Source: Pyrinomonadaceae bacterium (lineage in GTDB: Bacteria > Acidobacteriota > Blastocatellia > Pyrinomonadales > Pyrinomonadaceae). From it: 64,000 nt of DNA. Positions 1 through 64,000 of the stretch are shown one piece after another (the first letter of the stretch is position 1; every line of letters begins with the position of its first letter). Under the pieces are notes generated by a model that did no database searches, had not been told where the DNA came from, and was given only the letters and a program-made list of their open reading frames with translations. The position numbers and the translations under genes were made by a program. The stretch covers positions 308,096 to 372,095 of the forward strand of contig JAHCHG010000002.1 in assembly GCA_026129865.1 (NCBI GenBank), read 5' to 3'.

Positions 1-45
1 CCGCAGTTCGCCGCAGAGCTTGTTTTGCGCGTGTCTTCCTGTTAG
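1..45 (+). CDS. Possible 3' end of an upstream gene (partial)
   Basis: Frame 1 is open from the window edge to a TAG at 43-45, giving 14 residues, and queE starts 11 bases later. The spacing would suit a queuosine-pathway operon, but 14 residues are far too few to assign a family. It may also be non-coding. Confidence 0.25.
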   Translation, partial: PQFAAELVLRVSSC

Positions 46-56
46 ATTTTCGCTTT

Positions 57-704
57 ATGAATCTGCGCATTACGGAGATCTTTCATTCGATCCAGGGCGA
101 ATCGTCGCACGCCGGGCGACCTTGCGCGTTCGTCCGTTTGACCGGATGCCCGATGCGCTGCACGTGGTGCGACAGCGAATATACCTTTACCGGCGGCGAC
201 CATCTGTCATTCGAAGAGATCTTTATTAAACTGGAAAACTTCGGCTGCGGTCTTGTCGAAGTTACCGGCGGCGAACCGCTTGCTCAAAAGAATGTATTTC
301 CTTTTATTTCAGAACTTTGCGATCGCGACTATGAGGTCTTGATCGAAACCGGCGGTTTTGTTTCAACCGAAAAGGTTGATGAGAGAGCCAAGATAATTTT
401 AGACGTAAAATGCCCCGCTTCAGGCGAAGCGGAAAGAAATCATTGGGCAAATCTTGAAAGGCTCAACCCCGAAAAGGACGAGGTTAAATTTGTCGTTGCG
501 GATCTCGAAGATTTTGCATTTGCGACAGAAATAATCAAAAAGTACGATCTGGAAAACCGCGCGAAGGAGATCCTGATTTCGCCTGTCTTCGGTGTTGAAA
601 ATTTAAAAGAAATCGCCGAATCTGTATCGAAAAGTAATTTACGCTTGAGACTGAATCTGCAGCTGCATAAATATATCTGGGGCGCGGACGTTCACGGAGT
701 TTAG
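57..704 (+). CDS. queE: 7-carboxy-7-deazaguanine synthase QueE
   Basis: A 215-residue radical SAM enzyme. By family knowledge it converts 6-carboxy-tetrahydropterin to 7-carboxy-7-deazaguanine in the queuosine/7-deazapurine pathway. The sequence shows the N-terminal FHSIQGE substrate-binding signature (residues 9-15) and the CxxxCxxC cluster motif at C31, C35 and C38 (CPMRCTWCDSEYT). The VTGGEP segment that binds SAM lies near residue 70. Length is normal for the family. The ATG at 57 places the conserved start correctly. queC follows on the same strand after a 140-base gap holding a branched inverted repeat. queD is not visible and may lie upstream of the window. Confidence 0.95.
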   Translation: MNLRITEIFHSIQGESSHAGRPCAFVRLTGCPMRCTWCDSEYTFTGGDHLSFEEIFIKLENFGCGLVEVTGGEPLAQKNVFPFISELCDRDYEVLIETGGFVSTEKVDERAKIILDVKCPASGEAERNHWANLERLNPEKDEVKFVVADLEDFAFATEIIKKYDLENRAKEILISPVFGVENLKEIAESVSKSNLRLRLNLQLHKYIWGADVHGV

Positions 705-709
705 TGCAA

Positions 710-817
710 GGAGCGCAGGCAGCCTGCCTGCGTCGACGCGCAGCGTCGAAAAAACTCTCTAACGCGAAACAGTTTCGGTTGCTTTCGCAACCGTCGCAGG
801 CAGGCTGCCTGCGCTCC
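710..817. repeat. Branched inverted repeat (REP/MITE-like) between queE and queC
   Basis: A perfect 23-base inverted repeat pairs 710-732 with 795-817. Inside it are three further perfect hairpins: 733-739 with 743-749, 765-770 with 772-777, and 777-782 with 787-792 (the last two share base 777). Folded, this gives a cloverleaf-like element with almost no unpaired sequence. The outer arm is GC-rich (a GCAGGCAGCCTGCCTGC core) and contains its own shorter palindrome, unlike the flanking DNA. A second register also exists, because 708-714 can pair with 821-827. No transposase is nearby, and a relation to RAYT-mobilised REP elements is only an inference. Confidence 0.85.
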
Positions 818-844
818 GACGCTCCTTTGAACACTGACTAATTT

Positions 845-1513
845 ATGAAAGATCCGGCAGTAATTTTAGTTTCGGGCGGAATGGATTCATGCGTGACCGC
901 GGCGATCGCTCGTCAGGAAAGCGCGAAACTCGCATTTCTGCATATTTCTTACGGGCAGCGGACCGAAGTGCGCGAGCGAAAGGCTTTTAATGACATTGCC
1001 GATTTCTACAATATCGAAAACCGCATGGATGTTTCGATAGAATATCTGGCGAAGATCGGCGGATCTTCTTTGACGGACCGCGCGATGGAAGTTGCCGACG
1101 CCGATCTGGAAAGCCCGGAGATCCCGACAAGCTATGTTCCTTTTAGAAACGCCAACATGCTTGCGATCGCAACGAGCTGGGCTGAAGTGTTAGGCGCAAG
1201 CGCGATCTATATCGGCGCCGTCGCGGAAGATTCGTCCGGTTATCCGGATTGCCGACCGGAATTTTACCGGGCGTTTGAAAAAACGATCGAAACCGGAACA
1301 AAACCCGATACTGACATCAAAATTAAAACTCCGATAATTCATCTCACCAAAGCTGAGATCGTGAAAAAAGGCTTTGAAATAAATGCACCGCTTCATCTCT
1401 CCTGGTCGTGTTACCGCCGCGAAGATGTCGCCTGCGGAACCTGCGATTCTTGCGCGCTGAGGCTCCGAGGGTTTCGTCAGGCGGGCGAAGTCGATCCGAT
1501 CCCGTACGAATAG
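845..1513 (+). CDS. queC: 7-cyano-7-deazaguanine synthase QueC
   Basis: A 222-residue ATP-dependent enzyme that makes preQ0 from 7-carboxy-7-deazaguanine and ammonia (family knowledge). The PP-loop ATP-binding motif SGGMDS sits at about residues 10-15. The C-terminal zinc site is complete, with a Cys in SCYRRE followed by the CGTCDSC cluster. The protein has standard length. It is the step after QueE, so the two genes probably form one unit despite the structured 140-base spacer. It ends 14 bases before the convergent methyltransferase gene. Confidence 0.95.
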   Translation: MKDPAVILVSGGMDSCVTAAIARQESAKLAFLHISYGQRTEVRERKAFNDIADFYNIENRMDVSIEYLAKIGGSSLTDRAMEVADADLESPEIPTSYVPFRNANMLAIATSWAEVLGASAIYIGAVAEDSSGYPDCRPEFYRAFEKTIETGTKPDTDIKIKTPIIHLTKAEIVKKGFEINAPLHLSWSCYRREDVACGTCDSCALRLRGFRQAGEVDPIPYE

Positions 1514-1527
1514 CTTTTCAATTTTAC

Positions 1528-2136
1528 TCAAGATTTTCTGATGACCCAGGTCGTCATCGATCGAAGATTCTGAACATTCGTAGTTTTAACCGGTTCCATT
1601 AACTCACCACCGAGTTTGGCGGTGAGTTCCAAAAGTGTTTCAAGATCGACCAGGAAACGCTCGCTTCCGTCCGGAAGTGCGAATCTTCGTCCGGCGATCT
1701 TTTCAACTTTCGATTCAATGCCGATCGTTGAAGCAAGTCTTGCGAAAAGTACACCGCCCGGTTTCAAAACTCGCCACATCTCAAGCAGCATTTTGTTGAA
1801 AATTTCTTCGTCGGCAGCAAAATGAAGAACTGCGCTGCTTAAAACCCAGTCAAAGAAAGCGTCAGTGAACGGAAGGTTTTCAACAGATGCGGTCCTAAAA
1901 TTTTCGGGCGGAAGTTTAGAATTGAGTCGATCTGCAATTTCACGAACGTGCAAAACGGCATCTTTATTCTGATCGACGCCGTAAACATCGAACTTTTCCC
2001 GCAAAAAATAGACCAAATTGCGACCGCCGCCGCAGCCGGCATCGAGGATCTTCATCCAAGGGTGAAAACGGTTTTTTAGGATCTGATCGAACAGATAGAT
2101 ATCGATATTGCCGAAATGATCGCTCGGATTTTGCAT
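1528..2136 (-). CDS. Class I SAM-dependent methyltransferase
   Basis: A 202-residue Methyltransf_11/25-type protein. Motif I (ILDAGCGGGRN, about residues 30-40), an acidic motif II (VYGVDQN), the SVENLPF motif and the late LKPGG motif are all visible, so SAM binding is likely. The substrate cannot be told from the sequence. It is the last gene of a minus-strand operon, starting 6 bases after the acetyltransferase stop, which suggests co-expression with that gene. It is convergent with queC. Confidence 0.85.
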   Translation of the reverse strand: MQNPSDHFGNIDIYLFDQILKNRFHPWMKILDAGCGGGRNLVYFLREKFDVYGVDQNKDAVLHVREIADRLNSKLPPENFRTASVENLPFTDAFFDWVLSSAVLHFAADEEIFNKMLLEMWRVLKPGGVLFARLASTIGIESKVEKIAGRRFALPDGSERFLVDLETLLELTAKLGGELMEPVKTTNVQNLRSMTTWVIRKS

Positions 2137-2142
2137 GATCTA

Positions 2143-2697
2143 TTATTTCGAAAAATCGCTGCCGATTAGAGAAAACATAACCGCATCATGGATCCGACCG
2201 TCGATAAACAGGCGGTTTCGCAGAATGCCTTCGCGCTTCGCTCCGGCGTTTTCTGCGACCTTTTGACTTACGATGTTCTCGATTGCCGCAAGAATTTCGA
2301 TCCGGTTTATATCGAGTTGTTCAAAAGCGGTTTTTGCCAAAGCCCGCGCAGCTTCGCTCGCAATTCCGCGATTTTGTTCGGAAGTTCGGACCCAATAACC
2401 GAGATTAAAGTATTTGTGATTCAAGTCCGGGTGATTTAGCGCGGCATCGCCGAGATACTTGCCGGATTGCCGATCAAAAACGGCAAAACCAAAACCGGTT
2501 CCTTTTTCCCAGTTTTCTATGAGCAAATTGATAAAAGACTCGCTTTCGCCGATCGAATAGTTTTCATGGCACCAAGGCATCCATCGCGTAAACTCGCCGC
2601 CGCGCGATTCGATCGCGGCTTCAAAAAGAAGCGAAGCAAATTTCGGCTCGTATTTTCGCAATATCAGCTGCCCGGTTTGGATCACTTCGCGCATCAT
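2143..2697 (-). CDS. GNAT family N-acetyltransferase (RimJ/RimL-like)
   Basis: A 184-residue protein of the ribosomal-protein-alanine acetyltransferase type (Acetyltransf_3). Visible features are the N-terminal TGQLILRKYEP strand, the WMPWCHENY region, a GYWV strand followed by the acetyl-CoA loop (EQNRGIASEAARAL), and the AxxNxxSQKVAENAGAKREG segment typical of the family. The acceptor is unknown and could be a ribosomal protein N-terminus or a small molecule. Its ATG overlaps the stop of the upstream small membrane protein by 4 bases, so translational coupling is likely. Confidence 0.85.
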   Translation of the reverse strand: MMREVIQTGQLILRKYEPKFASLLFEAAIESRGGEFTRWMPWCHENYSIGESESFINLLIENWEKGTGFGFAVFDRQSGKYLGDAALNHPDLNHKYFNLGYWVRTSEQNRGIASEAARALAKTAFEQLDINRIEILAAIENIVSQKVAENAGAKREGILRNRLFIDGRIHDAVMFSLIGSDFSK

Positions 2698-2960
2698 TTT
2701 TTCTTCGTCCCGGATCTGTCTGAAATCTTTATTCCGCCGATAACGACAAGGATCAATCCGGCGACCATTCCAAAAACACCCGCGATCACGCTCGCGAGCA
2801 TTAAGATCAATCTTGATTGAAGCGCACGCGCAATGCCCGAATCGTCAGCCGAAAACGTACCGGGTCCCGCGAGAAAAATAAATAACATTGCTCCGGTTCC
2901 CAGCACAATACTAAGAACAAAGACGGCGAAACCAATAGATAGTATAAATTTACCGCTCAT
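2694..2960 (-). CDS. Small two-helix membrane protein, function unknown
   Basis: An 88-residue protein with two strongly hydrophobic segments (about residues 6-32 and 52-77), a short polar loop between them and a lysine-rich end. I do not recognise a family. It sits 18 bases after the M16 peptidase stop and overlaps the acetyltransferase start by 4 bases, which supports its being a real, translated member of the operon. Confidence 0.65.
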   Translation of the reverse strand: MSGKFILSIGFAVFVLSIVLGTGAMLFIFLAGPGTFSADDSGIARALQSRLILMLASVIAGVFGMVAGLILVVIGGIKISDRSGTKKK

Positions 2961-2978
2961 AGCCCGTAAATTTCCTGT

Positions 2979-4268
2979 TTATGACACGTTCAACCGGTCG
3001 CGGTCGACCTTAATGCCGTTAAGATTTCCTAAAGCAGCAAGCGAGATGTTTTCAGTTTGAAAAAATTCGTTCGCGACCGCCGTTACGTCGTCGGTCGACA
3101 CGGCTTCGAGTTTTGCGATCGTTTCCTCAACGGGAATCTGCCGTCCATGCACAATTTCGTTATGCGCCAGCGTCTCGACACGCGAAGCGGAAGATTCAAG
3201 ACTTAGCAGAACCGATGCGATAGTTTGTTCTTTTACGAGCGATAATTCATCCGTTGAAACGCCGCTGCGTTTGATCTTTTTAATTTCGCCGATTGAAAGA
3301 TCAATGACCTCGCCCAGGTTTTCGGGCGATGTTCCCGCGTAGATCGAGAAAATGCCGCAATCCGAAAACGAATCGGAATTTGCGCCGACCGAATATGCCA
3401 GTCCGTGTTTTTCGCGAATGTTTTGCCAGAGCCGGGACGAATTTCCATCGCCCAAAATGCTTATTAACAGCGACGCAGCATACCGTTTTTTATCGCCCGC
3501 GGCGATCCAAGGCGAGGCAATGATCAGATGCGTTTGTTCGAGATTCCTCTTTTTTGAAAGCACGATCGGCGTCGCGAGTACCGGTTTTTGCTCCGATTTT
3601 TGCAAACCGTTCTTTTTTAGACCATTTCGCGAAGCAGGAAACGACCGTTCGGCAAGCGATGCGATGCGGTCATGATCGACATTGCCTGCGCACGCGATCA
3701 AAATGTTTCCGCTCGAGTAATTCGCCGAATGAAACGCCGCCGCCTTTTCACCCGTGAACGACCGAACGGTTTTCTTCGTTCCCTCGATCGGACGACCTAA
3801 CGGATGTCCGGGAAAGACTTTAGACAGGAAAAGTTCGGTCAAAAGATCTTCCGGCGAATCTTCGACCATTTTGATCTCTTCAATGATCACGCCGCGCTCG
3901 CGCCGCATTTCTTTTTCTTCAAACCTTGGAGCGGTCAGCATATCGGCGATCAGATCGAACGCCTGTTCGATCCGATCATCGACAACTTTTACGATGAATC
4001 CGGTTTCTTCGTGCGAGGTAAATGCGTTTAGATTTCCACCGAGTTTGTCCGATTCGATCGCAATATCAAGCGCGGAACGGCGCGAGGTTCCTTTAAAGAC
4101 CGCGTGTTCGATGAAATGGCAAATTCCGTTAAGCTCGGGCGATTCGCTGCGCGATCCGAGCTTTACCCAAAAACCGAGCGTCGCGCTGCGGACATCGGGC
4201 ATCGTCTCCGTGATAACGGTCAAACCGTTTTCAAATCGCGTTGTCTTAATAGTGTCTTTCAAGTTCAT
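2979..4268 (-). CDS. M16 family zinc metallopeptidase (processing-peptidase type)
   Basis: A 429-residue peptidase of the PqqL/YmxG/mitochondrial-processing-peptidase class. The inverted zinc motif HFIEH is at H51, E54 and H55 and is followed by a downstream glutamate-rich helix (EEIKMVEDSPED). The second half has the conserved R...Y substrate-binding segment (SSRLWQNIREKHGLAYSVGA). The start at 4268 (MNLKDT) was chosen because family members begin just before the RFENGLTVI strand; the frame stays open 18 codons further up, to 4322. It heads a four-gene operon with the small membrane protein, GNAT and methyltransferase genes. It probably degrades or processes peptides, but its location is unclear because no signal peptide is seen. 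Confidence 0.92.
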   Translation of the reverse strand: MNLKDTIKTTRFENGLTVITETMPDVRSATLGFWVKLGSRSESPELNGICHFIEHAVFKGTSRRSALDIAIESDKLGGNLNAFTSHEETGFIVKVVDDRIEQAFDLIADMLTAPRFEEKEMRRERGVIIEEIKMVEDSPEDLLTELFLSKVFPGHPLGRPIEGTKKTVRSFTGEKAAAFHSANYSSGNILIACAGNVDHDRIASLAERSFPASRNGLKKNGLQKSEQKPVLATPIVLSKKRNLEQTHLIIASPWIAAGDKKRYAASLLISILGDGNSSRLWQNIREKHGLAYSVGANSDSFSDCGIFSIYAGTSPENLGEVIDLSIGEIKKIKRSGVSTDELSLVKEQTIASVLLSLESSASRVETLAHNEIVHGRQIPVEETIAKLEAVSTDDVTAVANEFFQTENISLAALGNLNGIKVDRDRLNVS

Positions 4269-4349
4269 AAAGCAATCGTCGAATCTATCACGGAGAAACG
4301 GGAGTTTAAAGCAGATCTGCACCTGAGAAAAGATCTCGAGCCGCCCGGC

Positions 4350-4385
4350 ATATCAAAAGAAGAGCAGACCGCGAAAGCCTGCTCT
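4350..4385 (-). terminator. Probable intrinsic terminator after the flotillin gene
   Basis: A 7-base stem (4361-4367 with 4379-4385) encloses an inner GC pair capped by a GAAA-type loop. Read on the minus strand it is followed by a short T-rich stretch (TCTTTTGAT). It lies 27 bases past the flotillin stop and before the M16 gene start. Confidence 0.5.
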
Positions 4386-4411
4386 GATTATTTCGAATTT
4401 CAATACGAAAG

Positions 4412-6085
4412 TTACTCTTCGCGTTCCGGAGCGATCGGCTTCGGTCGATTCAACACCGGTCCGTCGTTTTTCGGACTGTCTTTTTCCGCCGAACCGTTCG
4501 TTGCCAGACCGATCTTGCCGTCTTTTTGCTCGACACCGAACTGAGCCAAAACGTCGGGAAGGTTAAGCCCGAGCGCCTGTAATTGCTGGAGCAGCGAAAA
4601 GATCAGATTTGGGCTCGTCTGCGCGAAACGGTTCAATCCGGACGATTTACCGTCGCCGTTCCCGTTCGAACTGCCGTTGTCGATCATGACAACTTTATCG
4701 ATCGAACCGAGCGGTTCTGCGATAGCCTGGAAAACCGGCGCGGAAGATTCAATGATCTCCGGCAGTTTTTCAAGGATCGTCTGAAGCCGGGCGGCATCGT
4801 TAAATTCACGCCATGCTGCGGCTTTTTCCATGATCGCCTTTGCTTCCGCAAGTCCCTGCGCTTCGATCGCTTTCGCCTCGGCAAGTCCCTTTGCTTCAAG
4901 CTGTTCGGCTTGCGCAAGACCGAGTGCGCGAATCTTTTCGGCTTCAGCTCGACCTTCGGCTTCGACCGCTTTTGCCCGACCTTCACCTTCGCGCTGAAGT
5001 TTTTGCGATTCGGCTTCTGCCTGCGCGATCTCAGCCTGCTTGCGTCCTTCGGCTGCAAGAATCTGAGCTTCCTGTTCGCCCTGTGCGCGCAATACCGAAG
5101 CACGTCGTTCGGCTTCCGCCTGTTTGACGATCGTTGCTTCGAGTTCCTTTTCCTTTCTTAAAACTTCCTGCTCCTGAACGGAGATCTGTTCCTGCGTCCG
5201 GATCTTTTCGATGCGAACTTCTTCCGCGACAACTTCCTGTTTCGCCTGTGCTTCGGACAGCGGTCCAGCCTGACGAGCGCGGGCGCGTTCTTTTTCGATC
5301 TCGGCGGCGACCTGCGCCTTTTGAATTTCAGTTTCGCGGTTCGACTGCGCGATCTGCGCTTCTGTCGAAAGCCGAACCTTTTCGCCTTCCTGCAGCGCGA
5401 GCGACGCTTTGATCTTCGAATCGCGATTGGCTTCCGCCTGACCGATCTCGGCGTCGCGCTTAACCTCAGCCGTTCGGCGTTTGCCGAGCGCGTCGAGATA
5501 ACCTTCGTCATCCGAAATTTCCTGAATCGTCAAAGCATCGAGTCCGATGCCCATTTTTTCAAGATCGCCGGCGGCTTCGCTGGTCAATTTGTGAGCAAAG
5601 CTCTGGCGGTCGTTATTGATCTCTTCGACCGTCAATGTTCCGAGAATTGCACGAAGATGTCCTTCGAGAGTTTGAAAGACCAAGCGATGAAATTCTTCTT
5701 CCGGCATTCCAAGAAACCTTTCAGCAGCAGCGCGCAAACTTGTGTCGTCGCCTTTGATCTTGACGTTCGCAACCGCCTTTACCGAAACCGGAACGCCTTC
5801 GACGGTGTATGCACGGGATGTCGTAAGCGGAACCGTCAGAACGTTTAGATCGAGATATTCGACCTTTTCCAAAAACGGAATGACCAGCGTCGCACCGCCG
5901 CGAACCTGCCTGTAACCGACGACCGTTCCGTCGTCAAGCTTTCGCTTCCGCCCGGAAATCACCGCCGCCTGATTTGGCGAAACCTTAATGTAATTTCTGC
6001 TGATCAGCGACAGCGCCGCGATGACGGTAACGACCAAAACGGCGATACCGACCAATATGAGAACTATGCCTTCAATTCCAAACAT
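4412..6085 (-). CDS. Flotillin family (SPFH domain) membrane protein
   Basis: A 557-residue YuaG/FloT-like protein that by family knowledge scaffolds ordered membrane microdomains. One N-terminal membrane segment (about residues 5-28) precedes the SPFH domain (about 35-200). A long Ala/Glu/Gln-rich coiled coil (about 210-420) follows, with the repeated AEAKAIEAQGLAEAKAI-type heptads typical of flotillins. The tail is Pro/Gly/Asn-rich and ends in acidic residues. It lies 141 bases downstream of an NfeD-like gene on the same strand, the classical NfeD-flotillin pairing. A perfect 11-base inverted repeat sits in that gap. Confidence 0.93.
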   Translation of the reverse strand: MFGIEGIVLILVGIAVLVVTVIAALSLISRNYIKVSPNQAAVISGRKRKLDDGTVVGYRQVRGGATLVIPFLEKVEYLDLNVLTVPLTTSRAYTVEGVPVSVKAVANVKIKGDDTSLRAAAERFLGMPEEEFHRLVFQTLEGHLRAILGTLTVEEINNDRQSFAHKLTSEAAGDLEKMGIGLDALTIQEISDDEGYLDALGKRRTAEVKRDAEIGQAEANRDSKIKASLALQEGEKVRLSTEAQIAQSNRETEIQKAQVAAEIEKERARARQAGPLSEAQAKQEVVAEEVRIEKIRTQEQISVQEQEVLRKEKELEATIVKQAEAERRASVLRAQGEQEAQILAAEGRKQAEIAQAEAESQKLQREGEGRAKAVEAEGRAEAEKIRALGLAQAEQLEAKGLAEAKAIEAQGLAEAKAIMEKAAAWREFNDAARLQTILEKLPEIIESSAPVFQAIAEPLGSIDKVVMIDNGSSNGNGDGKSSGLNRFAQTSPNLIFSLLQQLQALGLNLPDVLAQFGVEQKDGKIGLATNGSAEKDSPKNDGPVLNRPKPIAPEREE

Positions 6086-6136
6086 CTTATTTTCCTCGAC
6101 TTAACCTTGCCAGACGGCAAGCTTTTATGACTCTAG

Positions 6137-6176
6137 GCAAAACGATCTTTTGAGAAACGAAGATCGATCGTTTTGC
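6137..6176. promoter_or_regulatory. Stem-loop between the NfeD-like and flotillin genes
   Basis: A perfect 11-base inverted repeat pairs 6137-6147 with 6166-6176, with an 18-base loop. It is not followed by a T-run on the minus strand, so it may be an mRNA-stabilising or partial-termination hairpin rather than a full terminator. Confidence 0.45.
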
Positions 6177-6226
6177 GCTTTTCCTTTAGACCAGAACCTT
6201 TTGCGAAAAACTTTTAATATCTATGT

Positions 6227-6778
6227 TCAGCTAGAGATCAATTGATAACCGGGCTGCTCGTCCATCGAACTGACAATTATCGCATCGCCCGTAACCTCTT
6301 CTATAAAAACCGTTTTACCTTCTGCGATTTCGCCGCCGTTTGCGGCGCGGGCGATCTTTTCTATTCGTTCGTCGCCGATCCGGCATGAAATTTTGCCGAT
6401 GCTTCCTTCTCGTATCCCAACGACGACCTGCGCCGATCTGCCGACAAGATCCTTGTCGCCGACCGAACTCGACGCCTGCTGGCTGTACAAAAAATAACCG
6501 AAGGCGAAAACGAGGGCACCGAGCACAACGCCGCTTCCCAATCCGAGAATGATGGCAATGACAGGACCGAATCCCAGCTGAACCGCAATCGCGCCGACAA
6601 AGCCGAAGGTCGTGAGGAAAACGCTTACGACGCGGCTGTCAAAAACACCGAAATCGCCGCTGGAATCGAGATCCATCCCGAAATCAAAGGCTTCGAAAAG
6701 ATCGCCGACGATCACGGAAATAGCCAGGAATAAAAAGCCGATACCGCCAATTATTAGAAAAATTATCAACGAAGACAT
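6227..6778 (-). CDS. NfeD-like membrane protein, flotillin partner
   Basis: A 183-residue protein resembling YuaF/NfeD1b. It has a hydrophobic N-terminal helix (residues 1-25), an acidic loop (about 26-48), two more membrane helices (about 50-95) and a C-terminal OB-like beta domain (about 105-183). The LVGRSAQVVVGIREGSIGKISC strand pattern there is the usual NfeD signature. No serine protease domain is present, so this is the short form. It is the first gene of the pair with the flotillin gene. NfeD proteins are known partners of flotillins in membrane stress responses. Confidence 0.85.
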   Translation of the reverse strand: MSSLIIFLIIGGIGFLFLAISVIVGDLFEAFDFGMDLDSSGDFGVFDSRVVSVFLTTFGFVGAIAVQLGFGPVIAIILGLGSGVVLGALVFAFGYFLYSQQASSSVGDKDLVGRSAQVVVGIREGSIGKISCRIGDERIEKIARAANGGEIAEGKTVFIEEVTGDAIIVSSMDEQPGYQLISS

Positions 6779-6992
6779 TGGGTTTTCTCCAAATTCCCGT
6801 GTTCCGATCCACTTATTTTTGCTTGCGACATAATATATTACGAAAATCGCTGAAACGTAAGTTTCAATTATCGGATTCTTAAAAATAATTTCGAAAGATG
6901 GAGAAGTCGTTCGCAGTTGGGAGTCTACTGTAAATTTGATAAGATTTATTCAATTATCTTAAGCTGATTGTTCAGCCGTGCTTATTAATAAA

Positions 6993-7892
6993 ATGCATAT
7001 TGAAACCCTAAAAGTATTTTGCGATCTGGTCGAAATGCAGAGCTTTTCGCTGGCAGCCGAACGAAATTTCGTTACGCAGTCGGCGGTCAGCCAGCAGATC
7101 CGGACATTGGAAGACAAATTTAAGCGGCGCCTCTTGGAACGGGTTCGCGGCAGGCGAGAGGTTCGCCTGACAACAGCGGGCGAAGTTTTCTATCGCGAAT
7201 CGAAATTAGTTCTCGAAAGCTTTGCACATTTAAACGAAAGCATGAATTCGCTGGTCGGAAAGATCAGCGGAGTTGTAAAGGTTGCAACGGTTTACAGCGT
7301 CGGGCTCCACGAGCTTCCGCCGAAGGTCCGCGAATTTATGACAAAATTTCCTTCGGCAAAGATCGATCTTGAATATTCGAGAACGACACGCGTAATGCGC
7401 GACGTCGTAAACGGAACTGTCGAACTCGGCGTCGTTGCTTTTCCGGAACCGCGCCGCGGCATTACGATCGTCCCGATGCACAGCGACCGGCTGGTTTTGA
7501 TCTGCCCGCCCGATCATGAGTTTGCCGAGCGAACCGAAATTGAAGTAACGGAGCTTCAAGGCAGGGACTTTGTCTTTTTTGAGCGCGACACGCCGACGAG
7601 AAAAGCGACCGACAAGATCCTGAAATCTTACGGCGTCGAGGTTTCTAAAAGCGCGGAATTTGACAATATTGAAACGATCAAACGTGCGGTTGAGGTCAGT
7701 TTCGGGCTTGCGATCGTTCCGCAGCCTTCGGTCGTAGATGAAGAAAAGAATGGACAGCTTGCCGTCGTAAAATTTAAGGAAAAAGATTGGATCCGTCCGG
7801 TCGGTGTAATTTATCGAACGGATCGAAATCTTTCGCTGGCAGCGAAGAAATTTGTTCAGCTGCTCGATAACAAAAAAGCAGAAAATTCTTAA
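6993..7892 (+). CDS. LysR family transcriptional regulator
   Basis: A 299-residue regulator. The helix-turn-helix spans about residues 3-62 (ETLKVFCDLVEMQSFSLAAE, then TQSAVSQQIRTLE). The periplasmic-binding-like effector domain covers about 88-290. I chose the ATG at 6993 because family members begin within a few residues of the ETLKVF helix; a GTG at 6978 would add five residues. It resembles the CysL/CbbR branch, but the effector cannot be told. It is preceded by about 214 bases with no gene and followed 72 bases later by the secreted M36 protease on the same strand, a plausible target. Confidence 0.9.
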   Translation: MHIETLKVFCDLVEMQSFSLAAERNFVTQSAVSQQIRTLEDKFKRRLLERVRGRREVRLTTAGEVFYRESKLVLESFAHLNESMNSLVGKISGVVKVATVYSVGLHELPPKVREFMTKFPSAKIDLEYSRTTRVMRDVVNGTVELGVVAFPEPRRGITIVPMHSDRLVLICPPDHEFAERTEIEVTELQGRDFVFFERDTPTRKATDKILKSYGVEVSKSAEFDNIETIKRAVEVSFGLAIVPQPSVVDEEKNGQLAVVKFKEKDWIRPVGVIYRTDRNLSLAAKKFVQLLDNKKAENS

Positions 7893-7964
7893 CAAAAATG
7901 AATTTTAGGACTATTATTTGAGACACACACCCGTTATCCAATTTTTTCCGCGGAGGCGTTTCAA

Positions 7965-10900
7965 ATGATCGCGAATCTATTTAACAAGTACCGGCTGATT
8001 TACTCGATTTTCGTATTATCCGTTTTTGCCTTACTTTTCGTTGCGAACTGGTCAACCGTCGAAACCGCGCAGGAAGCGATCGACCAGCTCGAAAATTTTG
8101 ATATTCGAACCGATCACGAATCTAAAAAAGAACTCTCGGAGTTTCTTCAGCAAACCGACGCAGCCGCCGGGAAACGAATAAAAAGCGCGTCGGAGGAAGC
8201 CCAAAAATTGCTCGGCGACTCAGATCCGCAGATCAAGATCGAACGCGGCGCCGAACTTGGAATGCCGGAAGTGATCGAATCGCTCGGCTCGCTTTTATCG
8301 TCGCGAAGCGATCGATCGAAGGTTTCTCTGTTACGCCAATTCATAGTTCGAAATAACTCGCTATTTGGAATCGAAAAGGACGATGCAGATGCGCTTGAAG
8401 TCGCAGCCGATTACTCAAACCCGGAAAATAAGCTTTCGTTTGTCCATTTACAACAAAAAATTAACTCCGTCCCCGTGTTTCAAGGCGAGATAAAAGCAGG
8501 ATTTACCGTAAACGGAGAAATGATCCGCGTTATAAACAACCTGGCGCCGGGAACTCCTCAAGTTTCGCCGTCGGCAGAGTTCGGCAGTGCCGCCGATGCA
8601 GTTGTAAACGCATCGAAGTTTGCCGGTCTATCCGTTCAACCCGCATCGTTAAAACAAAGATCCGGAACCGAATTTGTTTTTGAGTTCGACGATACCGAAG
8701 CCCGCAGCCCGATCACCGCTGAGAAATTCTACTTTCCGGTTCGAGCGGGTGAGATGCGACCTGCCTGGCGTATTTTATATTGGACGAGAGATGCCGCGTA
8801 TTATGTGCTCTCGGATGCAGCAACCGGAAAACTTCTTTGGAGAAAGAACATTTCTGAAAACCAAACATTGCCTGCGACCTACAACGTTTACGGCAATACA
8901 TCGGCTTTTATAAAATCGGCGGACTCGCCCGCGCCTTGTTCGCCGGGCTGCAGCGACCCTAACAGCTGCCCGCAGCCGCCCGCGATCTCGCGTACCGATT
9001 TTACGTTGATCGGAAACGAAGCGCCGTATGAATTTAACGATCTGGGATGGATTCCGGATAATGGTTTGCCGGTTCGAACGCCTGCCGATCCGAACATTAC
9101 CGACGGCAACAATTGCGAAGCAGGCATTGACCGCGACGGAACGAACGGAGTCGATCCGATGGGACATGCGGTTGGCAATCCGTTTCGAGTTTTTTCTTAC
9201 ACATATAATCCTGCGCCCGGCAATCCGCCGCCTCCCGATGATCCGCTCCCGCCTAATCCGCAGCCTTATCCGCCGACTCAGTTTCAGCAGGGCGTTATAG
9301 CCAACGGCTTTCATCTTGTGAACCGTTGGCACGACGAACTCTACCGGCTGGGTTTTACCGAACAGGCTGGCAATTTTCAGCATTTCAACTTTGGGCGCGG
9401 CGGTGCCGAAGGCGACCGGATCTCATTCGAAATGCAGGATGGAAGCGGTACGAACGGTGCAAATTTTTCAACGCCGGCGGACGGCGGACGTCCGCGGATG
9501 CAGATGTATATCTGGACACCCGGCACACCGGCTCGCGATGGTGCGCTGGATGCGACCATCGTTTTACATGAGATAACCCACGGTTTGACGAGCCGTCTGC
9601 ACGGAAATTCAACAGGATTAAATACGAACATGGCTCGCGGAATGAGCGAAGGCTGGTCCGATTTTTACGCAAATGCCCTGCTTTCCGAACCGGGCGATGC
9701 GCCGTGCGGGACATACGCCGTAGGCAGCTATATTGCGTTTGAACTCGTTCCCGCGAATCATTATTACGGAATCCGCCGTTATCCTACAACGCGAATCGGC
9801 TGCACCGGACCAAACGGGCTGCCGCATAATCCGCTGACGTTCGGTCACCTTAATACGGGAAACTGCAGCAATATTCCTTCGGCGTTTCCGCGCGGTCCGC
9901 TCGGGTCTACTATCTGCGATCAGATTCACAATGCAGGTGAAATTTGGTCTCAGGCACTCTGGGAAGTTCGCGGATTTTTGATCGAACAGCACGGTGGGGC
10001 GGAAGGAAACCGGCGTGCGCTGCAATATATTACGGACGGAATGAAGTTTTCGCCGATCAACCCGACGATGCTGCAGGCGCGCGATGCGATAATCGCAGCG
10101 GCTTCGGCTTCGATTCCGGCTGACGTTCAATTTATCTGGCGCGGATTTGCGGCGCGTGGAATGGGTTTTTCCGCGTCGATAATATCGACCTCGCCCGCAA
10201 ACGTTGTCGAGGCTTTCGATACGCCGAATGTCGCGATCGGCACCGGGTTCAGCGTTAGCGATGCGCCGGGAAACGGTGACGGATATTTCGAACCGGGCGA
10301 AAGGATCGCCGTTACAATTCCCGTAACAAATCGAACCGGCTCGACAATTACCGGTGTTGCCGTCCGGCTTACAGGCGGTCCTTCGGCTTTTTACGGCGAC
10401 ATTCCGGCAGGTCAAACCATCATAAGGACAATCGAACATACCATTCCGGTCAATGCCCCGTGTCCCGGAAATTTCGCTTTAGAATTTACGATCACGGGAA
10501 GCGCCGGAACCAGAATTGAAACGCGTTCGATCTTTTTGGGAATTCCGGTCGGCGGACCTCCGGCGGTTTTTTCCAGCACAGGCACGATCGATCTGCCCGG
10601 CGGACAGCCCAATACATCGACCGGACCGGCGTCGCCGTATCCTTCGACGATCAATGTTTCCGGATTGTCCGGAAATAAGCGGATCAAGCTTGAATTGACA
10701 TCTATCTCGCATAGTTTCCCGAGCGATTTGGATTTTCTGCTCGTTTCACCGACCGGTGCGAAATATGTGTTCCTTTCCGATTCCGGCGGCAATTCGGCAA
10801 TTTCAAATTTGACTTTTACTCTTTCCGACGGAGCATCGGTGGTTCCGCCGACAACCGGCTGGGCTGCAGGCGACTTCCTCCCATATAATCTCGGCGCCGG

Positions 10901-11951
10901 TGACCCGTTCGTTTCGCCCGCACCGTCCGCTCCTTATTCAGAAGCAGCACCCGCCGGGTCGGCAACATTTATGTCCGCCTTTGGTCAAAGTGGATCGGAA
11001 ATGAACGGTGCGTGGCGTCTTTTCGCGGTTGATGATGCAAATACCGATTCCGGATCGATGGCAGGATGGAAGCTGACGTTCGAATCATCCGAGTACACCT
11101 GTATTCTATGCCGAGCGTGCCCGGGAACAGGAACGCGTGCGGATTTTGACGGTGATGGAAAAGCGGATCTTTCAGTTTATCGACCGTCCGACGGAATCTG
11201 GTACGTCAATGGTTCAACCGCCGGATTTTCCGCTGTCCGCTGGGGAATCGGTTCCGATCAGCCTTTGAGCGGCGATTTTGACGGGGACGGCAAAACGGAT
11301 TACGCAGTCTTTCGCCCGTCAAGCGATCCGAACGAATCCGATTTTTATATTTTGAACAGCAACGGGTTTACGTTTACCGGATTTGCTTGGGGAACCACGG
11401 GCGACGTTCCCGCTGTGGCGGATTACGATGGCGACGGTCGCGCGGACGTCAGCGTTTTTCGACCGTCAAATCATACGTTTTACGTTGCGCGGACGACCGA
11501 AGGATTTCTGTCTTTTGCGAACATCGGCAGCGGAACGCCGCAGCCCGGCGATTACGACGGTGACGGCAAGGCGGATTTCGCCACTTACAGCATTAACGGA
11601 TGGTTTCTTGCGCCTTCGAATCTTAATTATTCCTCAGTCAACTTTATTCGTTGGGGAGCGCCCGGCGACGTTCCCATGGTCGAAGATTATGACGGAGACG
11701 GGCGCGACGATTACGCGGTTTATCGCCCATCGAACGGAACCTGGTACATCCGGGGTTCGGTCGGTACAAATATCATCGTTCAGTTCGGCATCGATTCGGA
11801 CATTGCCGCGGCAGCCGATTTTGACGGCGACGGCAAAGCTGACATCGCAGTTTACCGCGGCGGAACATGGTATTTGCTGGGGTCAAGCGCGGGCGTCAGG
11901 ATCGAACAGTTTGGTTTAACCGGCGACAAGCCGATTCCGGCTCAGCGATAG
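7965..11951 (+). CDS. Secreted M36 (fungalysin-type) metalloprotease with P-domain and FG-GAP-like repeats
   Basis: A 1328-residue exported protein with several modules. An N-terminal hydrophobic signal (about 8-30) is followed by an FTP/PepSY-like propeptide (about 50-300). The M36 catalytic domain (about 300-750) carries the zinc motif HEITH (H535, E536, H539) and the third-ligand segment MSEGWSDF (E562). A linker is followed by a proprotein-convertase P-domain (about 860-1045, with the LTSISHSFPSDLDFLLVSP strand set). Five or six FG-GAP/VCBS-like repeats (about 1058-1328) follow, each with a DxDGDGKAD calcium loop and VYRPS...WY. By family knowledge M36 enzymes are secreted, self-processed endopeptidases. 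The repeats may bind calcium or a surface. Confidence 0.93.
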   Translation: MIANLFNKYRLIYSIFVLSVFALLFVANWSTVETAQEAIDQLENFDIRTDHESKKELSEFLQQTDAAAGKRIKSASEEAQKLLGDSDPQIKIERGAELGMPEVIESLGSLLSSRSDRSKVSLLRQFIVRNNSLFGIEKDDADALEVAADYSNPENKLSFVHLQQKINSVPVFQGEIKAGFTVNGEMIRVINNLAPGTPQVSPSAEFGSAADAVVNASKFAGLSVQPASLKQRSGTEFVFEFDDTEARSPITAEKFYFPVRAGEMRPAWRILYWTRDAAYYVLSDAATGKLLWRKNISENQTLPATYNVYGNTSAFIKSADSPAPCSPGCSDPNSCPQPPAISRTDFTLIGNEAPYEFNDLGWIPDNGLPVRTPADPNITDGNNCEAGIDRDGTNGVDPMGHAVGNPFRVFSYTYNPAPGNPPPPDDPLPPNPQPYPPTQFQQGVIANGFHLVNRWHDELYRLGFTEQAGNFQHFNFGRGGAEGDRISFEMQDGSGTNGANFSTPADGGRPRMQMYIWTPGTPARDGALDATIVLHEITHGLTSRLHGNSTGLNTNMARGMSEGWSDFYANALLSEPGDAPCGTYAVGSYIAFELVPANHYYGIRRYPTTRIGCTGPNGLPHNPLTFGHLNTGNCSNIPSAFPRGPLGSTICDQIHNAGEIWSQALWEVRGFLIEQHGGAEGNRRALQYITDGMKFSPINPTMLQARDAIIAAASASIPADVQFIWRGFAARGMGFSASIISTSPANVVEAFDTPNVAIGTGFSVSDAPGNGDGYFEPGERIAVTIPVTNRTGSTITGVAVRLTGGPSAFYGDIPAGQTIIRTIEHTIPVNAPCPGNFALEFTITGSAGTRIETRSIFLGIPVGGPPAVFSSTGTIDLPGGQPNTSTGPASPYPSTINVSGLSGNKRIKLELTSISHSFPSDLDFLLVSPTGAKYVFLSDSGGNSAISNLTFTLSDGASVVPPTTGWAAGDFLPYNLGAGDPFVSPAPSAPYSEAAPAGSATFMSAFGQSGSEMNGAWRLFAVDDANTDSGSMAGWKLTFESSEYTCILCRACPGTGTRADFDGDGKADLSVYRPSDGIWYVNGSTAGFSAVRWGIGSDQPLSGDFDGDGKTDYAVFRPSSDPNESDFYILNSNGFTFTGFAWGTTGDVPAVADYDGDGRADVSVFRPSNHTFYVARTTEGFLSFANIGSGTPQPGDYDGDGKADFATYSINGWFLAPSNLNYSSVNFIRWGAPGDVPMVEDYDGDGRDDYAVYRPSNGTWYIRGSVGTNIIVQFGIDSDIAAAADFDGDGKADIAVYRGGTWYLLGSSAGVRIEQFGLTGDKPIPAQR

Positions 11952-11995
11952 CGGTTAAGTGAAAAATTTTGATTTAAGAACGTTTGGAAGGACAG

Positions 11996-13258
11996 CTAAT
12001 CTAAACTGACAAGGGTCATCGACGAAGTGCCGTTCAACCCGTTGAGAACATTTTGAAGCTGCGGTATCAGGTCTTGTTTCAGTAAATATTCTTTGCCAAG
12101 CATTCGCGTAAATCCGAGGCGTTTCTTTTTGCCCGTTAGTTCGGACAAGAGAGCTCCACAAAATGACGTGACAAGCTCCGGCGCGAACTGGTTGCCGGAA
12201 TTTCTTTGCAGGTCTTCGATCATTTCATGTGCAGGACGGCGCCGTTTGTAAGGGCGGTCGGTCGTCATTGCATCGACCGAATCTGCCAAATTGACGATCT
12301 TTGCAATATACGGAATCTCCCGATCCGCTAAACCGTCGGGATAACCGCGTCCGTCGAGCCTTTCGTGATGATACTTTGCCGCCAAAGGTACGTCTGCATA
12401 AGGATGATGGATCGGCAGCAATATTTCGTAACCTACTACCGGATGCTTGTTCAAATGAACCGATTCTTTAGCGTTTATTCGCATCGGAGAATTAATGATA
12501 TTGCGCTCAACGGTTAATTTTCCTATGTCATGGAGATATCCCGCGACCGCTGCGCCTTCTATTTCCTCATTACCCCAACCGAGCTGCTTTGCTATTATTT
12601 CAGTATATTTTCCAACGCGGACCGAATGCCCCTCAGTGTATTTGTCCTTGTAATCTATTGCGGCGGCAAAGGCTTTCACGGTATTCGTATATGTGAATCG
12701 CAAGTCGTCGTAAAGCCGACGATTCTCCGTTGCGCGGCGTTCGATCTCGACCATCATATTTCGCTGTGCGATTCCGACGCCGATATGCCGCGCCATAGCG
12801 CAAATGACCTCGCGGTCGTATGACGAATACGGCTCGCCGTTCGCCTTTTCACCAAGTGTGATCAGCCCGACGAGTTCATCTTGAATCACCAGCGGAACAA
12901 ACATCTCTAGCGGTTTGTTTCGACCGGCGGCGACGAATTCGCTCACGACCGGATCGCCGGATGCCTGCGAAACGTCTGCGGCAGCAAGTCCGGCGGACAA
13001 AAATCGATGTTCATCCTGCTGTGAAAGCGAAAAACTCGGCGGAAAATCTTCCCCGAGTCCTTTAACTGCAATAAAATTTAGTTCATGACGAAAGCGCGAA
13101 TATCGCGCAACTCCGCCGCGCATGATAGCCAGCGAGCCCAAAAGCAGATGCAGCGATGTCCTGATCATCTCCTGGAAACTTTTCCGGTTAGTGATCTCCT
13201 GACCGAGTTCGGCAAGCGCACCGAAAGTGTAAATTAGCTTATTTTCGTTTTCCGCCAT
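11996..13258 (-). CDS. GAF-HD-GYP domain protein, probable c-di-GMP phosphodiesterase
   Basis: A 420-residue cytoplasmic protein. A GAF sensor domain (about residues 20-165) precedes an HD-GYP domain (about 180-360) with intact motifs: HDIGK, HPVVGYEIL, HHERLDGRGYPDGL and NLADSVDAMTTDRPY. Family knowledge predicts c-di-GMP hydrolysis. A roughly 60-residue tail after the HD-GYP domain is of unknown role. It is the last gene of a minus-strand cluster with a STAS protein, an NTPase-RsbW-like kinase and a GGDEF cyclase; the gap to the STAS gene is 80 bases. Confidence 0.92.
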   Translation of the reverse strand: MAENENKLIYTFGALAELGQEITNRKSFQEMIRTSLHLLLGSLAIMRGGVARYSRFRHELNFIAVKGLGEDFPPSFSLSQQDEHRFLSAGLAAADVSQASGDPVVSEFVAAGRNKPLEMFVPLVIQDELVGLITLGEKANGEPYSSYDREVICAMARHIGVGIAQRNMMVEIERRATENRRLYDDLRFTYTNTVKAFAAAIDYKDKYTEGHSVRVGKYTEIIAKQLGWGNEEIEGAAVAGYLHDIGKLTVERNIINSPMRINAKESVHLNKHPVVGYEILLPIHHPYADVPLAAKYHHERLDGRGYPDGLADREIPYIAKIVNLADSVDAMTTDRPYKRRRPAHEMIEDLQRNSGNQFAPELVTSFCGALLSELTGKKKRLGFTRMLGKEYLLKQDLIPQLQNVLNGLNGTSSMTLVSLD

Positions 13259-13338
13259 ATCTTCTCAGTTCGTCGGGGACCGCAGTAAAAAAGCGATCTA
13301 AGTTGTGGAAGACGGAAACATAGGGTTGATAAATCTCT

Positions 13339-13647
13339 CTACCGAAGCCGCAGCGCCACGCGTGTCGAAAGCCCGAGCATTTCGAAAAGTTCGATCGTAT
13401 GTTCGCTGACATCAGAAAAAACAACATCTGCTTCAAAATCTGACGCCGCGTCGATCACTCCGAGAAGAATGGAAATGCCGATACTGTTTATGATCTCGGT
13501 GTTTTTAAAATTAACCTCAAGCTGCCGGCAGCCCGATCTTAAAAACTCTTTGCATTCGCGCTCGATCTTTTCTCCGCTAAGCTTATTTAGGTAGTCCGAG
13601 GCAAAAACGGTCACCGATTTTCCCTCAGTCAAAACAGAACTATTCAT
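13339..13647 (-). CDS. STAS domain protein (anti-sigma factor antagonist-like)
   Basis: A 102-residue single-domain STAS protein. The central strand-helix NTEIINSIGISILLGVIDAA corresponds to the region of SpoIIAA/RsbV that carries the phosphoacceptor serine (NSIG), which is kept here. Its gene lies directly downstream of one encoding a C-terminal RsbW-like ATPase domain, the usual partner of STAS antagonists. A partner-switching role is therefore likely, but no PP2C phosphatase or sigma factor gene is next to it. Confidence 0.8.
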   Translation of the reverse strand: MNSSVLTEGKSVTVFASDYLNKLSGEKIERECKEFLRSGCRQLEVNFKNTEIINSIGISILLGVIDAASDFEADVVFSDVSEHTIELFEMLGLSTRVALRLR

Positions 13648-13777
13648 TTATTCAGATATTCGATAGGTATGATTTAGCGATTTCGAGGTTAGTAGAATGC
13701 CGCCGATTTGTCAAATAGTTTTTTTCGCCCTCATAATCTCTCCGCTGCGTTCCGCGTTGCTCGCGATTGTCGCGGTG

Positions 13778-16021
13778 TTACCCCGCTGCAGCTTCTTTCG
13801 CCTTCGGATTCAGATATTTGGTCATTCGAATTCTGGTGCCGTCGTTGACATGTTCGAACGTTACATCGTCCATCAAGGATCTAAGAAGTTTCAAGCCCCA
13901 GCCGCGGCGGTCGGCGTCCGGTTGGACATCTGCAGCTTTTCGGTCGCCGATTCGAACCCCCCGATTCGAAATTGTGATGGTTATCTTGTCATCCTCAACG
14001 GCAAATTTTTGGTAGATCTTTTTGTCGGGACTCAAACTATGTTCGACCGCATTGATACAGGCTTCGACGAGCGCTGTCTTGATCTGATTGATCGCCCGCG
14101 GGTCAAATTCATGCCGCCGTGCGATCTCTTCGACCGTGTGAGCCGCGATCAACTCGGTATCTTCACCCATCGGGACGACCATTTCGTATTCGTTCCGATT
14201 TTGCCTCTCGCCGATGGCGTCTTCGGCTTTTAGGAAAATTTTCAAAAGGTCGATCTGTTTTCGGCTCGATCCGAAGGCGTTTCTTTCCTTTAAAACTTCG
14301 AGCGCTTCCGGCGAAAAGCCTTCCGGCGCGATCAGCCAGATCTTAAATTTTTGAAAATTGCTGACCAATGCGACCATTTCCAACCGGTCGCACCAAAACT
14401 CCGCAACTTCGCGCGGCGCTTCGAGCTTTGATTCTATCTCAGCCGCAAGCCAGATCACCTCGTTTTCATCGGTGTAATTCGCCGTTTCAAAACCAAGAGC
14501 AACGGCGGAATTTTGGCTGTCGATAAATTGTCCAATCGGCTCGTAAAATTCGGTCGTCGGCGCCGTGTAAACGATCTGCGGCAGCGTCATTCGTTCGTCA
14601 GAATCATCAACCTTTTCCAGAATTTCAATATTTTCGACCCCTTTATGCCGTTCTCTAAAGATCGAATAATCGATCAGATCCGGGGGAACCGATTGGCAAT
14701 TGAAAATTCCCAAAAGCGCACGAAGATCGACCGCCGAACTAAGTCTGTAGAAATTCGCCATCGTGTTCGGCGCCCGTTTGAGAAATTTTTTCAGCGCTTC
14801 GACGATCACCAAAACACGCGGTTTCGCCTGAATTTCCAATGCGAACCGTTTCGAAACATAATCCGGCAGCGGCTCGCCTTCCTCCGAAACTTCGACAAGA
14901 TTTCCGCTCATTCGAACGATCTCGTAATTGTTTAAATGCCGCATAGCACGTTCGAATTCATATTCGCGCAGCGCAAGATGCGATCTCCAGGTTTCAAGAG
15001 GACTTTTCCGCCGTTCGCCTGTCAAAACCTCGAACAATAAGCCGATAATTCGTTTTTGAACTTCGTGATCCGCATTGATCTCATCGAAAACCCGGTCAAA
15101 ATAAGCGCCGATCCTGCCTTCGAAGATCTCATCGGCGTAAACCTGTTCAACGTAATGAAAATTCTCTAGTTTGCAGTTCTTTTCTTTGGCTGCCTGGAAA
15201 AGCGATTTGATGAAAAACGGATTTCCGCGAAATTTTCTTGCGATAAGATCGCGGCTTTGGTCGCTGATCTTCACTTCATATTTCGCCGATAAGTTTTCCG
15301 CCAAAATTCCCGCGTCATTGAACTCGAGCGGTTCGAGCGATAAGATCTCGGTTTCGTAAAGCTGCGTATTTCCGGTTTGAACCGAATTCAGCATAAACCG
15401 CCGGCGACCCGAAAAAACGTACTGAATTCCGGCGCGACCGAAGATCTCCTTTAATTCCTCGATCAGATCGATGTCGCCCGTAAGAAAATCGGCTTCGTGC
15501 AGATCGTCGATGATCGCATAAACGGAAACTCCGTGCGCCGCGGCATACACAGGCGCGCTCAAACAATTTTTAATATAGAGCCGATCGTCATTTTGAACAT
15601 TTTCGGCTCGACAACCGGCGATCAGGCGGTCGATCCAAAATCCGTCGCTGGCAAGCGAAAGCTGCGCGAGTTCATCAATGTCGGCAGCGGATTCCAGTAA
15701 ATTTGAATCGCGCTTTCGAAACGCGATCACCTGCTGCAAAAATGTCTGCAAAAATCTTGCGGCAGCATTTTTCGCATTGACATCGATTTTGTTCAGCGAA
15801 AAATAGAACGGAACGGTCTCGGTTTGCTTAAAGAAATAATGATCGAATACCTGCCGCAGAAGTTCCGAACCTCCGATGGCTGGCTTTGCCAAAAGAAGCA
15901 ATCCGTGGGACCTGTTTTTTCCTTTTCCGTGACGCAGAAGACGTTCGAGTTCGACAGTTCTGTCGATGAAGTCTTCTTCTAAGACGGATGATAGGGTTTT
16001 TCTAAGATCAAGATTACTCAT
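13778..16021 (-). CDS. AAA/STAND-like NTPase fused to an RsbW-type HATPase domain
   Basis: A 747-residue protein. Residues about 15-330 resemble the AAA_16/Orc1-like NTPases of signalling proteins: FIDRTVELERLL, then a P-loop position reading AKPAIGGS (45-52), and Walker B YAIIDDLHEAD (D172, D173). The P-loop lysine is replaced by glycine. A helical middle (about 330-600) has no clear match. Residues about 610-740 form an anti-sigma-kinase-like HATPase_c domain with N-box EACINAVEH (E653, N657) and a late GWGLKLLRSLMDDV segment. The start at 16021 fits the conserved N-terminus; the frame opens 7 codons earlier. Its partner is probably the STAS protein encoded 130 bases downstream. Confidence 0.82.
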   Translation of the reverse strand: MSNLDLRKTLSSVLEEDFIDRTVELERLLRHGKGKNRSHGLLLLAKPAIGGSELLRQVFDHYFFKQTETVPFYFSLNKIDVNAKNAAARFLQTFLQQVIAFRKRDSNLLESAADIDELAQLSLASDGFWIDRLIAGCRAENVQNDDRLYIKNCLSAPVYAAAHGVSVYAIIDDLHEADFLTGDIDLIEELKEIFGRAGIQYVFSGRRRFMLNSVQTGNTQLYETEILSLEPLEFNDAGILAENLSAKYEVKISDQSRDLIARKFRGNPFFIKSLFQAAKEKNCKLENFHYVEQVYADEIFEGRIGAYFDRVFDEINADHEVQKRIIGLLFEVLTGERRKSPLETWRSHLALREYEFERAMRHLNNYEIVRMSGNLVEVSEEGEPLPDYVSKRFALEIQAKPRVLVIVEALKKFLKRAPNTMANFYRLSSAVDLRALLGIFNCQSVPPDLIDYSIFRERHKGVENIEILEKVDDSDERMTLPQIVYTAPTTEFYEPIGQFIDSQNSAVALGFETANYTDENEVIWLAAEIESKLEAPREVAEFWCDRLEMVALVSNFQKFKIWLIAPEGFSPEALEVLKERNAFGSSRKQIDLLKIFLKAEDAIGERQNRNEYEMVVPMGEDTELIAAHTVEEIARRHEFDPRAINQIKTALVEACINAVEHSLSPDKKIYQKFAVEDDKITITISNRGVRIGDRKAADVQPDADRRGWGLKLLRSLMDDVTFEHVNDGTRIRMTKYLNPKAKEAAAG

Positions 16022-16114
16022 TAATTTAAACGAATATCCCAAGGGCAGAGCGCACAGTGAACGGGTGCGAAATCTATTTTTTTATTAGATTAAGAGCGAG
16101 CCTTTCGGGGTTCT

Positions 16115-18334
16115 TTAATTGTATTTCTTTTCTAAATTCCTTTCCTGCGAGATTTCTTCGATGTTCAGGTTTTCATAAACCTGCACATTATTCTTGCCGC
16201 GGCGTTTCGCTTCATAGAGTGCGGTATCAGCCGCCCAGATCAGGTCCTGCGCCGAGTTAACACTCGACGAACAGCTGACTATCCCGATGCTGACCGTTAC
16301 CTGACGATGCGGAAATCGCGTCAGCGCGACCTTTTCCCGGATCCTTTCGCCGATCGCTTCTGCTTCGAACGAATTCGTCTGCGGAAGCAAGATCGAAAAT
16401 TCCTCGCCGCCGTATCGTGCGGCAACATCCGCACCGCGCAGGATCTCTTTTAGACATTGCCCGACCTTTCGCAGCGCGGTGTCGCCGTCGAGATGCGAAA
16501 AATTATCGTTATAGCTTTTGAAATTATCGACGTCGATCATCATAAAGCTCATAGGGTAACCGTGGCGGTTCGATCGCTGCAGCTCTTCGGTCAGCCGTTC
16601 CTCCAGATAACGCCGGTTGAGCAAGCCTGTCAGCGCATCCGTAACAGAAAGATGTTCATATTCGCCGGCTTTTTGCTTCAAAAGCGCGCGGTCAATGAGA
16701 ACCGCAAGATGCGGGACAATTACATCAAGCAGCTCAAGGTCGACCTGGTCGAATATTTCTCCGTCGGTCTTGTCCGTAACATTCAGCACGCCGATCTCGC
16801 GTCCGGCGATCCTAATCGGATAGCTGATGAAAGAACTCGATTTGTATTTCCAGTCCGGCGGAGCGGCATTTACGTCGTTCTGACGCATATCGCGGCGAAT
16901 GTACGGTTTTCCCTTTTTCAAAACATTCTTGGAGATCCGCTCGCCGATGTTCTTTCGCTCGGTCTTTAGGAAATCGGCGCGAACTCCGGTTGCCGCCTTG
17001 ACCGAGAACGTGTCCGATTTTTCGTCGAAGATCAGCAGCGAACTGCGTTCCGACTTCAAAAGTTCGGAAAGTATCTGCGCAAGACTTGTCCAGAAATCTT
17101 CCGAATCGATATGTTTTACGCTTTCATTAAATACCTGGACTGCGCGTTCGAGCCATTCGCGATGCGAAAGCTGTTCGCGCAAATGAAGAATTTCAATATC
17201 TGAGGCAATACGCTGGCAAAACCTGGAAATATGCCGCTTTGTATTTTCATCGCGAATATTGTCACCGACGACCAGTGCGTTCGTAATGGAACTGCCCACG
17301 CCGATCGGATAAAGCTGGATCAGGTTCGGAACCGGGTCTTCTTCCTTTCCGACGCGCACTTTTAATTCAAGCGGAAGTCCTTTCTTTGAAACTTCGATCA
17401 AACGCTTGTCGTCCGCGGCAAATTTAAACCGAAGCGGCGTTTCTTTTAATTTTCCACCCGCAAGTATCGTTTCGAGCTGATTCTCGTAACGCTCAAGCCA
17501 CGCAAGCGATGAAATAGAATAACGGCGCTGCAGAAACTGCAGGATCGCGGTGCATGCTTCCTTGTAGGAAAGATCAAGCAGCGATCCGAATAACGATCGC
17601 CAAACCACCGATTCTTCATCGTTAAACTTATCGTCCGCCGCCTGATCGTTCTTTTCTGCCGAGCGATGAAATTCTTCGATCAGCGCCGTCGCAGCGCGAC
17701 CGCGGGAATGTTTTGTATCTGTTTGAGATTCAAGCCTTTCGCCCGAACGTTCGGACTCGCTTTGCGGCTTTGCTGCCGGCGAAGTTTCGACCGGTTCGGC
17801 AACCGAAGCTTTTAACGAACGTTTCTTTTCGAGAAAGCGAAACAGCATTTCGAGTTCGCGTTCCGACAGATTTTCAAGCTTTCCGGCAACGACCTCAAGA
17901 CTTGCCTGCGAACCGCTCAAAATTACATTTTCAAAAAATTTGGTTCTGGGAAAATCTTTCCAATCGCCGTCGAGAGCGCGCTGAGTTGCTTCGCGGTAAT
18001 CCTGCGATTTCAAAAACGTCCGACCGACGATCGCAACAACGCTCTTGTCCTGTTTTTTGATCGGGACCGCAAGACAGTTCAATCCGGCATAACATTTATA
18101 GTTGACCGTTCGCTGCGCTTCGGTCGCCATTGAATAAGCCTTTCCGCAATATTGGGCACAGCTTGATGCGAATTCTTTTGAATTGTAAAGAACCTGGCAA
18201 ATCGAATTGTCATTCGACTGTAAAAGAACCGATGAATTTTCATCAATTGTTACGACCGAAACTCCGCTTTGATTGGCTAAATTATTTTGCATCTCACTCC
18301 AATTCGCGTCTTTTGTCTGATTGTTGGTCGTCAT
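16115..18334 (-). CDS. PocR-GAF-GGDEF diguanylate cyclase
   Basis: A 739-residue protein. Residues about 20-135 match a PocR-type ligand domain with its conserved cysteines (SSCAQYCGKAY, YKCYAGLNCLAVPI). A charged linker and an unassigned region follow to about 370, then a GAF domain (about 375-530) and a GGDEF domain (about 545-720). The active-site motif is GGEEF (642-646), and an RxxD inhibitory site (R633-D636) sits five residues before it. Active, product-inhibited c-di-GMP synthesis is therefore expected. It is the first gene of the four-gene signalling cluster and lies 93 bases upstream of the NTPase-kinase gene. The PocR cysteines suggest redox, metal or small-ligand sensing. Confidence 0.9.
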   Translation of the reverse strand: MTTNNQTKDANWSEMQNNLANQSGVSVVTIDENSSVLLQSNDNSICQVLYNSKEFASSCAQYCGKAYSMATEAQRTVNYKCYAGLNCLAVPIKKQDKSVVAIVGRTFLKSQDYREATQRALDGDWKDFPRTKFFENVILSGSQASLEVVAGKLENLSERELEMLFRFLEKKRSLKASVAEPVETSPAAKPQSESERSGERLESQTDTKHSRGRAATALIEEFHRSAEKNDQAADDKFNDEESVVWRSLFGSLLDLSYKEACTAILQFLQRRYSISSLAWLERYENQLETILAGGKLKETPLRFKFAADDKRLIEVSKKGLPLELKVRVGKEEDPVPNLIQLYPIGVGSSITNALVVGDNIRDENTKRHISRFCQRIASDIEILHLREQLSHREWLERAVQVFNESVKHIDSEDFWTSLAQILSELLKSERSSLLIFDEKSDTFSVKAATGVRADFLKTERKNIGERISKNVLKKGKPYIRRDMRQNDVNAAPPDWKYKSSSFISYPIRIAGREIGVLNVTDKTDGEIFDQVDLELLDVIVPHLAVLIDRALLKQKAGEYEHLSVTDALTGLLNRRYLEERLTEELQRSNRHGYPMSFMMIDVDNFKSYNDNFSHLDGDTALRKVGQCLKEILRGADVAARYGGEEFSILLPQTNSFEAEAIGERIREKVALTRFPHRQVTVSIGIVSCSSSVNSAQDLIWAADTALYEAKRRGKNNVQVYENLNIEEISQERNLEKKYN

Positions 18335-18584
18335 CGTTTTTACTTTTTGCCGCCGTTGATACTGCTCATCGCATTGATTTTACGGCTATTTCCTATCATC
18401 AAAAGGCACGTATTGGCTAGATAGAGTTAATCGCACGGGATTTTCAATATTTTATGCGATGCATTCAAATTTTGTTGGGATTGAAAGTAATTATGGCATA
18501 AAAATTGTAGTTACCACTATTACACACAACGGTTGAATTGATTTCAGACATATAGCTTATGTGTGACATCGGATTGGAGAACTT

Positions 18585-19163
18585 ATGAATAAGACATTAG
18601 AAGGAAAACGGGTAGCAGTATTAGCGACAAACGGTTTCGAACAAAGCGAGCTTTTCGAACCCAAAAAGGCGCTTGAAGATGCCGGAGCGGTAGTAAAGAT
18701 CGTATCGCTCGAGAGCGGCGAGATAAAAGGCTGGGACAAAAAAGACTGGGGCAAAAGCGTCCAGGTCGACCTGACGCTCGATGAGGCGAACGCAGACGAC
18801 TTTAACGCACTTCATTTGCCGGGCGGCGTGATGAATCCGGATCTATTAAGAACCGAAGAAAAAGTTCTTAAGTTTGTTAAGTCGTTCTTTGATAAAGGTA
18901 AGCCGGTTGCCGCGATCTGCCATGCGCCGTGGATCCTGATCAATGCCGAGGTGGTTAAAGGTCGCGAAATGACCTCTTATCATACGGTTAGAAAAGATCT
19001 TGAAAATGCCGGAGCAAAATGGGTCGATAAAGAAGTTGTTGTTGACAGCGGCTTGGTTACGAGCAGAGATCCGGACGATTTGCCGGCGTTCAACAAAAAG
19101 ATGATCGAAGAGATCGGTGAAGGCAGACACGACGGGCAAAAAGCCGCTGCTCGTTCCATTTAG
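18585..19163 (+). CDS. DJ-1/PfpI family protein (YhbO-like)
   Basis: A 192-residue cytoplasmic protein of the PfpI/YhbO subgroup. The nucleophile elbow AICHAPW places the cysteine at C112 with H113 beside it, and E19 (NGFEQSEL) is the conserved acidic partner. By family knowledge these are stress-linked hydrolases or deglycases; the exact activity is debated. A 250-base gene-free region precedes it. The next gene on the strand encodes a DUF2383 bundle, and both are followed by one terminator, suggesting a two-gene stress unit. Confidence 0.88.
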   Translation: MNKTLEGKRVAVLATNGFEQSELFEPKKALEDAGAVVKIVSLESGEIKGWDKKDWGKSVQVDLTLDEANADDFNALHLPGGVMNPDLLRTEEKVLKFVKSFFDKGKPVAAICHAPWILINAEVVKGREMTSYHTVRKDLENAGAKWVDKEVVVDSGLVTSRDPDDLPAFNKKMIEEIGEGRHDGQKAAARSI

Positions 19164-19273
19164 CGACATGCTCGGAACGATAAGCACGGGAGGTGCATTT
19201 ATTCCGTACGAATTTTGAAAACGCCGCGGGCGTTTGTAGATAGGTAAACAATAAACAAGGAAGGGAGACGAAT

Positions 19274-19729
19274 ATGGATAACGACACAATTATTTCAACA
19301 CTTAACAATTTGATCGAAACCTGTAAAGACGGGCAAAACGGTTATAAAGAAGCTGCAGAGGGCGTTGAACGCGCCGATCTGAAGACATTTTTTTATGAAT
19401 GTTCGCAGCAGCGTTCGCAGTTCGCAGGCGAGCTTCAATCGCTTGTTCGCGAACATGGCGGCGAACCGTCCGATTCGGGAAGTGTCAGCGGATCGATCCA
19501 CCAGGGCTGGATCAATCTGAAAGCGGCAGTTACCGGTCAGGATGAAAAAGCGATCTTAAACGAATGCGAGCGCGGCGAAGATTCTGCCGTGAACGCCTAT
19601 AAGAACGCTCTGGAAGAAGATCTTCCGGCAAACGTTCGCTCGGTTGTGCAGAATCAGGCAAACACCGTTAAGGCGACTCATGACAAGATCAAGAGTCTTC
19701 GCGACCTCGCACGAGCGGCGGCGAACTAG
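19274..19729 (+). CDS. PA2169-family four-helix-bundle protein (DUF2383)
   Basis: A 151-residue all-helical protein. It starts with the usual STLNNLIETCKDGQNGYKEAAE helix and continues with FFYECSQQRSQFAGELQ, GSVSGSIHQGWINLKAAVTG and CERGEDSAVNAYKNAL, the recurring signature of this ferritin-like bundle family. The function is not established. AAGGGAGACG upstream of the ATG is a good ribosome-binding site. It sits 110 bases after the PfpI-like gene and 25 bases before a strong terminator. Confidence 0.85.
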   Translation: MDNDTIISTLNNLIETCKDGQNGYKEAAEGVERADLKTFFYECSQQRSQFAGELQSLVREHGGEPSDSGSVSGSIHQGWINLKAAVTGQDEKAILNECERGEDSAVNAYKNALEEDLPANVRSVVQNQANTVKATHDKIKSLRDLARAAAN

Positions 19730-19754
19730 ATCGGGCAGCCATTCATTGTAATCG

Positions 19755-19789
19755 AAAAAACGGAGGCGTTCGATGCCTCCGTTTTTTTT
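19755..19789. terminator. Strong bidirectional intrinsic terminator
   Basis: A 13-base stem (AAAAAACGGAGGC at 19755-19767 with its complement from 19775) has a 7-base loop and ends in a T-run at 19782-19789. The A-run on the other side makes it work on both strands. It separates the plus-strand DUF2383 gene from the convergent oppF gene and overlaps the last two bases of oppF. Confidence 0.9.
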
Positions 19790-20825
19790 ATACATTCTCT
19801 TCAATATAAGGATTTTCGGGACTTATTCGAATACAAGCTGCGTAATGCTTCGGCTTGATCTCGACAAGTTCGGGTTCAATCCTTTTACAATCTTCTATCG
19901 CAAACGGGCAGCGCGTGTGGAATCGGCATCCCGTCGGCGGATTTATCGGCGATGGAACATCACCGGTCAAAATTATTCTTTCGCGTTTCGATTCGATCTC
20001 AGGATCGGGAACCGGCACCGCAGAAATCAGAGCTTTCGTGTAGGGCATCAACGGTTCAGCGTAAATATCCTTCGCACCGGCAAGTTCGACGATCTTACCG
20101 AGGTACATAACCGCAACGCGGTCGGCGACGTGGCGAATCGCGCGAAGATCATGCGAAATGAATAGATACGTCAAATTTTTCTGCGTCTGAAGATCTTCCA
20201 TCAGGTTCATTATCTGAGCCTGGATCGAAACATCTAACGCCGAGATCGGTTCATCGGCAACAATAAATTCCGGATCGACCGCCAACGCCCGCGCGATTCC
20301 GATTCGCTGGCGCTGACCTCCCGAAAATTCGTGCGGGTATCTCTTAATAAAACGACGGCTCATACCGACCGTTTCCATCAGATCCTGAACTTTCCTCTCG
20401 ACCGAACCGCCGTCGGATAGCCCGAAAGTACGAATAGGTTCGCCGATAATATTCCCCACCGTCATTCGGGGATTGAGACTGGCGTAAGGATCCTGAAAGA
20501 TCATTTGCAGATGCTTGCGCTGTTCGCGCATCTCTTTTTCGCTCGAATTGGCGAGATCCTTGCCATTATAAAAGACCTTTCCGCTGGTTATCGGAGTCAA
20601 TCGGAGCAGCGCTTTTCCAAGCGTCGACTTTCCGCAGCCGGACTCGCCGACAAGCCCGAGGGTTTCGCCCGCCTTGATGTCAAAAGTAACGCCGTCAACG
20701 GCTTTTACGACCCGCGGAACGGGACTTCCGCCTGTCAGCTTATCCAAAATTCCACCGCCGCCGAGGTTAAAATGGACCTTCAGATTTTCTAAGGAGATCA
20801 AACTTTTTCCGTTAGTTTCTGTCAT
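19788..20825 (-). CDS. oppF: Oligopeptide ABC transporter ATP-binding protein OppF
   Basis: A 345-residue ATPase. Visible motifs are Walker A GESGCGKS, signature FSGGQRQR, Walker [13 protein letters not shown] and the switch ISHDL. The C-terminal oligopeptide-transporter extension carries [17 protein letters not shown] cysteines, known in OppD/F-type proteins to bind an iron-sulfur cluster. It is the last gene of the opp operon. Its ATG overlaps the oppD stop by one base, indicating coupling. The substrate is probably peptides. Confidence 0.93.
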
Positions 20826-21847
20826 TAAGATATTGTGCTCCCTTGGTTAATGGACTCGGCATAAACTTCCTTCGCGAAATGGCAGAGCGAATGATGATTT
20901 TCATTGATCTGAACAAACGGCGGAAACTCGCGTTCGCATATGTCTTCCGCGCGTTCGCAGCGTTCGGCAAACGGGCATCCCGGCGGAAGATGTGCCACAT
21001 CGGGCGGCAATCCGGGAATTTGATAAAGCGGTTTTCCCTCTTCGTGTGCCGGATCGGGCACGCTCTTAAGCAATCCTTTTGTGTAAGGATTTGCCGGCGT
21101 CGCAAACAGCTCCTTCGTCGGCGCCGATTCAAAAACCTTTCCGGCGTACATTACGATTATGTTTTCGGTCATGCCGGCAACAACGCCGAGGTCGTGCGTT
21201 ATCAAAATTACGCTTGTGCCGAGATCTTTTTTGAGATCTTTGATCAATTCAAGGATCTGCGCCTGAATCGTAACGTCCAGCGCTGTCGTCGGTTCGTCGG
21301 CGATCAGCAATTCAGGCTGACACGAAAGTGCCATCGCGATCATTACTCTCTGACGCATGCCGCCGGAAAATTCGTGCGGATAATTATCGATCCTATTTTC
21401 CGGAGCAGGAATACCTACCGTCCGAAGCATTTCGACCGCGTGTTCGTACGCTTGTTGTTTCGAATGTCCCAGATGCAGCTGCGTAACTTCCATTAGCTGC
21501 GTCGAGATCTTCAAGTAAGGGTTAAGCGACGTCATCGGATCCTGAAAGATCATAGCCATCCGCTTTCCGCGGATCTTTCTGACTTCTTCGATCGAAAGTT
21601 TGCGAACGTCTACGCCGTCAAAAATAATATCGCCGTTGACGATCTTTCCCGGAGGTTCGGGAATCAGCCGCATTACCGAAAGATTCGTCACCGATTTTCC
21701 GCTGCCCGATTCGCCGACTATGCCGAGCGTTTCGCCGCGCTTAAGTTCAAATGTAATTCCGTCAACCGCCTTGACCACTCCGTCTTCGGTTTGAAAATAA
21801 GTTTTAAGGTCGTTGACCGATAGGATCGTTCCGTTTTTTTCGTTCAT
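20825..21847 (-). CDS. oppD: Oligopeptide ABC transporter ATP-binding protein OppD
   Basis: A 340-residue ATPase. It has Walker A GESGSGKS, signature FSGGMRQR, Walker [13 protein letters not shown] and switch ITHDLGV. The C-terminal cysteine-rich segment [14 protein letters not shown] and a further C (SLCHFA) fit the family iron-sulfur site. It powers the OppB/OppC permease as a heterodimer with OppF. Its start overlaps the stop of the upstream Uma2 gene by 4 bases. Confidence 0.93.
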
Positions 21848-22500
21848 TTATTTTCCTGCAGCCAATTTTGGAAGTCCGACAAAATGACAAATTGCTGCTC
21901 TTTTTGTCCGCGATTTAGAAATTCGGTCAAAATATCACCTGTTAGTATTGGAACTTCGACACTGCGTTCAATCGCCTCATATTTACCAAGTTCGTTAAGA
22001 CGGAACATTCGCAAAGCGCTATTCCTAAATTGCCAAAGCTCAGATATATTAAGCTCTGCATAGATATCGAACTTTTCGTCCGAAGCATTATGAAGATCAA
22101 TTTCGCCCACAATATCCGGAGGAATATCAACCTCGTCCGAAACATGATCTCTACCCTGGTGAATATCTGCGTTGCTGACGAAATACGAGACGTCCGGTTC
22201 TACCCCCAAGTTCCGGCGCTTCGAACGTATCGTCGCCTTACCGGTAGGAATTATGTTTTGTCTAAGAGTTAGGGAAACCAGACCAACCATTCTTTCAAGT
22301 AGAATGGTCAACATCTCATGGATCTCGGTTATCGGCATAATTGTTAAAGTCCCATCATGATAAATGAGCTGTAACGAACGAGTTTCGCCGATCTCGTTAG
22401 CTATTTCTCGATAAGTTTGCCAATCAATCCCCGAATACTGCATCGGATATTTCAATCCGACCAGGTTTTCTTTTGAAAATGTAACTTCTGCCGTGATCAT
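21844..22500 (-). CDS. Uma2 family endonuclease-like protein (DUF820)
   Basis: A 218-residue protein of the PD-(D/E)XK-fold Uma2 family. The motifs are GVEPDVSYF in the middle of the chain, then VGEIDLHNASDEKFDIYAELNISELW, with the acidic positions retained; the family's usual ExK lysine appears as EID. The GDTLTSxxLPG-like end is replaced by GDILTEFL. Uma2 proteins are abundant in cyanobacteria and other phyla with multiple copies and poorly known roles. The gene sits inside the opp operon, 42 bases after oppC and overlapping oppD by 4 bases. Nothing ties it functionally to peptide uptake. Confidence 0.82.
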   Translation of the reverse strand: MITAEVTFSKENLVGLKYPMQYSGIDWQTYREIANEIGETRSLQLIYHDGTLTIMPITEIHEMLTILLERMVGLVSLTLRQNIIPTGKATIRSKRRNLGVEPDVSYFVSNADIHQGRDHVSDEVDIPPDIVGEIDLHNASDEKFDIYAELNISELWQFRNSALRMFRLNELGKYEAIERSVEVPILTGDILTEFLNRGQKEQQFVILSDFQNWLQENK

Positions 22501-22542
22501 TTTTCTTTCGTGACCAATTGGTGCTGCTGCAAAAACATCCTT

Positions 22543-23499
22543 TTAAAATTTTCGAGTTTGCGGATCGAGAGCGTCGCGCAAGCCGTCGCCTAAGAAATTA
22601 AGCGAAAACAGCGTCAGTGCCATTGTTACGCCAGGAAAGATAAGCTGCCAGGGAAACAGTGCGATATTTTTTATGCCTTCCGAAGCGAGACTTCCCCACG
22701 ATGCATACGGTGCCTGAACTCCGATTCCGAGAAACGAAAGAAATGCCTCAGTAAGCATAACGGACGGAATGGTCAGCGTCGCATAAACAATTACGGGACC
22801 GAGCGTGTTCGGAACAAGATGTTTGAAAATGATGTTAAATGTTGAAACCCCAGTCGCTCGTGCGGCAAGGACAAATTCTTGATTTTTCAACGATAAAACC
22901 TGCCCGCGAACAACCCGAGCCATCGTCAGCCAGGAAACCAGTCCGAGTGAAAAGAAAAGTAAAAATATCTGGTTCAACCCGGCACCGCCGCCAAATGAGC
23001 TCGAAATAGCATCGATCCAATTCGGCGTGTTTTCGCCGCTGAAAACGAACAAAAGAACGATTACGATGAGTATGTAAGGGATAGCATAGATGATATCGAC
23101 GATGCGCATCATCACATTATCGATCTTGCCGCCGAGATAACCTGCCGTCGCTCCGTAACTTACGCCGACGATCAGCGAAACGAAGGTCGAAATTACACCG
23201 ACCATGAGCGATATTCTTCCGCCCTGAAGAACGCGCGCGAGAAGATCTCTTCCGGCGTCGTCGGTTCCCATCGGATGTTGCCATGAAGGCGGAAACGCTT
23301 TGATATAGTCGGCGTCCGCCGGTATATCGTACGGCGTTAATCCGGTCGCCCAACGGAGGATCGGCGGACCGATCGTAACTGCAATGACCATGATCACCAT
23401 TACGATCAAACCGAAGACCGCAAGTTTGTTCTTTAAAAGCCGCTGCCATGCGTCTTTCCAAAGCGATGTTCCCTTTACAATATCCTTTTCGTCAGCCAT
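22543..23499 (-). CDS. oppC: Oligopeptide ABC transporter permease OppC
   Basis: A 318-residue inner-membrane permease of the DppC/OppC type. An N-terminal helix (about residues 25-52) precedes HPMGTDDAGRDLLARVLQGGRISLMVG, the family hallmark. Five further membrane spans follow, as does the EAA loop (RATGVSTFNIIFKHLVPNTLGPVIVYATL) that contacts the ATPases. It ends with the usual LNFLGDGLRDALDPQ. It is the second permease subunit and lies 74 bases after oppB. Confidence 0.95.
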   Translation of the reverse strand: MADEKDIVKGTSLWKDAWQRLLKNKLAVFGLIVMVIMVIAVTIGPPILRWATGLTPYDIPADADYIKAFPPSWQHPMGTDDAGRDLLARVLQGGRISLMVGVISTFVSLIVGVSYGATAGYLGGKIDNVMMRIVDIIYAIPYILIVIVLLFVFSGENTPNWIDAISSSFGGGAGLNQIFLLFFSLGLVSWLTMARVVRGQVLSLKNQEFVLAARATGVSTFNIIFKHLVPNTLGPVIVYATLTIPSVMLTEAFLSFLGIGVQAPYASWGSLASEGIKNIALFPWQLIFPGVTMALTLFSLNFLGDGLRDALDPQTRKF

Positions 23500-23573
23500 A
23501 TATTTTTCGCAATTTCTTTAAGAGACCGTGATCCTTGTTTCGTTCACAAAATGCGCGCCCGCACGATTGCGGG

Positions 23574-24491
23574 TTATTCGTAGCGAATTCGCGGATCTAA
23601 AAATCCGTATGAAATATCAACCGCCAGGTTAAAGACCATGATCAGGATCGATAAAAAAGCAACAATTCCGAGCGTTAGCGGTTCATCGCGGTTAAAGACC
23701 GATTCAATAAAGATCTTGCCTAGTCCAGGGATCGCAAATACCTTTTCTACCACAACCGTTCCCGCGAGCAACGACGCGAGCGCCGGTCCGGTAAATGAAA
23801 CGACCGGAATTATTCCGCCGCGAAGCGCATGTTTCAACAAAACCGTTTTTTCGCTCAATCCTTTCGCACGTGCGGTTCTAATGTAGTCGGACCGGAGAAC
23901 TTCGAGCATTCCTGCGCGAGTCAGTCGCGCGATGTACGCCGCATAGATCGCCGCAAGCGTGATCACAGGAAGGATCAAACTGCTGATGCCGCCCCAGCGC
24001 GCGGGCGGTACCCAGAAAAGCCACAATGAGAAAACGAGAACAAGGATCGGACCGAGCACAAAATTTGGGATCGAAAGACCGAGCATTGCCAGCGCCATCG
24101 ATCCATAATCAAAGAGCGAATTTTGCTTCAATGCGGCGATAATTCCCGCCGATAGACCGATCAAAAGCGCGAGCATATACGCCAGCAGACCGATCGTCGC
24201 CGAATAAGGAAAATGCCGCCAGATGATCTCGTTTACCGATTGCCCCTGATACTTGAGCGAATCGCCGAAATCAAGCTGGACAATATTCCACATCATCTTG
24301 CCGTATTGAACATACCAGGGTTTGTCCAGTCCGTATTTCTTCGTAATATTCGCTTCGATCGCCGGCGGAAGTTTTTTCTCGCCGGAATAAAAATTTCCGG
24401 GTGCAATCCGGATCAATCCCCAAGTCAGCGTAACAACCAGCAAAGCCATCGGGATAATGATGATCAGACGTTTTAGAATGAATTTAAGCAT
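23574..24491 (-). CDS. oppB: Oligopeptide ABC transporter permease OppB
   Basis: A 305-residue permease of the DppB/OppB type. The N-terminal span (about residues 8-30) is followed by APGNFYSGEKK, the periplasmic region and then five membrane helices. The EAA loop (RTARAKGLSEKTVLLKHALRGGIIPVVSFTG) and the closing FLDPRIRYE are characteristic. It lies 10 bases after the upstream binding-protein gene, so it is transcribed with it. Confidence 0.95.
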   Translation of the reverse strand: MLKFILKRLIIIIPMALLVVTLTWGLIRIAPGNFYSGEKKLPPAIEANITKKYGLDKPWYVQYGKMMWNIVQLDFGDSLKYQGQSVNEIIWRHFPYSATIGLLAYMLALLIGLSAGIIAALKQNSLFDYGSMALAMLGLSIPNFVLGPILVLVFSLWLFWVPPARWGGISSLILPVITLAAIYAAYIARLTRAGMLEVLRSDYIRTARAKGLSEKTVLLKHALRGGIIPVVSFTGPALASLLAGTVVVEKVFAIPGLGKIFIESVFNRDEPLTLGIVAFLSILIMVFNLAVDISYGFLDPRIRYE

Positions 24492-24501
24492 TTTTTCCTA
24501 T

Positions 24502-26688
24502 TTATTCGGCGGTTTTGCCATTGATGTTCTTCGTTGAATTTGCCGATGTTTTCGACTGCTGAAATTGTTCCTGGGTTCTCATCAGCGCTTCGACCTGAGC
24601 ATCGACGGCAGGATCTGAAGTTGACATAATGTTGTCAACATTTTCGTCCCACTTTGCAGGATCGGTTTCGATGTAAACAAATTTCCACGGATGCATCGTT
24701 CCCGGATTCGGGTAAAAGCCCTTAATGTAAGGCTTTTTCATCCAGCTTGTGCCGCTTGTCGCAAGCGGGATTATCGGCTGATCGGAGATCATGAGAAACT
24801 CCGCTTCAGCCAATTTTTCAAATCTTGCCATCGGATCGGCAATATTATTCGCTTCTTCTATCAGGCGGTCATATTTTGCGCTCCACCATCCGGTCGAACT
24901 GTCGTTTGTTTGTGTGTAGAACTGGCTCAAAAATGTAAAAGGATCAACGTAATCTCCAACCCATCCGGCACGTGCCGCACCGGTGTATTCGATGTTCGAC
25001 CGGTAGGGAAGATACGTTTTCCACTCCATATTCTTTAACGGAACGGTAATTCCTAAATTTTGACGCCATTGCGCCTGAACGAATTCGGCAACGGCTTTAT
25101 TGCTTTCCGCGGTATTGTAGCTGATCGTAATATCATCCGCCGGAAAACTCGGAGCGGAAAAACGACCGTTGTTTTCCTTAACTTCATAACCGGCTTCGGT
25201 CAGCAGTTTTCGCGCGCGCTCAGGATCGAAATATCGTTTTGACCATTGTTCTTCGCTAATTCCATTTTCTTTCGCAAGCCGCGAGTACACTTTTTTCCTA
25301 GCCTCTTCATACTTTGGAAAAATTCCTTCCGGCGTAAAATCCACGAGTTTTTTAACTGTTTTGCGATATTTTTCAAGCGCATCGCGGTCGATCGCAAGCG
25401 AAAGTGCCTGGCGAACTTTGAGATTATCTACCGGCGGTTTCTTCACACTGAGAGTGTAATATTCGATCGACATTTCCGGATGAAGCAAATATTCGTTCTT
25501 GTACTGGCGAATATATTCATTCCACGGCGCGGGGACGGTGTGATTATAGAGCGCGTCGATTCGACCCGATTTATAAATATTCATCATCGTCGTCTGCTCG
25601 TCCATCGGATAAAACTTCACGGCGTCGAGTTTTACGTTCGCGGCATCCCAATAATTCGGCTCTTTTACGATGATCATCTCATCATAAGGTTTCCAAACCG
25701 AGACTCGATAAGCGCCGCTGGTTACAATGTTTTCCGGCTTGATCCATTCTTTGCCGAATTTCTCGATCGACGGACGATGAAGTGCCGCGAAAAATTGGTG
25801 AGTCAGCAATCCGACAAAATACGGTGCAGACTGTTTCAATTTAAACCTAACTGTATAATCGTCAACCGCTTCGACACCGATATCTTCGGCGGTTACGGCG
25901 ACTAATTCCGTATTTTCAAAAGCCGCTTTCAGCTTCGGATTTTGTTTTATTGCCTTTTCCTGATCCTTTTCGTCGCCGGGGACGGTCAAGCGGGTTGGCG
26001 AATTGATGAATTTCTGAAACTCCGACTCTTGCTTTACTTCGGCAGGCTCGGGAGCGGCATCCGGTTCAGTGCGTGTTTCGGCAGAAACCGGATCTTTCAA
26101 ACTTTTGGGCTGCAGCGATGCGGGTTTGTCTTCGGCGATCGGGTCTTCTTTTTTAGGATCGCTGCTGAAGTCTTTTTCCAGCAGGAACTTTCCGTTTTTA
26201 TCTTTTACAAAGAATTTATTGGCGTTGTAAGCTTCGCCGTACTTTATATCGTACCCGAGAAACGCATATCGCGAAGCGAGTTCGGGCGACAGAGCGCGGC
26301 GGATCGACCAAACCATATCGGTCGCTTTGATCGGATCTCCGTTCGAAAACTTGCCGGTGTTACGCATATAAAACGTGTAAACCGTGCCGTCTTCGTTTTG
26401 CTCCCAGTGTGTTGCCAGCGACGGTATCGGCTCAAGCGTTTTCGGATGATATTCGACCAGTCGGTCGAACAAGCCGATCAAAATGCGGGCTTCCGGCTGT
26501 CCGGTAACAAACTGCGGATCAAGCGATTCCGGCTCTGAGCCGGTGATATATCGCATTGTATTATCCTGTGGAACATCGACCTCGCCCCAATATTTACCGC
26601 TCGCCTCAGCCGAACAACCCGCTAAAAACGCACACAGCGATAATAAAACCAATCCTAAACTAAAACGCTTAAAGCTGATTTGCACCAT
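24502..26688 (-). CDS. Peptide ABC transporter substrate-binding lipoprotein (OppA-like) 1
   Basis: A 728-residue SBP_bac_5 protein. A lipoprotein signal ends at the LAGC lipobox (C25), followed by ITGSEPESLDPQ, the usual start of the mature fold. Between the KATDMVWSIRRAL helix and the second lobe there is a charged Pro/Glu/Lys-rich insert of roughly 100 residues (about 165-275), unusual for the family. Later conserved segments are QALSLAIDRDAL, LLTEAGY and WVGDYVDPFTFL. It probably delivers peptides to OppBCDF. A 194-base gap separates it from a second binding-protein gene upstream. Confidence 0.9.
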   Translation of the reverse strand: MVQISFKRFSLGLVLLSLCAFLAGCSAEASGKYWGEVDVPQDNTMRYITGSEPESLDPQFVTGQPEARILIGLFDRLVEYHPKTLEPIPSLATHWEQNEDGTVYTFYMRNTGKFSNGDPIKATDMVWSIRRALSPELASRYAFLGYDIKYGEAYNANKFFVKDKNGKFLLEKDFSSDPKKEDPIAEDKPASLQPKSLKDPVSAETRTEPDAAPEPAEVKQESEFQKFINSPTRLTVPGDEKDQEKAIKQNPKLKAAFENTELVAVTAEDIGVEAVDDYTVRFKLKQSAPYFVGLLTHQFFAALHRPSIEKFGKEWIKPENIVTSGAYRVSVWKPYDEMIIVKEPNYWDAANVKLDAVKFYPMDEQTTMMNIYKSGRIDALYNHTVPAPWNEYIRQYKNEYLLHPEMSIEYYTLSVKKPPVDNLKVRQALSLAIDRDALEKYRKTVKKLVDFTPEGIFPKYEEARKKVYSRLAKENGISEEQWSKRYFDPERARKLLTEAGYEVKENNGRFSAPSFPADDITISYNTAESNKAVAEFVQAQWRQNLGITVPLKNMEWKTYLPYRSNIEYTGAARAGWVGDYVDPFTFLSQFYTQTNDSSTGWWSAKYDRLIEEANNIADPMARFEKLAEAEFLMISDQPIIPLATSGTSWMKKPYIKGFYPNPGTMHPWKFVYIETDPAKWDENVDNIMSTSDPAVDAQVEALMRTQEQFQQSKTSANSTKNINGKTAE

Positions 26689-26882
26689 AATGAAATCTCC
26701 GATTAATAAATGCCAAGCTACAGAAAATGGGGAGGAACGCGCCGAGATATGTGTGTCTCAACAAAATTAGCATGTTACAGTCTGCTCAATCAAACGGCTT
26801 TCGCTTCGCAAAGCGGCGAGCGAGACGTCCAATTCATCAATTATTTATACAATTCTTCGGCAAAAAGGTTTCAACGCGTCAA

Positions 26883-28808
26883 TTACGATTCGTTTTTGCC
26901 GCGGCTCGGTTGCCAGTAATTATCAATGCTGACTTCCAGAAGCGATGGGGCGTCAAGGCTGTTTATTTCAAAGCCCAAGACGTAAGGCTTTACAAGCGAA
27001 TATGATGTTGGAAAGTAAAGCGGAATTGCCAAAAGCCTTTCCAAAGCTTCATCTTCGGTTAAAATAAGTCCCTCATGTTCGACCGGAGCGTCACCTTTCT
27101 CGGTATGTAAACGCTGCTGTTTTGGAATATTTGCCTGGTTTTCGGCGACGCTTTTAGATTCTGCGGTCGCGGGTCGCTCCGAATTGGAATTTGCTTTTTG
27201 TTCTTTATATGCGGTTTCGGGTAACACCTCGCGCGTTTCTTTCGGCGGGGAAAAAATAGCAAGCATATTGACGGTTTCATCCGAAGTTGGGAGTACGACG
27301 CCGCGCCGGTACATATCAAACTCTCCGCCGGCGACAGCTTCGTCCATCTGTGCGGCTTCCATAACAACGATCTCGGTTTCGATGTTCAAATTTTCTTTCC
27401 ACATCTTCGCGACTGATCGGGCAATTCGCTGCTGAACATTATTTCTGTTGATCAAAAGCTTTATCGGCGGAAAATTTTCGCCTGCCGGAAAACCGGATTC
27501 GCTTAATAATTTTCGCGCTTTCTCAACATCCTGTTTGATCTTGTCCTTACCATCGTCAACCGGCGGCTGAAAACCGAACGCCGGTTTTGTCGAGCCGTCC
27601 ATTTCGTCGTCGGTCAGGCGCTCGCGTTCGATCCCTATTGTCAGCGCTTCGCGCACGCGCCGGTCGTCGAACGGTTTCTTGCTTTCGTTGATCTGGTAAA
27701 AATTTAGCGCGCTGTGGATCGTAGTCTGAAAATCATCGTAAGGCTTGAGAAGTTTCAGCGCTAACGGTTCAAATTCCGCATTTGTAACTGCGTCGAGATC
27801 GCCCGCGCGGTACGCCTGCAATGCTTCTTCCGCAGTATCTTTCGGAACGAACTTAACGCGTTCCAATTTCACGTGTTCCCTGTTCCAATATTTATCGGAT
27901 TTATCGACGGTTACGCCGTCCGTTCCCACACTTGCCACACGAAACGCGCCGTTTGTAACTATATCGGCATTGAGGTTTCCCGGTTCAAACTTGGAACCGG
28001 AATGAACGGGTCGAAACATCGGGTGCGATACAAGCGATGGAAAATCTTTGTCCGGTCGTTTTAGTTTTACTTTCAGGATCAGATCGCTTACCGCCGTAGC
28101 TCCGAATTCTGCGGCTTTCTTGATCTCACCCGGAACAACTTTCTCGGTCGCCGCTTCCTTGGTTTTCTTCGGATCACCGGCGGAGGACTTCGAATCGGTC
28201 TGCTGCGAAGACAAAGGCTTTTGATCCTTAAAGATCGGTGAATCCGGCGTTTGGGGTTTTGGAATAAGCTCGATCGAATCTACGTTTTTCGATTCTTTTT
28301 CGCTATCGGGTTTGGCGAATTCGACCCCGGAGATATTTTCGATCAAATTTGGATGCGACAGTTCATCGCCTTTTTCAGCCAGACGTTTCCATGATCGGAC
28401 GAAATCAGCTGCCGAAACGGCTTCTCCGTTCGACCACTTCGCGTTCGGTCTCAGGTGAAACGTCCAAACCAGGTTTTCTTCGTCCGCGCTCCATTTTTCA
28501 GCAGTTGCCGGAATCGGTTTTAAAGTCTTCGGATCGGTTTCCGTTAAGCCTTCGTAAATTGCACGAACGATATCGGTCTCCGGCGGCGCAGCGGCAAGCG
28601 CCGGGTCGAAAGACTTCGGCATTTTTCCGTTGCTCCAGCGAAGTTCCTGCTTCGGCGGCGCCGGCGATTCCGCGTAATACGGCTCGACAACCGGTTTATC
28701 GAGTTCGCTGCAGGAAACGGCAAATAGCGCGACAAAAAGCAAAAAAACGACCAAACGGGTCGATCCGTTTTTCAAAATTCGTCTGAATTTCTGCGATTGC
28801 TTTACCAT
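26883..28808 (-). CDS. Peptide ABC transporter substrate-binding lipoprotein (OppA-like) 2
   Basis: A 641-residue SBP_bac_5 lipoprotein with a lipobox at FAVSC. The fold markers PKSFDPALA, YEGLTETDPKTLKPIPATAEKW, KWSNGEAVSAADFVRSWKRL and REALTIGIERERL are visible. Like its neighbour it carries a low-complexity charged insert after the SWKRL helix, and a second one near the C-terminus (about residues 545-595). The start at 28808 (MVKQSQ) was chosen because it places the signal peptide normally and lies one base after the coaE stop; the frame runs 15 codons further up into coaE. It may deliver a different peptide set to the same permease. Confidence 0.88.
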   Translation of the reverse strand: MVKQSQKFRRILKNGSTRLVVFLLFVALFAVSCSELDKPVVEPYYAESPAPPKQELRWSNGKMPKSFDPALAAAPPETDIVRAIYEGLTETDPKTLKPIPATAEKWSADEENLVWTFHLRPNAKWSNGEAVSAADFVRSWKRLAEKGDELSHPNLIENISGVEFAKPDSEKESKNVDSIELIPKPQTPDSPIFKDQKPLSSQQTDSKSSAGDPKKTKEAATEKVVPGEIKKAAEFGATAVSDLILKVKLKRPDKDFPSLVSHPMFRPVHSGSKFEPGNLNADIVTNGAFRVASVGTDGVTVDKSDKYWNREHVKLERVKFVPKDTAEEALQAYRAGDLDAVTNAEFEPLALKLLKPYDDFQTTIHSALNFYQINESKKPFDDRRVREALTIGIERERLTDDEMDGSTKPAFGFQPPVDDGKDKIKQDVEKARKLLSESGFPAGENFPPIKLLINRNNVQQRIARSVAKMWKENLNIETEIVVMEAAQMDEAVAGGEFDMYRRGVVLPTSDETVNMLAIFSPPKETREVLPETAYKEQKANSNSERPATAESKSVAENQANIPKQQRLHTEKGDAPVEHEGLILTEDEALERLLAIPLYFPTSYSLVKPYVLGFEINSLDAPSLLEVSIDNYWQPSRGKNES

Positions 28809-28809
28809 T

Positions 28810-29430
28810 TTATTGAACCGGGACGCTGCGCTGATATCTCTTAAGCTTTTCAAAGACAGCTTTTGCCTGATCGGTCGCCGCTTCGAATCCGCCGCTGGTG
28901 TCGATCAAAAAATCTGCGAAACTCTTTTTTTCTTCCTGCGGCATTTGAGCGTTAATTCGTTTTAATGCTTCCGTTTCGCTCAAATTATTACGTAACATCA
29001 GCCGCTTCAATTGTATATCAGCGTCGCACCAAACAACAATTAGTTTGTCGAAGCGCTTGTAGCCGCCCGATTCGATCATCAAAGCCGCATCGACCACGGC
29101 AATTCCGTTCGGATCTTCCAGTTCGCATTCGGCAAGCCATTCGTTTTGCTTGTTGTAAACCAATGGATGCACGATCGCATTGAGCCGTTGCCGTTTTTGC
29201 TCGTCTGAAAAAACGATCGCGCCAAGTTTTGGGCGGTCAAGTTCGCCGGACTCGGTCAATACCTGCGCACCGAATTCTTCGACGATCTGCACCAAACCGA
29301 CGGTGCCCGGCATGACGACCTCGCGGGCGGTTTCGTCGGCGTCGAGAACAAAAGCTCCCAATTCGCGGAACACGCCTAAAACAAATGACTTGCCAACCGC
29401 GATCGAACCTGTAAGACCGATTTTCAGCAT
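28810..29430 (-). CDS. coaE: Dephospho-CoA kinase CoaE
   Basis: A 206-residue cytoplasmic kinase for the last step of coenzyme A synthesis. It has P-loop GLTGSIAVGKS at the very N-terminus, DADETAREV, and the LNAIVHPLV and VVDAALMIESG lid and substrate motifs. The ATG at 29430 was chosen because the P-loop must begin within about five residues; the open frame runs 44 codons further up into mazG but is not family-like. The spacing to mazG is 13 bases. panB and panC, also of the CoA pathway, lie elsewhere in this window. Confidence 0.94.
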   Translation of the reverse strand: MLKIGLTGSIAVGKSFVLGVFRELGAFVLDADETAREVVMPGTVGLVQIVEEFGAQVLTESGELDRPKLGAIVFSDEQKRQRLNAIVHPLVYNKQNEWLAECELEDPNGIAVVDAALMIESGGYKRFDKLIVVWCDADIQLKRLMLRNNLSETEALKRINAQMPQEEKKSFADFLIDTSGGFEAATDQAKAVFEKLKRYQRSVPVQ

Positions 29431-29443
29431 CCTAATATAAAAA

Positions 29444-29752
29444 TTATGCTTTAGAAACCGAATGTCTTTTAGCAAGCTTATCGACGTTAAACCCGGCGAT
29501 CTCCGACAAAGTGATTCCAAGCTCATCGGCGCAGGCGGAAATATACCAGAGCACGTCGCCAAGTTCGTCTTTCAGCTTTTCCCGGATCTCGTCCGTTATT
29601 TCTCCGCCGAAATCTCGTTGAATTTTTTTGACGACATTCGCCACTTCGCCGGCTTCGCCGGTGAGCCCAAGCGTCGGATATTCAAGATTGTTAAGCCGGT
29701 TAGGATAAAGCGCGGTAACTTTTGCCGCGTTTTGATAATCTTCAAATGTCAT
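29444..29752 (-). CDS. MazG-like nucleotide pyrophosphohydrolase
   Basis: A 102-residue single MazG-fold protein. The metal-binding ExxE and ExxD pattern is present: LTGEAGEVANVVKK followed by LKDELGDVLWYISACADELGI. By family knowledge such proteins hydrolyse non-canonical or excess (d)NTPs to monophosphates. It lies 9 bases downstream of folD and 13 bases upstream of coaE, hence in the same transcription unit. Confidence 0.88.
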   Translation of the reverse strand: MTFEDYQNAAKVTALYPNRLNNLEYPTLGLTGEAGEVANVVKKIQRDFGGEITDEIREKLKDELGDVLWYISACADELGITLSEIAGFNVDKLAKRHSVSKA

Positions 29753-29761
29753 ATTTTTCAG

Positions 29762-30715
29762 TTATTTAATGCCGCGTCTCCGCTTTGCGGCTGCAGCCGT
29801 GTTTTTCATAAGCATAGCGACAGTCAGCAATCCGACGCCGCCCGGAACGGGTGTAAATTTACCCGCTTTTCGCATCGCGTCCTTCGGATTTACGTCTCCG
29901 ACCAGCGTCGCACCGCGTTTTTCGATCGTTCGAAGCCGTTTTTCGATCTCGTCTTCACCGAACATTTCGGATGCTTTTCCGGCATCACTGAAATTATTTA
30001 TTCCGACATCAATAACGACCGCACCTTCCTTGATATGTTCGGCAGTAATAAATCCGGCACGTCCGATCGCTGCTACCAAAATATCAGCCTGGCGCGCTAT
30101 CGCAGGAAGATCTTTTGTTCGCGAATGACAAACCGTAACGGTCGCGTTTTCCTGCAAAAGCAGCTGCGCCATCGGCTTTCCGACGATGTTGCTGCGCCCG
30201 ACAATGACGGCGTGTTTACCCGAAATTTCAACGTTCTTTCGTTTTAAAATCTCTATCACGCCCGCGGGAGTGCACGGAACAAGCGCTTCGCGTCCCTGCG
30301 AAAGATATCCGACGTTAATTGCGTGAAACCCGTCAACATCCTTTTCCGGCGCGATCGCCGCAAGAACTTTATTTTCATCGATATGCGATGGAAGCGGAAG
30401 CTGTACAAGAATTCCGTCAACGTCGTCATCGCTGTTCAATGATTCGATCATAGAAAGCAGCTCTTGTTCGGTTGTTTCAGCCGGCAAATGCCTGTGTTCC
30501 GATCGAATTCCGAGTTCTTTCGACGTCTTGACCTTGTTACCGACATAAACCTCCGAAGCTTTATCTACGCCGACGCGGAGAACGGTTAATCCCGGTCGAA
30601 ATCCGTGATCGTGTTCAAGCCGCTTAACTTCCTCGGCGACTTCCGCTTTTATCTCCTCGGAAATCTCTTTTCCGCTCAGAATTTCAGCTCGTTTTTCACT
30701 CATTTTGACTGTCAT
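29762..30715 (-). CDS. folD: Bifunctional methylenetetrahydrofolate dehydrogenase/cyclohydrolase FolD
   Basis: A 317-residue enzyme of one-carbon metabolism that interconverts 5,10-methylene-THF and 10-formyl-THF. The catalytic YVGNKVKTSKELGI segment with its lysine, QLPLPSHID, PCTPAGVIEIL, the NADP-binding VGRSNIVGKPMAQLL and the PGGVG segment are present. The last reads GGVGLLT instead of the usual GGVGPMT. The first ATG gives a slightly long N-terminus; a start at 30703 is also possible. It is the first gene of the folD-mazG-coaE-opp block. Confidence 0.95.
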   Translation of the reverse strand: MTVKMSEKRAEILSGKEISEEIKAEVAEEVKRLEHDHGFRPGLTVLRVGVDKASEVYVGNKVKTSKELGIRSEHRHLPAETTEQELLSMIESLNSDDDVDGILVQLPLPSHIDENKVLAAIAPEKDVDGFHAINVGYLSQGREALVPCTPAGVIEILKRKNVEISGKHAVIVGRSNIVGKPMAQLLLQENATVTVCHSRTKDLPAIARQADILVAAIGRAGFITAEHIKEGAVVIDVGINNFSDAGKASEMFGEDEIEKRLRTIEKRGATLVGDVNPKDAMRKAGKFTPVPGGVGLLTVAMLMKNTAAAAKRRRGIK

Positions 30716-30913
30716 ATTTTAAAAATTAAATATTTTCGCGCGATCTTAAGGCGAAACTTTTAATTAAACTATTTTTGATTTACCTAAAGTTACACCGAAT
30801 TCAAACGTTTTGCCATCCGGCTATTTATAAAACTTTCTCCCCGGAGGAACAACTGCGCCATTGTTTGCCATCAACCCTCTTTTCGCGCAAAATCAAGAAG
30901 AAACCTTAAAGAG

Positions 30914-31816
30914 ATGTTTAATATGAAGCCCAAAATACTATATCTATTAATTCTGCATGCGATTCTGTTTGCTGCTTGCGAAAAGCAGGTAACCAGCGAG
31001 GTTAAGCGCTATCCGCTCAAGGGAGAAGTGCTTTCCGTTGACAAAGAAAACCGCAAAGCTTCCATAAAACACGAGAAGATCGACGGTTACATGGAAGCGA
31101 TGACAATGGATTTTCCGATCCGCGAAGATTGGGTTTGGGGCGATCTTGCGCCCGGCGCCGAGATCCGCGCCGAATTGGTCGTTGATGACGCAAATGCAAA
31201 ATATTGGCTCGAAAGAATAGCGATCGTCGCGGCGCCGAACCCCGACCGCCCGGCGCCTCCGGTAAACGAAAATTTTGCACAGGTTGGGTCGGAACTGGCT
31301 GATTTTACGTTGACAAATCAGGACGGGAAAAAAATTTCGCCCAAGGATTTTCGCGGCAAAGCGCTCGCGATAACGTTCATTTATTCGCGCTGCCCGCTTC
31401 CGGAATACTGCATTTTAATGTCAAAAAATTTCTCCGATGCCGCGAATAAATTAGCCGAAGATCCGGTTATGAAGGATAAAGCTCGACTTTTAAGCATTTC
31501 GTTCGATCCGGCAACCGACACTCCGGAAAAGCTGAGAGAATATCGTACGGGTTATCTCGGGAAAAATTCGAAAGCCGGTCCCGACCTTTGGCAGCTTGCG
31601 ACCGGTCCGGACAAGGATATTCGAAAGATAGCGGACTCGTTCGGACTTCGTTACGAAGTTGATGAAAAGGACAAGACGCAGTTTAACCATTCGCTGCGAA
31701 CCGTTGTCGTCGGTCCCGACGGCAAGATCACAAAGATCTTTGGCGGAAACGAATGGACGACGGATCAGCTTTTAAGCGAGATGCAAAGATCGCTGCAAGC
31801 TGATGAAGCCAAATGA
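30914..31816 (+). CDS. CusF-like domain fused to SCO1/SenC copper chaperone, lipoprotein
   Basis: A 300-residue predicted lipoprotein (lipobox FAAC, C22). Residues about 33-110 match the CusF/copper-binding fold (GEVLSVD, H53, then MEAMTMDF with M60, M63 and M65). Residues about 122-295 form an SCO1 thioredoxin-like domain with copper ligands C160, C166 and H259. The cysteine spacing is C-x5-C (CPLPEYC) instead of the textbook CxxxC, a variant I recall in other SCO-like proteins. By family knowledge it helps load copper into cytochrome oxidase on the outer face of the membrane. It overlaps the following DUF2784 gene by 4 bases. Confidence 0.88.
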   Translation: MFNMKPKILYLLILHAILFAACEKQVTSEVKRYPLKGEVLSVDKENRKASIKHEKIDGYMEAMTMDFPIREDWVWGDLAPGAEIRAELVVDDANAKYWLERIAIVAAPNPDRPAPPVNENFAQVGSELADFTLTNQDGKKISPKDFRGKALAITFIYSRCPLPEYCILMSKNFSDAANKLAEDPVMKDKARLLSISFDPATDTPEKLREYRTGYLGKNSKAGPDLWQLATGPDKDIRKIADSFGLRYEVDEKDKTQFNHSLRTVVVGPDGKITKIFGGNEWTTDQLLSEMQRSLQADEAK

Positions 31817-32175
31817 TATATGGATTTCTAGCAGACGCGGTTCTGATCTCGCACTTGATCTTTATCATTTTCGCGGCATTCGGCGGTCTGCTTGTTATTC
31901 GATCCATTAAGTTCGTTTATTTTCATATCCCGGCGGTTATCTGGGCATTTATTGTTCAATGGTTTGCAATGATCTGCCCTTTGACGTATCTGGAAATGTT
32001 CCTTCGAACAATGGCGGGCGAGTCCGGATACAGCGGCGGATTCATCGATCATTACGCATCGTCGTTAATCTATCTCGACATCGGACCGTCGATGCATATT
32101 TTTCTCGCGATCGGTGTTTTGCTGTTAAATTTGGCAATTTATGGGTTTGTCCTGGTAAAGCTCAACCGCGGCTAG
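31813..32175 (+). CDS. DUF2784 family membrane protein
   Basis: A 120-residue protein with about four hydrophobic helices (residues 5-28, 35-58, 85-110 and neighbours). The ADAVLISHLIFIIFAAFGGLLV start and the CPLTYLEMFLR...GYSGGFIDHY centre are the DUF2784 hallmarks. The function is unknown. It is translationally coupled to the SCO1 fusion gene. Its stop codon shares the CTAG at 32172-32175 with the convergent amidohydrolase gene. Confidence 0.83.
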   Translation: MIYGFLADAVLISHLIFIIFAAFGGLLVIRSIKFVYFHIPAVIWAFIVQWFAMICPLTYLEMFLRTMAGESGYSGGFIDHYASSLIYLDIGPSMHIFLAIGVLLLNLAIYGFVLVKLNRG

Positions 32176-33512
32176 ACCATTTTCGCTGCAGCAATTCCGA
32201 TCTTTTCAGACAATTCTTTTTGATCGACGGTCGTTGAACGACCGTTCTCATAAACGACCTTCCCGGCGACCATCGTCAATAAAACGTCGCGCGAACTTGC
32301 CCCGAATATCAGCGACGCGTGAATTTCATTTACCGGCTGCATCGACGGATGATCGAGCGACAGCGCGATCAGATCTGCCTGTTTACCGGGTTCGAGTGAA
32401 CCGATCTCTTCTTCCAAACCGAGCGCCCGCGCTCCGCCGATCGTGCACAGCTCAATCATTTCGCGGTTTTCGAGAAAAGTTTGATACCGCGAACGTGCCG
32501 AAAGCGAAGCAAATCTGGCTTCTTCGATCAGGTCGCACGAATTATTGCTTCCCATCGAATCCGTCCCTAGTCCCGTTCTTATTCCATTTTTCAAAAACAA
32601 CTGAAGCGGCGCGACGCCATGCCCGAATTTTGCATTCGATTTGGGGCAATGAGCGATCTTCGACCCCGTTTTTGAAATGACCTCAAGATCTTCGCTGGAT
32701 ACCTTCGTACAATGTGCAAGCAGCGGCTGAGCGGCAAGAGCGCCGGTTTGCTCTAAAAACTTCACCGCCGAAACGCCCGACGCGGACCATTCTATTTGAT
32801 TTTTTTGAAAGATCTCGCGGAAAAAACCTTTTCCGGTTTTCATAAAGATTTCTTCCTGGTCAGATTCCGAGGCATGGATCGAGGTCTTTACCTTATTATC
32901 GGAGGCAAATTTTGCGATCAGCTCAAACAATTTCGGACTGACGGTGTACGGCGCGTGCGACGACAAACCGGCGCGGACAAGTTCGCTTTCATCGGATCGA
33001 AGCTCGAGAAAATTCTCTTTCAAAGACTTAAAGTCAGATTCTGCCGTTCTATTTTCCGGCGAAAATTCGGTTTCCTGAAAAACAATTCCTCGCAGCCCGG
33101 CTTTTTTCAGAGCATTCAAACCTGCGCGACCCGTTCTTCCGATGTCCGCAAATGTCGTTGTCCCAGAGGCGGCGCCTTCCAACGCACCAAGTTGAGCGGA
33201 AATCTCGATGTCTTCCGGAGTTAACCTATCTCGGCGGACATTGGTCAGGGTTATCAGCCATTTGAAAAAATCAGAATCGAACCGGTCGAGGAAACCGCGC
33301 ATAATCGTTAATTCGAGGTGAGAATGGCAATTAACCAGTCCCGGCAAAATGACCGAGTTCGAAAGATCAGCGATTTCGGCATCGGGAAAACGACGCAGTA
33401 TCGCCATTTTTTCACCGACCGCAACAATTTTGTCTCGTTCCACGGCGACTGCACCGTTCGCGATCGGATCGGATGTAACGGGCAAAACATATTTCGCCGT
33501 CAAAATTTTCAT
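32172..33512 (-). CDS. Amidohydrolase/deaminase (MtaD/SsnA-like)
   Basis: A 446-residue metal-dependent deaminase of the amidohydrolase superfamily. The metal and active-site motifs are all present: NCHSHLE, IHASESDQE, LAHCTKVSSED and LGTDSMGSNNSCDL. The ending (KQADLIALSLD) is typical of MTA/SAH deaminase and aminofutalosine deaminase relatives. The substrate cannot be resolved by eye; candidates are methylthioadenosine, SAH, aminofutalosine or a purine base. The lytic transglycosylase gene lies 36 bases upstream on the same strand. Confidence 0.85.
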   Translation of the reverse strand: MKILTAKYVLPVTSDPIANGAVAVERDKIVAVGEKMAILRRFPDAEIADLSNSVILPGLVNCHSHLELTIMRGFLDRFDSDFFKWLITLTNVRRDRLTPEDIEISAQLGALEGAASGTTTFADIGRTGRAGLNALKKAGLRGIVFQETEFSPENRTAESDFKSLKENFLELRSDESELVRAGLSSHAPYTVSPKLFELIAKFASDNKVKTSIHASESDQEEIFMKTGKGFFREIFQKNQIEWSASGVSAVKFLEQTGALAAQPLLAHCTKVSSEDLEVISKTGSKIAHCPKSNAKFGHGVAPLQLFLKNGIRTGLGTDSMGSNNSCDLIEEARFASLSARSRYQTFLENREMIELCTIGGARALGLEEEIGSLEPGKQADLIALSLDHPSMQPVNEIHASLIFGASSRDVLLTMVAGKVVYENGRSTTVDQKELSEKIGIAAAKMV

Positions 33513-33548
33513 ATTCGAATGTCGTGAAAAGAAAAAATGATCAAGAAA

Positions 33549-34139
33549 TTATTTTTCTGAAGATATGATCTTACCTTTGTTATTTTGATAACGTTCGAGA
33601 ATTGACGAAACGTATGCGCGCGTCGAAGGAATATCGATCTTTGAAATAAATTCTTCCGCCGGCAAACGCGCTGCCTGTTCCTTCGACTGCGTCCATTGTT
33701 CGACGCGGCTCGCACCGGCGTTGTAGGCGGCAAGCGTCATTGCTGTTTCCGCCGGATAATCTCTGTAATTTGTTCGAAGCTTTTCAAGATACCAACAGCC
33801 GATCTGAATATTGCGCTTCGGATCGCGGATAAACTCAACGACATTTTCGGCAGTTTGTTTTTCAAATTCCTGAAACCCCGTTTCCTTCGCCCATTCGCGC
33901 GCAACCAGCGGCGTTACCTGCATCAGACCGATCTCATCCGCGGCGCCGATCTTCCACGCGCTGAAATATGTTTCTTCATAGATAACGCTCCAAACAAGCG
34001 CCGGATCGAGTTTGTAGATCTTTGCCTGGGTCGCGATCAGCGCGTCATACCGGTGTTTCCAATATTCATTGAAAAAATAGCCGCCGGAAACTGCGGCAAG
34101 CAAAACGATCAATGCTATCGAGAAGAAATAGCTTCGCAT
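33549..34139 (-). CDS. Lytic murein transglycosylase (SLT domain)
   Basis: A 196-residue envelope protein. One N-terminal hydrophobic helix (about residues 3-20) anchors or exports it. The SLT fold follows, with the catalytic glutamate in the YEETYFSAWKIGAADEIGLMQVTP segment and the closing LAAYNAGASRVEQW. It cleaves peptidoglycan glycan strands by family knowledge. The ATG at 34139 was chosen because it places the signal at the N-terminus; the frame opens 8 codons earlier. Confidence 0.88.
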   Translation of the reverse strand: MRSYFFSIALIVLLAAVSGGYFFNEYWKHRYDALIATQAKIYKLDPALVWSVIYEETYFSAWKIGAADEIGLMQVTPLVAREWAKETGFQEFEKQTAENVVEFIRDPKRNIQIGCWYLEKLRTNYRDYPAETAMTLAAYNAGASRVEQWTQSKEQAARLPAEEFISKIDIPSTRAYVSSILERYQNNKGKIISSEK

Positions 34140-34210
34140 TATTGGGGGTTGTTCGCTGAACAAATCAGACGGCAGCAGATACCGTTAGTCAATCTCCGGC
34201 ATTTGCTCCA

Positions 34211-34414
34211 TCAAGAAACGTCTTTGACTGTTCGATTTTTCTTCGACCTTTGCTTTTCTTCGTCGGGCAGGGAAAGGTCATATTGCTCCGAGCTGACGGC
34301 AAACGAGCCGGATCTTACCCTTTCGGCAAAAAGGTCGACATCGTAATCGGCTTCACGCGCCATGTCTTCGCGTATTTTCAGCAGCGCTTCTAAAAAAATC
34401 GGGCGTCTGTACAT
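34211..34414 (-). CDS. Small protein, probable antitoxin of the PIN gene next to it
   Basis: A 67-residue hydrophilic protein. The pattern P-x-x-x-E-x-L-x-x-I-R-E-x-M-A-x-E-x-x-Y-D-V resembles small proteins commonly encoded beside PIN-domain toxins. The C-terminal half is charged and probably disordered. It lies 63 bases downstream of the PIN gene on the same strand, so the order is toxin first, antitoxin second. The role is inferred from the neighbour and length. Confidence 0.5.
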   Translation of the reverse strand: MYRRPIFLEALLKIREDMAREADYDVDLFAERVRSGSFAVSSEQYDLSLPDEEKQRSKKNRTVKDVS

Positions 34415-34477
34415 CTTAGATACAATTGTTCAATGGTTTGTGAGAATCGTCAACTCTCGAAGTTTCCGAGCACTCGA

Positions 34478-34939
34478 TTAAAGACTGTGAACTAAAAATT
34501 CAGGAGTGACGATCGCAGGTGAAAAGAATCCCGCCGCGGTATTAAAAAGTCTTATTCGCGCTTGCTTTCGAACGTTTGCGATATGCCCGAAGTTCCAAGT
34601 AACGAGATAATCGATCTTATGAAACGACGCGAGCGCAACATGAACCGCATCCGACAAATATTTACGGTGAAAAATTCCCCGCGAAATATATCCTTCCGCA
34701 AGTATCGCAACTTCTTCTGAAAGTTCGAGTTGTTTTAGAGGTTTTACCAACTTGAGATAACCGGTTCGATGAGGTTCGGAAACCCTTGAGATCTCGCTGT
34801 CGACCAGAAGCGAGCTGTACGCATCGTATTCGGACAACTCGTGTTCCCACCAGCGGATCGTCAGATCGCGGCGAAACGGGTCTCCGTTGTCCAGATATGC
34901 TCCGACAACCGATGTTTCCAAATACAAGCTTAATTTCAT
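34478..34939 (-). CDS. PIN domain ribonuclease, probable VapC-like toxin
   Basis: A 153-residue PIN-domain protein. The N-terminal strand LYLETSVVGAYLD carries E8 where aspartate is usual. Further acidic positions follow in LLVDSEISRV and LSDAVHVALAS, and the late LVTWNFGHI strand is typical of the family. It is probably an RNase toxin with the 67-residue protein at 34211-34414 as partner. The aspartate-to-glutamate change at the first metal ligand is seen in many relatives, so activity remains possible. Confidence 0.75.
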   Translation of the reverse strand: MKLSLYLETSVVGAYLDNGDPFRRDLTIRWWEHELSEYDAYSSLLVDSEISRVSEPHRTGYLKLVKPLKQLELSEEVAILAEGYISRGIFHRKYLSDAVHVALASFHKIDYLVTWNFGHIANVRKQARIRLFNTAAGFFSPAIVTPEFLVHSL

Positions 34940-35011
34940 CTTTTCGTCTCAAGTTCCCGGATCAGAGTTTGTAAAAGATCTTCCGATCAAGGTTGAAACA
35001 AAAATCTGACC

Positions 35012-36589
35012 TTATTTGTCGTTGGGAACAAATATTACTCTTGAATTTTCAAAATCAAATGTCAACCTGTAATCTTTTAGGAAATTTCCACCTAAAATTC
35101 CAGCCTGTTCAAAGCCCGACGCTTCATTGATCATATCCAGATCGAGCGCAACGGCACGGATGCTTTGCCGGGTATGCGGTCCAACGGTCAAACGCGGAAG
35201 CATATATGAAGGAACATTTTCTGTTATTCCGGCAGCGCCGATAACCCGCATCGTTTCATCGAGCGTAAAACCGGCAACTTCTTTTGTGCTCGCAAGATCG
35301 TCGGAAATTACGGAAATACTTGCACCGGTGTCGACGATAAAATTTAGGCTGTTTTCAACGCCTTCGAGCTGTACCTGACCACTCAAAAAACCGCTCGAGG
35401 TAAGCCGCAGCGGAAGAGAAAGCTCTTCAGTTTCCGACGATTTTTCCTTTTTCTGATTTCGACGCTCGAGCGAAAATGTAAGGTTTCCGTAATCTACCGT
35501 GGTTAAAAATTTCGAGATCAACGAAATCCCGATGTACCCGTCAACCGTTTGCGATCCGTGATGAAACTCCCGTATATAAACGGGAACATTTCGAACACGA
35601 ACATCGCCGATGTCAACTTTTTTCAAAAAACCGTAAACAATGTCAAATTTGCCGTCGCCGCCGAGCGCGCGCGCCTGACCTCCGCGGGTTACGGCTTTGA
35701 TCTTCAAGCGCTCCGCTGTTTCATTTGAAATAACCGAGATCGACGATCCGGTGTCGAGTACGAACCTAAGCGTTTCGTCGCCGCCGTTTACTTTTACTTC
35801 GACCACCGGTCGATTTCCGACAAGACTGAACGGAACTGTTGTGGATTCTGCTCCGCCCATTTTATATAGCGATTCTTTGATATCTAGGTATCGAAGGAAT
35901 CTGATTAGCCCCTTAATCCTTTCGCGCCGGTCGTCATCGTTCTGCATTGCGACGCTCAGAAAGCGTTCATAAGCCTGTGCCGCTTCCTTGTATTTTTCAG
36001 CGCGCGCGGAAACCTGACCGAGAGCAAAGTAAAAATCGGGCTCGTTCGATTCAAGATAAACTGCTTCTCGAAGTTTTTCTAAGCTCTCTTTGATCTTGTT
36101 CTCATAAAAATCGATCATCCCGAGCCCTGCCCACGCGAGAGCTTCGCCGCGATCGAGAAAAATCGCATTAGTGAATGAAAGGCGGGCGCTTTCAAATTCT
36201 CCGGCGCTCAAAAGAGTACCGCCGAGTACCGCGAAGGCGTATGAGTTCTTCGGTTCGATCTGCGCGATATTCAGCGATATTTTGTAAGCTTCATTTATTT
36301 TACGCTGCTGCAGAAGAACGTAAGCCAAAAGTAATTTCGACTTACTTTTGTCGGGTTCGATCTTGATCAGGCGGCGAAGGATTTTTTCGGCTTCCGCCAT
36401 TTGTCCCTGCCGTTTTAGCTTTTCCGCCTTCTTAAGCAGATCCCGCGGATCTTCAATATCCTTTTGATTTGTGTCGTCGAATGCAAAACCTGCAATAACA
36501 AAAGAAAAGATCAGCAGCGCAGAGGAAAGCGGAAGCTTCAGCGCACCAATTACGTCAAATGACCAAATGCCGGCTCGTCGAAATCGCAT
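35012..36589 (-). CDS. Exported TPR protein with two retropepsin-like aspartic protease modules
   Basis: A 525-residue protein. An N-terminal hydrophobic signal (about residues 17-37) is followed by four or five TPR units (about 45-215). Two successive retropepsin-like modules come next. Module 1 (about 255-380) has FVLDTGSSISVIS with D279, and module 2 (about 395-525) has FIVDTGASISVIS with D420. Each ends in a hydrophobic-glycine segment (GYIGISLISKF, AGILGGNFLKDY). Retropepsins need two DTG loops, and here both are on one chain, as in pepsins. It is probably a periplasmic protease; its target is unknown. It stands alone between the PIN gene and the glycosylase gene. Confidence 0.85.
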   Translation of the reverse strand: MRFRRAGIWSFDVIGALKLPLSSALLIFSFVIAGFAFDDTNQKDIEDPRDLLKKAEKLKRQGQMAEAEKILRRLIKIEPDKSKSKLLLAYVLLQQRKINEAYKISLNIAQIEPKNSYAFAVLGGTLLSAGEFESARLSFTNAIFLDRGEALAWAGLGMIDFYENKIKESLEKLREAVYLESNEPDFYFALGQVSARAEKYKEAAQAYERFLSVAMQNDDDRRERIKGLIRFLRYLDIKESLYKMGGAESTTVPFSLVGNRPVVEVKVNGGDETLRFVLDTGSSISVISNETAERLKIKAVTRGGQARALGGDGKFDIVYGFLKKVDIGDVRVRNVPVYIREFHHGSQTVDGYIGISLISKFLTTVDYGNLTFSLERRNQKKEKSSETEELSLPLRLTSSGFLSGQVQLEGVENSLNFIVDTGASISVISDDLASTKEVAGFTLDETMRVIGAAGITENVPSYMLPRLTVGPHTRQSIRAVALDLDMINEASGFEQAGILGGNFLKDYRLTFDFENSRVIFVPNDK

Positions 36590-36620
36590 AAAGTTTTCCT
36601 CCTGCTGATCTTGTTTTCGG

Positions 36621-37289
36621 TTATTTTAATATTTCGCCCGTCTTTAATGACCAAAGAACCAGGTCCAGCTCGTCGAAATCAATCTTAAGCGTCAGGGCTA
36701 AATCTTTTAAAGCTTTTTCAAGGCTTAGATACCTCGAACGCGTATTTGGTGGCTTTACGTCCGAAATTATTTTTAATTCGAACATGCAATTCAAAACGTG
36801 CTTATCAAGAATGGCATATCCGGAAAAACCGATATTTCTCAAATAATGGCTCGCTTCCTTGTAACCGAGTCCCTTTATGCCTTTTTCTTTGGCAAGCCAA
36901 TCCCGCCGCTGAAGATCGCAATCAAAACTTTGCAACGTCCTACGAATCTCCATCCGGCAATGTTCAGTGAGGAAATCCCTCGACGCGACGATATAACGCG
37001 ATCTTGCGTTGGGATAACGGTGAACGCCGACCAATGCCTGTGTTAATTCTTCAAGCGAACCGGTCATCAAAAGCGGTCGCACTGCTTCGATAGCGCGCAA
37101 GCCCATCTTCGCCGAACAGCCGCCGGTAAAAAAGCAAAACACCATTTCTTCCCAAAGCCGGAGATCGTCGCCGTTTTGCCGGATCGCGCGAAATTCCGAG
37201 AGTTTCGCGCGTATTTCGTCATATCTTTTTATGTGATTATCGCGGATCGCGTCGAGCGATAATGGTTCTGTGATCTTTCGCATTGTCAC
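36621..37289 (-). CDS. N-glycosylase/DNA lyase, Ogg2-type 8-oxoguanine glycosylase
   Basis: A 222-residue HhH-GPD base-excision enzyme. The helix-hairpin-helix and active site read KGLGYKEASHYLRNIGF with the catalytic lysine K144, followed by AILDKHVL with D162. The N-terminal LSEFRAIRQNGDDLRLWEEMVFCFFTGGCSAKMG is also typical of the archaeal Ogg family. It should excise 8-oxoguanine and nick the strand. A start at 37283 is equally possible. It is the first gene of the minus-strand stretch and divergent from dacB. Confidence 0.85.
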   Translation of the reverse strand: MTMRKITEPLSLDAIRDNHIKRYDEIRAKLSEFRAIRQNGDDLRLWEEMVFCFFTGGCSAKMGLRAIEAVRPLLMTGSLEELTQALVGVHRYPNARSRYIVASRDFLTEHCRMEIRRTLQSFDCDLQRRDWLAKEKGIKGLGYKEASHYLRNIGFSGYAILDKHVLNCMFELKIISDVKPPNTRSRYLSLEKALKDLALTLKIDFDELDLVLWSLKTGEILK

Positions 37290-37384
37290 AAAATATTATT
37301 TTGCCTGGGGTTTCGAATGTCAATCTATCCGGACCCGCGCCCGCCGGCAGAACGGAATTTTGCTTAAACTTTGGGAAAAAAGCT

Positions 37385-37412
37385 TTCACAAAATCGCCCG
37401 ATCGTGTATAAC
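37385..37412 (+). promoter_or_regulatory. Candidate sigma-70-type promoter for the D,D-carboxypeptidase gene
   Basis: TTCACA at 37385-37390 and TATAAC at 37407-37412 are separated by 16 bases, five of six matches to each consensus box. It lies about 195 bases before the chosen ATG at 37608. Found by eye only. Confidence 0.35.
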
Positions 37413-37607
37413 TAAATAGGATTGCTGCTATAAGAAATCGTTAATGCTGACATCCAATCTTTCTTAATTGACATCGAAGAAATGCTGCTGAAAGAGGTGA
37501 TGCAGGCGCAACTTGATTCGAATCGGTATTTTTATGATATACTTTTTAGCACGTTCGAAAGAACGGTCAAAAAAATCATCCTTCCAGAGAAGATTATCCA
37601 AACTACT

Positions 37608-38993
37608 ATGAAGAAAATATTTACATCTACTGGGCTAGTGTTGTTTACCGCTTTAATTGCGATCGGTTTTGTTCTTCCGACCGAACTCCGGGCTCAACAA
37701 AAACCGCTCCTTCAGCCGATAGTAGTTGTAACTGATAAGACTGCCGCAATTCCGACGGCGACACCGTTAATTAAGAAGACCGGGGTTTCATCGCCGATAG
37801 CCCGAAAAACTTCGATAGCGGCGTTAAGCGATGTCAATATTCCCGGCTATTCGGGTGTTTTAATTGAAAGCCTGGACGGACGGGTCGTCGTTGAAGATAA
37901 CTCGGAGGAAGCATTCAATCCGGCTTCGAATGTAAAGATCGCAACTGCTTACGCAGTCTTGAAGGTATTTGGTCCGGATTTCCGGTTTCCGACTCATGTT
38001 TGGACAGACGGTCAGATCGATAATTCGACGGGAACACTCTACGGAAACCTGTATGTTTCCGGTCGTGATCCTATTTTTAATTACGAACACGCGGTGATGA
38101 TCGCTCACGAACTTAACCGTTTGGGAATAAAGACGGTAAATGGCGATCTTATCGTAACCGGCGATTTTGTAATGAATTACAACGCCAATGCACAGCGCGC
38201 GGGAAATAATCTTTACGCAACATTGGACCCGGCAAAACGCAGTTCGGCTGCAACCCGCGCCTGGACGAACTTTTTGATCAATTCGGTAAAGCTTAGCCAG
38301 ATCACACAAGTTCCGGGAGTTTCGATCAGCGGTTCAATGTATGTTCAGACCGTTCCGAACACGGCTAAACTTTTATTTTCACACGAATCCGCGCCGATGC
38401 GGGCGATCGTCAAAGCAACACTTTGCTATTCGAACAACTTTTTATCGGAACGACTCGGCGACATGCTCGGCGGTCATTACGCGGTCGCGCGAATTGTTCA
38501 CCTAAATGCAAATGTCGCACCGGAAGATTTCATTCTCGCCTCATCGAGCGGTCTCGGAGTTAATCGCGTTACGCCGCGCGCAATGATGAGTTTGCTGAGA
38601 GCATTTCGAAACGATCTTGCACGAATGGACATGACCTTTGCGGATATTATGCCGGTTGCAGGTATCGATCGGGGAACGTTGGAAGGCAGATTCGACAGCG
38701 ATTTTGCCCGCGGCAGTGTAGTCGGCAAAACCGGAACTCTCGGAAGAACCGATGGCGGCGTCAGCACACTTGCCGGTGAGATCCAGACTAAAAGCGGAAA
38801 ACTCCTGTTCGTGATCTTTAACCAGCGCGGCGGCGTTCGTTCGTTTAGAAATTTCCAAAATTCATTTGTGTCGCTCGTTCAAAGCCAACTCGGCGGTGCA
38901 GATTCGCTTGGTTACGCACATATTCCGATCGACGTCCGACTTGCAACCTCGCGCGTTATTTATCCGAACAATCGTGACCGGCGCGTCGATTAA
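37608..38993 (+). CDS. dacB: D-alanyl-D-alanine carboxypeptidase, PBP4/DacB type (S13)
   Basis: A 461-residue exported penicillin-binding protein. The signal peptide spans about residues 1-29. The active-site triad of motifs is intact: SxxK as PASNVKIATA (S107, K110), SxN as CYSNNFLSE, and KTG as VGKTGTLGRTDGG. It trims or cross-cleaves peptidoglycan peptides in the periplasm. I chose the ATG at 37608 because it begins the signal peptide; the frame is open from 37482 but the extra 42 residues are not signal-like. A terminator follows at 39020, and murJ lies beyond it. Confidence 0.9.
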   Translation: MKKIFTSTGLVLFTALIAIGFVLPTELRAQQKPLLQPIVVVTDKTAAIPTATPLIKKTGVSSPIARKTSIAALSDVNIPGYSGVLIESLDGRVVVEDNSEEAFNPASNVKIATAYAVLKVFGPDFRFPTHVWTDGQIDNSTGTLYGNLYVSGRDPIFNYEHAVMIAHELNRLGIKTVNGDLIVTGDFVMNYNANAQRAGNNLYATLDPAKRSSAATRAWTNFLINSVKLSQITQVPGVSISGSMYVQTVPNTAKLLFSHESAPMRAIVKATLCYSNNFLSERLGDMLGGHYAVARIVHLNANVAPEDFILASSSGLGVNRVTPRAMMSLLRAFRNDLARMDMTFADIMPVAGIDRGTLEGRFDSDFARGSVVGKTGTLGRTDGGVSTLAGEIQTKSGKLLFVIFNQRGGVRSFRNFQNSFVSLVQSQLGGADSLGYAHIPIDVRLATSRVIYPNNRDRRVD

Positions 38994-39019
38994 TCAAATT
39001 CTGTAGTTTTTTAGATACT

Positions 39020-39055
39020 GGAGACGATCTTGTTTGAGATCGGCTCCTTTTTCTT
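39020..39055 (+). terminator. Intrinsic terminator between dacB and murJ
   Basis: GGAG plus CGATCT (39020-39030) pairs with AGATCG plus CTCC (39037-39047), with one A-G mismatch in the stem. A T-rich run follows (39048-39058). It lies 26 bases past the carboxypeptidase stop. Confidence 0.75.
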
Positions 39056-39116
39056 TTTCAACTTGAAAAACCGTTGTTGAAACTGCAAACTTTGCGTTTG
39101 GAATTTTGCAAAATAA

Positions 39117-40862
39117 ATGAACGAACTCGAAAAGACAGAACCTGCGTCCGAAACTCCCGAAGAATTAGCCGAACCTTCGGTCTCCGATGACTCATTGACT
39201 CCGCAGCCGATAACGAAACAAAAAAGTGTAGCCAGATCTGCCGGAATAGTTTCGATCGCCGTAATGTTTTCGCGCGTTTTGGGTTTGGTTCGCGAAATGG
39301 TTTTCGCGAATTTTTTCGGAGCCGGCGTGTTGAACGATGCGTTTCAAGTCGCGTTCAGAATTCCAAATGTGCTGCGCGACCTCTTCGCCGAAGGCGCGCT
39401 TTCCGCCGCATTTGTTAAAGTCTTTACCGATTATCAAATCCTGAAAAGTGAGGAAGAAGCCTGGAAATTGGCGAGTTTGGTGCTAAATGCGTTAGTCGTC
39501 GTGCTGAGCGTCATCACCATCATCGGAATCATATTCTCGCCGCAGATCGTCGGTTTGATCGCCGACGGCTTTTCGCCCGAGAAAGCCGCGCTTGCGACGA
39601 CCCTGACGCGGATAATGTTCCCGTATATCCTGTTCGTTGCAATGGCGGCGCTGGCAATGGGCGTTTTGAATACGAAAGGAAATTTTGGGGTTCCGGCGTC
39701 GGCGTCGACGGTTTTTAACATCACTTCGATTTTTCTCGGTCTCGGCATCGCATATTGGCTCAGCGGCGGGGGCTGGGAGAAAACTGAAAAGGGCGCATTT
39801 CCCGGCGACGCCGCACAATGGGCGATAATCGGAATGTCGATCGGAACATTGATCGCCGGTGCGTCGCAGTTTTTAATGCAGGTCCCGTCGCTTTTGCGAA
39901 TCGGTTTCCGATTTTCGCCGGTTTTAAGTTTTGCCGATGAAGGCGTCCGCAAAGTCGCTCGTTTGATGGCGCCCGCGATCATCGGAACGTCCGCCGTGCA
40001 GATCAATGTTCTGGTCAATACGTACTTCGTTACTGACATAAACGGCGGCGTTTCATGGCTCGGATACGCATTTCGGTTGATGCAGTTCCCTATCGGCGTT
40101 TTCGGAGTTGCGATCGGAACCGCTTCAATTCCGGTGCTGTCGCGTTTAGCCAGTCAGCAAAATTTCGCAGAATTTCGAAACAGTCTTTCGTCTTCCATCA
40201 AACTCGTTTTTCTATTGACGCTGCCTTCGGCTTGCGGGCTGGTCGTGCTCGGTGAACCGATAATTCGACTCATTTACGAACGCGGCGCCTTTACCGCTGC
40301 GGACGTTCCGATGACGGCGTACGCGCTTGCCGCTTATTCGATCGGCTTGACTGGTTATGCCGCGATAAAGATCCTGTCGCCTGCTTTCTACGCGCTCGAC
40401 AGTGCAAAGGTCCCAATGGTGATCGGGCTCTTTTCGATCGCGGTAAATTTTGTCGCGTGTTATTTCTTTATGGAGCTGTTTTCAAATTATGGTGTTTCGC
40501 CGGAATATCCCGACGGCTACGGTCATGTCGGCGTTGCACTCGCTACATCTTCCGTCGCGCTGGTCAATTTTTTCGCGCTGGCATTTATGATGAAAAGAAA
40601 GATCGACCGCATAAACGGCGGCGAGATCTTTTCATCTTTCCTGAGAATAGCCGCTGCGTCTGCGGTAATGTCGGTCGTAGCTTATTTTTCCTACAAATTT
40701 CTCGCCGGGAATTTGGGGGTTTCGGGTTTTGGAGTAAAATTAGTAGAAGTCTTTCTGCCGATCGGACTTGCCGCTATTGCTTTTTTGATTTCGGCGAAAC
40801 TGATGGGTGTGAACGAACTTAATCAGTTCGTCAACGCAATTTCCAGGAAATTAAAGAGATAA
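39117..40862 (+). CDS. murJ: Lipid II flippase MurJ
   Basis: A 581-residue inner-membrane protein with about 14 hydrophobic helices after an acidic, proline-rich N-terminal tail (residues 1-38). The MurJ start is clear: KSVARSAGIVSIAVMFSRVLGLVREMVFANFFGAG. It is followed by FRIPNVLRDLFAEGALSAAFVKVF. By family knowledge it moves lipid II across the membrane for peptidoglycan assembly. It follows the PBP4-type gene after a terminator, so both are cell-wall genes but probably separate units. Confidence 0.95.
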   Translation: MNELEKTEPASETPEELAEPSVSDDSLTPQPITKQKSVARSAGIVSIAVMFSRVLGLVREMVFANFFGAGVLNDAFQVAFRIPNVLRDLFAEGALSAAFVKVFTDYQILKSEEEAWKLASLVLNALVVVLSVITIIGIIFSPQIVGLIADGFSPEKAALATTLTRIMFPYILFVAMAALAMGVLNTKGNFGVPASASTVFNITSIFLGLGIAYWLSGGGWEKTEKGAFPGDAAQWAIIGMSIGTLIAGASQFLMQVPSLLRIGFRFSPVLSFADEGVRKVARLMAPAIIGTSAVQINVLVNTYFVTDINGGVSWLGYAFRLMQFPIGVFGVAIGTASIPVLSRLASQQNFAEFRNSLSSSIKLVFLLTLPSACGLVVLGEPIIRLIYERGAFTAADVPMTAYALAAYSIGLTGYAAIKILSPAFYALDSAKVPMVIGLFSIAVNFVACYFFMELFSNYGVSPEYPDGYGHVGVALATSSVALVNFFALAFMMKRKIDRINGGEIFSSFLRIAAASAVMSVVAYFSYKFLAGNLGVSGFGVKLVEVFLPIGLAAIAFLISAKLMGVNELNQFVNAISRKLKR

Positions 40863-41048
40863 CTTTTCAGAGTAGATAGAAGATGAAAGCTAATAGATCT
40901 AACTTGATTGCAATCTAGCATCTCTTATCTATTTGAGAATTTATCCGTTGTACTTCTGTCTTCATGCGAAGTTTTCAACTTTTCTAGAGGACATACAATG
41001 AGTTTCCTTAAATCGACATCGAATTTTTCATTGTCGCCGGGAAGGCTC

Positions 41049-43076
<2,028 letters not shown>

Positions 43077-43133
43077 TCAGATCGTGCCGATCCAACGGGT
43101 TCCGCTGTTCCGGATTCGTTGCCGAATCCATCC

Positions 43134-44156
43134 TTATCGGTTCATAAATTTCGCGATCAATTGGTGAAAATGATGCGTTCCCTTTTCTTTCGAAGGCGAA
43201 TATCTGCCTTTGTCGTAAAACCGCGAATTGATACCTTTTTGAACGGCTTCGACGACTTTTTGATCTTCCAGTTCAACCGTGTGAAGGTCCGCCCCGGCGC
43301 CCTGTTTCGGATTTGATCGGTCGTTGACAAACGTCAAATAAGAAACCGTTGTTCGATCTCTTTTTTCAGGCTTTACAATATTTATCGACAATCCCCATGG
43401 ATAAAAGTTAAACATCAGATTGGGGAAAATAAAAAAATATTGCGCGGCTACGTTTCCTTCAGGGTCGAATCCGGTTTGCAAACTTGAATAAGAAAACGTC
43501 TCGGTCGCATAACTTCCATAATCTAATGCGTCGTTCAACCCTTGATGAACGAACGGGATATGAAAACCTTCGAGATAATTTTCGCAATAAAGCGCCCAAT
43601 GCGCCGCGACGCGATAATCTTTCGCCGATTCGAATTTTAGATTTTCAAAGTCGAAATTTTCGAGCTTTTCATTAATCACGCCGACAAATTCCTTCAACGG
43701 CGCTATCGGATCGATCGATGCGAAAATAAAATTTTTCCAGATACCGAACGGGATCTTTGTCAGATCGTCCTTCGAACTCGGAAAGTTCGCGACATCTTCA
43801 AATTCCGGCATCGAAAGAAATTTTCCGTTCAGATCGAAACGCCTGCCGTGATATCTGCATCTGATTCCCGTCGCATCGCAAGGATCGTCGATCAAAATGT
43901 TGCCGCGGTGCGTGCAGACGTTTGAAAGACAATTGAACCCGGCGCTGTTTTTTGTAATCAAGACCGGTTCGTCGAGAAAATCAGGCAAAATGATCTGGGG
44001 TTTTAATTTCTCGATCTCGTCTGTTGCACAGACCAGCTGCCAGCTTCGTGCGAAGATCTTATCTTTTGATCGTTCGAAATTGCGCTTGTCCGTGTAAAAA
44101 ATGGACGGAAGCGTTTCGGCTTTTCGAATGTCGGAATCGATCGTGAAATTATGCAT
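43134..44156 (-). CDS. Rieske-type aromatic ring-hydroxylating oxygenase, large subunit-like
   Basis: A 340-residue oxygenase. The Rieske cluster ligands are C81-x-H83 and C100-x2-H103. The catalytic domain has CENYLEGFHIPFVH with iron ligands H199 and H204. The family includes choline/glycine-betaine and carnitine monooxygenases as well as aromatic dioxygenases; the substrate is not clear here. No small subunit or reductase gene is adjacent, so electrons must come from elsewhere. Confidence 0.87.
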   Translation of the reverse strand: MHNFTIDSDIRKAETLPSIFYTDKRNFERSKDKIFARSWQLVCATDEIEKLKPQIILPDFLDEPVLITKNSAGFNCLSNVCTHRGNILIDDPCDATGIRCRYHGRRFDLNGKFLSMPEFEDVANFPSSKDDLTKIPFGIWKNFIFASIDPIAPLKEFVGVINEKLENFDFENLKFESAKDYRVAAHWALYCENYLEGFHIPFVHQGLNDALDYGSYATETFSYSSLQTGFDPEGNVAAQYFFIFPNLMFNFYPWGLSINIVKPEKRDRTTVSYLTFVNDRSNPKQGAGADLHTVELEDQKVVEAVQKGINSRFYDKGRYSPSKEKGTHHFHQLIAKFMNR

Positions 44157-44211
44157 TTAAAATCGCCTTCACCAGCCTTTACAATGTTCTCACGAAAAAC
44201 GAACAGCTTTT

Positions 44212-44955
44212 TCAGCTCTTATAAAACAAATATTTCGGATGCTCGGTATCGCGCTGAAAGCCCTTGCAGATCAAACCGGCAGCAAATGCTTCCTGAAATT
44301 CGCGCTTGATCCGTTCCTGCTCCTGTTCCGCCTTTTTAATGTCCGATTCAAGCAGTTCGTTCCAACCGCTTGGAATTTCGATCGTCCGGACGACATCGCC
44401 GGCTTCGGTAAACTTTTCATTCTTTGAAAAAGCTAATGTTTTTTCGCTGTCTAACTCCCACTCGGCGTAAACTCGATCGCTTTCGAGATCTGCCTTCGCA
44501 CCGATAGTCGTAAATCCCGTACCGTAAAAGTTTGGAACATATTGCTTTATAACGGCTCCAAGCTTTTCCAGATTGAAAAAAGCGTTACGCGCCTGAACCG
44601 GCTGAAATGTCCATTTTATATAATTGACGCCGACGCTCGACGCTCTTTCACGCTGTGCCCACTTCATTGCGGCGCCGATCCCGAAGCTTTGATAATCTGG
44701 GTCAACGGCAGCCATGTGCGAATAAAACGCACGCTTATGCCCGGTGAACGACGGAACTGTAATCGTCAATCCGACTATCTTTTTGCCGTCATATGCACCG
44801 AGCGTAAAGCCGCCGGATTGTTTTGTGACCACAAGATGCCGCCGCGGAGAAACATCAATATCGGAGAACGAAAAAACACGGCGCTGCAGTTCCAGGCATT
44901 CGTCCATTTCCTCAAAAGTTTCGACTTCGCGGATCTCTATGTTTTGATTTCGCAT
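44212..44955 (-). CDS. GNAT family acetyltransferase
   Basis: A 247-residue GNAT protein. It has IREVETFEEMDECLELQRRVF at the N-terminus, the acyl-CoA-binding segment DPDYQSFGIGAAMKWAQRERA (about 95-115), and IKWTFQPVQARNAFFNLEKLGAV, which matches predicted GNAT-superfamily proteins of the YjhQ/COG3375 type. The last 50 residues are charged. The start at 44955 (MRNQNIE) places the fold at the N-terminus; the frame opens 26 codons earlier. The substrate is unknown. It lies 55 bases upstream of the Rieske gene. Confidence 0.8.
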   Translation of the reverse strand: MRNQNIEIREVETFEEMDECLELQRRVFSFSDIDVSPRRHLVVTKQSGGFTLGAYDGKKIVGLTITVPSFTGHKRAFYSHMAAVDPDYQSFGIGAAMKWAQRERASSVGVNYIKWTFQPVQARNAFFNLEKLGAVIKQYVPNFYGTGFTTIGAKADLESDRVYAEWELDSEKTLAFSKNEKFTEAGDVVRTIEIPSGWNELLESDIKKAEQEQERIKREFQEAFAAGLICKGFQRDTEHPKYLFYKS

Positions 44956-45173
44956 AAACTTACCAAAACCGAACGGTTTTGTGCTCGTAAAATTATCTTC
45001 GAAAACTTTCTCAAGTTTACAGGAAATCGTCAACCAAACTTGGCAATGCAGAAAAACTTCTTAAAAGTGAAAAATAAATCACTTAACAAAGTCGCCGCAT
45101 TTTTGTTAATATATTTATGGTTAGTTTAACCGCCATCCGAAAACGCCAACCTCCTTCCACCGAAAAAAAACTG

Positions 45174-46733
45174 ATGACAACCCAAAATAAACTCGAAATA
45201 AAAGGAAGTCTGTCGAGCCATTCGCCGGCAGAATTGCTGACAGAATTCAGCCTTGCAGGTTTAAGCGGCTCTTTGCGATTTAGTAATAATGAACGAAAAA
45301 TGATCGTTTATTTAGAGTCAGGAACTGCAGTATTCGCCGTTTCAAATCTTCGCGAGCATCGTTTGTTCAACTTTGTGGTCTCGGATAACATTTTATCGAA
45401 TGATGAGTTATCTAAAATTAGAAACTTCGCAAACGATGTTGAGTTTGCAACGTACCTTATTGAAAAACAGATAGCGACCGCGCCGGTGATCAGAGACACG
45501 ACACTTAAACAGTTGTCGCAGATATTTAACGACGTGCTCGCATGGAATGACGGCGAATGGATGTTCAGCTCGCTTACGCGTGTTAAGAACGATCTTCATC
45601 TTGAGATCGACCTGCCGAGTATTTTGATCGAATTCGCGCGCTCCAGATCTGAGCTCGAAACTGCCGAACGATTCTCGAGCGGCGAAGAGTCTTTCGGCAT
45701 CAAACCTGAATCGCCGTTTCATCTTGATCTTCGGTCCGAAGAAGCGTTCGTTCTTTCCCGTTTCGATCAGGGATTTTTGACGCTGGATCAAATCGACACC
45801 ATCAGCGGATTGCCCGTAAATTCAACGAGAAAAATTCTTTACACGCTTTGGATGGGCGGATTTTTGTACCGCAAAAATTGGAATTCCGTAATATCCGAAA
45901 GCAGAATTGAGGAAATGCTGGGCGCCAAATTATCGCGAATTGAGAAAGATGTCGAAGTAAACGTTCTCGACACCGCAATCTCGGAACCCGAAAGTTTGCC
46001 GGACAAGAGCTCGAAAGAAGTCGAGGACGCACTTAAAGCGATAGAAGACGAGCAGAAACTTTACGAGTATTTGGAGCGCATCGAAGCCGCATCGACCCTG
46101 TACGAAGCGATCGGCGTTGAAACCGAAGCGGAAACCAGCGCCATTAAACAAAGCTATTTCGCACAGGCGAAGAAATATCATCCCGATCTTTTTCACAAGA
46201 ACGAGGAACTTCACATTCGCGTCCAGTCGGCGTTCACGCATCTTGCGCACGCCTATGAAACGCTGAAAGAAAAAGAATCGCGCGATCTTTATAATTTTAA
46301 AATGCGAAAAGAGCTTGCCGAACAAAAATCCCGGGCTGATTCGGGAATGTCGGAGCAGCAGATCAATCTCAATAAACAATTAGAAAAAGCTGCGGAAAAC
46401 TTCCAATGGGGAATGAACCTGTTGGACGAAGACGAATACGTCGAAGCGATCCCGTTTTTTGCCCGCGCGGTTCATTACGACAGTTCAATTGCAAAATACC
46501 ACGCGTTTTACGGCAAAGCGCTTTCATTTCAGCAGAAAAATCTGCATCAGGCAGAATCGGAACTTCAAACTGCGATCAAGATCGAACCGAACAATACAAT
46601 GTTTCGAATGATGCTCGCGGAACTTTTCGTTCATATCGGTCTGCGCAAACGCGCGGAAGGCGAACTCAACAAGATACTGTCGGTAACACCGAACGACATC
46701 GAAGCCAGAAAGCTGCTTGAGAGTTTAGCTTAA
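45174..46733 (+). CDS. PATAN (DUF4388)-DnaJ-TPR protein
   Basis: A 519-residue cytoplasmic protein in three parts. Residues about 8-120 form a DUF4388/PATAN domain (IKGSLSSHSPAELLTEFSLAGLSGSLRF), linked by family knowledge to two-component and c-di-GMP-type signalling. A linker contains a winged-helix-like stretch (about 180-240). A J-domain (about 305-370, TLYEAIGVET...KKYHPDLFHK) has the HPD motif needed to stimulate Hsp70. Three TPR units (about 405-510) close it. I chose the ATG at 45174; one at 45117 adds 19 residues. It is divergent from the GNAT gene. Confidence 0.82.
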   Translation: MTTQNKLEIKGSLSSHSPAELLTEFSLAGLSGSLRFSNNERKMIVYLESGTAVFAVSNLREHRLFNFVVSDNILSNDELSKIRNFANDVEFATYLIEKQIATAPVIRDTTLKQLSQIFNDVLAWNDGEWMFSSLTRVKNDLHLEIDLPSILIEFARSRSELETAERFSSGEESFGIKPESPFHLDLRSEEAFVLSRFDQGFLTLDQIDTISGLPVNSTRKILYTLWMGGFLYRKNWNSVISESRIEEMLGAKLSRIEKDVEVNVLDTAISEPESLPDKSSKEVEDALKAIEDEQKLYEYLERIEAASTLYEAIGVETEAETSAIKQSYFAQAKKYHPDLFHKNEELHIRVQSAFTHLAHAYETLKEKESRDLYNFKMRKELAEQKSRADSGMSEQQINLNKQLEKAAENFQWGMNLLDEDEYVEAIPFFARAVHYDSSIAKYHAFYGKALSFQQKNLHQAESELQTAIKIEPNNTMFRMMLAELFVHIGLRKRAEGELNKILSVTPNDIEARKLLESLA

Positions 46734-46920
46734 ATTTTTGACGTTTACTAAAAACTTTTCGGCGCAAATTAACATCAAGCCCGATTTCGGGTTACAATGT
46801 TCGAGTTCTATTTCGTCGCAGTCAAAATTTTCTTAAATTGCCGTCATCGCCCTCGTGTGTTCATTTTCATAAGATCGGCACCGGCATTTTTTGTTCCAAC
46901 TGTATAAGAGTTCGCCATTT

Positions 46921-47529
46921 ATGGAAGCAATCGCGGCGGTCGAGCCGAAATTTGAAGATCGGATAACAAAGATCGCAGCAGCGATGGACGAATTCGAAGG
47001 TTACGCGCATCCGCATGCAGAGCGGATCGCGGCGATCGCCGATGCCTTGGCACAGCGTTTCAATATGGCGGAGCACGACCGGAGTTCGCTTCGCCGCGCA
47101 TCTTTGATACACGACATCGGCGAACTTGTAATGGATCGCGACTACATTCGCAGTCCCAGAGTTCTTCGCCACGAAGAACGTTTGGACATGCAGCGTCATC
47201 CGGTTATCGGTGAACAGGAGGCGGCAAAACGCGGACTCGACCGCGCTGTTCAGCTTCTTATCCGCTGGCATCATGAATGGTGGAACGGAACCGGTTATCC
47301 GGACGCGCTCGAGCATGATCAAATTCCGCTTGCAGCGCGAATTCTGCGTGTTGCCGATACGTTTTGCGCATTGACGGACAGCAGACCGTATAGTGATCCG
47401 ATTTCCGCATCTGAAGCCAAGCGATATTTGAGCGAATGGGCTGGGATCGAATTTGATCCGCGCGTCGTTAAGGTGTTTTTATCACTCGAAGGACTTCCCG
47501 AGCTGCGTTCGTTTGCCGAGGCAGAATAG
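46921..47529 (+). CDS. Small HD-GYP domain phosphodiesterase-like protein
   Basis: A 202-residue stand-alone HD-GYP protein. The motifs are HPHAERIAAIADALA, HDIGELVMD, RHPVIGEQEA, WHHEWWNGTGYPD and VADTFCALTDSRPY. The HDxGK lysine is replaced by glutamate, while the GYP triad is intact. It may hydrolyse c-di-GMP or a related dinucleotide. The ATG at 46921 is preferred; a TTG at 46891 would add 10 residues. The next gene, a degenerate methyltransferase homologue, starts 5 bases after its stop. Confidence 0.85.
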   Translation: MEAIAAVEPKFEDRITKIAAAMDEFEGYAHPHAERIAAIADALAQRFNMAEHDRSSLRRASLIHDIGELVMDRDYIRSPRVLRHEERLDMQRHPVIGEQEAAKRGLDRAVQLLIRWHHEWWNGTGYPDALEHDQIPLAARILRVADTFCALTDSRPYSDPISASEAKRYLSEWAGIEFDPRVVKVFLSLEGLPELRSFAEAE

Positions 47530-47534
47530 ATCCT

Positions 47535-48467
47535 ATGTTAAATGTTTCCCGAAACACTGCAAAAGGCTGGCTCGCCTTCGAATTGAACATTCTCCGCCGG
47601 TTGAAATATAAAACCGCATTGCTTCCTTTTTGCGGTGAACCCGCGCTCGGCGCCTATTTGAAGCGCTGGAATTCGCGTGTTTTATCGAACGATTTTGCGA
47701 AAAGTGCCTGGGTGAAATCTGTTGCCGTGATCGAAAATAATTCGGAATTTTTAACGGAAGAAACGGTTTCGGAAATTCTCAGCGATGCATATGTCCCGCA
47801 TTACCGCCTGCAAAATGAGGCGCTCAGAAATTGGTTTAACGAAACCGATTCGTGGTGGTTTGATAACGTTCGACAAAACATTGAACATATTTCGTCGCCG
47901 ACCGCGCGGGCGATTGCGAAAACGATCGCAATGGGCGTCGGCGATTACGTTTTGTCATTCGAGCCGGATACTCTGGAACTGCGCCAACCGCTTTCTACTG
48001 TTTTTAAACGTCTTTGGAGCGTTTTTCCCGAACCGGTAAATAACGGCGCGGAGAACCGCTGTTCAAATATCATCGCGGACGATTTCATAGCGGAAAATCA
48101 GGCTGATCTGATGTTTTTAAAGCTTCCGCCGGCGCATATTCAGAGTCCTCGGCATTTTATGGCGTGGACTGCATGGCGAGAAGAATGGCTTCGCGGAAAC
48201 GACCAGTTCTGGAGCGATTTTGAGCAAAAACAGGTCGGAAAGATCGGAGATTCGATCGAAACCAAATCGCAATATCTGGAGCTTTTGAAGACAACGTTGA
48301 ATAAAGCAATGCATATTTCGCAATGGGCGATAGCGCACGTCGACGAAGGATTTATCTCTTCGCAGGAGATCGCCGAGGTCATCGGCAGCGTGCGAAATGT
48401 TGACACGATCTATACAAAAGATTTTACTGAACTTACGGGCATGAAGGCGGTGATCATCACTGCCTGA
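47535..48467 (+). CDS. Degenerate D12-class (Dam-like) adenine methyltransferase homologue
   Basis: A 310-residue protein that I do not recognise as a known family with certainty. Its architecture follows D12-class N6-adenine methyltransferases. LLPFCGEPALGAYLKRW (29-45) sits where the SAM-binding FxGxG motif would be, and SNDF (51-54) follows like the usual ND. ADLMFLKLPPAH (190-201) replaces the catalytic ADLVYLDPPY. The C-terminal VDTIYTKDFTELTGM resembles the late D12 strand. The D/NPPY motif is lost, so methylation is doubtful. It is coupled to the HD-GYP gene by a 5-base gap, which hints at a joint role. Confidence 0.6.
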   Translation: MLNVSRNTAKGWLAFELNILRRLKYKTALLPFCGEPALGAYLKRWNSRVLSNDFAKSAWVKSVAVIENNSEFLTEETVSEILSDAYVPHYRLQNEALRNWFNETDSWWFDNVRQNIEHISSPTARAIAKTIAMGVGDYVLSFEPDTLELRQPLSTVFKRLWSVFPEPVNNGAENRCSNIIADDFIAENQADLMFLKLPPAHIQSPRHFMAWTAWREEWLRGNDQFWSDFEQKQVGKIGDSIETKSQYLELLKTTLNKAMHISQWAIAHVDEGFISSQEIAEVIGSVRNVDTIYTKDFTELTGMKAVIITA

Positions 48468-48648
48468 AAAAGTGAGACTGGCAATGAAAGGTGAGAAATG
48501 AAAAGTGGAATCGCTGTACAATCCGTTCAATAACCGACTTCGGGCGGAGATACTTTTCGATTCAGAAGCTTTATTCAAAATGAGAACGTAAGCAATTTTC
48601 AATAAACTTTTTAGTTTTTTACCGTTTGCCCTTTAACCCTTTTAAGAT

Positions 48649-49509
48649 ATGGCATATTTAAAGCCGGACAAGCCGGAAAAAATTTATGTTCCGGCGCTGC
48701 GTGCAGCAAAGGAACGCGGAGAAAAACTTGTCTGTTTGACTGCATACGACTATCCTTCCGCGAGAATTGTCGATGAAGCCGGTGTCGAGATCATCCTAGT
48801 TGGCGACAGCATGGGAAACGTCATCCATGGTTACGGAAACACGATTCCGGTTACGATGGACGAGATCTTGTCCGCCGTAAAAGCGGTAAAACGCGGCGCA
48901 AGCAACGCACTTATCGTTGCCGATATGCCGTACGGAAGTTATCATACGGGCGAAAACACGACGGTGCGAAACGCGCTGACGCTGATGAAGGACGGCGGTG
49001 CGGAAGCCATTAAGCTGGAAGGCGGAAGAAACCGCGTGCAGCTGGTGAAAAGGCTTGTCGACGAAGAGATCCCGGTCGTTGCACACATCGGCTTAACGCC
49101 GCAAAGCGTTCATAAGCTTGGCGGTTACAGCGTTCAGGGGAAAACCGCCGAAGCCGCGAAAAGACTTATCGAAGACGCAAAACTTCTCGAAGAAGCCGGC
49201 GCATTCGCGATCGTGTTGGAACTCGTGCCGCGCGAGATTGCCGCAATCGTTACAAAAGAACTGGCGATTTCAACTATCGGAATCGGCGCGGGTACCGAAT
49301 GCGATATACAAGTTTTAGTGCTTCACGATCTTATCGGTCTGAGTTTTGGACGACTTCCCCGTTTTGTCCGGCAATATGCGAATATTCGCGAAGTAATGAA
49401 CGAAGCGGTTTCAAAATGGATCGAAGACGTAAAGGACGGGTCCTATCCCAATGAGAAAGAATCGTACGGTTTGCCGAAAGATGTCGATATTAACGAGATA
49501 GAATCGTAA
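48649..49509 (+). CDS. panB: 3-methyl-2-oxobutanoate hydroxymethyltransferase PanB
   Basis: A 286-residue enzyme for the first committed step of pantothenate synthesis. The family signatures are clear: LTAYDYPSARIVDEAGVEIILVGDSMGNVIHGY, DMPYGSYHTG, KLEGG, and VPVVAHIGLTPQ-like (IPVVAHIGLTPQSVHKLGG). The catalytic glutamate lies in the LELVPREIA segment. Complete length. panC follows after 128 bases with a small hairpin (49568-49582) but no clear terminator, so co-transcription is possible. Confidence 0.96.
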   Translation: MAYLKPDKPEKIYVPALRAAKERGEKLVCLTAYDYPSARIVDEAGVEIILVGDSMGNVIHGYGNTIPVTMDEILSAVKAVKRGASNALIVADMPYGSYHTGENTTVRNALTLMKDGGAEAIKLEGGRNRVQLVKRLVDEEIPVVAHIGLTPQSVHKLGGYSVQGKTAEAAKRLIEDAKLLEEAGAFAIVLELVPREIAAIVTKELAISTIGIGAGTECDIQVLVLHDLIGLSFGRLPRFVRQYANIREVMNEAVSKWIEDVKDGSYPNEKESYGLPKDVDINEIES

Positions 49510-49637
49510 ATATGGTGGTTTGGTAAAATTTGAATGGCGAGATCATTGGAACTGAGCAAAAAAAGCTAGTCTTAGAAAGACTGGTGAAAATATGATTTTC
49601 TCCGATTTCAAACGTTAGAAAGTAAGATAATAGAACA

Positions 49638-50492
49638 ATGGAAATCATCAACCGCCGGCAAAGACTGGCTTCCCTGACGAGAAAGATCCGGCGCGAGAAT
49701 AAAACGATCGGTTTTGTTCCGACGATGGGCGCACTGCATCAGGGGCACCTTTCGCTTGTTCAGGAAGCGCGGCAGATGTCAGATGTCGTCATCGTTTCCA
49801 TTTTTGTAAATCCGACGCAATTCAATGAAGGCTCGGATTTCAAGAAATATCCGCGGGACCTGACCGCCGACGCGGCTACACTTTCCGATTATCAGGTCGA
49901 TTATATTTTTGCACCCGACGAGAACGAGATCTACGGTGAAAATTTTTCAACCTATGTTTATGTTGAAAATCTAACCGAAACACTCGAAGGCGCGGCTCGT
50001 CCCGGACATTTTCGCGGTGTCGCAACTGTTGTAACGATCCTTTTTAACACGATCAGACCCGATTTCGCCTTCTTCGGTCAAAAAGACGCGCAGCAGGTTG
50101 CCGTGATCGAAAGATTGACCAAAGACCTCGGTTTCGACACAGAGATCATTGTTGCCCCGACGGTTCGTGAAGATTCCGGCTTGGCAATGTCTTCGCGAAA
50201 CGCCAGATTGACCGACGAAGAGAAAGCTGCCGCACCTATAATTTATAGAGCGCTGAAGGAAGTTCGCAGCGCATTTAATCGGGGCGAACGCAGCGCCGCC
50301 GCGCTTCATGACATTCTCGAAAAAACTATCGAAAGCGAACCGCTGGCGAAGATCGATTACATCGCGGTTGTCGATAATACGACGCTTGAACCTCTGGAAC
50401 GGATCGGCGAGAACCGTGCATTGGTTGCTGCCGCCGTTAGATTTGGAGATGTTCGGCTGATCGATAACATCGTCCTAGATCCGAAGCAGTAA
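49638..50492 (+). CDS. panC: Pantoate-beta-alanine ligase PanC
   Basis: A 284-residue ATP-dependent ligase making pantothenate from pantoate and beta-alanine. The HxGH nucleotidyl-transferase signature reads MGALHQGHLSLVQEA, followed by VSIFVNPTQFN, PGHFRGVATVV, FGQKDAQQ and the late MSSRNARL. Full length. It works downstream of PanB. coaE elsewhere in the window completes CoA synthesis. Confidence 0.96.
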   Translation: MEIINRRQRLASLTRKIRRENKTIGFVPTMGALHQGHLSLVQEARQMSDVVIVSIFVNPTQFNEGSDFKKYPRDLTADAATLSDYQVDYIFAPDENEIYGENFSTYVYVENLTETLEGAARPGHFRGVATVVTILFNTIRPDFAFFGQKDAQQVAVIERLTKDLGFDTEIIVAPTVREDSGLAMSSRNARLTDEEKAAAPIIYRALKEVRSAFNRGERSAAALHDILEKTIESEPLAKIDYIAVVDNTTLEPLERIGENRALVAAAVRFGDVRLIDNIVLDPKQ

Positions 50493-50549
50493 AGTTGGGC
50501 AAATTCTGCATCATATAACTGCCGATTTTGGCGCTAAACTAAAAAAAAT

Positions 50550-51059
50550 ATGAAAAAACTTAAATTATTGTCAGCGGCTCTGGGTCTTTTGGCGGTTTTT
50601 GCATTCGGCGCGTCTGCGCAGAGTGTCGTTTTTTCTTCTCTTGACGGCGATAAGATCGATCTAAACGCACAGAAAGGAAAGGTGGTCGTTTTGGCGATCG
50701 GAGCGCAATGGCTTCCGCTTTCAAACGCTCAGGCGGGGTTTGTAAACAAATTGGCAAAGAAATATGCCGGGCGCGATGTTGTTTTTTATTTCATCTCGGC
50801 GGATTCCACTTCTGAAAAATCGAAGAATTACGCGAGCGACGATGAGATTCGAAAATTTGCAGCCGAAAACAAGCTTTCGGTGACCATTCTTCGCGATTCT
50901 GACGGCGCGACTTCGCTCAAGAAATTTAATATCGATCAGCTTCCGTCTTTCGTCATTTTGGACAAAACCGGAAAGCTGGCAACAGAGCCGTTCAGCGGCA
51001 TCGACCCGAACACGGATATTTCTATTCCGATCTCGCGCGAGATCGATAAACTTTTATAA
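50550..51059 (+). CDS. Exported TlpA/redoxin-like protein without the CxxC motif
   Basis: A 169-residue protein with a clear signal peptide (about residues 1-23, ending ASA). The thioredoxin-like fold is recognisable from VVVLAIGAQW, YFISADSTSEKSK, ITILRDSDGATSLKKFNIDQLPSFVILDKTGK (with the cis-proline). Where TlpA-like proteins have WCxxC, this one has W54-L-P-L-S58, so both cysteines are missing. A thiol-disulfide role is therefore unlikely; it may be a binding or structural protein. A long hairpin follows its stop. Confidence 0.8.
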   Translation: MKKLKLLSAALGLLAVFAFGASAQSVVFSSLDGDKIDLNAQKGKVVVLAIGAQWLPLSNAQAGFVNKLAKKYAGRDVVFYFISADSTSEKSKNYASDDEIRKFAAENKLSVTILRDSDGATSLKKFNIDQLPSFVILDKTGKLATEPFSGIDPNTDISIPISREIDKLL

Positions 51060-51074
51060 ATTTCGGTAAATCTC

Positions 51075-51112
51075 AATAAAGGGCGAATCGCGAAAGCGCT
51101 TCGCCCTTTATT
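51075..51112 (+). terminator. Long hairpin, probable terminator after the redoxin-like gene
   Basis: A perfect 13-base stem pairs 51075-51087 with 51100-51112. Inside it, a short CGC/GCG stem (51089-51091 with 51096-51098) is capped by a GAAA tetraloop. It starts 16 bases past the stop. The 3' arm ends CTTTATT without a longer T-run, so termination may be moderate. Confidence 0.7.
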
Positions 51113-51146
51113 GGAATGCGGCAACGAATAGTCATATAAGATCCCT

Positions 51147-51593
51147 ATGAATTTCACGCTCCGCACATTAGGTGCATCGATTTTGATCGCCTTTGTCTTT
51201 TTAATATTTGACGCGAGTGCTCAAACCGGCGAAAACGCGAGCCTGAGCGCTCCCGCGGTTTCGGCAAAAGTGGCAAAAGCGCAGCGTGAGATAATCAAGG
51301 TCGTCCTCGAAAACTATTTCAGCGGAACAACTTCCAGAGCGATCTCAATAATTTCCGACAATCTTTCGCCTGCTGTTCGCGACAACTTTCCGCAAATTAA
51401 CGGGCTTTCGATCGAACTTGTGACTTTACCAAACGAATCCGGCTGTCCTTTTCAATTTCACACAATTCGGATAAAAGAAAAAACTGCGGAAGTTTCCTTC
51501 GGAGACTGCAGCGAAGGACTTGGCTATTACCTCGAACAAAAAGCCGGCAAATGGAAGATAGCACCGATGTCGGCTGAAAATTCGAACGACTAA
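51147..51593 (+). CDS. Exported protein of unknown function
   Basis: A 148-residue protein with a signal peptide (about residues 1-25). The mature part has a helical stretch (VSAKVAKAQREIIKVVLENYFSG) followed by a small alpha/beta region with two cysteines (C91 and C111 approximately), possibly a disulfide pair. No family is recognised. The GLGYYLEQKAGKWKIAPM ending resembles the wall-side strands of NTF2-like or SnoaL-like folds, but this is a guess. It is convergent with maf, and their stop codons overlap. Confidence 0.65.
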   Translation: MNFTLRTLGASILIAFVFLIFDASAQTGENASLSAPAVSAKVAKAQREIIKVVLENYFSGTTSRAISIISDNLSPAVRDNFPQINGLSIELVTLPNESGCPFQFHTIRIKEKTAEVSFGDCSEGLGYYLEQKAGKWKIAPMSAENSND

Positions 51594-52189
51594 TCTTCGA
51601 TCTCTTTTGCCAGTTTATAAACGAGGCTGATCGGCAAACCGACGACATTCCAATAATCTCCAACGATTCCTTCAATAAAAAGCGCCGCTTGTGCCTGAAC
51701 GGCGTAGGCGCCGGCTTTATCCAGCGGATCTCCGTTTTCCGCCAAAAAATCGACCTCGTTTTCAGTCATTTCAAAGAATTTCACCTTGGTCGACTGAATT
51801 CCGACCGACGTTTTAAATAGAGTTTTATTTGTCCCGCCCGAAACCGAATTTTTTACCAATGCAATTCCCGTTAAAACCTCGTGCTCGCGTCCGGCTAAAA
51901 GACGGATCATTCGCCGCGCGTCTTCGACGTCAACAGGTTTCCCGAGAATTTTGTCGTCAATAACAACGGTCGTATCGGCACCGAGAACTATTCCGCCGGG
52001 AACTTCGGACGCAACACGTTCCGCTTTTTCCCGCGCCAGCCGTGATACGTAATCGTGCGGAGATTCTCCCGGAACCTCAGATTCATCAATATCGGCGGTT
52101 ATTTTCGTAAAATCCCATCCGACGGATCGTAAAATTTCAGCGCGGCGCGGACTTCCCGACGCCAAAATCAGTTTTGGAAGTTGTGTCAT
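51590..52189 (-). CDS. maf: Maf-like nucleoside triphosphate pyrophosphatase
   Basis: A 199-residue house-cleaning pyrophosphatase. It has ILASGSPRRAEILRSVGWDF at the N-terminus, GADTTVVIDDKILGKPVD in the middle, the GDPLDKAGAYAVQAQAALFIEGIVGDYWNVVGLPI region and complete length. By family knowledge Maf proteins hydrolyse dTTP, UTP or modified NTPs. It stands alone on the minus strand between plus-strand genes. The pattern around KAGAYAVQ suggests the dTTP/UTP (YhdE-like) branch. Confidence 0.94.
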   Translation of the reverse strand: MTQLPKLILASGSPRRAEILRSVGWDFTKITADIDESEVPGESPHDYVSRLAREKAERVASEVPGGIVLGADTTVVIDDKILGKPVDVEDARRMIRLLAGREHEVLTGIALVKNSVSGGTNKTLFKTSVGIQSTKVKFFEMTENEVDFLAENGDPLDKAGAYAVQAQAALFIEGIVGDYWNVVGLPISLVYKLAKEIED

Positions 52190-52263
52190 TTATCCTTTAG
52201 CATTTAACATTTAGACTTGTTGCTAATGATAAATGATTATTTCGGGAACTTAAATCTCTGCCG

Positions 52264-52749
52264 ATGAACGCGATCTTTCCGGCTCTTCCGGATATTTTAG
52301 ATGAATTTGGAGAAAATGCGGCAGTTCGCGACGCGTTGATCTTCGCAGCGTGGAAGCGAACAGCGGGCGAAAATTTGTCCGGGCATACCGTTCCCGTTAC
52401 CTACGCGCGAAAACGTCTGACTATCGCCGTAGCGGACAATATGTGGAAACGGCATCTTGAGATCCTGTCCGATCAAATGATCTATAAGATCAATTCCGAA
52501 CTGCAGCGCGAAGCCGTTATTTTCATTGAATTTGTCATTGATGCAAAAACTGTTGAGGCAGATCGAACGGAAAAATCGAAAAATGATCTGCCGGACGAAG
52601 AATTTCGACGCCGCGCGCTCGAACAGCTTTCTCCAAAACTCCGGCGTGCCGCAAACGCGATAAAAGATGAAAATCTGCGATATAAATTTCTGCTTGCCGC
52701 CGGCGGATGTTTGGAGCGTAAAGCTGCGATGAAAGAAAAGGAAGATTAG
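52264..52749 (+). CDS. DciA-like DUF721 protein (helicase loader candidate)
   Basis: A 161-residue protein with the DUF721 pattern FAAWKRTAGENLSGHTVPVTYARKRLTIAVADNMWKRHLEILSDQMIYKINSEL. By family knowledge DciA proteins help load the replicative helicase DnaB in bacteria without DnaC or DnaI. The C-terminal tail is charged and probably disordered. It is followed after 3 bases by gatC, so it heads a dciA-gatC-lipoprotein-gatA unit. Confidence 0.85.
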   Translation: MNAIFPALPDILDEFGENAAVRDALIFAAWKRTAGENLSGHTVPVTYARKRLTIAVADNMWKRHLEILSDQMIYKINSELQREAVIFIEFVIDAKTVEADRTEKSKNDLPDEEFRRRALEQLSPKLRRAANAIKDENLRYKFLLAAGGCLERKAAMKEKED

Positions 52750-52752
52750 CTT

Positions 52753-53052
52753 ATGGCAATGATAAAAGAAGAAGACATCAGAAAGATCGCAAAACTTGCG
52801 CATTTAGAAATTACCGATGAAGAAGTGGCGCTGTACACTCCGCAAATGGCTGACATCGTCGGCTATGTTGAGCAGCTCAATGAACTTGCGACAGATTCGG
52901 TCGAACCGGCGACCGGCGGATTGACACCCGAAGGCGAGGCGACAGAAACAAAAAGACGGGACGTGATCGAAGGCTCACTCGGTCAGCAGCTCGCGCTCGA
53001 CCAGGCTCCGACGCCTTCTCACGGACATTTTCGGGTTCCAAAGGTATTATGA
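52753..53052 (+). CDS. gatC: Asp-tRNA(Asn)/Glu-tRNA(Gln) amidotransferase subunit C
   Basis: A 99-residue protein with IRKIAKLAHLEITDEEVALYTPQMADIVGYVEQLNEL, the GatC signature, and a short C-terminal basic segment. By family knowledge it stabilises the GatA-GatB complex that amidates misacylated tRNAs. Its stop overlaps the start of a lipoprotein gene by 4 bases, and gatA follows that gene. Confidence 0.93.
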   Translation: MAMIKEEDIRKIAKLAHLEITDEEVALYTPQMADIVGYVEQLNELATDSVEPATGGLTPEGEATETKRRDVIEGSLGQQLALDQAPTPSHGHFRVPKVL

Positions 53053-53507
53053 TGAACCTATCTCCGAGTCGTCCTAGGCTCTTGTTTTCCGCGGTATTTT
53101 TCATGCTCTTCAGCGTTTTCGCTGCGTGCAGCATCCCAAATCTTGAAGATTCGAGATGTACGGAAGCAAGAATCAACGTTAAAAAGCTGTATTCTAAGCA
53201 TTTCGGCGTTGAAATGAAGCCTTCGGCGAATAATCTGGAAGATATTAAGCAGTTCCTGACCGATGACCTGTACGCGAAACTATCGACTTCGCAAACCGGA
53301 AACGTCGATTATTTCACGCAAACCGACGATTACCCGAAAGCTTTCAGACTGGGCGAATGCGCCGTAGTTGAAGGATCCGATTCGGTTGTTTTGCAGATCG
53401 TATTGTTTTGGCGCGACGACGAACGAAGCGATCAGCGCGAAGTTTACGTTTCCGCAGCAAACGTCGACGGAAATTGGCTGGTAAAGGAAGTAAAAAGCGA
53501 AAAATAA
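53049..53507 (+). CDS. Predicted small lipoprotein, unknown function
   Basis: A 152-residue protein. A signal with lipobox FAAC (about residues 22-26) is followed by a mature part with a helix ([16 protein letters not shown]) and a beta-rich half ([49 protein letters not shown]). The latter resembles NTF2-like or DUF3828-type secreted proteins, but no family is certain. It starts within the gatC stop (ATGA) and ends 5 bases before the gatA start, so it is co-translated between two amidotransferase genes. Confidence 0.75.
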
Positions 53508-53512
53508 TTTTT

Positions 53513-54910
53513 ATGACAATTCGTTCAAATATCGAAAAAACACTTGATAACGCTGAAAAATTAAACGGATCATTAAATTCATTCTTGAAAATAGATCGCG
53601 ATTACGCTCTTCGCCGTGCGGAGGAATTAGATAATTCCGGCGCGAAACCTGGCGCTCTCCACGGATTTGCCGTTGCAGTAAAGGACAACATCTGCACAAG
53701 TTTTTCGCAGACTTCCTGCGGTTCGAAGATTCTTGGAGATTATCGTCCGCAATATGACGCTACAGCTGTTTCGCGTCTGATCGATGACGGCGCCGTAATC
53801 ATCGGCAAAACGAACATGGACGAGTTTGCAATGGGATCCTCCAATGAAAATTCGGCGTTTGGAAACGTAAAAAATCCGTGGGATCTCGATCGCGTTCCCG
53901 GCGGAAGTTCCGGCGGTTCTGCAGTCGCCGTCGCGTCGGGCGTCGTGCGTGCGAGTCTTGGCTCGGAGACGGGCGGTTCTGTTCGTCAGCCGGCATCTTT
54001 CTGCGGGATAGCGGGTTTGAAACCGACATACGGGCGAATTTCGCGTTACGGATTGGTCGCGTTCGCGTCTTCGCTCGACCAGATCGGGATTTTCGGTCAA
54101 ACCTCCAGAGACATAGCCTCGCTTTTGGGCGTTATTGCCGGACGCGACAAAAACGATTCGACTACTGCGGATGTCGCGGTTTCCGATTATGTTTCCGAGC
54201 TTGATAATGACATTTCCGGAATAAAGATCGGCGTTCCGCGCGCGCTTTTCGGCGAAGGTCTCGATGACGAGGTTAGAAATTCCGTCGAAAATGCGATCGA
54301 AAATTATAGAAAACTTGGTGCTGAGATCGTAGATGTCGAACTTCCGAATTCGAAATATTCGATCGCAGTATATTACATCCTCGCGACTGCCGAAGCCTCG
54401 TCAAATCTTGCAAGATTTGACGGCGTCAGATACGGTTTCCGGGCTGAAGATGCACACGAACTTCGTGAAATGTATATGAAAACCCGAGAAGAAGGATTCG
54501 GAGCCGAAGTTAAAAGGCGGATAATGCTCGGAACTTATGTTCTTTCAAGTGGTTACTACGACGCATATTATTCGAAAGCGCAAAAGGTCAGAACTCTCTT
54601 AAAGAACGATTTTCTTTCCGCGTTTGAGAAATGCGATGCGATCATCACGCCGACCTCGCCGTCGACCGCGTTTAAGATCGGTGAAAAATCGGACGATCCG
54701 CTGTCAATGTATCTGAGCGATATTTACACGGCATCCGCAAATCTCGCGGGAATTCCGGGAATTTCGATTCCGTGCGGACTTTCGTCTGAAGGATTGCCTA
54801 TCGGCGTCCAGCTTTTAGGTCCAGCTTGGTCGGAATCGAAATTGCTGTGTCTGGCAAATCGATTTGAGTCCGAATTCCCGCTTTCGAAAAAACCCGAATA
54901 CTTCGTTTGA
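53513..54910 (+). CDS. gatA: Asp-tRNA(Asn)/Glu-tRNA(Gln) amidotransferase subunit A
   Basis: A 466-residue amidase-signature enzyme that releases ammonia from glutamine or asparagine for tRNA amidation. The catalytic set K57, S132 ([16 protein letters not shown]) and S156 ([12 protein letters not shown]) has exactly the spacing known for GatA. The ATG at 53513 was chosen because the true GatA N-terminus begins there; the frame is open from 53408 but that part is antiparallel to family sense and overlaps the lipoprotein gene. gatB is not in the window. Confidence 0.96.
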
Positions 54911-54991
54911 GCGTTCTGGTTTTGGAGTTTTAACAGGCGAAACTCCTTACGTTTACCGAAAATTTAGGAATTTACGCTAGATCGGAACGCT

Positions 54992-57217
54992 TTATTTCGC
55001 AAGCCTGAGATGCCGAACTTCGTGTTTTTGCGCGGGAATATTGATGATGCTTGAAGGAATGAACTGCTGCCACCTGTCTCGACTTTCGATGAGCTTTAAC
55101 GCTTCCTCCGAGGGAACCGGTCGCGAGAAAAGATAACCTTGTCCATATTCGCATCCCAAGATCCTTAATTGATGGATCTGATGGATCGTTTCGATTCCTT
55201 CGGCTATCACATTCATTCCGAGTGTTTTAGCCAAACCAACGATCGTACGGACGATCTCGCCGTTTTCGGTCCCATTTTCCATCGTACTGACGAATGAACG
55301 GTCGACCTTGAGAGTGTCGATCGGAAAACGGTGAAGATAACTTAAACTTGAATAGCCGGTACCGAAATCGTCAATGCTCAATTGAATGCCTAATGCTTTC
55401 AGCTGTTTTAGCATCGAAGTGACCATTTCCGCATTTTCCATTACGGCGCTTTCGGTAATTTCGAGCTTCAAACATTGCGGTGCTATTCCGGTTTCGACAA
55501 TGATGTTGTGAACCTGACTGACCAGGTCACGATGCGCGAAATGTTTTCCTGAAAGGTTGACACTTAAGACCAACGATTGATTAAGCGTAGAGAGCTTTTG
55601 CCATTCGACCATTTGACGGCAGGTCGATCTAAGCATCCAAAGCGTTATCGGAACGATCAATCCGGTTTCTTCGCTTACCGGTATAAATTCTCCGGGCGGA
55701 ACTAATCCGCGTCGCGGGTGATTCCAGCGTATCAATGCTTCAAAACCAGTTAAAACCAACGAATCAAGGTCGATTATCGGCTGATAATAAGCGCAAAGTT
55801 CGTCGCGGTCGATCGCATATCGAAGGTCGGTTTCAAGCTGAAGCAGAGTAACCGCCCGCGCATGCATCGATTTGTCAAAGATCTCATATTTCCGATTCTT
55901 TTCTTTCGCGTAGTACATAGCAATATCGGCGTCGCGAAGAATATCTTCCGCATCTTCATACGCCGGATCGCTCAGCGCGATTCCGATGCTGACGCCTGTA
56001 AACACTTGCTTTCCGTTCAAAGTAAACGGATCGGACAGCTTGTCGCTGACCAGTTCTGCAAATTTTACAGCACCGTCAACCGAATGGATCTTGTTTAGAA
56101 TTATAGCGAATTCATCGCCGCCGAAACGTGCGACCATATCGCCGTCCGGAATTAGATTTGATAGACGTTTCGCGACGTGAAGGATCAATTTGTCGCCGAT
56201 CGAATGTCCGAGACTTTCGTTGATCGTCTTAAAGCGGTTTAGATCGAGAAACAAAACCGCGAACGGAGCGCCGTTTGTGGTGCGGCTCTTTTCAAGCAAG
56301 AACCTGATCGTTTCGATATAGAGATTTCTGTTCGGAAGATCGGTCAACGCATCGTGAAAAGCGGCGTGTCTGAATTTTTCTTTGCTTTCCCGCAGAGCTT
56401 TGCTGATGCGGTCCTGTTCGTGAATGTGATGTTTTAGTTCTTCGATGTGTTTTTCAGCCTGTTCGGCGCGGTCGCGCTCCGCTGTTTCTGCTTTTGCAGC
56501 ACTTGTCTTTACGTCGTCAACGTAGCGCCGGTAAGTAAGAAAGACCGTCGAAAGTGCGATAATTGCTATCAACGCGAGAACTGCACTAATACTGATTACC
56601 GCGTATAAAATAATTGCAGCGATCAAAACGTTGCAAACGTAGATCACAAGTACATCGAGACTTGTCTGATGCCACTCGTTCCAAATCGAATTTTTTGTTT
56701 TCTTTGCCGTGTAAACCGCTACGAAAAACGAATTAAAAAGAAACTGCGTCGTGGTCATTACCCCGAGCATAGTGGCAACGTGAAGATAATCCAGAGAATT
56801 TACTGCCGCCCGCATATCGCCGAACAACTGCCCTGCTATGGCGGCTGTCGCAAATGTCGTAACCGCCGTGGTAGCACCGTTTAACGCGATCGTGAGGGCT
56901 GAAAGATTAACCCCGCGAAGACGGAGTTTCATGCTCGTTACAAGCGCTTCTGTGACTGCCAGCAAAACGGCAACTTCAGCTCCATAAAGCAAAAGCGCAA
57001 CAAATATCATTGCGTCGGAAATCGAAAGATGAATCTTGGTTCTCGGGAGCTGAAGATGTAGAAAAAGCCCTAAAAAGATCGTAGTGAAAACTAATACACC
57101 GAGTTGAACGTCCAAGGCAGCAGGCGAAAAATTATAGATCGCTTCAATGCAGAAAACCCCGCCAAAAGCCAGGGTAAGCACAGTAAATATTTGAAATATC
57201 CGCTCTTTAGTTGTCAC
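54992..57217 (-). CDS. Membrane GGDEF-EAL protein
   Basis: A 741-residue bifunctional c-di-GMP protein. Residues 1-230 hold about six membrane helices with a new-looking sensory region (MASE-like). A short coiled coil (about 235-275) connects to the GGDEF domain (motif GGDEF at 366-370) and the EAL domain (EAL at 493-495, DDFG at 616-619). Both catalytic motifs are intact. The RxxD inhibitory site before GGDEF is absent (PDGD there). The EAL domain may dominate, with GGDEF acting as a GTP sensor, as in many tandem proteins. It is convergent with gatA. Confidence 0.92.
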   Translation of the reverse strand: MTTKERIFQIFTVLTLAFGGVFCIEAIYNFSPAALDVQLGVLVFTTIFLGLFLHLQLPRTKIHLSISDAMIFVALLLYGAEVAVLLAVTEALVTSMKLRLRGVNLSALTIALNGATTAVTTFATAAIAGQLFGDMRAAVNSLDYLHVATMLGVMTTTQFLFNSFFVAVYTAKKTKNSIWNEWHQTSLDVLVIYVCNVLIAAIILYAVISISAVLALIAIIALSTVFLTYRRYVDDVKTSAAKAETAERDRAEQAEKHIEELKHHIHEQDRISKALRESKEKFRHAAFHDALTDLPNRNLYIETIRFLLEKSRTTNGAPFAVLFLDLNRFKTINESLGHSIGDKLILHVAKRLSNLIPDGDMVARFGGDEFAIILNKIHSVDGAVKFAELVSDKLSDPFTLNGKQVFTGVSIGIALSDPAYEDAEDILRDADIAMYYAKEKNRKYEIFDKSMHARAVTLLQLETDLRYAIDRDELCAYYQPIIDLDSLVLTGFEALIRWNHPRRGLVPPGEFIPVSEETGLIVPITLWMLRSTCRQMVEWQKLSTLNQSLVLSVNLSGKHFAHRDLVSQVHNIIVETGIAPQCLKLEITESAVMENAEMVTSMLKQLKALGIQLSIDDFGTGYSSLSYLHRFPIDTLKVDRSFVSTMENGTENGEIVRTIVGLAKTLGMNVIAEGIETIHQIHQLRILGCEYGQGYLFSRPVPSEEALKLIESRDRWQQFIPSSIINIPAQKHEVRHLRLAK

Positions 57218-57321
57218 GCAGGTTATTTGTGCTGGTTCGAAGGATAGGTTTTTCCGATCTCGGCAATAGTTTTCTGAGAAGAATGGCTGTCAACAAAATG
57301 TCAGATCTGTTGACGTTTGTT

Positions 57322-57327
57322 ATTATA
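57322..57327 (-). promoter_or_regulatory. Candidate -10 box upstream of the GGDEF-EAL gene
   Basis: The minus strand reads TATAAT at 57327-57322, about 105 bases before the ATG at 57217, in an AT-rich stretch. No convincing -35 box is present at 17 bases, so support is weak. Confidence 0.25.
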
Positions 57328-57457
57328 CGTTAAACTTTTTTGAATTACTAGTTAAATTAATAGAAAAATCTGCATTTTTTATTCACAAGCCGGCAGCCGA
57401 ATCTGATTTAAATAAATTGCGTTAACTAACCCACTGCAAACGTCAAACAAGTTTTCA

Positions 57458-59986
57458 TCATTGCATGCCCGCCGTCGAATCGCCGCCTAACATCGATCGC
57501 AATCCGCTTCCAAATGCGGTATCTGAAAGTACGATCCCGTCGCTCATGAGCAATCCGTCGGACATTAACAGACCGTCGCTCATTAGTAACCCATCGCTCA
57601 TCATAAGCCCGCTGCCGAGCGTTTCACTCCAATCGAGAAATGGAGTTCCATCGCTCATGAGAAGACCCTCGGAAACCAGTATCGTGTCGGACATCAGCAA
57701 CCCGTCGGACATTAAAATTCCATCGGACATCAGCATTCCATCAGACATGATCAAGCCGTCGGACAGAACTCTTCCGAGTTCATAGACCTTTTGATAGCGC
57801 ATGATCAACCCGTCGCCGGCGACGATTCCATTGTTTACGATCATTCCTTGCGTCCAACGAATTTGTTCTCCGGCAATGGTCGATGATTCTGCATCGTATT
57901 TAAATGAATTTAGCATCGGAGCGCCGAGCGGGGTCGACGCGCTAAGATCTGTTCGTATCAACCGCGCTAATCGGACGGCGCCTTCGATGTTTACCTCGCC
58001 CGCGCCCTGTTCAAAATGGTTGAATCCGGCAATAGGCTGGGCAGAATACATCAAAGCCATCTTTACGATATTCGGTGTTAAAGTCGGGTTTGCCTCGAGC
58101 ATTAATGCAGCTGCGCCTGCGACAACCGGCGACGCCATCGAGGTACCGGACAAACGCATCAGCCGGGTTTTGTTGTCTCCAAAATCGTGGGTAAGCAGCG
58201 AAGAATCGAGTCCGATCAATTCATTTTGCTTCGACGCTGCGGCAATAATCTTGTTTCCCGGAGCCGAAATATCGGGTTTTACGAGATGATCGTAGTGGCG
58301 AACGCCCTGGGCATCCGTGAAATACGAACGCGTCGGACCGCGGGAGCTGAATGTCGCTATTCTGTCATCGCTTCGTACATCGGTTCCAAAAGTATTAGTT
58401 GCGCCGACGGTTATTACCGTCGGATCGTTGCCCGGCGAATGGATCATTCCGTAGATCTTTCGTCCTTGAAGATCTTTTCCATGATTGCCGGCGGCTGCCA
58501 CAACGACGATTCCGGCAGCGGTTAGCCGGCGGACCGCCCGGCAAAGCGGATCGTTGCGCCATGTTTCGACCGCGGGTGTTCCGAGGCTCATATTTACGAC
58601 CCGAATGTTATATTCGAAACGCTTTTCGATCAGCCAATTTATGGCTGAGATCAAAGATGCAGTCCTGCCGCTTCCGCTGCTGTCTAGAACCTTCAACGAA
58701 ATGATATTTGCAGCGGGAGCGATGCCCTGATAGTTGCCGATCTGATCGATAGACGTTTGGTCGCCAGGTTTGCCTCCGCGTCCGGCAGCGATCGCGGCAA
58801 CATGAGTTCCATGTCCGAATTTATCTTCCGCGCCGCCGCTTATGAATTGTTTGGATTCAACAACTCGCCTGATCGAATTTTCGGGACGATTAGGATCGAT
58901 ACCCGTGAAAGCGTGATGTTCTTCATAGACCGCCGAATCGAGGATCGCAATACCGATACCGCGTCCGGTCAACCCTGCGATATCCGACGCATTCCGCATT
59001 GCAGCAATTCCCGTCGTTGTTTCCAGATGACCGAGTCTTGTAGTCGATCTGACGAGCGAAAGATGTTTTGATCCCTTTAGTTCGCTGACCTGCTCGGCAA
59101 CTCCGATAGGCATTTCTGCCACGATCATTCCGAGATTATCAGCTACGTCAAGAATTATAACTCCCTTCGATTCGAGCAGTTGCCGGAGTTTACGATTCGT
59201 CGCATCGTCAGTTTGAATGATGACTTCTGCGCGTTCGTCCGGCGATCGAGTTCCCATCAGATCGCGAAGATCGGGCGAGATCTTATCCCCGACAAATGGA
59301 TCTGCAAGATCTTTCGCTGTAATATCGAGTTCTACTTTTTGGAAAATATTGACAAGTTCCGGGTCCGTTCCGATCGTTTGTGCGTATTGCACGTTCGATC
59401 CGGATGCAAGAATTCGTATCCCTCCTTCGATCACGAGACTACGCAGCTCTTTAGTTATCTTTTCGCCGATAGAAGCATCGTTTTTTGAAAGAACGTTGAT
59501 GTCATCTATCAAAACGATCGTTTGCTCTTTAGATTCCCTCATCGATCGAAGCGAATTTAAGATCGCTTGTTCCGCCAATGTGCGATCGCCGCTCGCGGCA
59601 AATGCCGCGCGAAGATCCAGCGCGATTATTCGGGCATTTTTAAGGCTCCGGTTTGAGCTGTCTTCCCGAAAACTAAGGGCAAGATTGCCGGCGATTAGAT
59701 CCTGATCGGTCGCGAAATCACCGATCAGAAATGCATTGTTCATTTTCGGCGAGCTCAAAACGGAACTTAATTTGATGAGTTCGGCGTCGATCCCGGAAAC
59801 CGGTAAGATGTCGCCGTTCTCGGCGAACTTTGTAATATCGCGAATCAGAGCCGAATTGACGGTCTTTGCGCTGAAAGATTCTTCCAGGTTTCCGACAATG
59901 TTGCTTTGTCCAAAACTCAGGTTCGCAAAGATCAGGTTTACCAGGAGAATTCCCGAAATGAAGTTTGAGATTTTTCTGCTTTCCAT
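57458..59986 (-). CDS. Secreted subtilisin-like S8 protease with degenerate ClpB-like domain and SDGLLM repeats
   Basis: An 842-residue exported protease. A signal peptide (about 1-27) is followed by a segment (about 47-222) that reads like the first AAA+ domain of ClpB: DILPVSGIDAELIKLSSVL, MNNAFLIGDFATDQD at the Walker A site (89-96, no GKT) and TIVLIDDINVL like Walker B (156-166). An I9-like prodomain (about 250-315) comes next. The S8 domain (about 340-680) has D350, H392 (GHGTHVA), N501 and S616 (GTSMASP). The tail (742-822) is about ten SDGLLM-type hexapeptides. The ATG at 59986 puts the signal peptide at the N-terminus; the frame opens 24 codons earlier. Confidence 0.88.
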   Translation of the reverse strand: MESRKISNFISGILLVNLIFANLSFGQSNIVGNLEESFSAKTVNSALIRDITKFAENGDILPVSGIDAELIKLSSVLSSPKMNNAFLIGDFATDQDLIAGNLALSFREDSSNRSLKNARIIALDLRAAFAASGDRTLAEQAILNSLRSMRESKEQTIVLIDDINVLSKNDASIGEKITKELRSLVIEGGIRILASGSNVQYAQTIGTDPELVNIFQKVELDITAKDLADPFVGDKISPDLRDLMGTRSPDERAEVIIQTDDATNRKLRQLLESKGVIILDVADNLGMIVAEMPIGVAEQVSELKGSKHLSLVRSTTRLGHLETTTGIAAMRNASDIAGLTGRGIGIAILDSAVYEEHHAFTGIDPNRPENSIRRVVESKQFISGGAEDKFGHGTHVAAIAAGRGGKPGDQTSIDQIGNYQGIAPAANIISLKVLDSSGSGRTASLISAINWLIEKRFEYNIRVVNMSLGTPAVETWRNDPLCRAVRRLTAAGIVVVAAAGNHGKDLQGRKIYGMIHSPGNDPTVITVGATNTFGTDVRSDDRIATFSSRGPTRSYFTDAQGVRHYDHLVKPDISAPGNKIIAAASKQNELIGLDSSLLTHDFGDNKTRLMRLSGTSMASPVVAGAAALMLEANPTLTPNIVKMALMYSAQPIAGFNHFEQGAGEVNIEGAVRLARLIRTDLSASTPLGAPMLNSFKYDAESSTIAGEQIRWTQGMIVNNGIVAGDGLIMRYQKVYELGRVLSDGLIMSDGMLMSDGILMSDGLLMSDTILVSEGLLMSDGTPFLDWSETLGSGLMMSDGLLMSDGLLMSDGLLMSDGIVLSDTAFGSGLRSMLGGDSTAGMQ
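57521..57763 (-). repeat. Tandem 18-base repeats encoding SDGLLM hexapeptides
   Basis: About ten units of six codons near the end of the subtilase gene encode SDGLIM, SDGMLM, SDGILM, SDGLLM, SDTILV, SEGLLM, then after a 19-residue break three SDGLLM, SDGIVL and SDT. Units differ mostly at silent positions, so the array is not a very recent expansion. Confidence 0.9.
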
Positions 59987-60028
59987 AAGGTGGTTACTTC
60001 TGTATTCCAAGTTTTTTGGGCATGTTCC

Positions 60029-60093
60029 CGATCTCAAATAGTGCAACGACCGTTCCATTCGATCTCAAATCCGCTAACGGCGGTTTGAGTACG
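60029..60093. promoter_or_regulatory. Operator-like repeats upstream of the subtilase gene
   Basis: CGATCTCAAAT occurs at 60029-60039 and again at 60060-60070, exactly 31 bases apart (about three helical turns). An inverted, imperfect copy (GTTTGAGTACG) lies at 60083-60093. The last two form a hairpin (64-69 plus 71-74 with 80-89, one bulge). They lie 43-107 bases upstream of the ATG at 59986. Confidence 0.4.
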
Positions 60094-60272
60094 AATAATG
60101 GGCGTTTTTTAGAATTTAATTTGAAAGTTTAGCGGGGAAGCATGTCGGGAGCATCGGTCAAAATGATCGGAAGTTCGTTCAAATTGCCCGATTTCCGCCG
60201 GGAGAAATGTAAAAAACACATCTTAATTTCCTAACAAAGGAATGATGTTTCGAACTACAGCAAAGAAAAAGC

Positions 60273-60301
60273 AAAAGGACGAGAATCGATCCCGTCCTTT
60301 T
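60273..60301 (-). terminator. Intrinsic terminator after the oligopeptidase B gene
   Basis: A 9-base stem (AAAAGGACG, 60273-60281, with 60293-60301) has an 11-base loop. On the minus strand it ends in CTTTTGCTTTTTC. It begins 30 bases past the stop at 60332. Confidence 0.7.
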
Positions 60302-60331
60302 ATTCTCGTTTTAGCGTTTATTGTTGATCGT

Positions 60332-62458
60332 TCACTTTTCGATTCCGACCTGCGTGAGTGCGTAAGCGTAATCAAATGCTACTTCCTTAAACCGGTCGTA
60401 ACGTCCGCTTGCACCGCCGTGTCCCGCGCCCATGTTTGTTTTTAGCAGAACGACGCTGTCGTTGGTTTTCATTTCGCGAACTTTCGCAGCGAATTTGGCA
60501 CCTTCCCAATACGGAACCTGGCTGTCGTTCAGCGAAATTTCGATCAGCATATTCGGATAGTTTTGCGCTTTAACGTTATCGTACGGCGAATATTTCCGCA
60601 TATAATCGAACGCTTCTTTTTCATTGGGGTTTCCCCATTCGATCCATTCCTCGGTCGTCAGCGGAAGCGTTTCGTCGAGCATTGTGTTCAAGACATCAAC
60701 GAACGGAACCTGAACGATTGCGGCTTTTATCGAATCGGGCGCCATGTTTACGACTCCGCCCATGAGCATTCCGCCGGCGCTTCCGCCCTGCGCAACGATT
60801 CGGTCGGCAGATGTATACTTGTTTTCCGCGAGCCATTTTGCGCAATCGATAAAATCGTAAAATGTATTCAGTTTTTTGAACATACGACCGTCAAGCCGCC
60901 ATTTTTCGCCGAGTTCGCTGCCGCCGCGGATATGTGCGATCGCGTAGATCATGCCGCGGTCGACCAAACTCAGCCGTGCAACGGAAAATTCCGGCGTCAT
61001 CGAATAGCCGTAAGAGCCGTAAGCATAAAGCAGCATCGGCGCTTTGCCGTCGAGCTTCGTTCCCTTCTTCATCATCAACGAAACTGGAACCTTAATGCCG
61101 TCGCGAGCGGTCGCCCAAACGCGTTTTGTTTCGTATTTCGCCTTATCGTAACCGCCAAGAACTTCCTGCTGTTTCAGGATGGTCGATCTTCCGGTTTTCA
61201 GATCATATTCGTAAGTAGTGCTCGGCGTGATCATCGACGCATATCGATATTGTATCGCGCCGGTTTTGAATTCGGGATTCGTTCCAAGATTTATCGTATA
61301 AACGCCCTCGTCGGTCTTGATCCGTTTTGCTTTGCTTCCGGATGCAAGATCGATAACTTTGAGATATTCCAGTCCGTTTTCGAGTTCCGAAACGATCGCG
61401 TAGCCTTCGAAAAAATTAATGTTTTCGATCTTGATCTTAGGATCGTAGGCAATAAAATCCTTCCAGTTTTTCTCGGAAGGATCCGCGACCGGCGCTTTCA
61501 CAACGCGAAAATTCTCGGCGTTTTTGTTGGTCGTTATATAGAAATCGCCTTTATAATGATCGACCGAATATTCGTGTCCGTCTTCGCGCGGCAAAACAAC
61601 CTTCCAATCGCTCAACGGATCGCCCGCCGTAATGTAACGATATTCACGCGATGTTTTCGCGAAGGCACCGGCGACTATCATTTCGTTATCGCGTGTTTTT
61701 CCGACGCCGATATTGAACAGCGGATCTTTTTCTTCGTATATCAATGCAGTTTCATCGGTACCGACTTTATGCCGGAAAAGTTTGTCCGAACGCTTCGTTT
61801 CCGGATGTTCCTGCACGACAAACAAGTATTTTCCGTCCTTTGACCAAGCCGTGCTCGTAACGCGTTCGATCTTGTCGGGAAGGACCTTTCCTGTTTTCAA
61901 GTCTTTTATCTGCAATGTATATTGACGATAACCGGTCTTATCTGTCGAAAACGCAAGAAAATTTCCGTCTTCGCTGACATCAAATTCACCGATCGAAAAA
62001 TATTCGAGACCTTTTGCCATCTCGTTTTGATCGAGCAGAACCTCTTCGCCCTTGCCATCGCGCGTCTTTGCACGGACATATGTCGGATACTGCTTCCCTT
62101 CTTCGGTTTTTGAGTAATACCAGTAATCACCGAGTTTGTACGGAACGGAAAGATCGGTCTGTTTTATACGACCGATGATCTCATCATAAATATTTGCCGC
62201 AAAATCTTTATGTTTACCCATAAAGCTCTCGGTATATTTATTCTCCGCGGTCAAATATTCTATGATCGCCGGATCTTTCTTATCCGAACGATCCCGCATC
62301 CAGAAATAGTTGTCGGTCAATTCGTATCCGTGAATCTTTAGAACTTTTGGGACTTTTTTTGCGACTGGTGGTTTCATATTTTCTTGCGCAGCGGCGAACG
62401 AAGCGCCGGTAATTATCGTAACAATTGCGAACGAAATTAATTTAATTATTGATCTCAT
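60332..62458 (-). CDS. Oligopeptidase B (S9A prolyl oligopeptidase family), exported
   Basis: A 708-residue serine peptidase. A signal peptide (about residues 1-24, ending AAA) precedes the seven-bladed propeller region (about 75-420, starting HGYELTDNYFWMRD) and the alpha/beta-hydrolase domain. The catalytic serine is in GGSAGGMLMGGVVN, the aspartate probably in the LNDSQVPYWE segment and the histidine in GAGHGGASGRYDRF. The last two segments match oligopeptidase B, which cuts after basic residues in short peptides. It likely works in the periplasm on peptides from the secreted proteases encoded nearby. Confidence 0.92.
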   Translation of the reverse strand: MRSIIKLISFAIVTIITGASFAAAQENMKPPVAKKVPKVLKIHGYELTDNYFWMRDRSDKKDPAIIEYLTAENKYTESFMGKHKDFAANIYDEIIGRIKQTDLSVPYKLGDYWYYSKTEEGKQYPTYVRAKTRDGKGEEVLLDQNEMAKGLEYFSIGEFDVSEDGNFLAFSTDKTGYRQYTLQIKDLKTGKVLPDKIERVTSTAWSKDGKYLFVVQEHPETKRSDKLFRHKVGTDETALIYEEKDPLFNIGVGKTRDNEMIVAGAFAKTSREYRYITAGDPLSDWKVVLPREDGHEYSVDHYKGDFYITTNKNAENFRVVKAPVADPSEKNWKDFIAYDPKIKIENINFFEGYAIVSELENGLEYLKVIDLASGSKAKRIKTDEGVYTINLGTNPEFKTGAIQYRYASMITPSTTYEYDLKTGRSTILKQQEVLGGYDKAKYETKRVWATARDGIKVPVSLMMKKGTKLDGKAPMLLYAYGSYGYSMTPEFSVARLSLVDRGMIYAIAHIRGGSELGEKWRLDGRMFKKLNTFYDFIDCAKWLAENKYTSADRIVAQGGSAGGMLMGGVVNMAPDSIKAAIVQVPFVDVLNTMLDETLPLTTEEWIEWGNPNEKEAFDYMRKYSPYDNVKAQNYPNMLIEISLNDSQVPYWEGAKFAAKVREMKTNDSVVLLKTNMGAGHGGASGRYDRFKEVAFDYAYALTQVGIEK

Positions 62459-62720
62459 TTTGACAAACTCCTTAAAAATTGAAAACGGCGTGTTTTTGAA
62501 TTATACGGCTGAAATGCCCATTTAGTTAAAAAAGTAGTTTTTGCTGCGAAATTCGCCTGCGAACCTATCTTGTAGAAACGACTTCAAATTTATTTCAAAC
62601 ACGATGTTAACATTTTGAGTTCCAAAGCCGTCTATATTAGCAACCGGGAAAGTTATTTGCGATTTTCGGCTGCGCTCCGAAAATTATCGACCAAACTTAC
62701 CGAAACATCTGCGAGCTTTT

Positions 62721-63302
62721 ATGCCGGAAAATGAAATGACAGGAAGCCTTTTTCTGTTCGCCAGCGAAAAAATCGCCGGACGGACGGAAGCTGGGCGCGC
62801 AGGATTGGATCTTGTTGAAAAGGTCTGCAGCGGAGATCAGGCTGCATTCGGCGAGTTTTACAGGGTTTTTGCGCCGATGGTACATGGCATTTTACTTTCA
62901 AAATTGCCGTTTAACGACGCTGAGGACGCAGTTCAGGAAGTGTTTCTTTCCGCCTTTAAGAATTTGCACAGTTTACGCGACAAAAATGCAGTCGGCGCGT
63001 GGCTGGCAATGATCGCCAGAAATCGCGCAGCCGACTTTTACCGAAGTTCGAAGCCGACCGAGGAACTGAACGAAGATTTGCCGGGCAAAAGCGATTATAG
63101 ATCCGAAGCGGATGAGATCTTGCAGGCGATCCGGTCTCTGCCGGAAACTTACAGCGAAACACTTGCGCTTAGACTCGTCGAGGGAATGACCGGACCGGAG
63201 ATCGCCGAAAAGACGAATCTTACACCGGATTCGGTTCGCGTTAATCTTTACCGGGGCATGAAACTTTTGAGGGAAAAGCTCGGAATTGCGGAGTCAAAAT
63301 GA
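62721..63302 (+). CDS. ECF-type RNA polymerase sigma factor
   Basis: A 193-residue sigma factor. Region 2 (about residues 40-100) has AFGEFYRVFAPMVHGIL and the DAEDAVQEVFLSAFKNLHSLRD helix. Region 4 (about 130-185) has LPETYSETLALRLVEGMTGPEIAEKTNLTPDSVRVNLYRGMKLLREKL, the DNA-binding helix-turn-helix. The 30-residue N-terminal extension is longer than usual. Its stop overlaps the start of the next gene by 4 bases, the usual arrangement of a sigma factor with its anti-sigma factor. Confidence 0.93.
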   Translation: MPENEMTGSLFLFASEKIAGRTEAGRAGLDLVEKVCSGDQAAFGEFYRVFAPMVHGILLSKLPFNDAEDAVQEVFLSAFKNLHSLRDKNAVGAWLAMIARNRAADFYRSSKPTEELNEDLPGKSDYRSEADEILQAIRSLPETYSETLALRLVEGMTGPEIAEKTNLTPDSVRVNLYRGMKLLREKLGIAESK

Positions 63303-63904
63303 TGAAAGAAGATTATCTTTGGAACAAAACGGGGAACGACGCCGAGATCGAACATTTTGAAAGATCACTCGCTCATTTTCGTTACAGAGAATGCGATCTG
63401 GCGGAAAATGCGCCGCGAAAGTTGAGTCCGGAAAAAACTTTCCGGTTTTGGCGAATGTTAATACCGGATTTTCGAACTGCCTTTGCCGCATCGATTATTA
63501 CTGCATTTTTATTAGTTGGAGTTTGGTTAAATTCGTCAACTATTTCGACCAACGAAACGGCATTTAGCGTTTCGTCAACTTCATCGCCCGCGCCGGTCGT
63601 CGTGCATCGCCCGCCGATGGATAACGGGTTGGCGTCCGTTCCGATAGTCGTAAGATCGACACCAAAGTTCTCGGGCAAAACGGAAAGACGCTTGCGCAAT
63701 TCCGCGAAATCGCGCCCCACGGTAAACGTTTTGCCGTCTGCGGCAGACTCTTCGCAGCATGGAAAATTAAATTTAACTAAAGAGGAAAAATACGCATACG
63801 ATCAGGTGATGCTTGCACTTTCGATCACTAGTTCGAAATTGAAACTTGTGAAAGAAAAAGTGTCGCTGACGTCAACAGACGAAGTTTTAAGTGAAAAGGA
63901 TTAG
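63299..63904 (+). CDS. Membrane protein, probable anti-sigma factor
   Basis: A 201-residue protein with a cytoplasmic part of about 60 residues, one membrane helix (about 62-80, FAASIITAFLLVGVWL) and a Ser/Pro/Arg-rich outer part. The cytoplasmic part lacks the HxxxCxxC zinc motif of ZAS anti-sigma factors. The assignment rests on the 4-base overlap with the ECF sigma gene and on the topology. It may alternatively be an unrelated single-pass protein. Confidence 0.6.
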   Translation: MMKEDYLWNKTGNDAEIEHFERSLAHFRYRECDLAENAPRKLSPEKTFRFWRMLIPDFRTAFAASIITAFLLVGVWLNSSTISTNETAFSVSSTSSPAPVVVHRPPMDNGLASVPIVVRSTPKFSGKTERRLRNSAKSRPTVNVLPSAADSSQHGKLNLTKEEKYAYDQVMLALSITSSKLKLVKEKVSLTSTDEVLSEKD

Positions 63905-63915
63905 GAAAAATAACT

Positions 63916-64000
63916 ATGAAATTAACAAACAGCAAATTTTTACGAATGATGTTTCTGGCAGCGGCTTTTTTTGCATCGTTTGCCTCGGCTAACGCGCAAA
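63916..64000 (+). CDS. Start of an exported protein (cut by the window edge)
   Basis: An ATG at 63916, 11 bases after the putative anti-sigma stop, opens a frame of 28 complete codons to the window end. It encodes a clear signal peptide (MKLTNSKFLRMMFLAAAFFA... ending in ANA-Q). The mature protein is outside the window. The position suggests it belongs to the sigma factor operon. Confidence 0.75.
   Translation, partial: MKLTNSKFLRMMFLAAAFFASFASANAQ

Follow-up and report, generated by a model that had tools for sequence, protein, structure and literature searches.

A four-gene locus on the minus strand of a Pyrinomonadaceae genome brings together the synthesis and the breakdown of c-di-GMP with an RsbW-like protein and a STAS protein, in an order that recurs in this bacterial family and in a second one. 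We propose, with about an even chance of being right, that this locus is a kinase/STAS/PP2C partner switch whose phosphatase has been swapped for a phosphodiesterase and which a diguanylate cyclase has joined, with the STAS protein shuttling between the kinase-like protein and the c-di-GMP enzymes. The whole module could be regarded as a vertically inherited c-di-GMP control unit of the Blastocatellia, derived from a partner switch of the kinase/STAS/PP2C type.

The four genes and their products

The window, which is the whole stretch of 64,000 nucleotides analysed here, carries the following open reading frames, all on the minus strand: a diguanylate cyclase (DGC, positions 16115-18334, 739 amino acids), a protein named KIN (13778-16021, 747 amino acids counted from the ATG, with a possible alternative TTG start 21 bases upstream), a STAS protein (13339-13647, 102 amino acids) and a GAF-HD-GYP phosphodiesterase (PDE, 11996-13258, 420 amino acids). 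The gaps between them are 93, 130 and 80 bases, in agreement with an earlier note on this DNA that had described four minus-strand genes separated by 80-130 bases. Inspection of the open reading frames of the four-gene locus revealed no sigma factor, as the same note had stated. A promoter and terminator scan of the locus gave counts at the level of shuffled sequences and was uninformative, and PADLOC found no defence match in it except for weak Cas3-HD matches coming from the HD domain.

The cyclase matches the PocR (1.8e-13), GAF_2 (1.1e-13) and GGDEF (1.6e-47) domains, and its AlphaFold model (pLDDT 82.8) reveals a second, cryptic GAF that follows PocR and precedes the annotated one, so that the architecture reads PocR-cryptic GAF-GAF-GGDEF. 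Five conserved Cys occur in the PocR domain. The GGEEF active site and the RxxD I-site are invariant in 41/41 members, and the GGDEF domain superposes on solved cyclases with Z scores up to 27.9 (3ign). It does not resemble a SiaD-type cyclase with a SiaC-binding stalk: the NCBIfam SiaD model scores 154 bits, below its cut-off of 290, and covers the GGDEF part only. This PocR-GAF-GAF-GGDEF protein would make c-di-GMP, and the GAF-HD-GYP protein would degrade it. The latter shows a clear HD_5 match (8.7e-29) together with a weak GAF, and its HD, HHE and GYP residues are invariant in 17 aligned members.

The STAS protein has a Pfam match (1.2e-4) slightly under the Pfam cut-off and a PDB profile match to SpoIIAA (4.5e-6). 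Its motif is NSIG, with Ser55 aligned to the phosphorylated Ser58 of SpoIIAA; the structure 1tid, which is the S58A form of SpoIIAA, places Ala at the exact column of Ser55. An early suspicion that the phosphosite was missing was ruled out by this alignment. The Asn-Ser pair is invariant in all 25 sequences aligned at first, and the phosphosite Ser in both families that keep the full module. All of 22 STAS members match STAS models (STAS, STAS_2), and none of them has DUF1987/SiaC among the matches listed.

KIN as a STAND-RsbW fusion

The predicted model of KIN (pLDDT 85.8) is made of three parts: a STAND/AAA+-like module (residues about 7-400) with a degenerate Walker A, a middle alpha/beta domain (about 480-600) and an RsbW-like HATPase (610-736). 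The predicted N-terminal structure has a STAND fold (Z 23.2 with 2qen and 22.2 with 2fna), and its comparison with NLR and CED-4 chains gives Z scores of 14-19. Pfam finds no match in residues 440-605, and the idea that the middle domain has a nuclease-like fold carrying a (D/E)xK motif was set aside, the acidic position being Asn in the second family. The C-terminal part matches HATPase_c_2 (1.8e-20) and superposes on RsbW (6m36) with a Z of 19.2 and an rmsd of 1.5 over 105 residues.

Residue conservation was followed in an alignment of 49 KIN members, comprising 41 from Pyrinomonadaceae, 7 from the second family and 1 from a third family (genome G498). The adenine-binding Asp of GHKL proteins (DxGxG) is replaced by Asn686 in KIN, and by Asn or Ser in 49/49 members. 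The N-box residues Glu653 and Asn657 and the G2-box Gly are intact in 48/49 (48/48 across the two full-module families), the sole exception being G498, where the Asn and the G2 glycines are missing. The Walker A Lys is absent from all Pyrinomonadaceae members (0/41) and present in those of the second, sister family (7/7) and of the third (1/1). The domain labels of the earlier note are right for the cyclase, to which we add the second GAF, and for the STAS and PDE proteins; calling KIN an NTPase is misleading because of the lost Walker A Lys, and calling it a kinase is uncertain because of the lost Asp. We take the Asp positions of Hsp90 and KIN to be equivalent, from what is known of the GHKL family and from alignments to SpoIIAB and RsbW. 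A D-to-N change at the equivalent position of Hsp90 abolishes nucleotide binding (PMC10148809). With the Asp lost, KIN may have no kinase activity.

Conservation of the module

KIN orthologues, either full-length or fragmented, were found in 99 of 119 Pyrinomonadaceae genomes (a hundredth match, in G025, covers the HATPase part only), and STAS orthologues in 92, most of the genomes compared being MAGs. Both proteins occur in 91 genomes, KIN only in 8, STAS only in 1 and neither in 19, and this co-occurrence (Fisher p 8e-15, a value inflated by shared ancestry and incomplete assemblies) indicates that the arrangement is not due to chance. The STAS gene lies no more than 500 bases downstream of KIN in 51 genomes and within 10 kb in 7 more, and in the rest it is found on a different contig or on the strand opposite to KIN, in some cases through contig breaks. 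The cultured relative Pyrinomonas methylaliphatogenes K22 is among the carriers of the locus (L053/L116).

A gene-neighbourhood search, whose counts refer to inspected loci and not to every genome, showed DGC and KIN as adjacent genes in 40/40 family loci read with their flanks, many of them with a coding overlap (often of 4 bases) or a zero gap. STAS follows KIN within 200 bases in 23 of these 40 loci, with PDE next in 22 of the 23, and the uninterrupted DGC-KIN-STAS-PDE order is present in 22/40. When STAS is away from KIN, it still adjoins PDE (17/17 loci), and split loci keep both the DGC-KIN and the STAS-PDE pairs. In the second family, the full order was found in 6/7 genomes; the remaining locus (L235) is truncated by a contig end within the cyclase gene, which leaves its PocR part unseen. 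The order is therefore not confined to a single genome, and its recurrence across many genera of Pyrinomonadaceae and in another family supports the conserved c-di-GMP/partner-switch module suggested by the earlier note.

Parts of the module can persist without the full set, as indicated by the genomes with only KIN or only STAS and by G498, where only DGC-KIN is present, the HATPase is degenerate and no STAS match was found. In G053 (L210) the order is DGC-STAS-PDE without KIN, with 116 bases from DGC to STAS. A KIN homologue of the third family (L232, 6383-8866, minus strand) has an intact Walker A and a HATPase without the N-box Asn and the G2 glycines. Four loci with no neighbouring STAS (L067, L069, L070 and L079) show a second GGDEF protein after KIN, which is an FHA-GGDEF protein in L067, the only one of the four checked with Pfam. 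Irregular reading frames in L075 and L076 were attributed to assembly errors.

Proposed origin from a kinase/STAS/PP2C switch

The nearest stand-alone kinases, found elsewhere in the phylum, give a different picture. The 23 examples read were chosen by their similarity score to KIN and therefore describe its nearest relatives and not all RsbW proteins; each of them keeps the adenine-binding Asp (23/23), precedes a STAS gene with the NSIG motif (23/23) and has a PP2C protein within a few kb (23/23). In the STAS proteins of these loci (L190-L192, L212-L231), the residue preceding the phosphorylatable Ser is Asn, where Asp is usual. In contrast, no PP2C match was obtained in the 40 family loci, in 3 loci of the second family or in the split STAS loci scanned, and the only PP2C matches of that scan came from the stand-alone comparison loci L190-192. 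A local phosphatase is thus missing from the inspected family loci, as the earlier note had said for this one. The source genome has two SpoIIE-type PP2C genes outside the locus, and a PP2C could possibly act on the module in trans.

A profile of the GAF region of PDE was searched through 14 genomes. In five of them (G163, G174, G201, G124 and G139), a GAF-PP2C protein encoded beside a kinase/STAS pair is the top match of the whole genome, with 90-105 bits versus at most 48 for the next best; the remaining stand-alone genomes searched gave weaker matches, which lie away from the kinase/STAS locus. On these sequence comparisons, a PP2C output would have been exchanged for an HD-GYP one on a shared GAF domain, and the direction from PP2C to HD-GYP is suggested by the Asp being general in GHKL proteins and by the PP2C form being widely distributed. 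In a FastTree phylogeny, the 44 fused kinases included form one clade (support 0.79), and the loss of the Asp counts therefore as one event and not as 49. Since PDE stands in for the PP2C phosphatase on the same GAF, there is no need for an output encoded elsewhere, which the earlier note had considered; the cyclase and the phosphodiesterase are the likely outputs.

This shared domain also weighs against the idea of an ordinary c-di-GMP locus lying beside an RsbW/STAS pair with which it has only the promoter in common, the pair being unrelated to it and acting on a sigma factor encoded elsewhere. The similarity of KIN to RsbW/SpoIIAB and a locus without a sigma factor would fit such an idea, but the DGC-KIN and STAS-PDE pairs survive rearrangements and the GAF domain of PDE is that of a PP2C encoded in kinase/STAS loci, and we consider the idea very improbable.

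How KIN would handle STAS admits several answers. The loss of the Asp and the missing local phosphatase argue against an ordinary use of ATP by KIN, while the intact N-box and the STAS Ser speak for a continuing role of a nucleotide and of this residue. A conventional switch, where KIN would phosphorylate Ser55 with ATP, a PP2C from elsewhere would dephosphorylate it and the unphosphorylated STAS would activate the cyclase or the phosphodiesterase as in SiaABCD, agrees with the invariance of Ser55, Glu653/Asn657 and the G2-box Gly in two families and with the two PP2C genes of the genome. However, the replaced Asp, read in the light of Hsp90, and the contrast between the phosphatase-free family loci and the Asp-containing relatives with their nearby PP2C make this scheme unlikely. 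Sequestration without phosphorylation, in which KIN would be a pseudokinase whose binding of STAS follows the states of two elements, its STAND-like module and the PocR/GAF-sensing cyclase, agrees with the combined loss of the Asp, the local phosphatase and, within the family, the Walker A Lys (41/41), and with the distant genome whose fully degenerate HATPase still adjoins the cyclase; the strict conservation of the N-box Glu/Asn, the G2-box Gly and the STAS Ser is hard to explain without nucleotide binding, and we see this scheme as rather doubtful. More tentatively than our main proposal, we suggest that a phosphorylation switch was turned into a c-di-GMP device, with the phosphatase replaced by a phosphodiesterase on the same GAF, and with KIN working either without ATP, through sequestration, or with another nucleotide, perhaps a guanine one shared with the cyclase.

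In the proposed switch with an exchanged enzyme, STAS would be bound by KIN through the RsbW-like domain, and the STAND-like N-terminal module, as a partner of the cyclase, would set whether STAS is held or released. Free STAS would then contact the GAF-HD-GYP phosphodiesterase, perhaps also the cyclase, and alter its activity in the way that SiaC and HsbA alter that of cyclases. From the gene pairs and domains described above we infer the role of STAS as a shuttling ligand, that of both c-di-GMP enzymes as outputs and the direction of the switch; the contact between STAS and the cyclase is a guess, because the cyclase has no recognisable SiaD stalk.

Comparison with known systems

Control of cyclases by STAS-type proteins is established for HsbA-HsbD and SiaC-SiaD, and these pairs, together with BgrV-BgrR, are known cyclase-coupled partner switches (PMC5085249, PMC8457831, PMC7278518). 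The SiaABCD system of Pseudomonas aeruginosa, with the SiaB kinase, the DUF1987 protein SiaC, the PP2C SiaA and the cyclase SiaD (PMC7278518, PMC8457831), also combines a small STAS-like protein, a kinase and a cyclase in one operon, where the partner protein controls the cyclase. Unlike it, the present locus has no detected homologue of SiaC, SiaB or PP2C, its cyclase resembles SiaD in the GGDEF domain only, and it adds an HD-GYP phosphodiesterase and a STAND-RsbW fusion. A STAS antagonist acts on a diguanylate cyclase in the HptB-HsbR-HsbA-HsbD pathway of P. aeruginosa and in BgrSTUWV-BgrR of Sinorhizobium meliloti (PMC5085249, PMC8457831), whereas the present locus lacks a phosphatase or response regulator and persistently pairs a phosphodiesterase with STAS.

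With RsbV/RsbW and SpoIIAA/SpoIIAB, the locus shares the RsbW match of KIN and a STAS protein that aligns with SpoIIAA through the phosphosite, but differs in the lack of a sigma factor and of the adenine Asp, in the N-terminal STAND fusion and in the motif NSIG instead of DSSG. The acidobacterial stand-alone loci contain the nearest relatives found of the KIN HATPase and of STAS, and some of their PP2Cs share the PDE GAF; their kinase, however, is unfused and has the Asp, a phosphatase takes the place of the phosphodiesterase and there is no PocR cyclase partner. STAS/HATPase signalling also acts on the stressosome-linked cyclase of Moorella thermoacetica, as cited in PMC4976288, and no RsbR/RsbS/RsbT set was seen at the present locus.

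A literature search, for which subscription papers were mostly beyond reach, found no paper on the four-gene architecture in Acidobacteria and no precedent for a STAS protein paired with an HD-GYP enzyme. The module offers a traceable case where Ser phosphorylation and dephosphorylation have apparently been exchanged for the synthesis and breakdown of a second messenger inside a conserved operon, an exchange of signalling chemistry, with a sister lineage that retains the Walker A Lys. It is also a testable system for the control of c-di-GMP enzymes by STAS proteins in Acidobacteriota.

Neighbouring genes

Convergent with PDE, a plus-strand gene (7965-11951) encodes an M36 fungalysin-like metallopeptidase with a P-domain and FG-GAP repeats, and a related M36 gene is also found beyond PDE in L041, L044, L051 and L208. 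Upstream of the cyclase there are two plus-strand genes, one of the DJ-1/PfpI family (18585-19163) and one for a DUF2383 protein (19274-19729); the latter recurs at the same place in relatives, and the PfpI gene likewise in fewer loci. They are followed by two minus-strand ABC ATPase genes (19788-21847) resembling oligopeptide transporter subunits, both of which hold their position upstream of the module in most of the relatives inspected.
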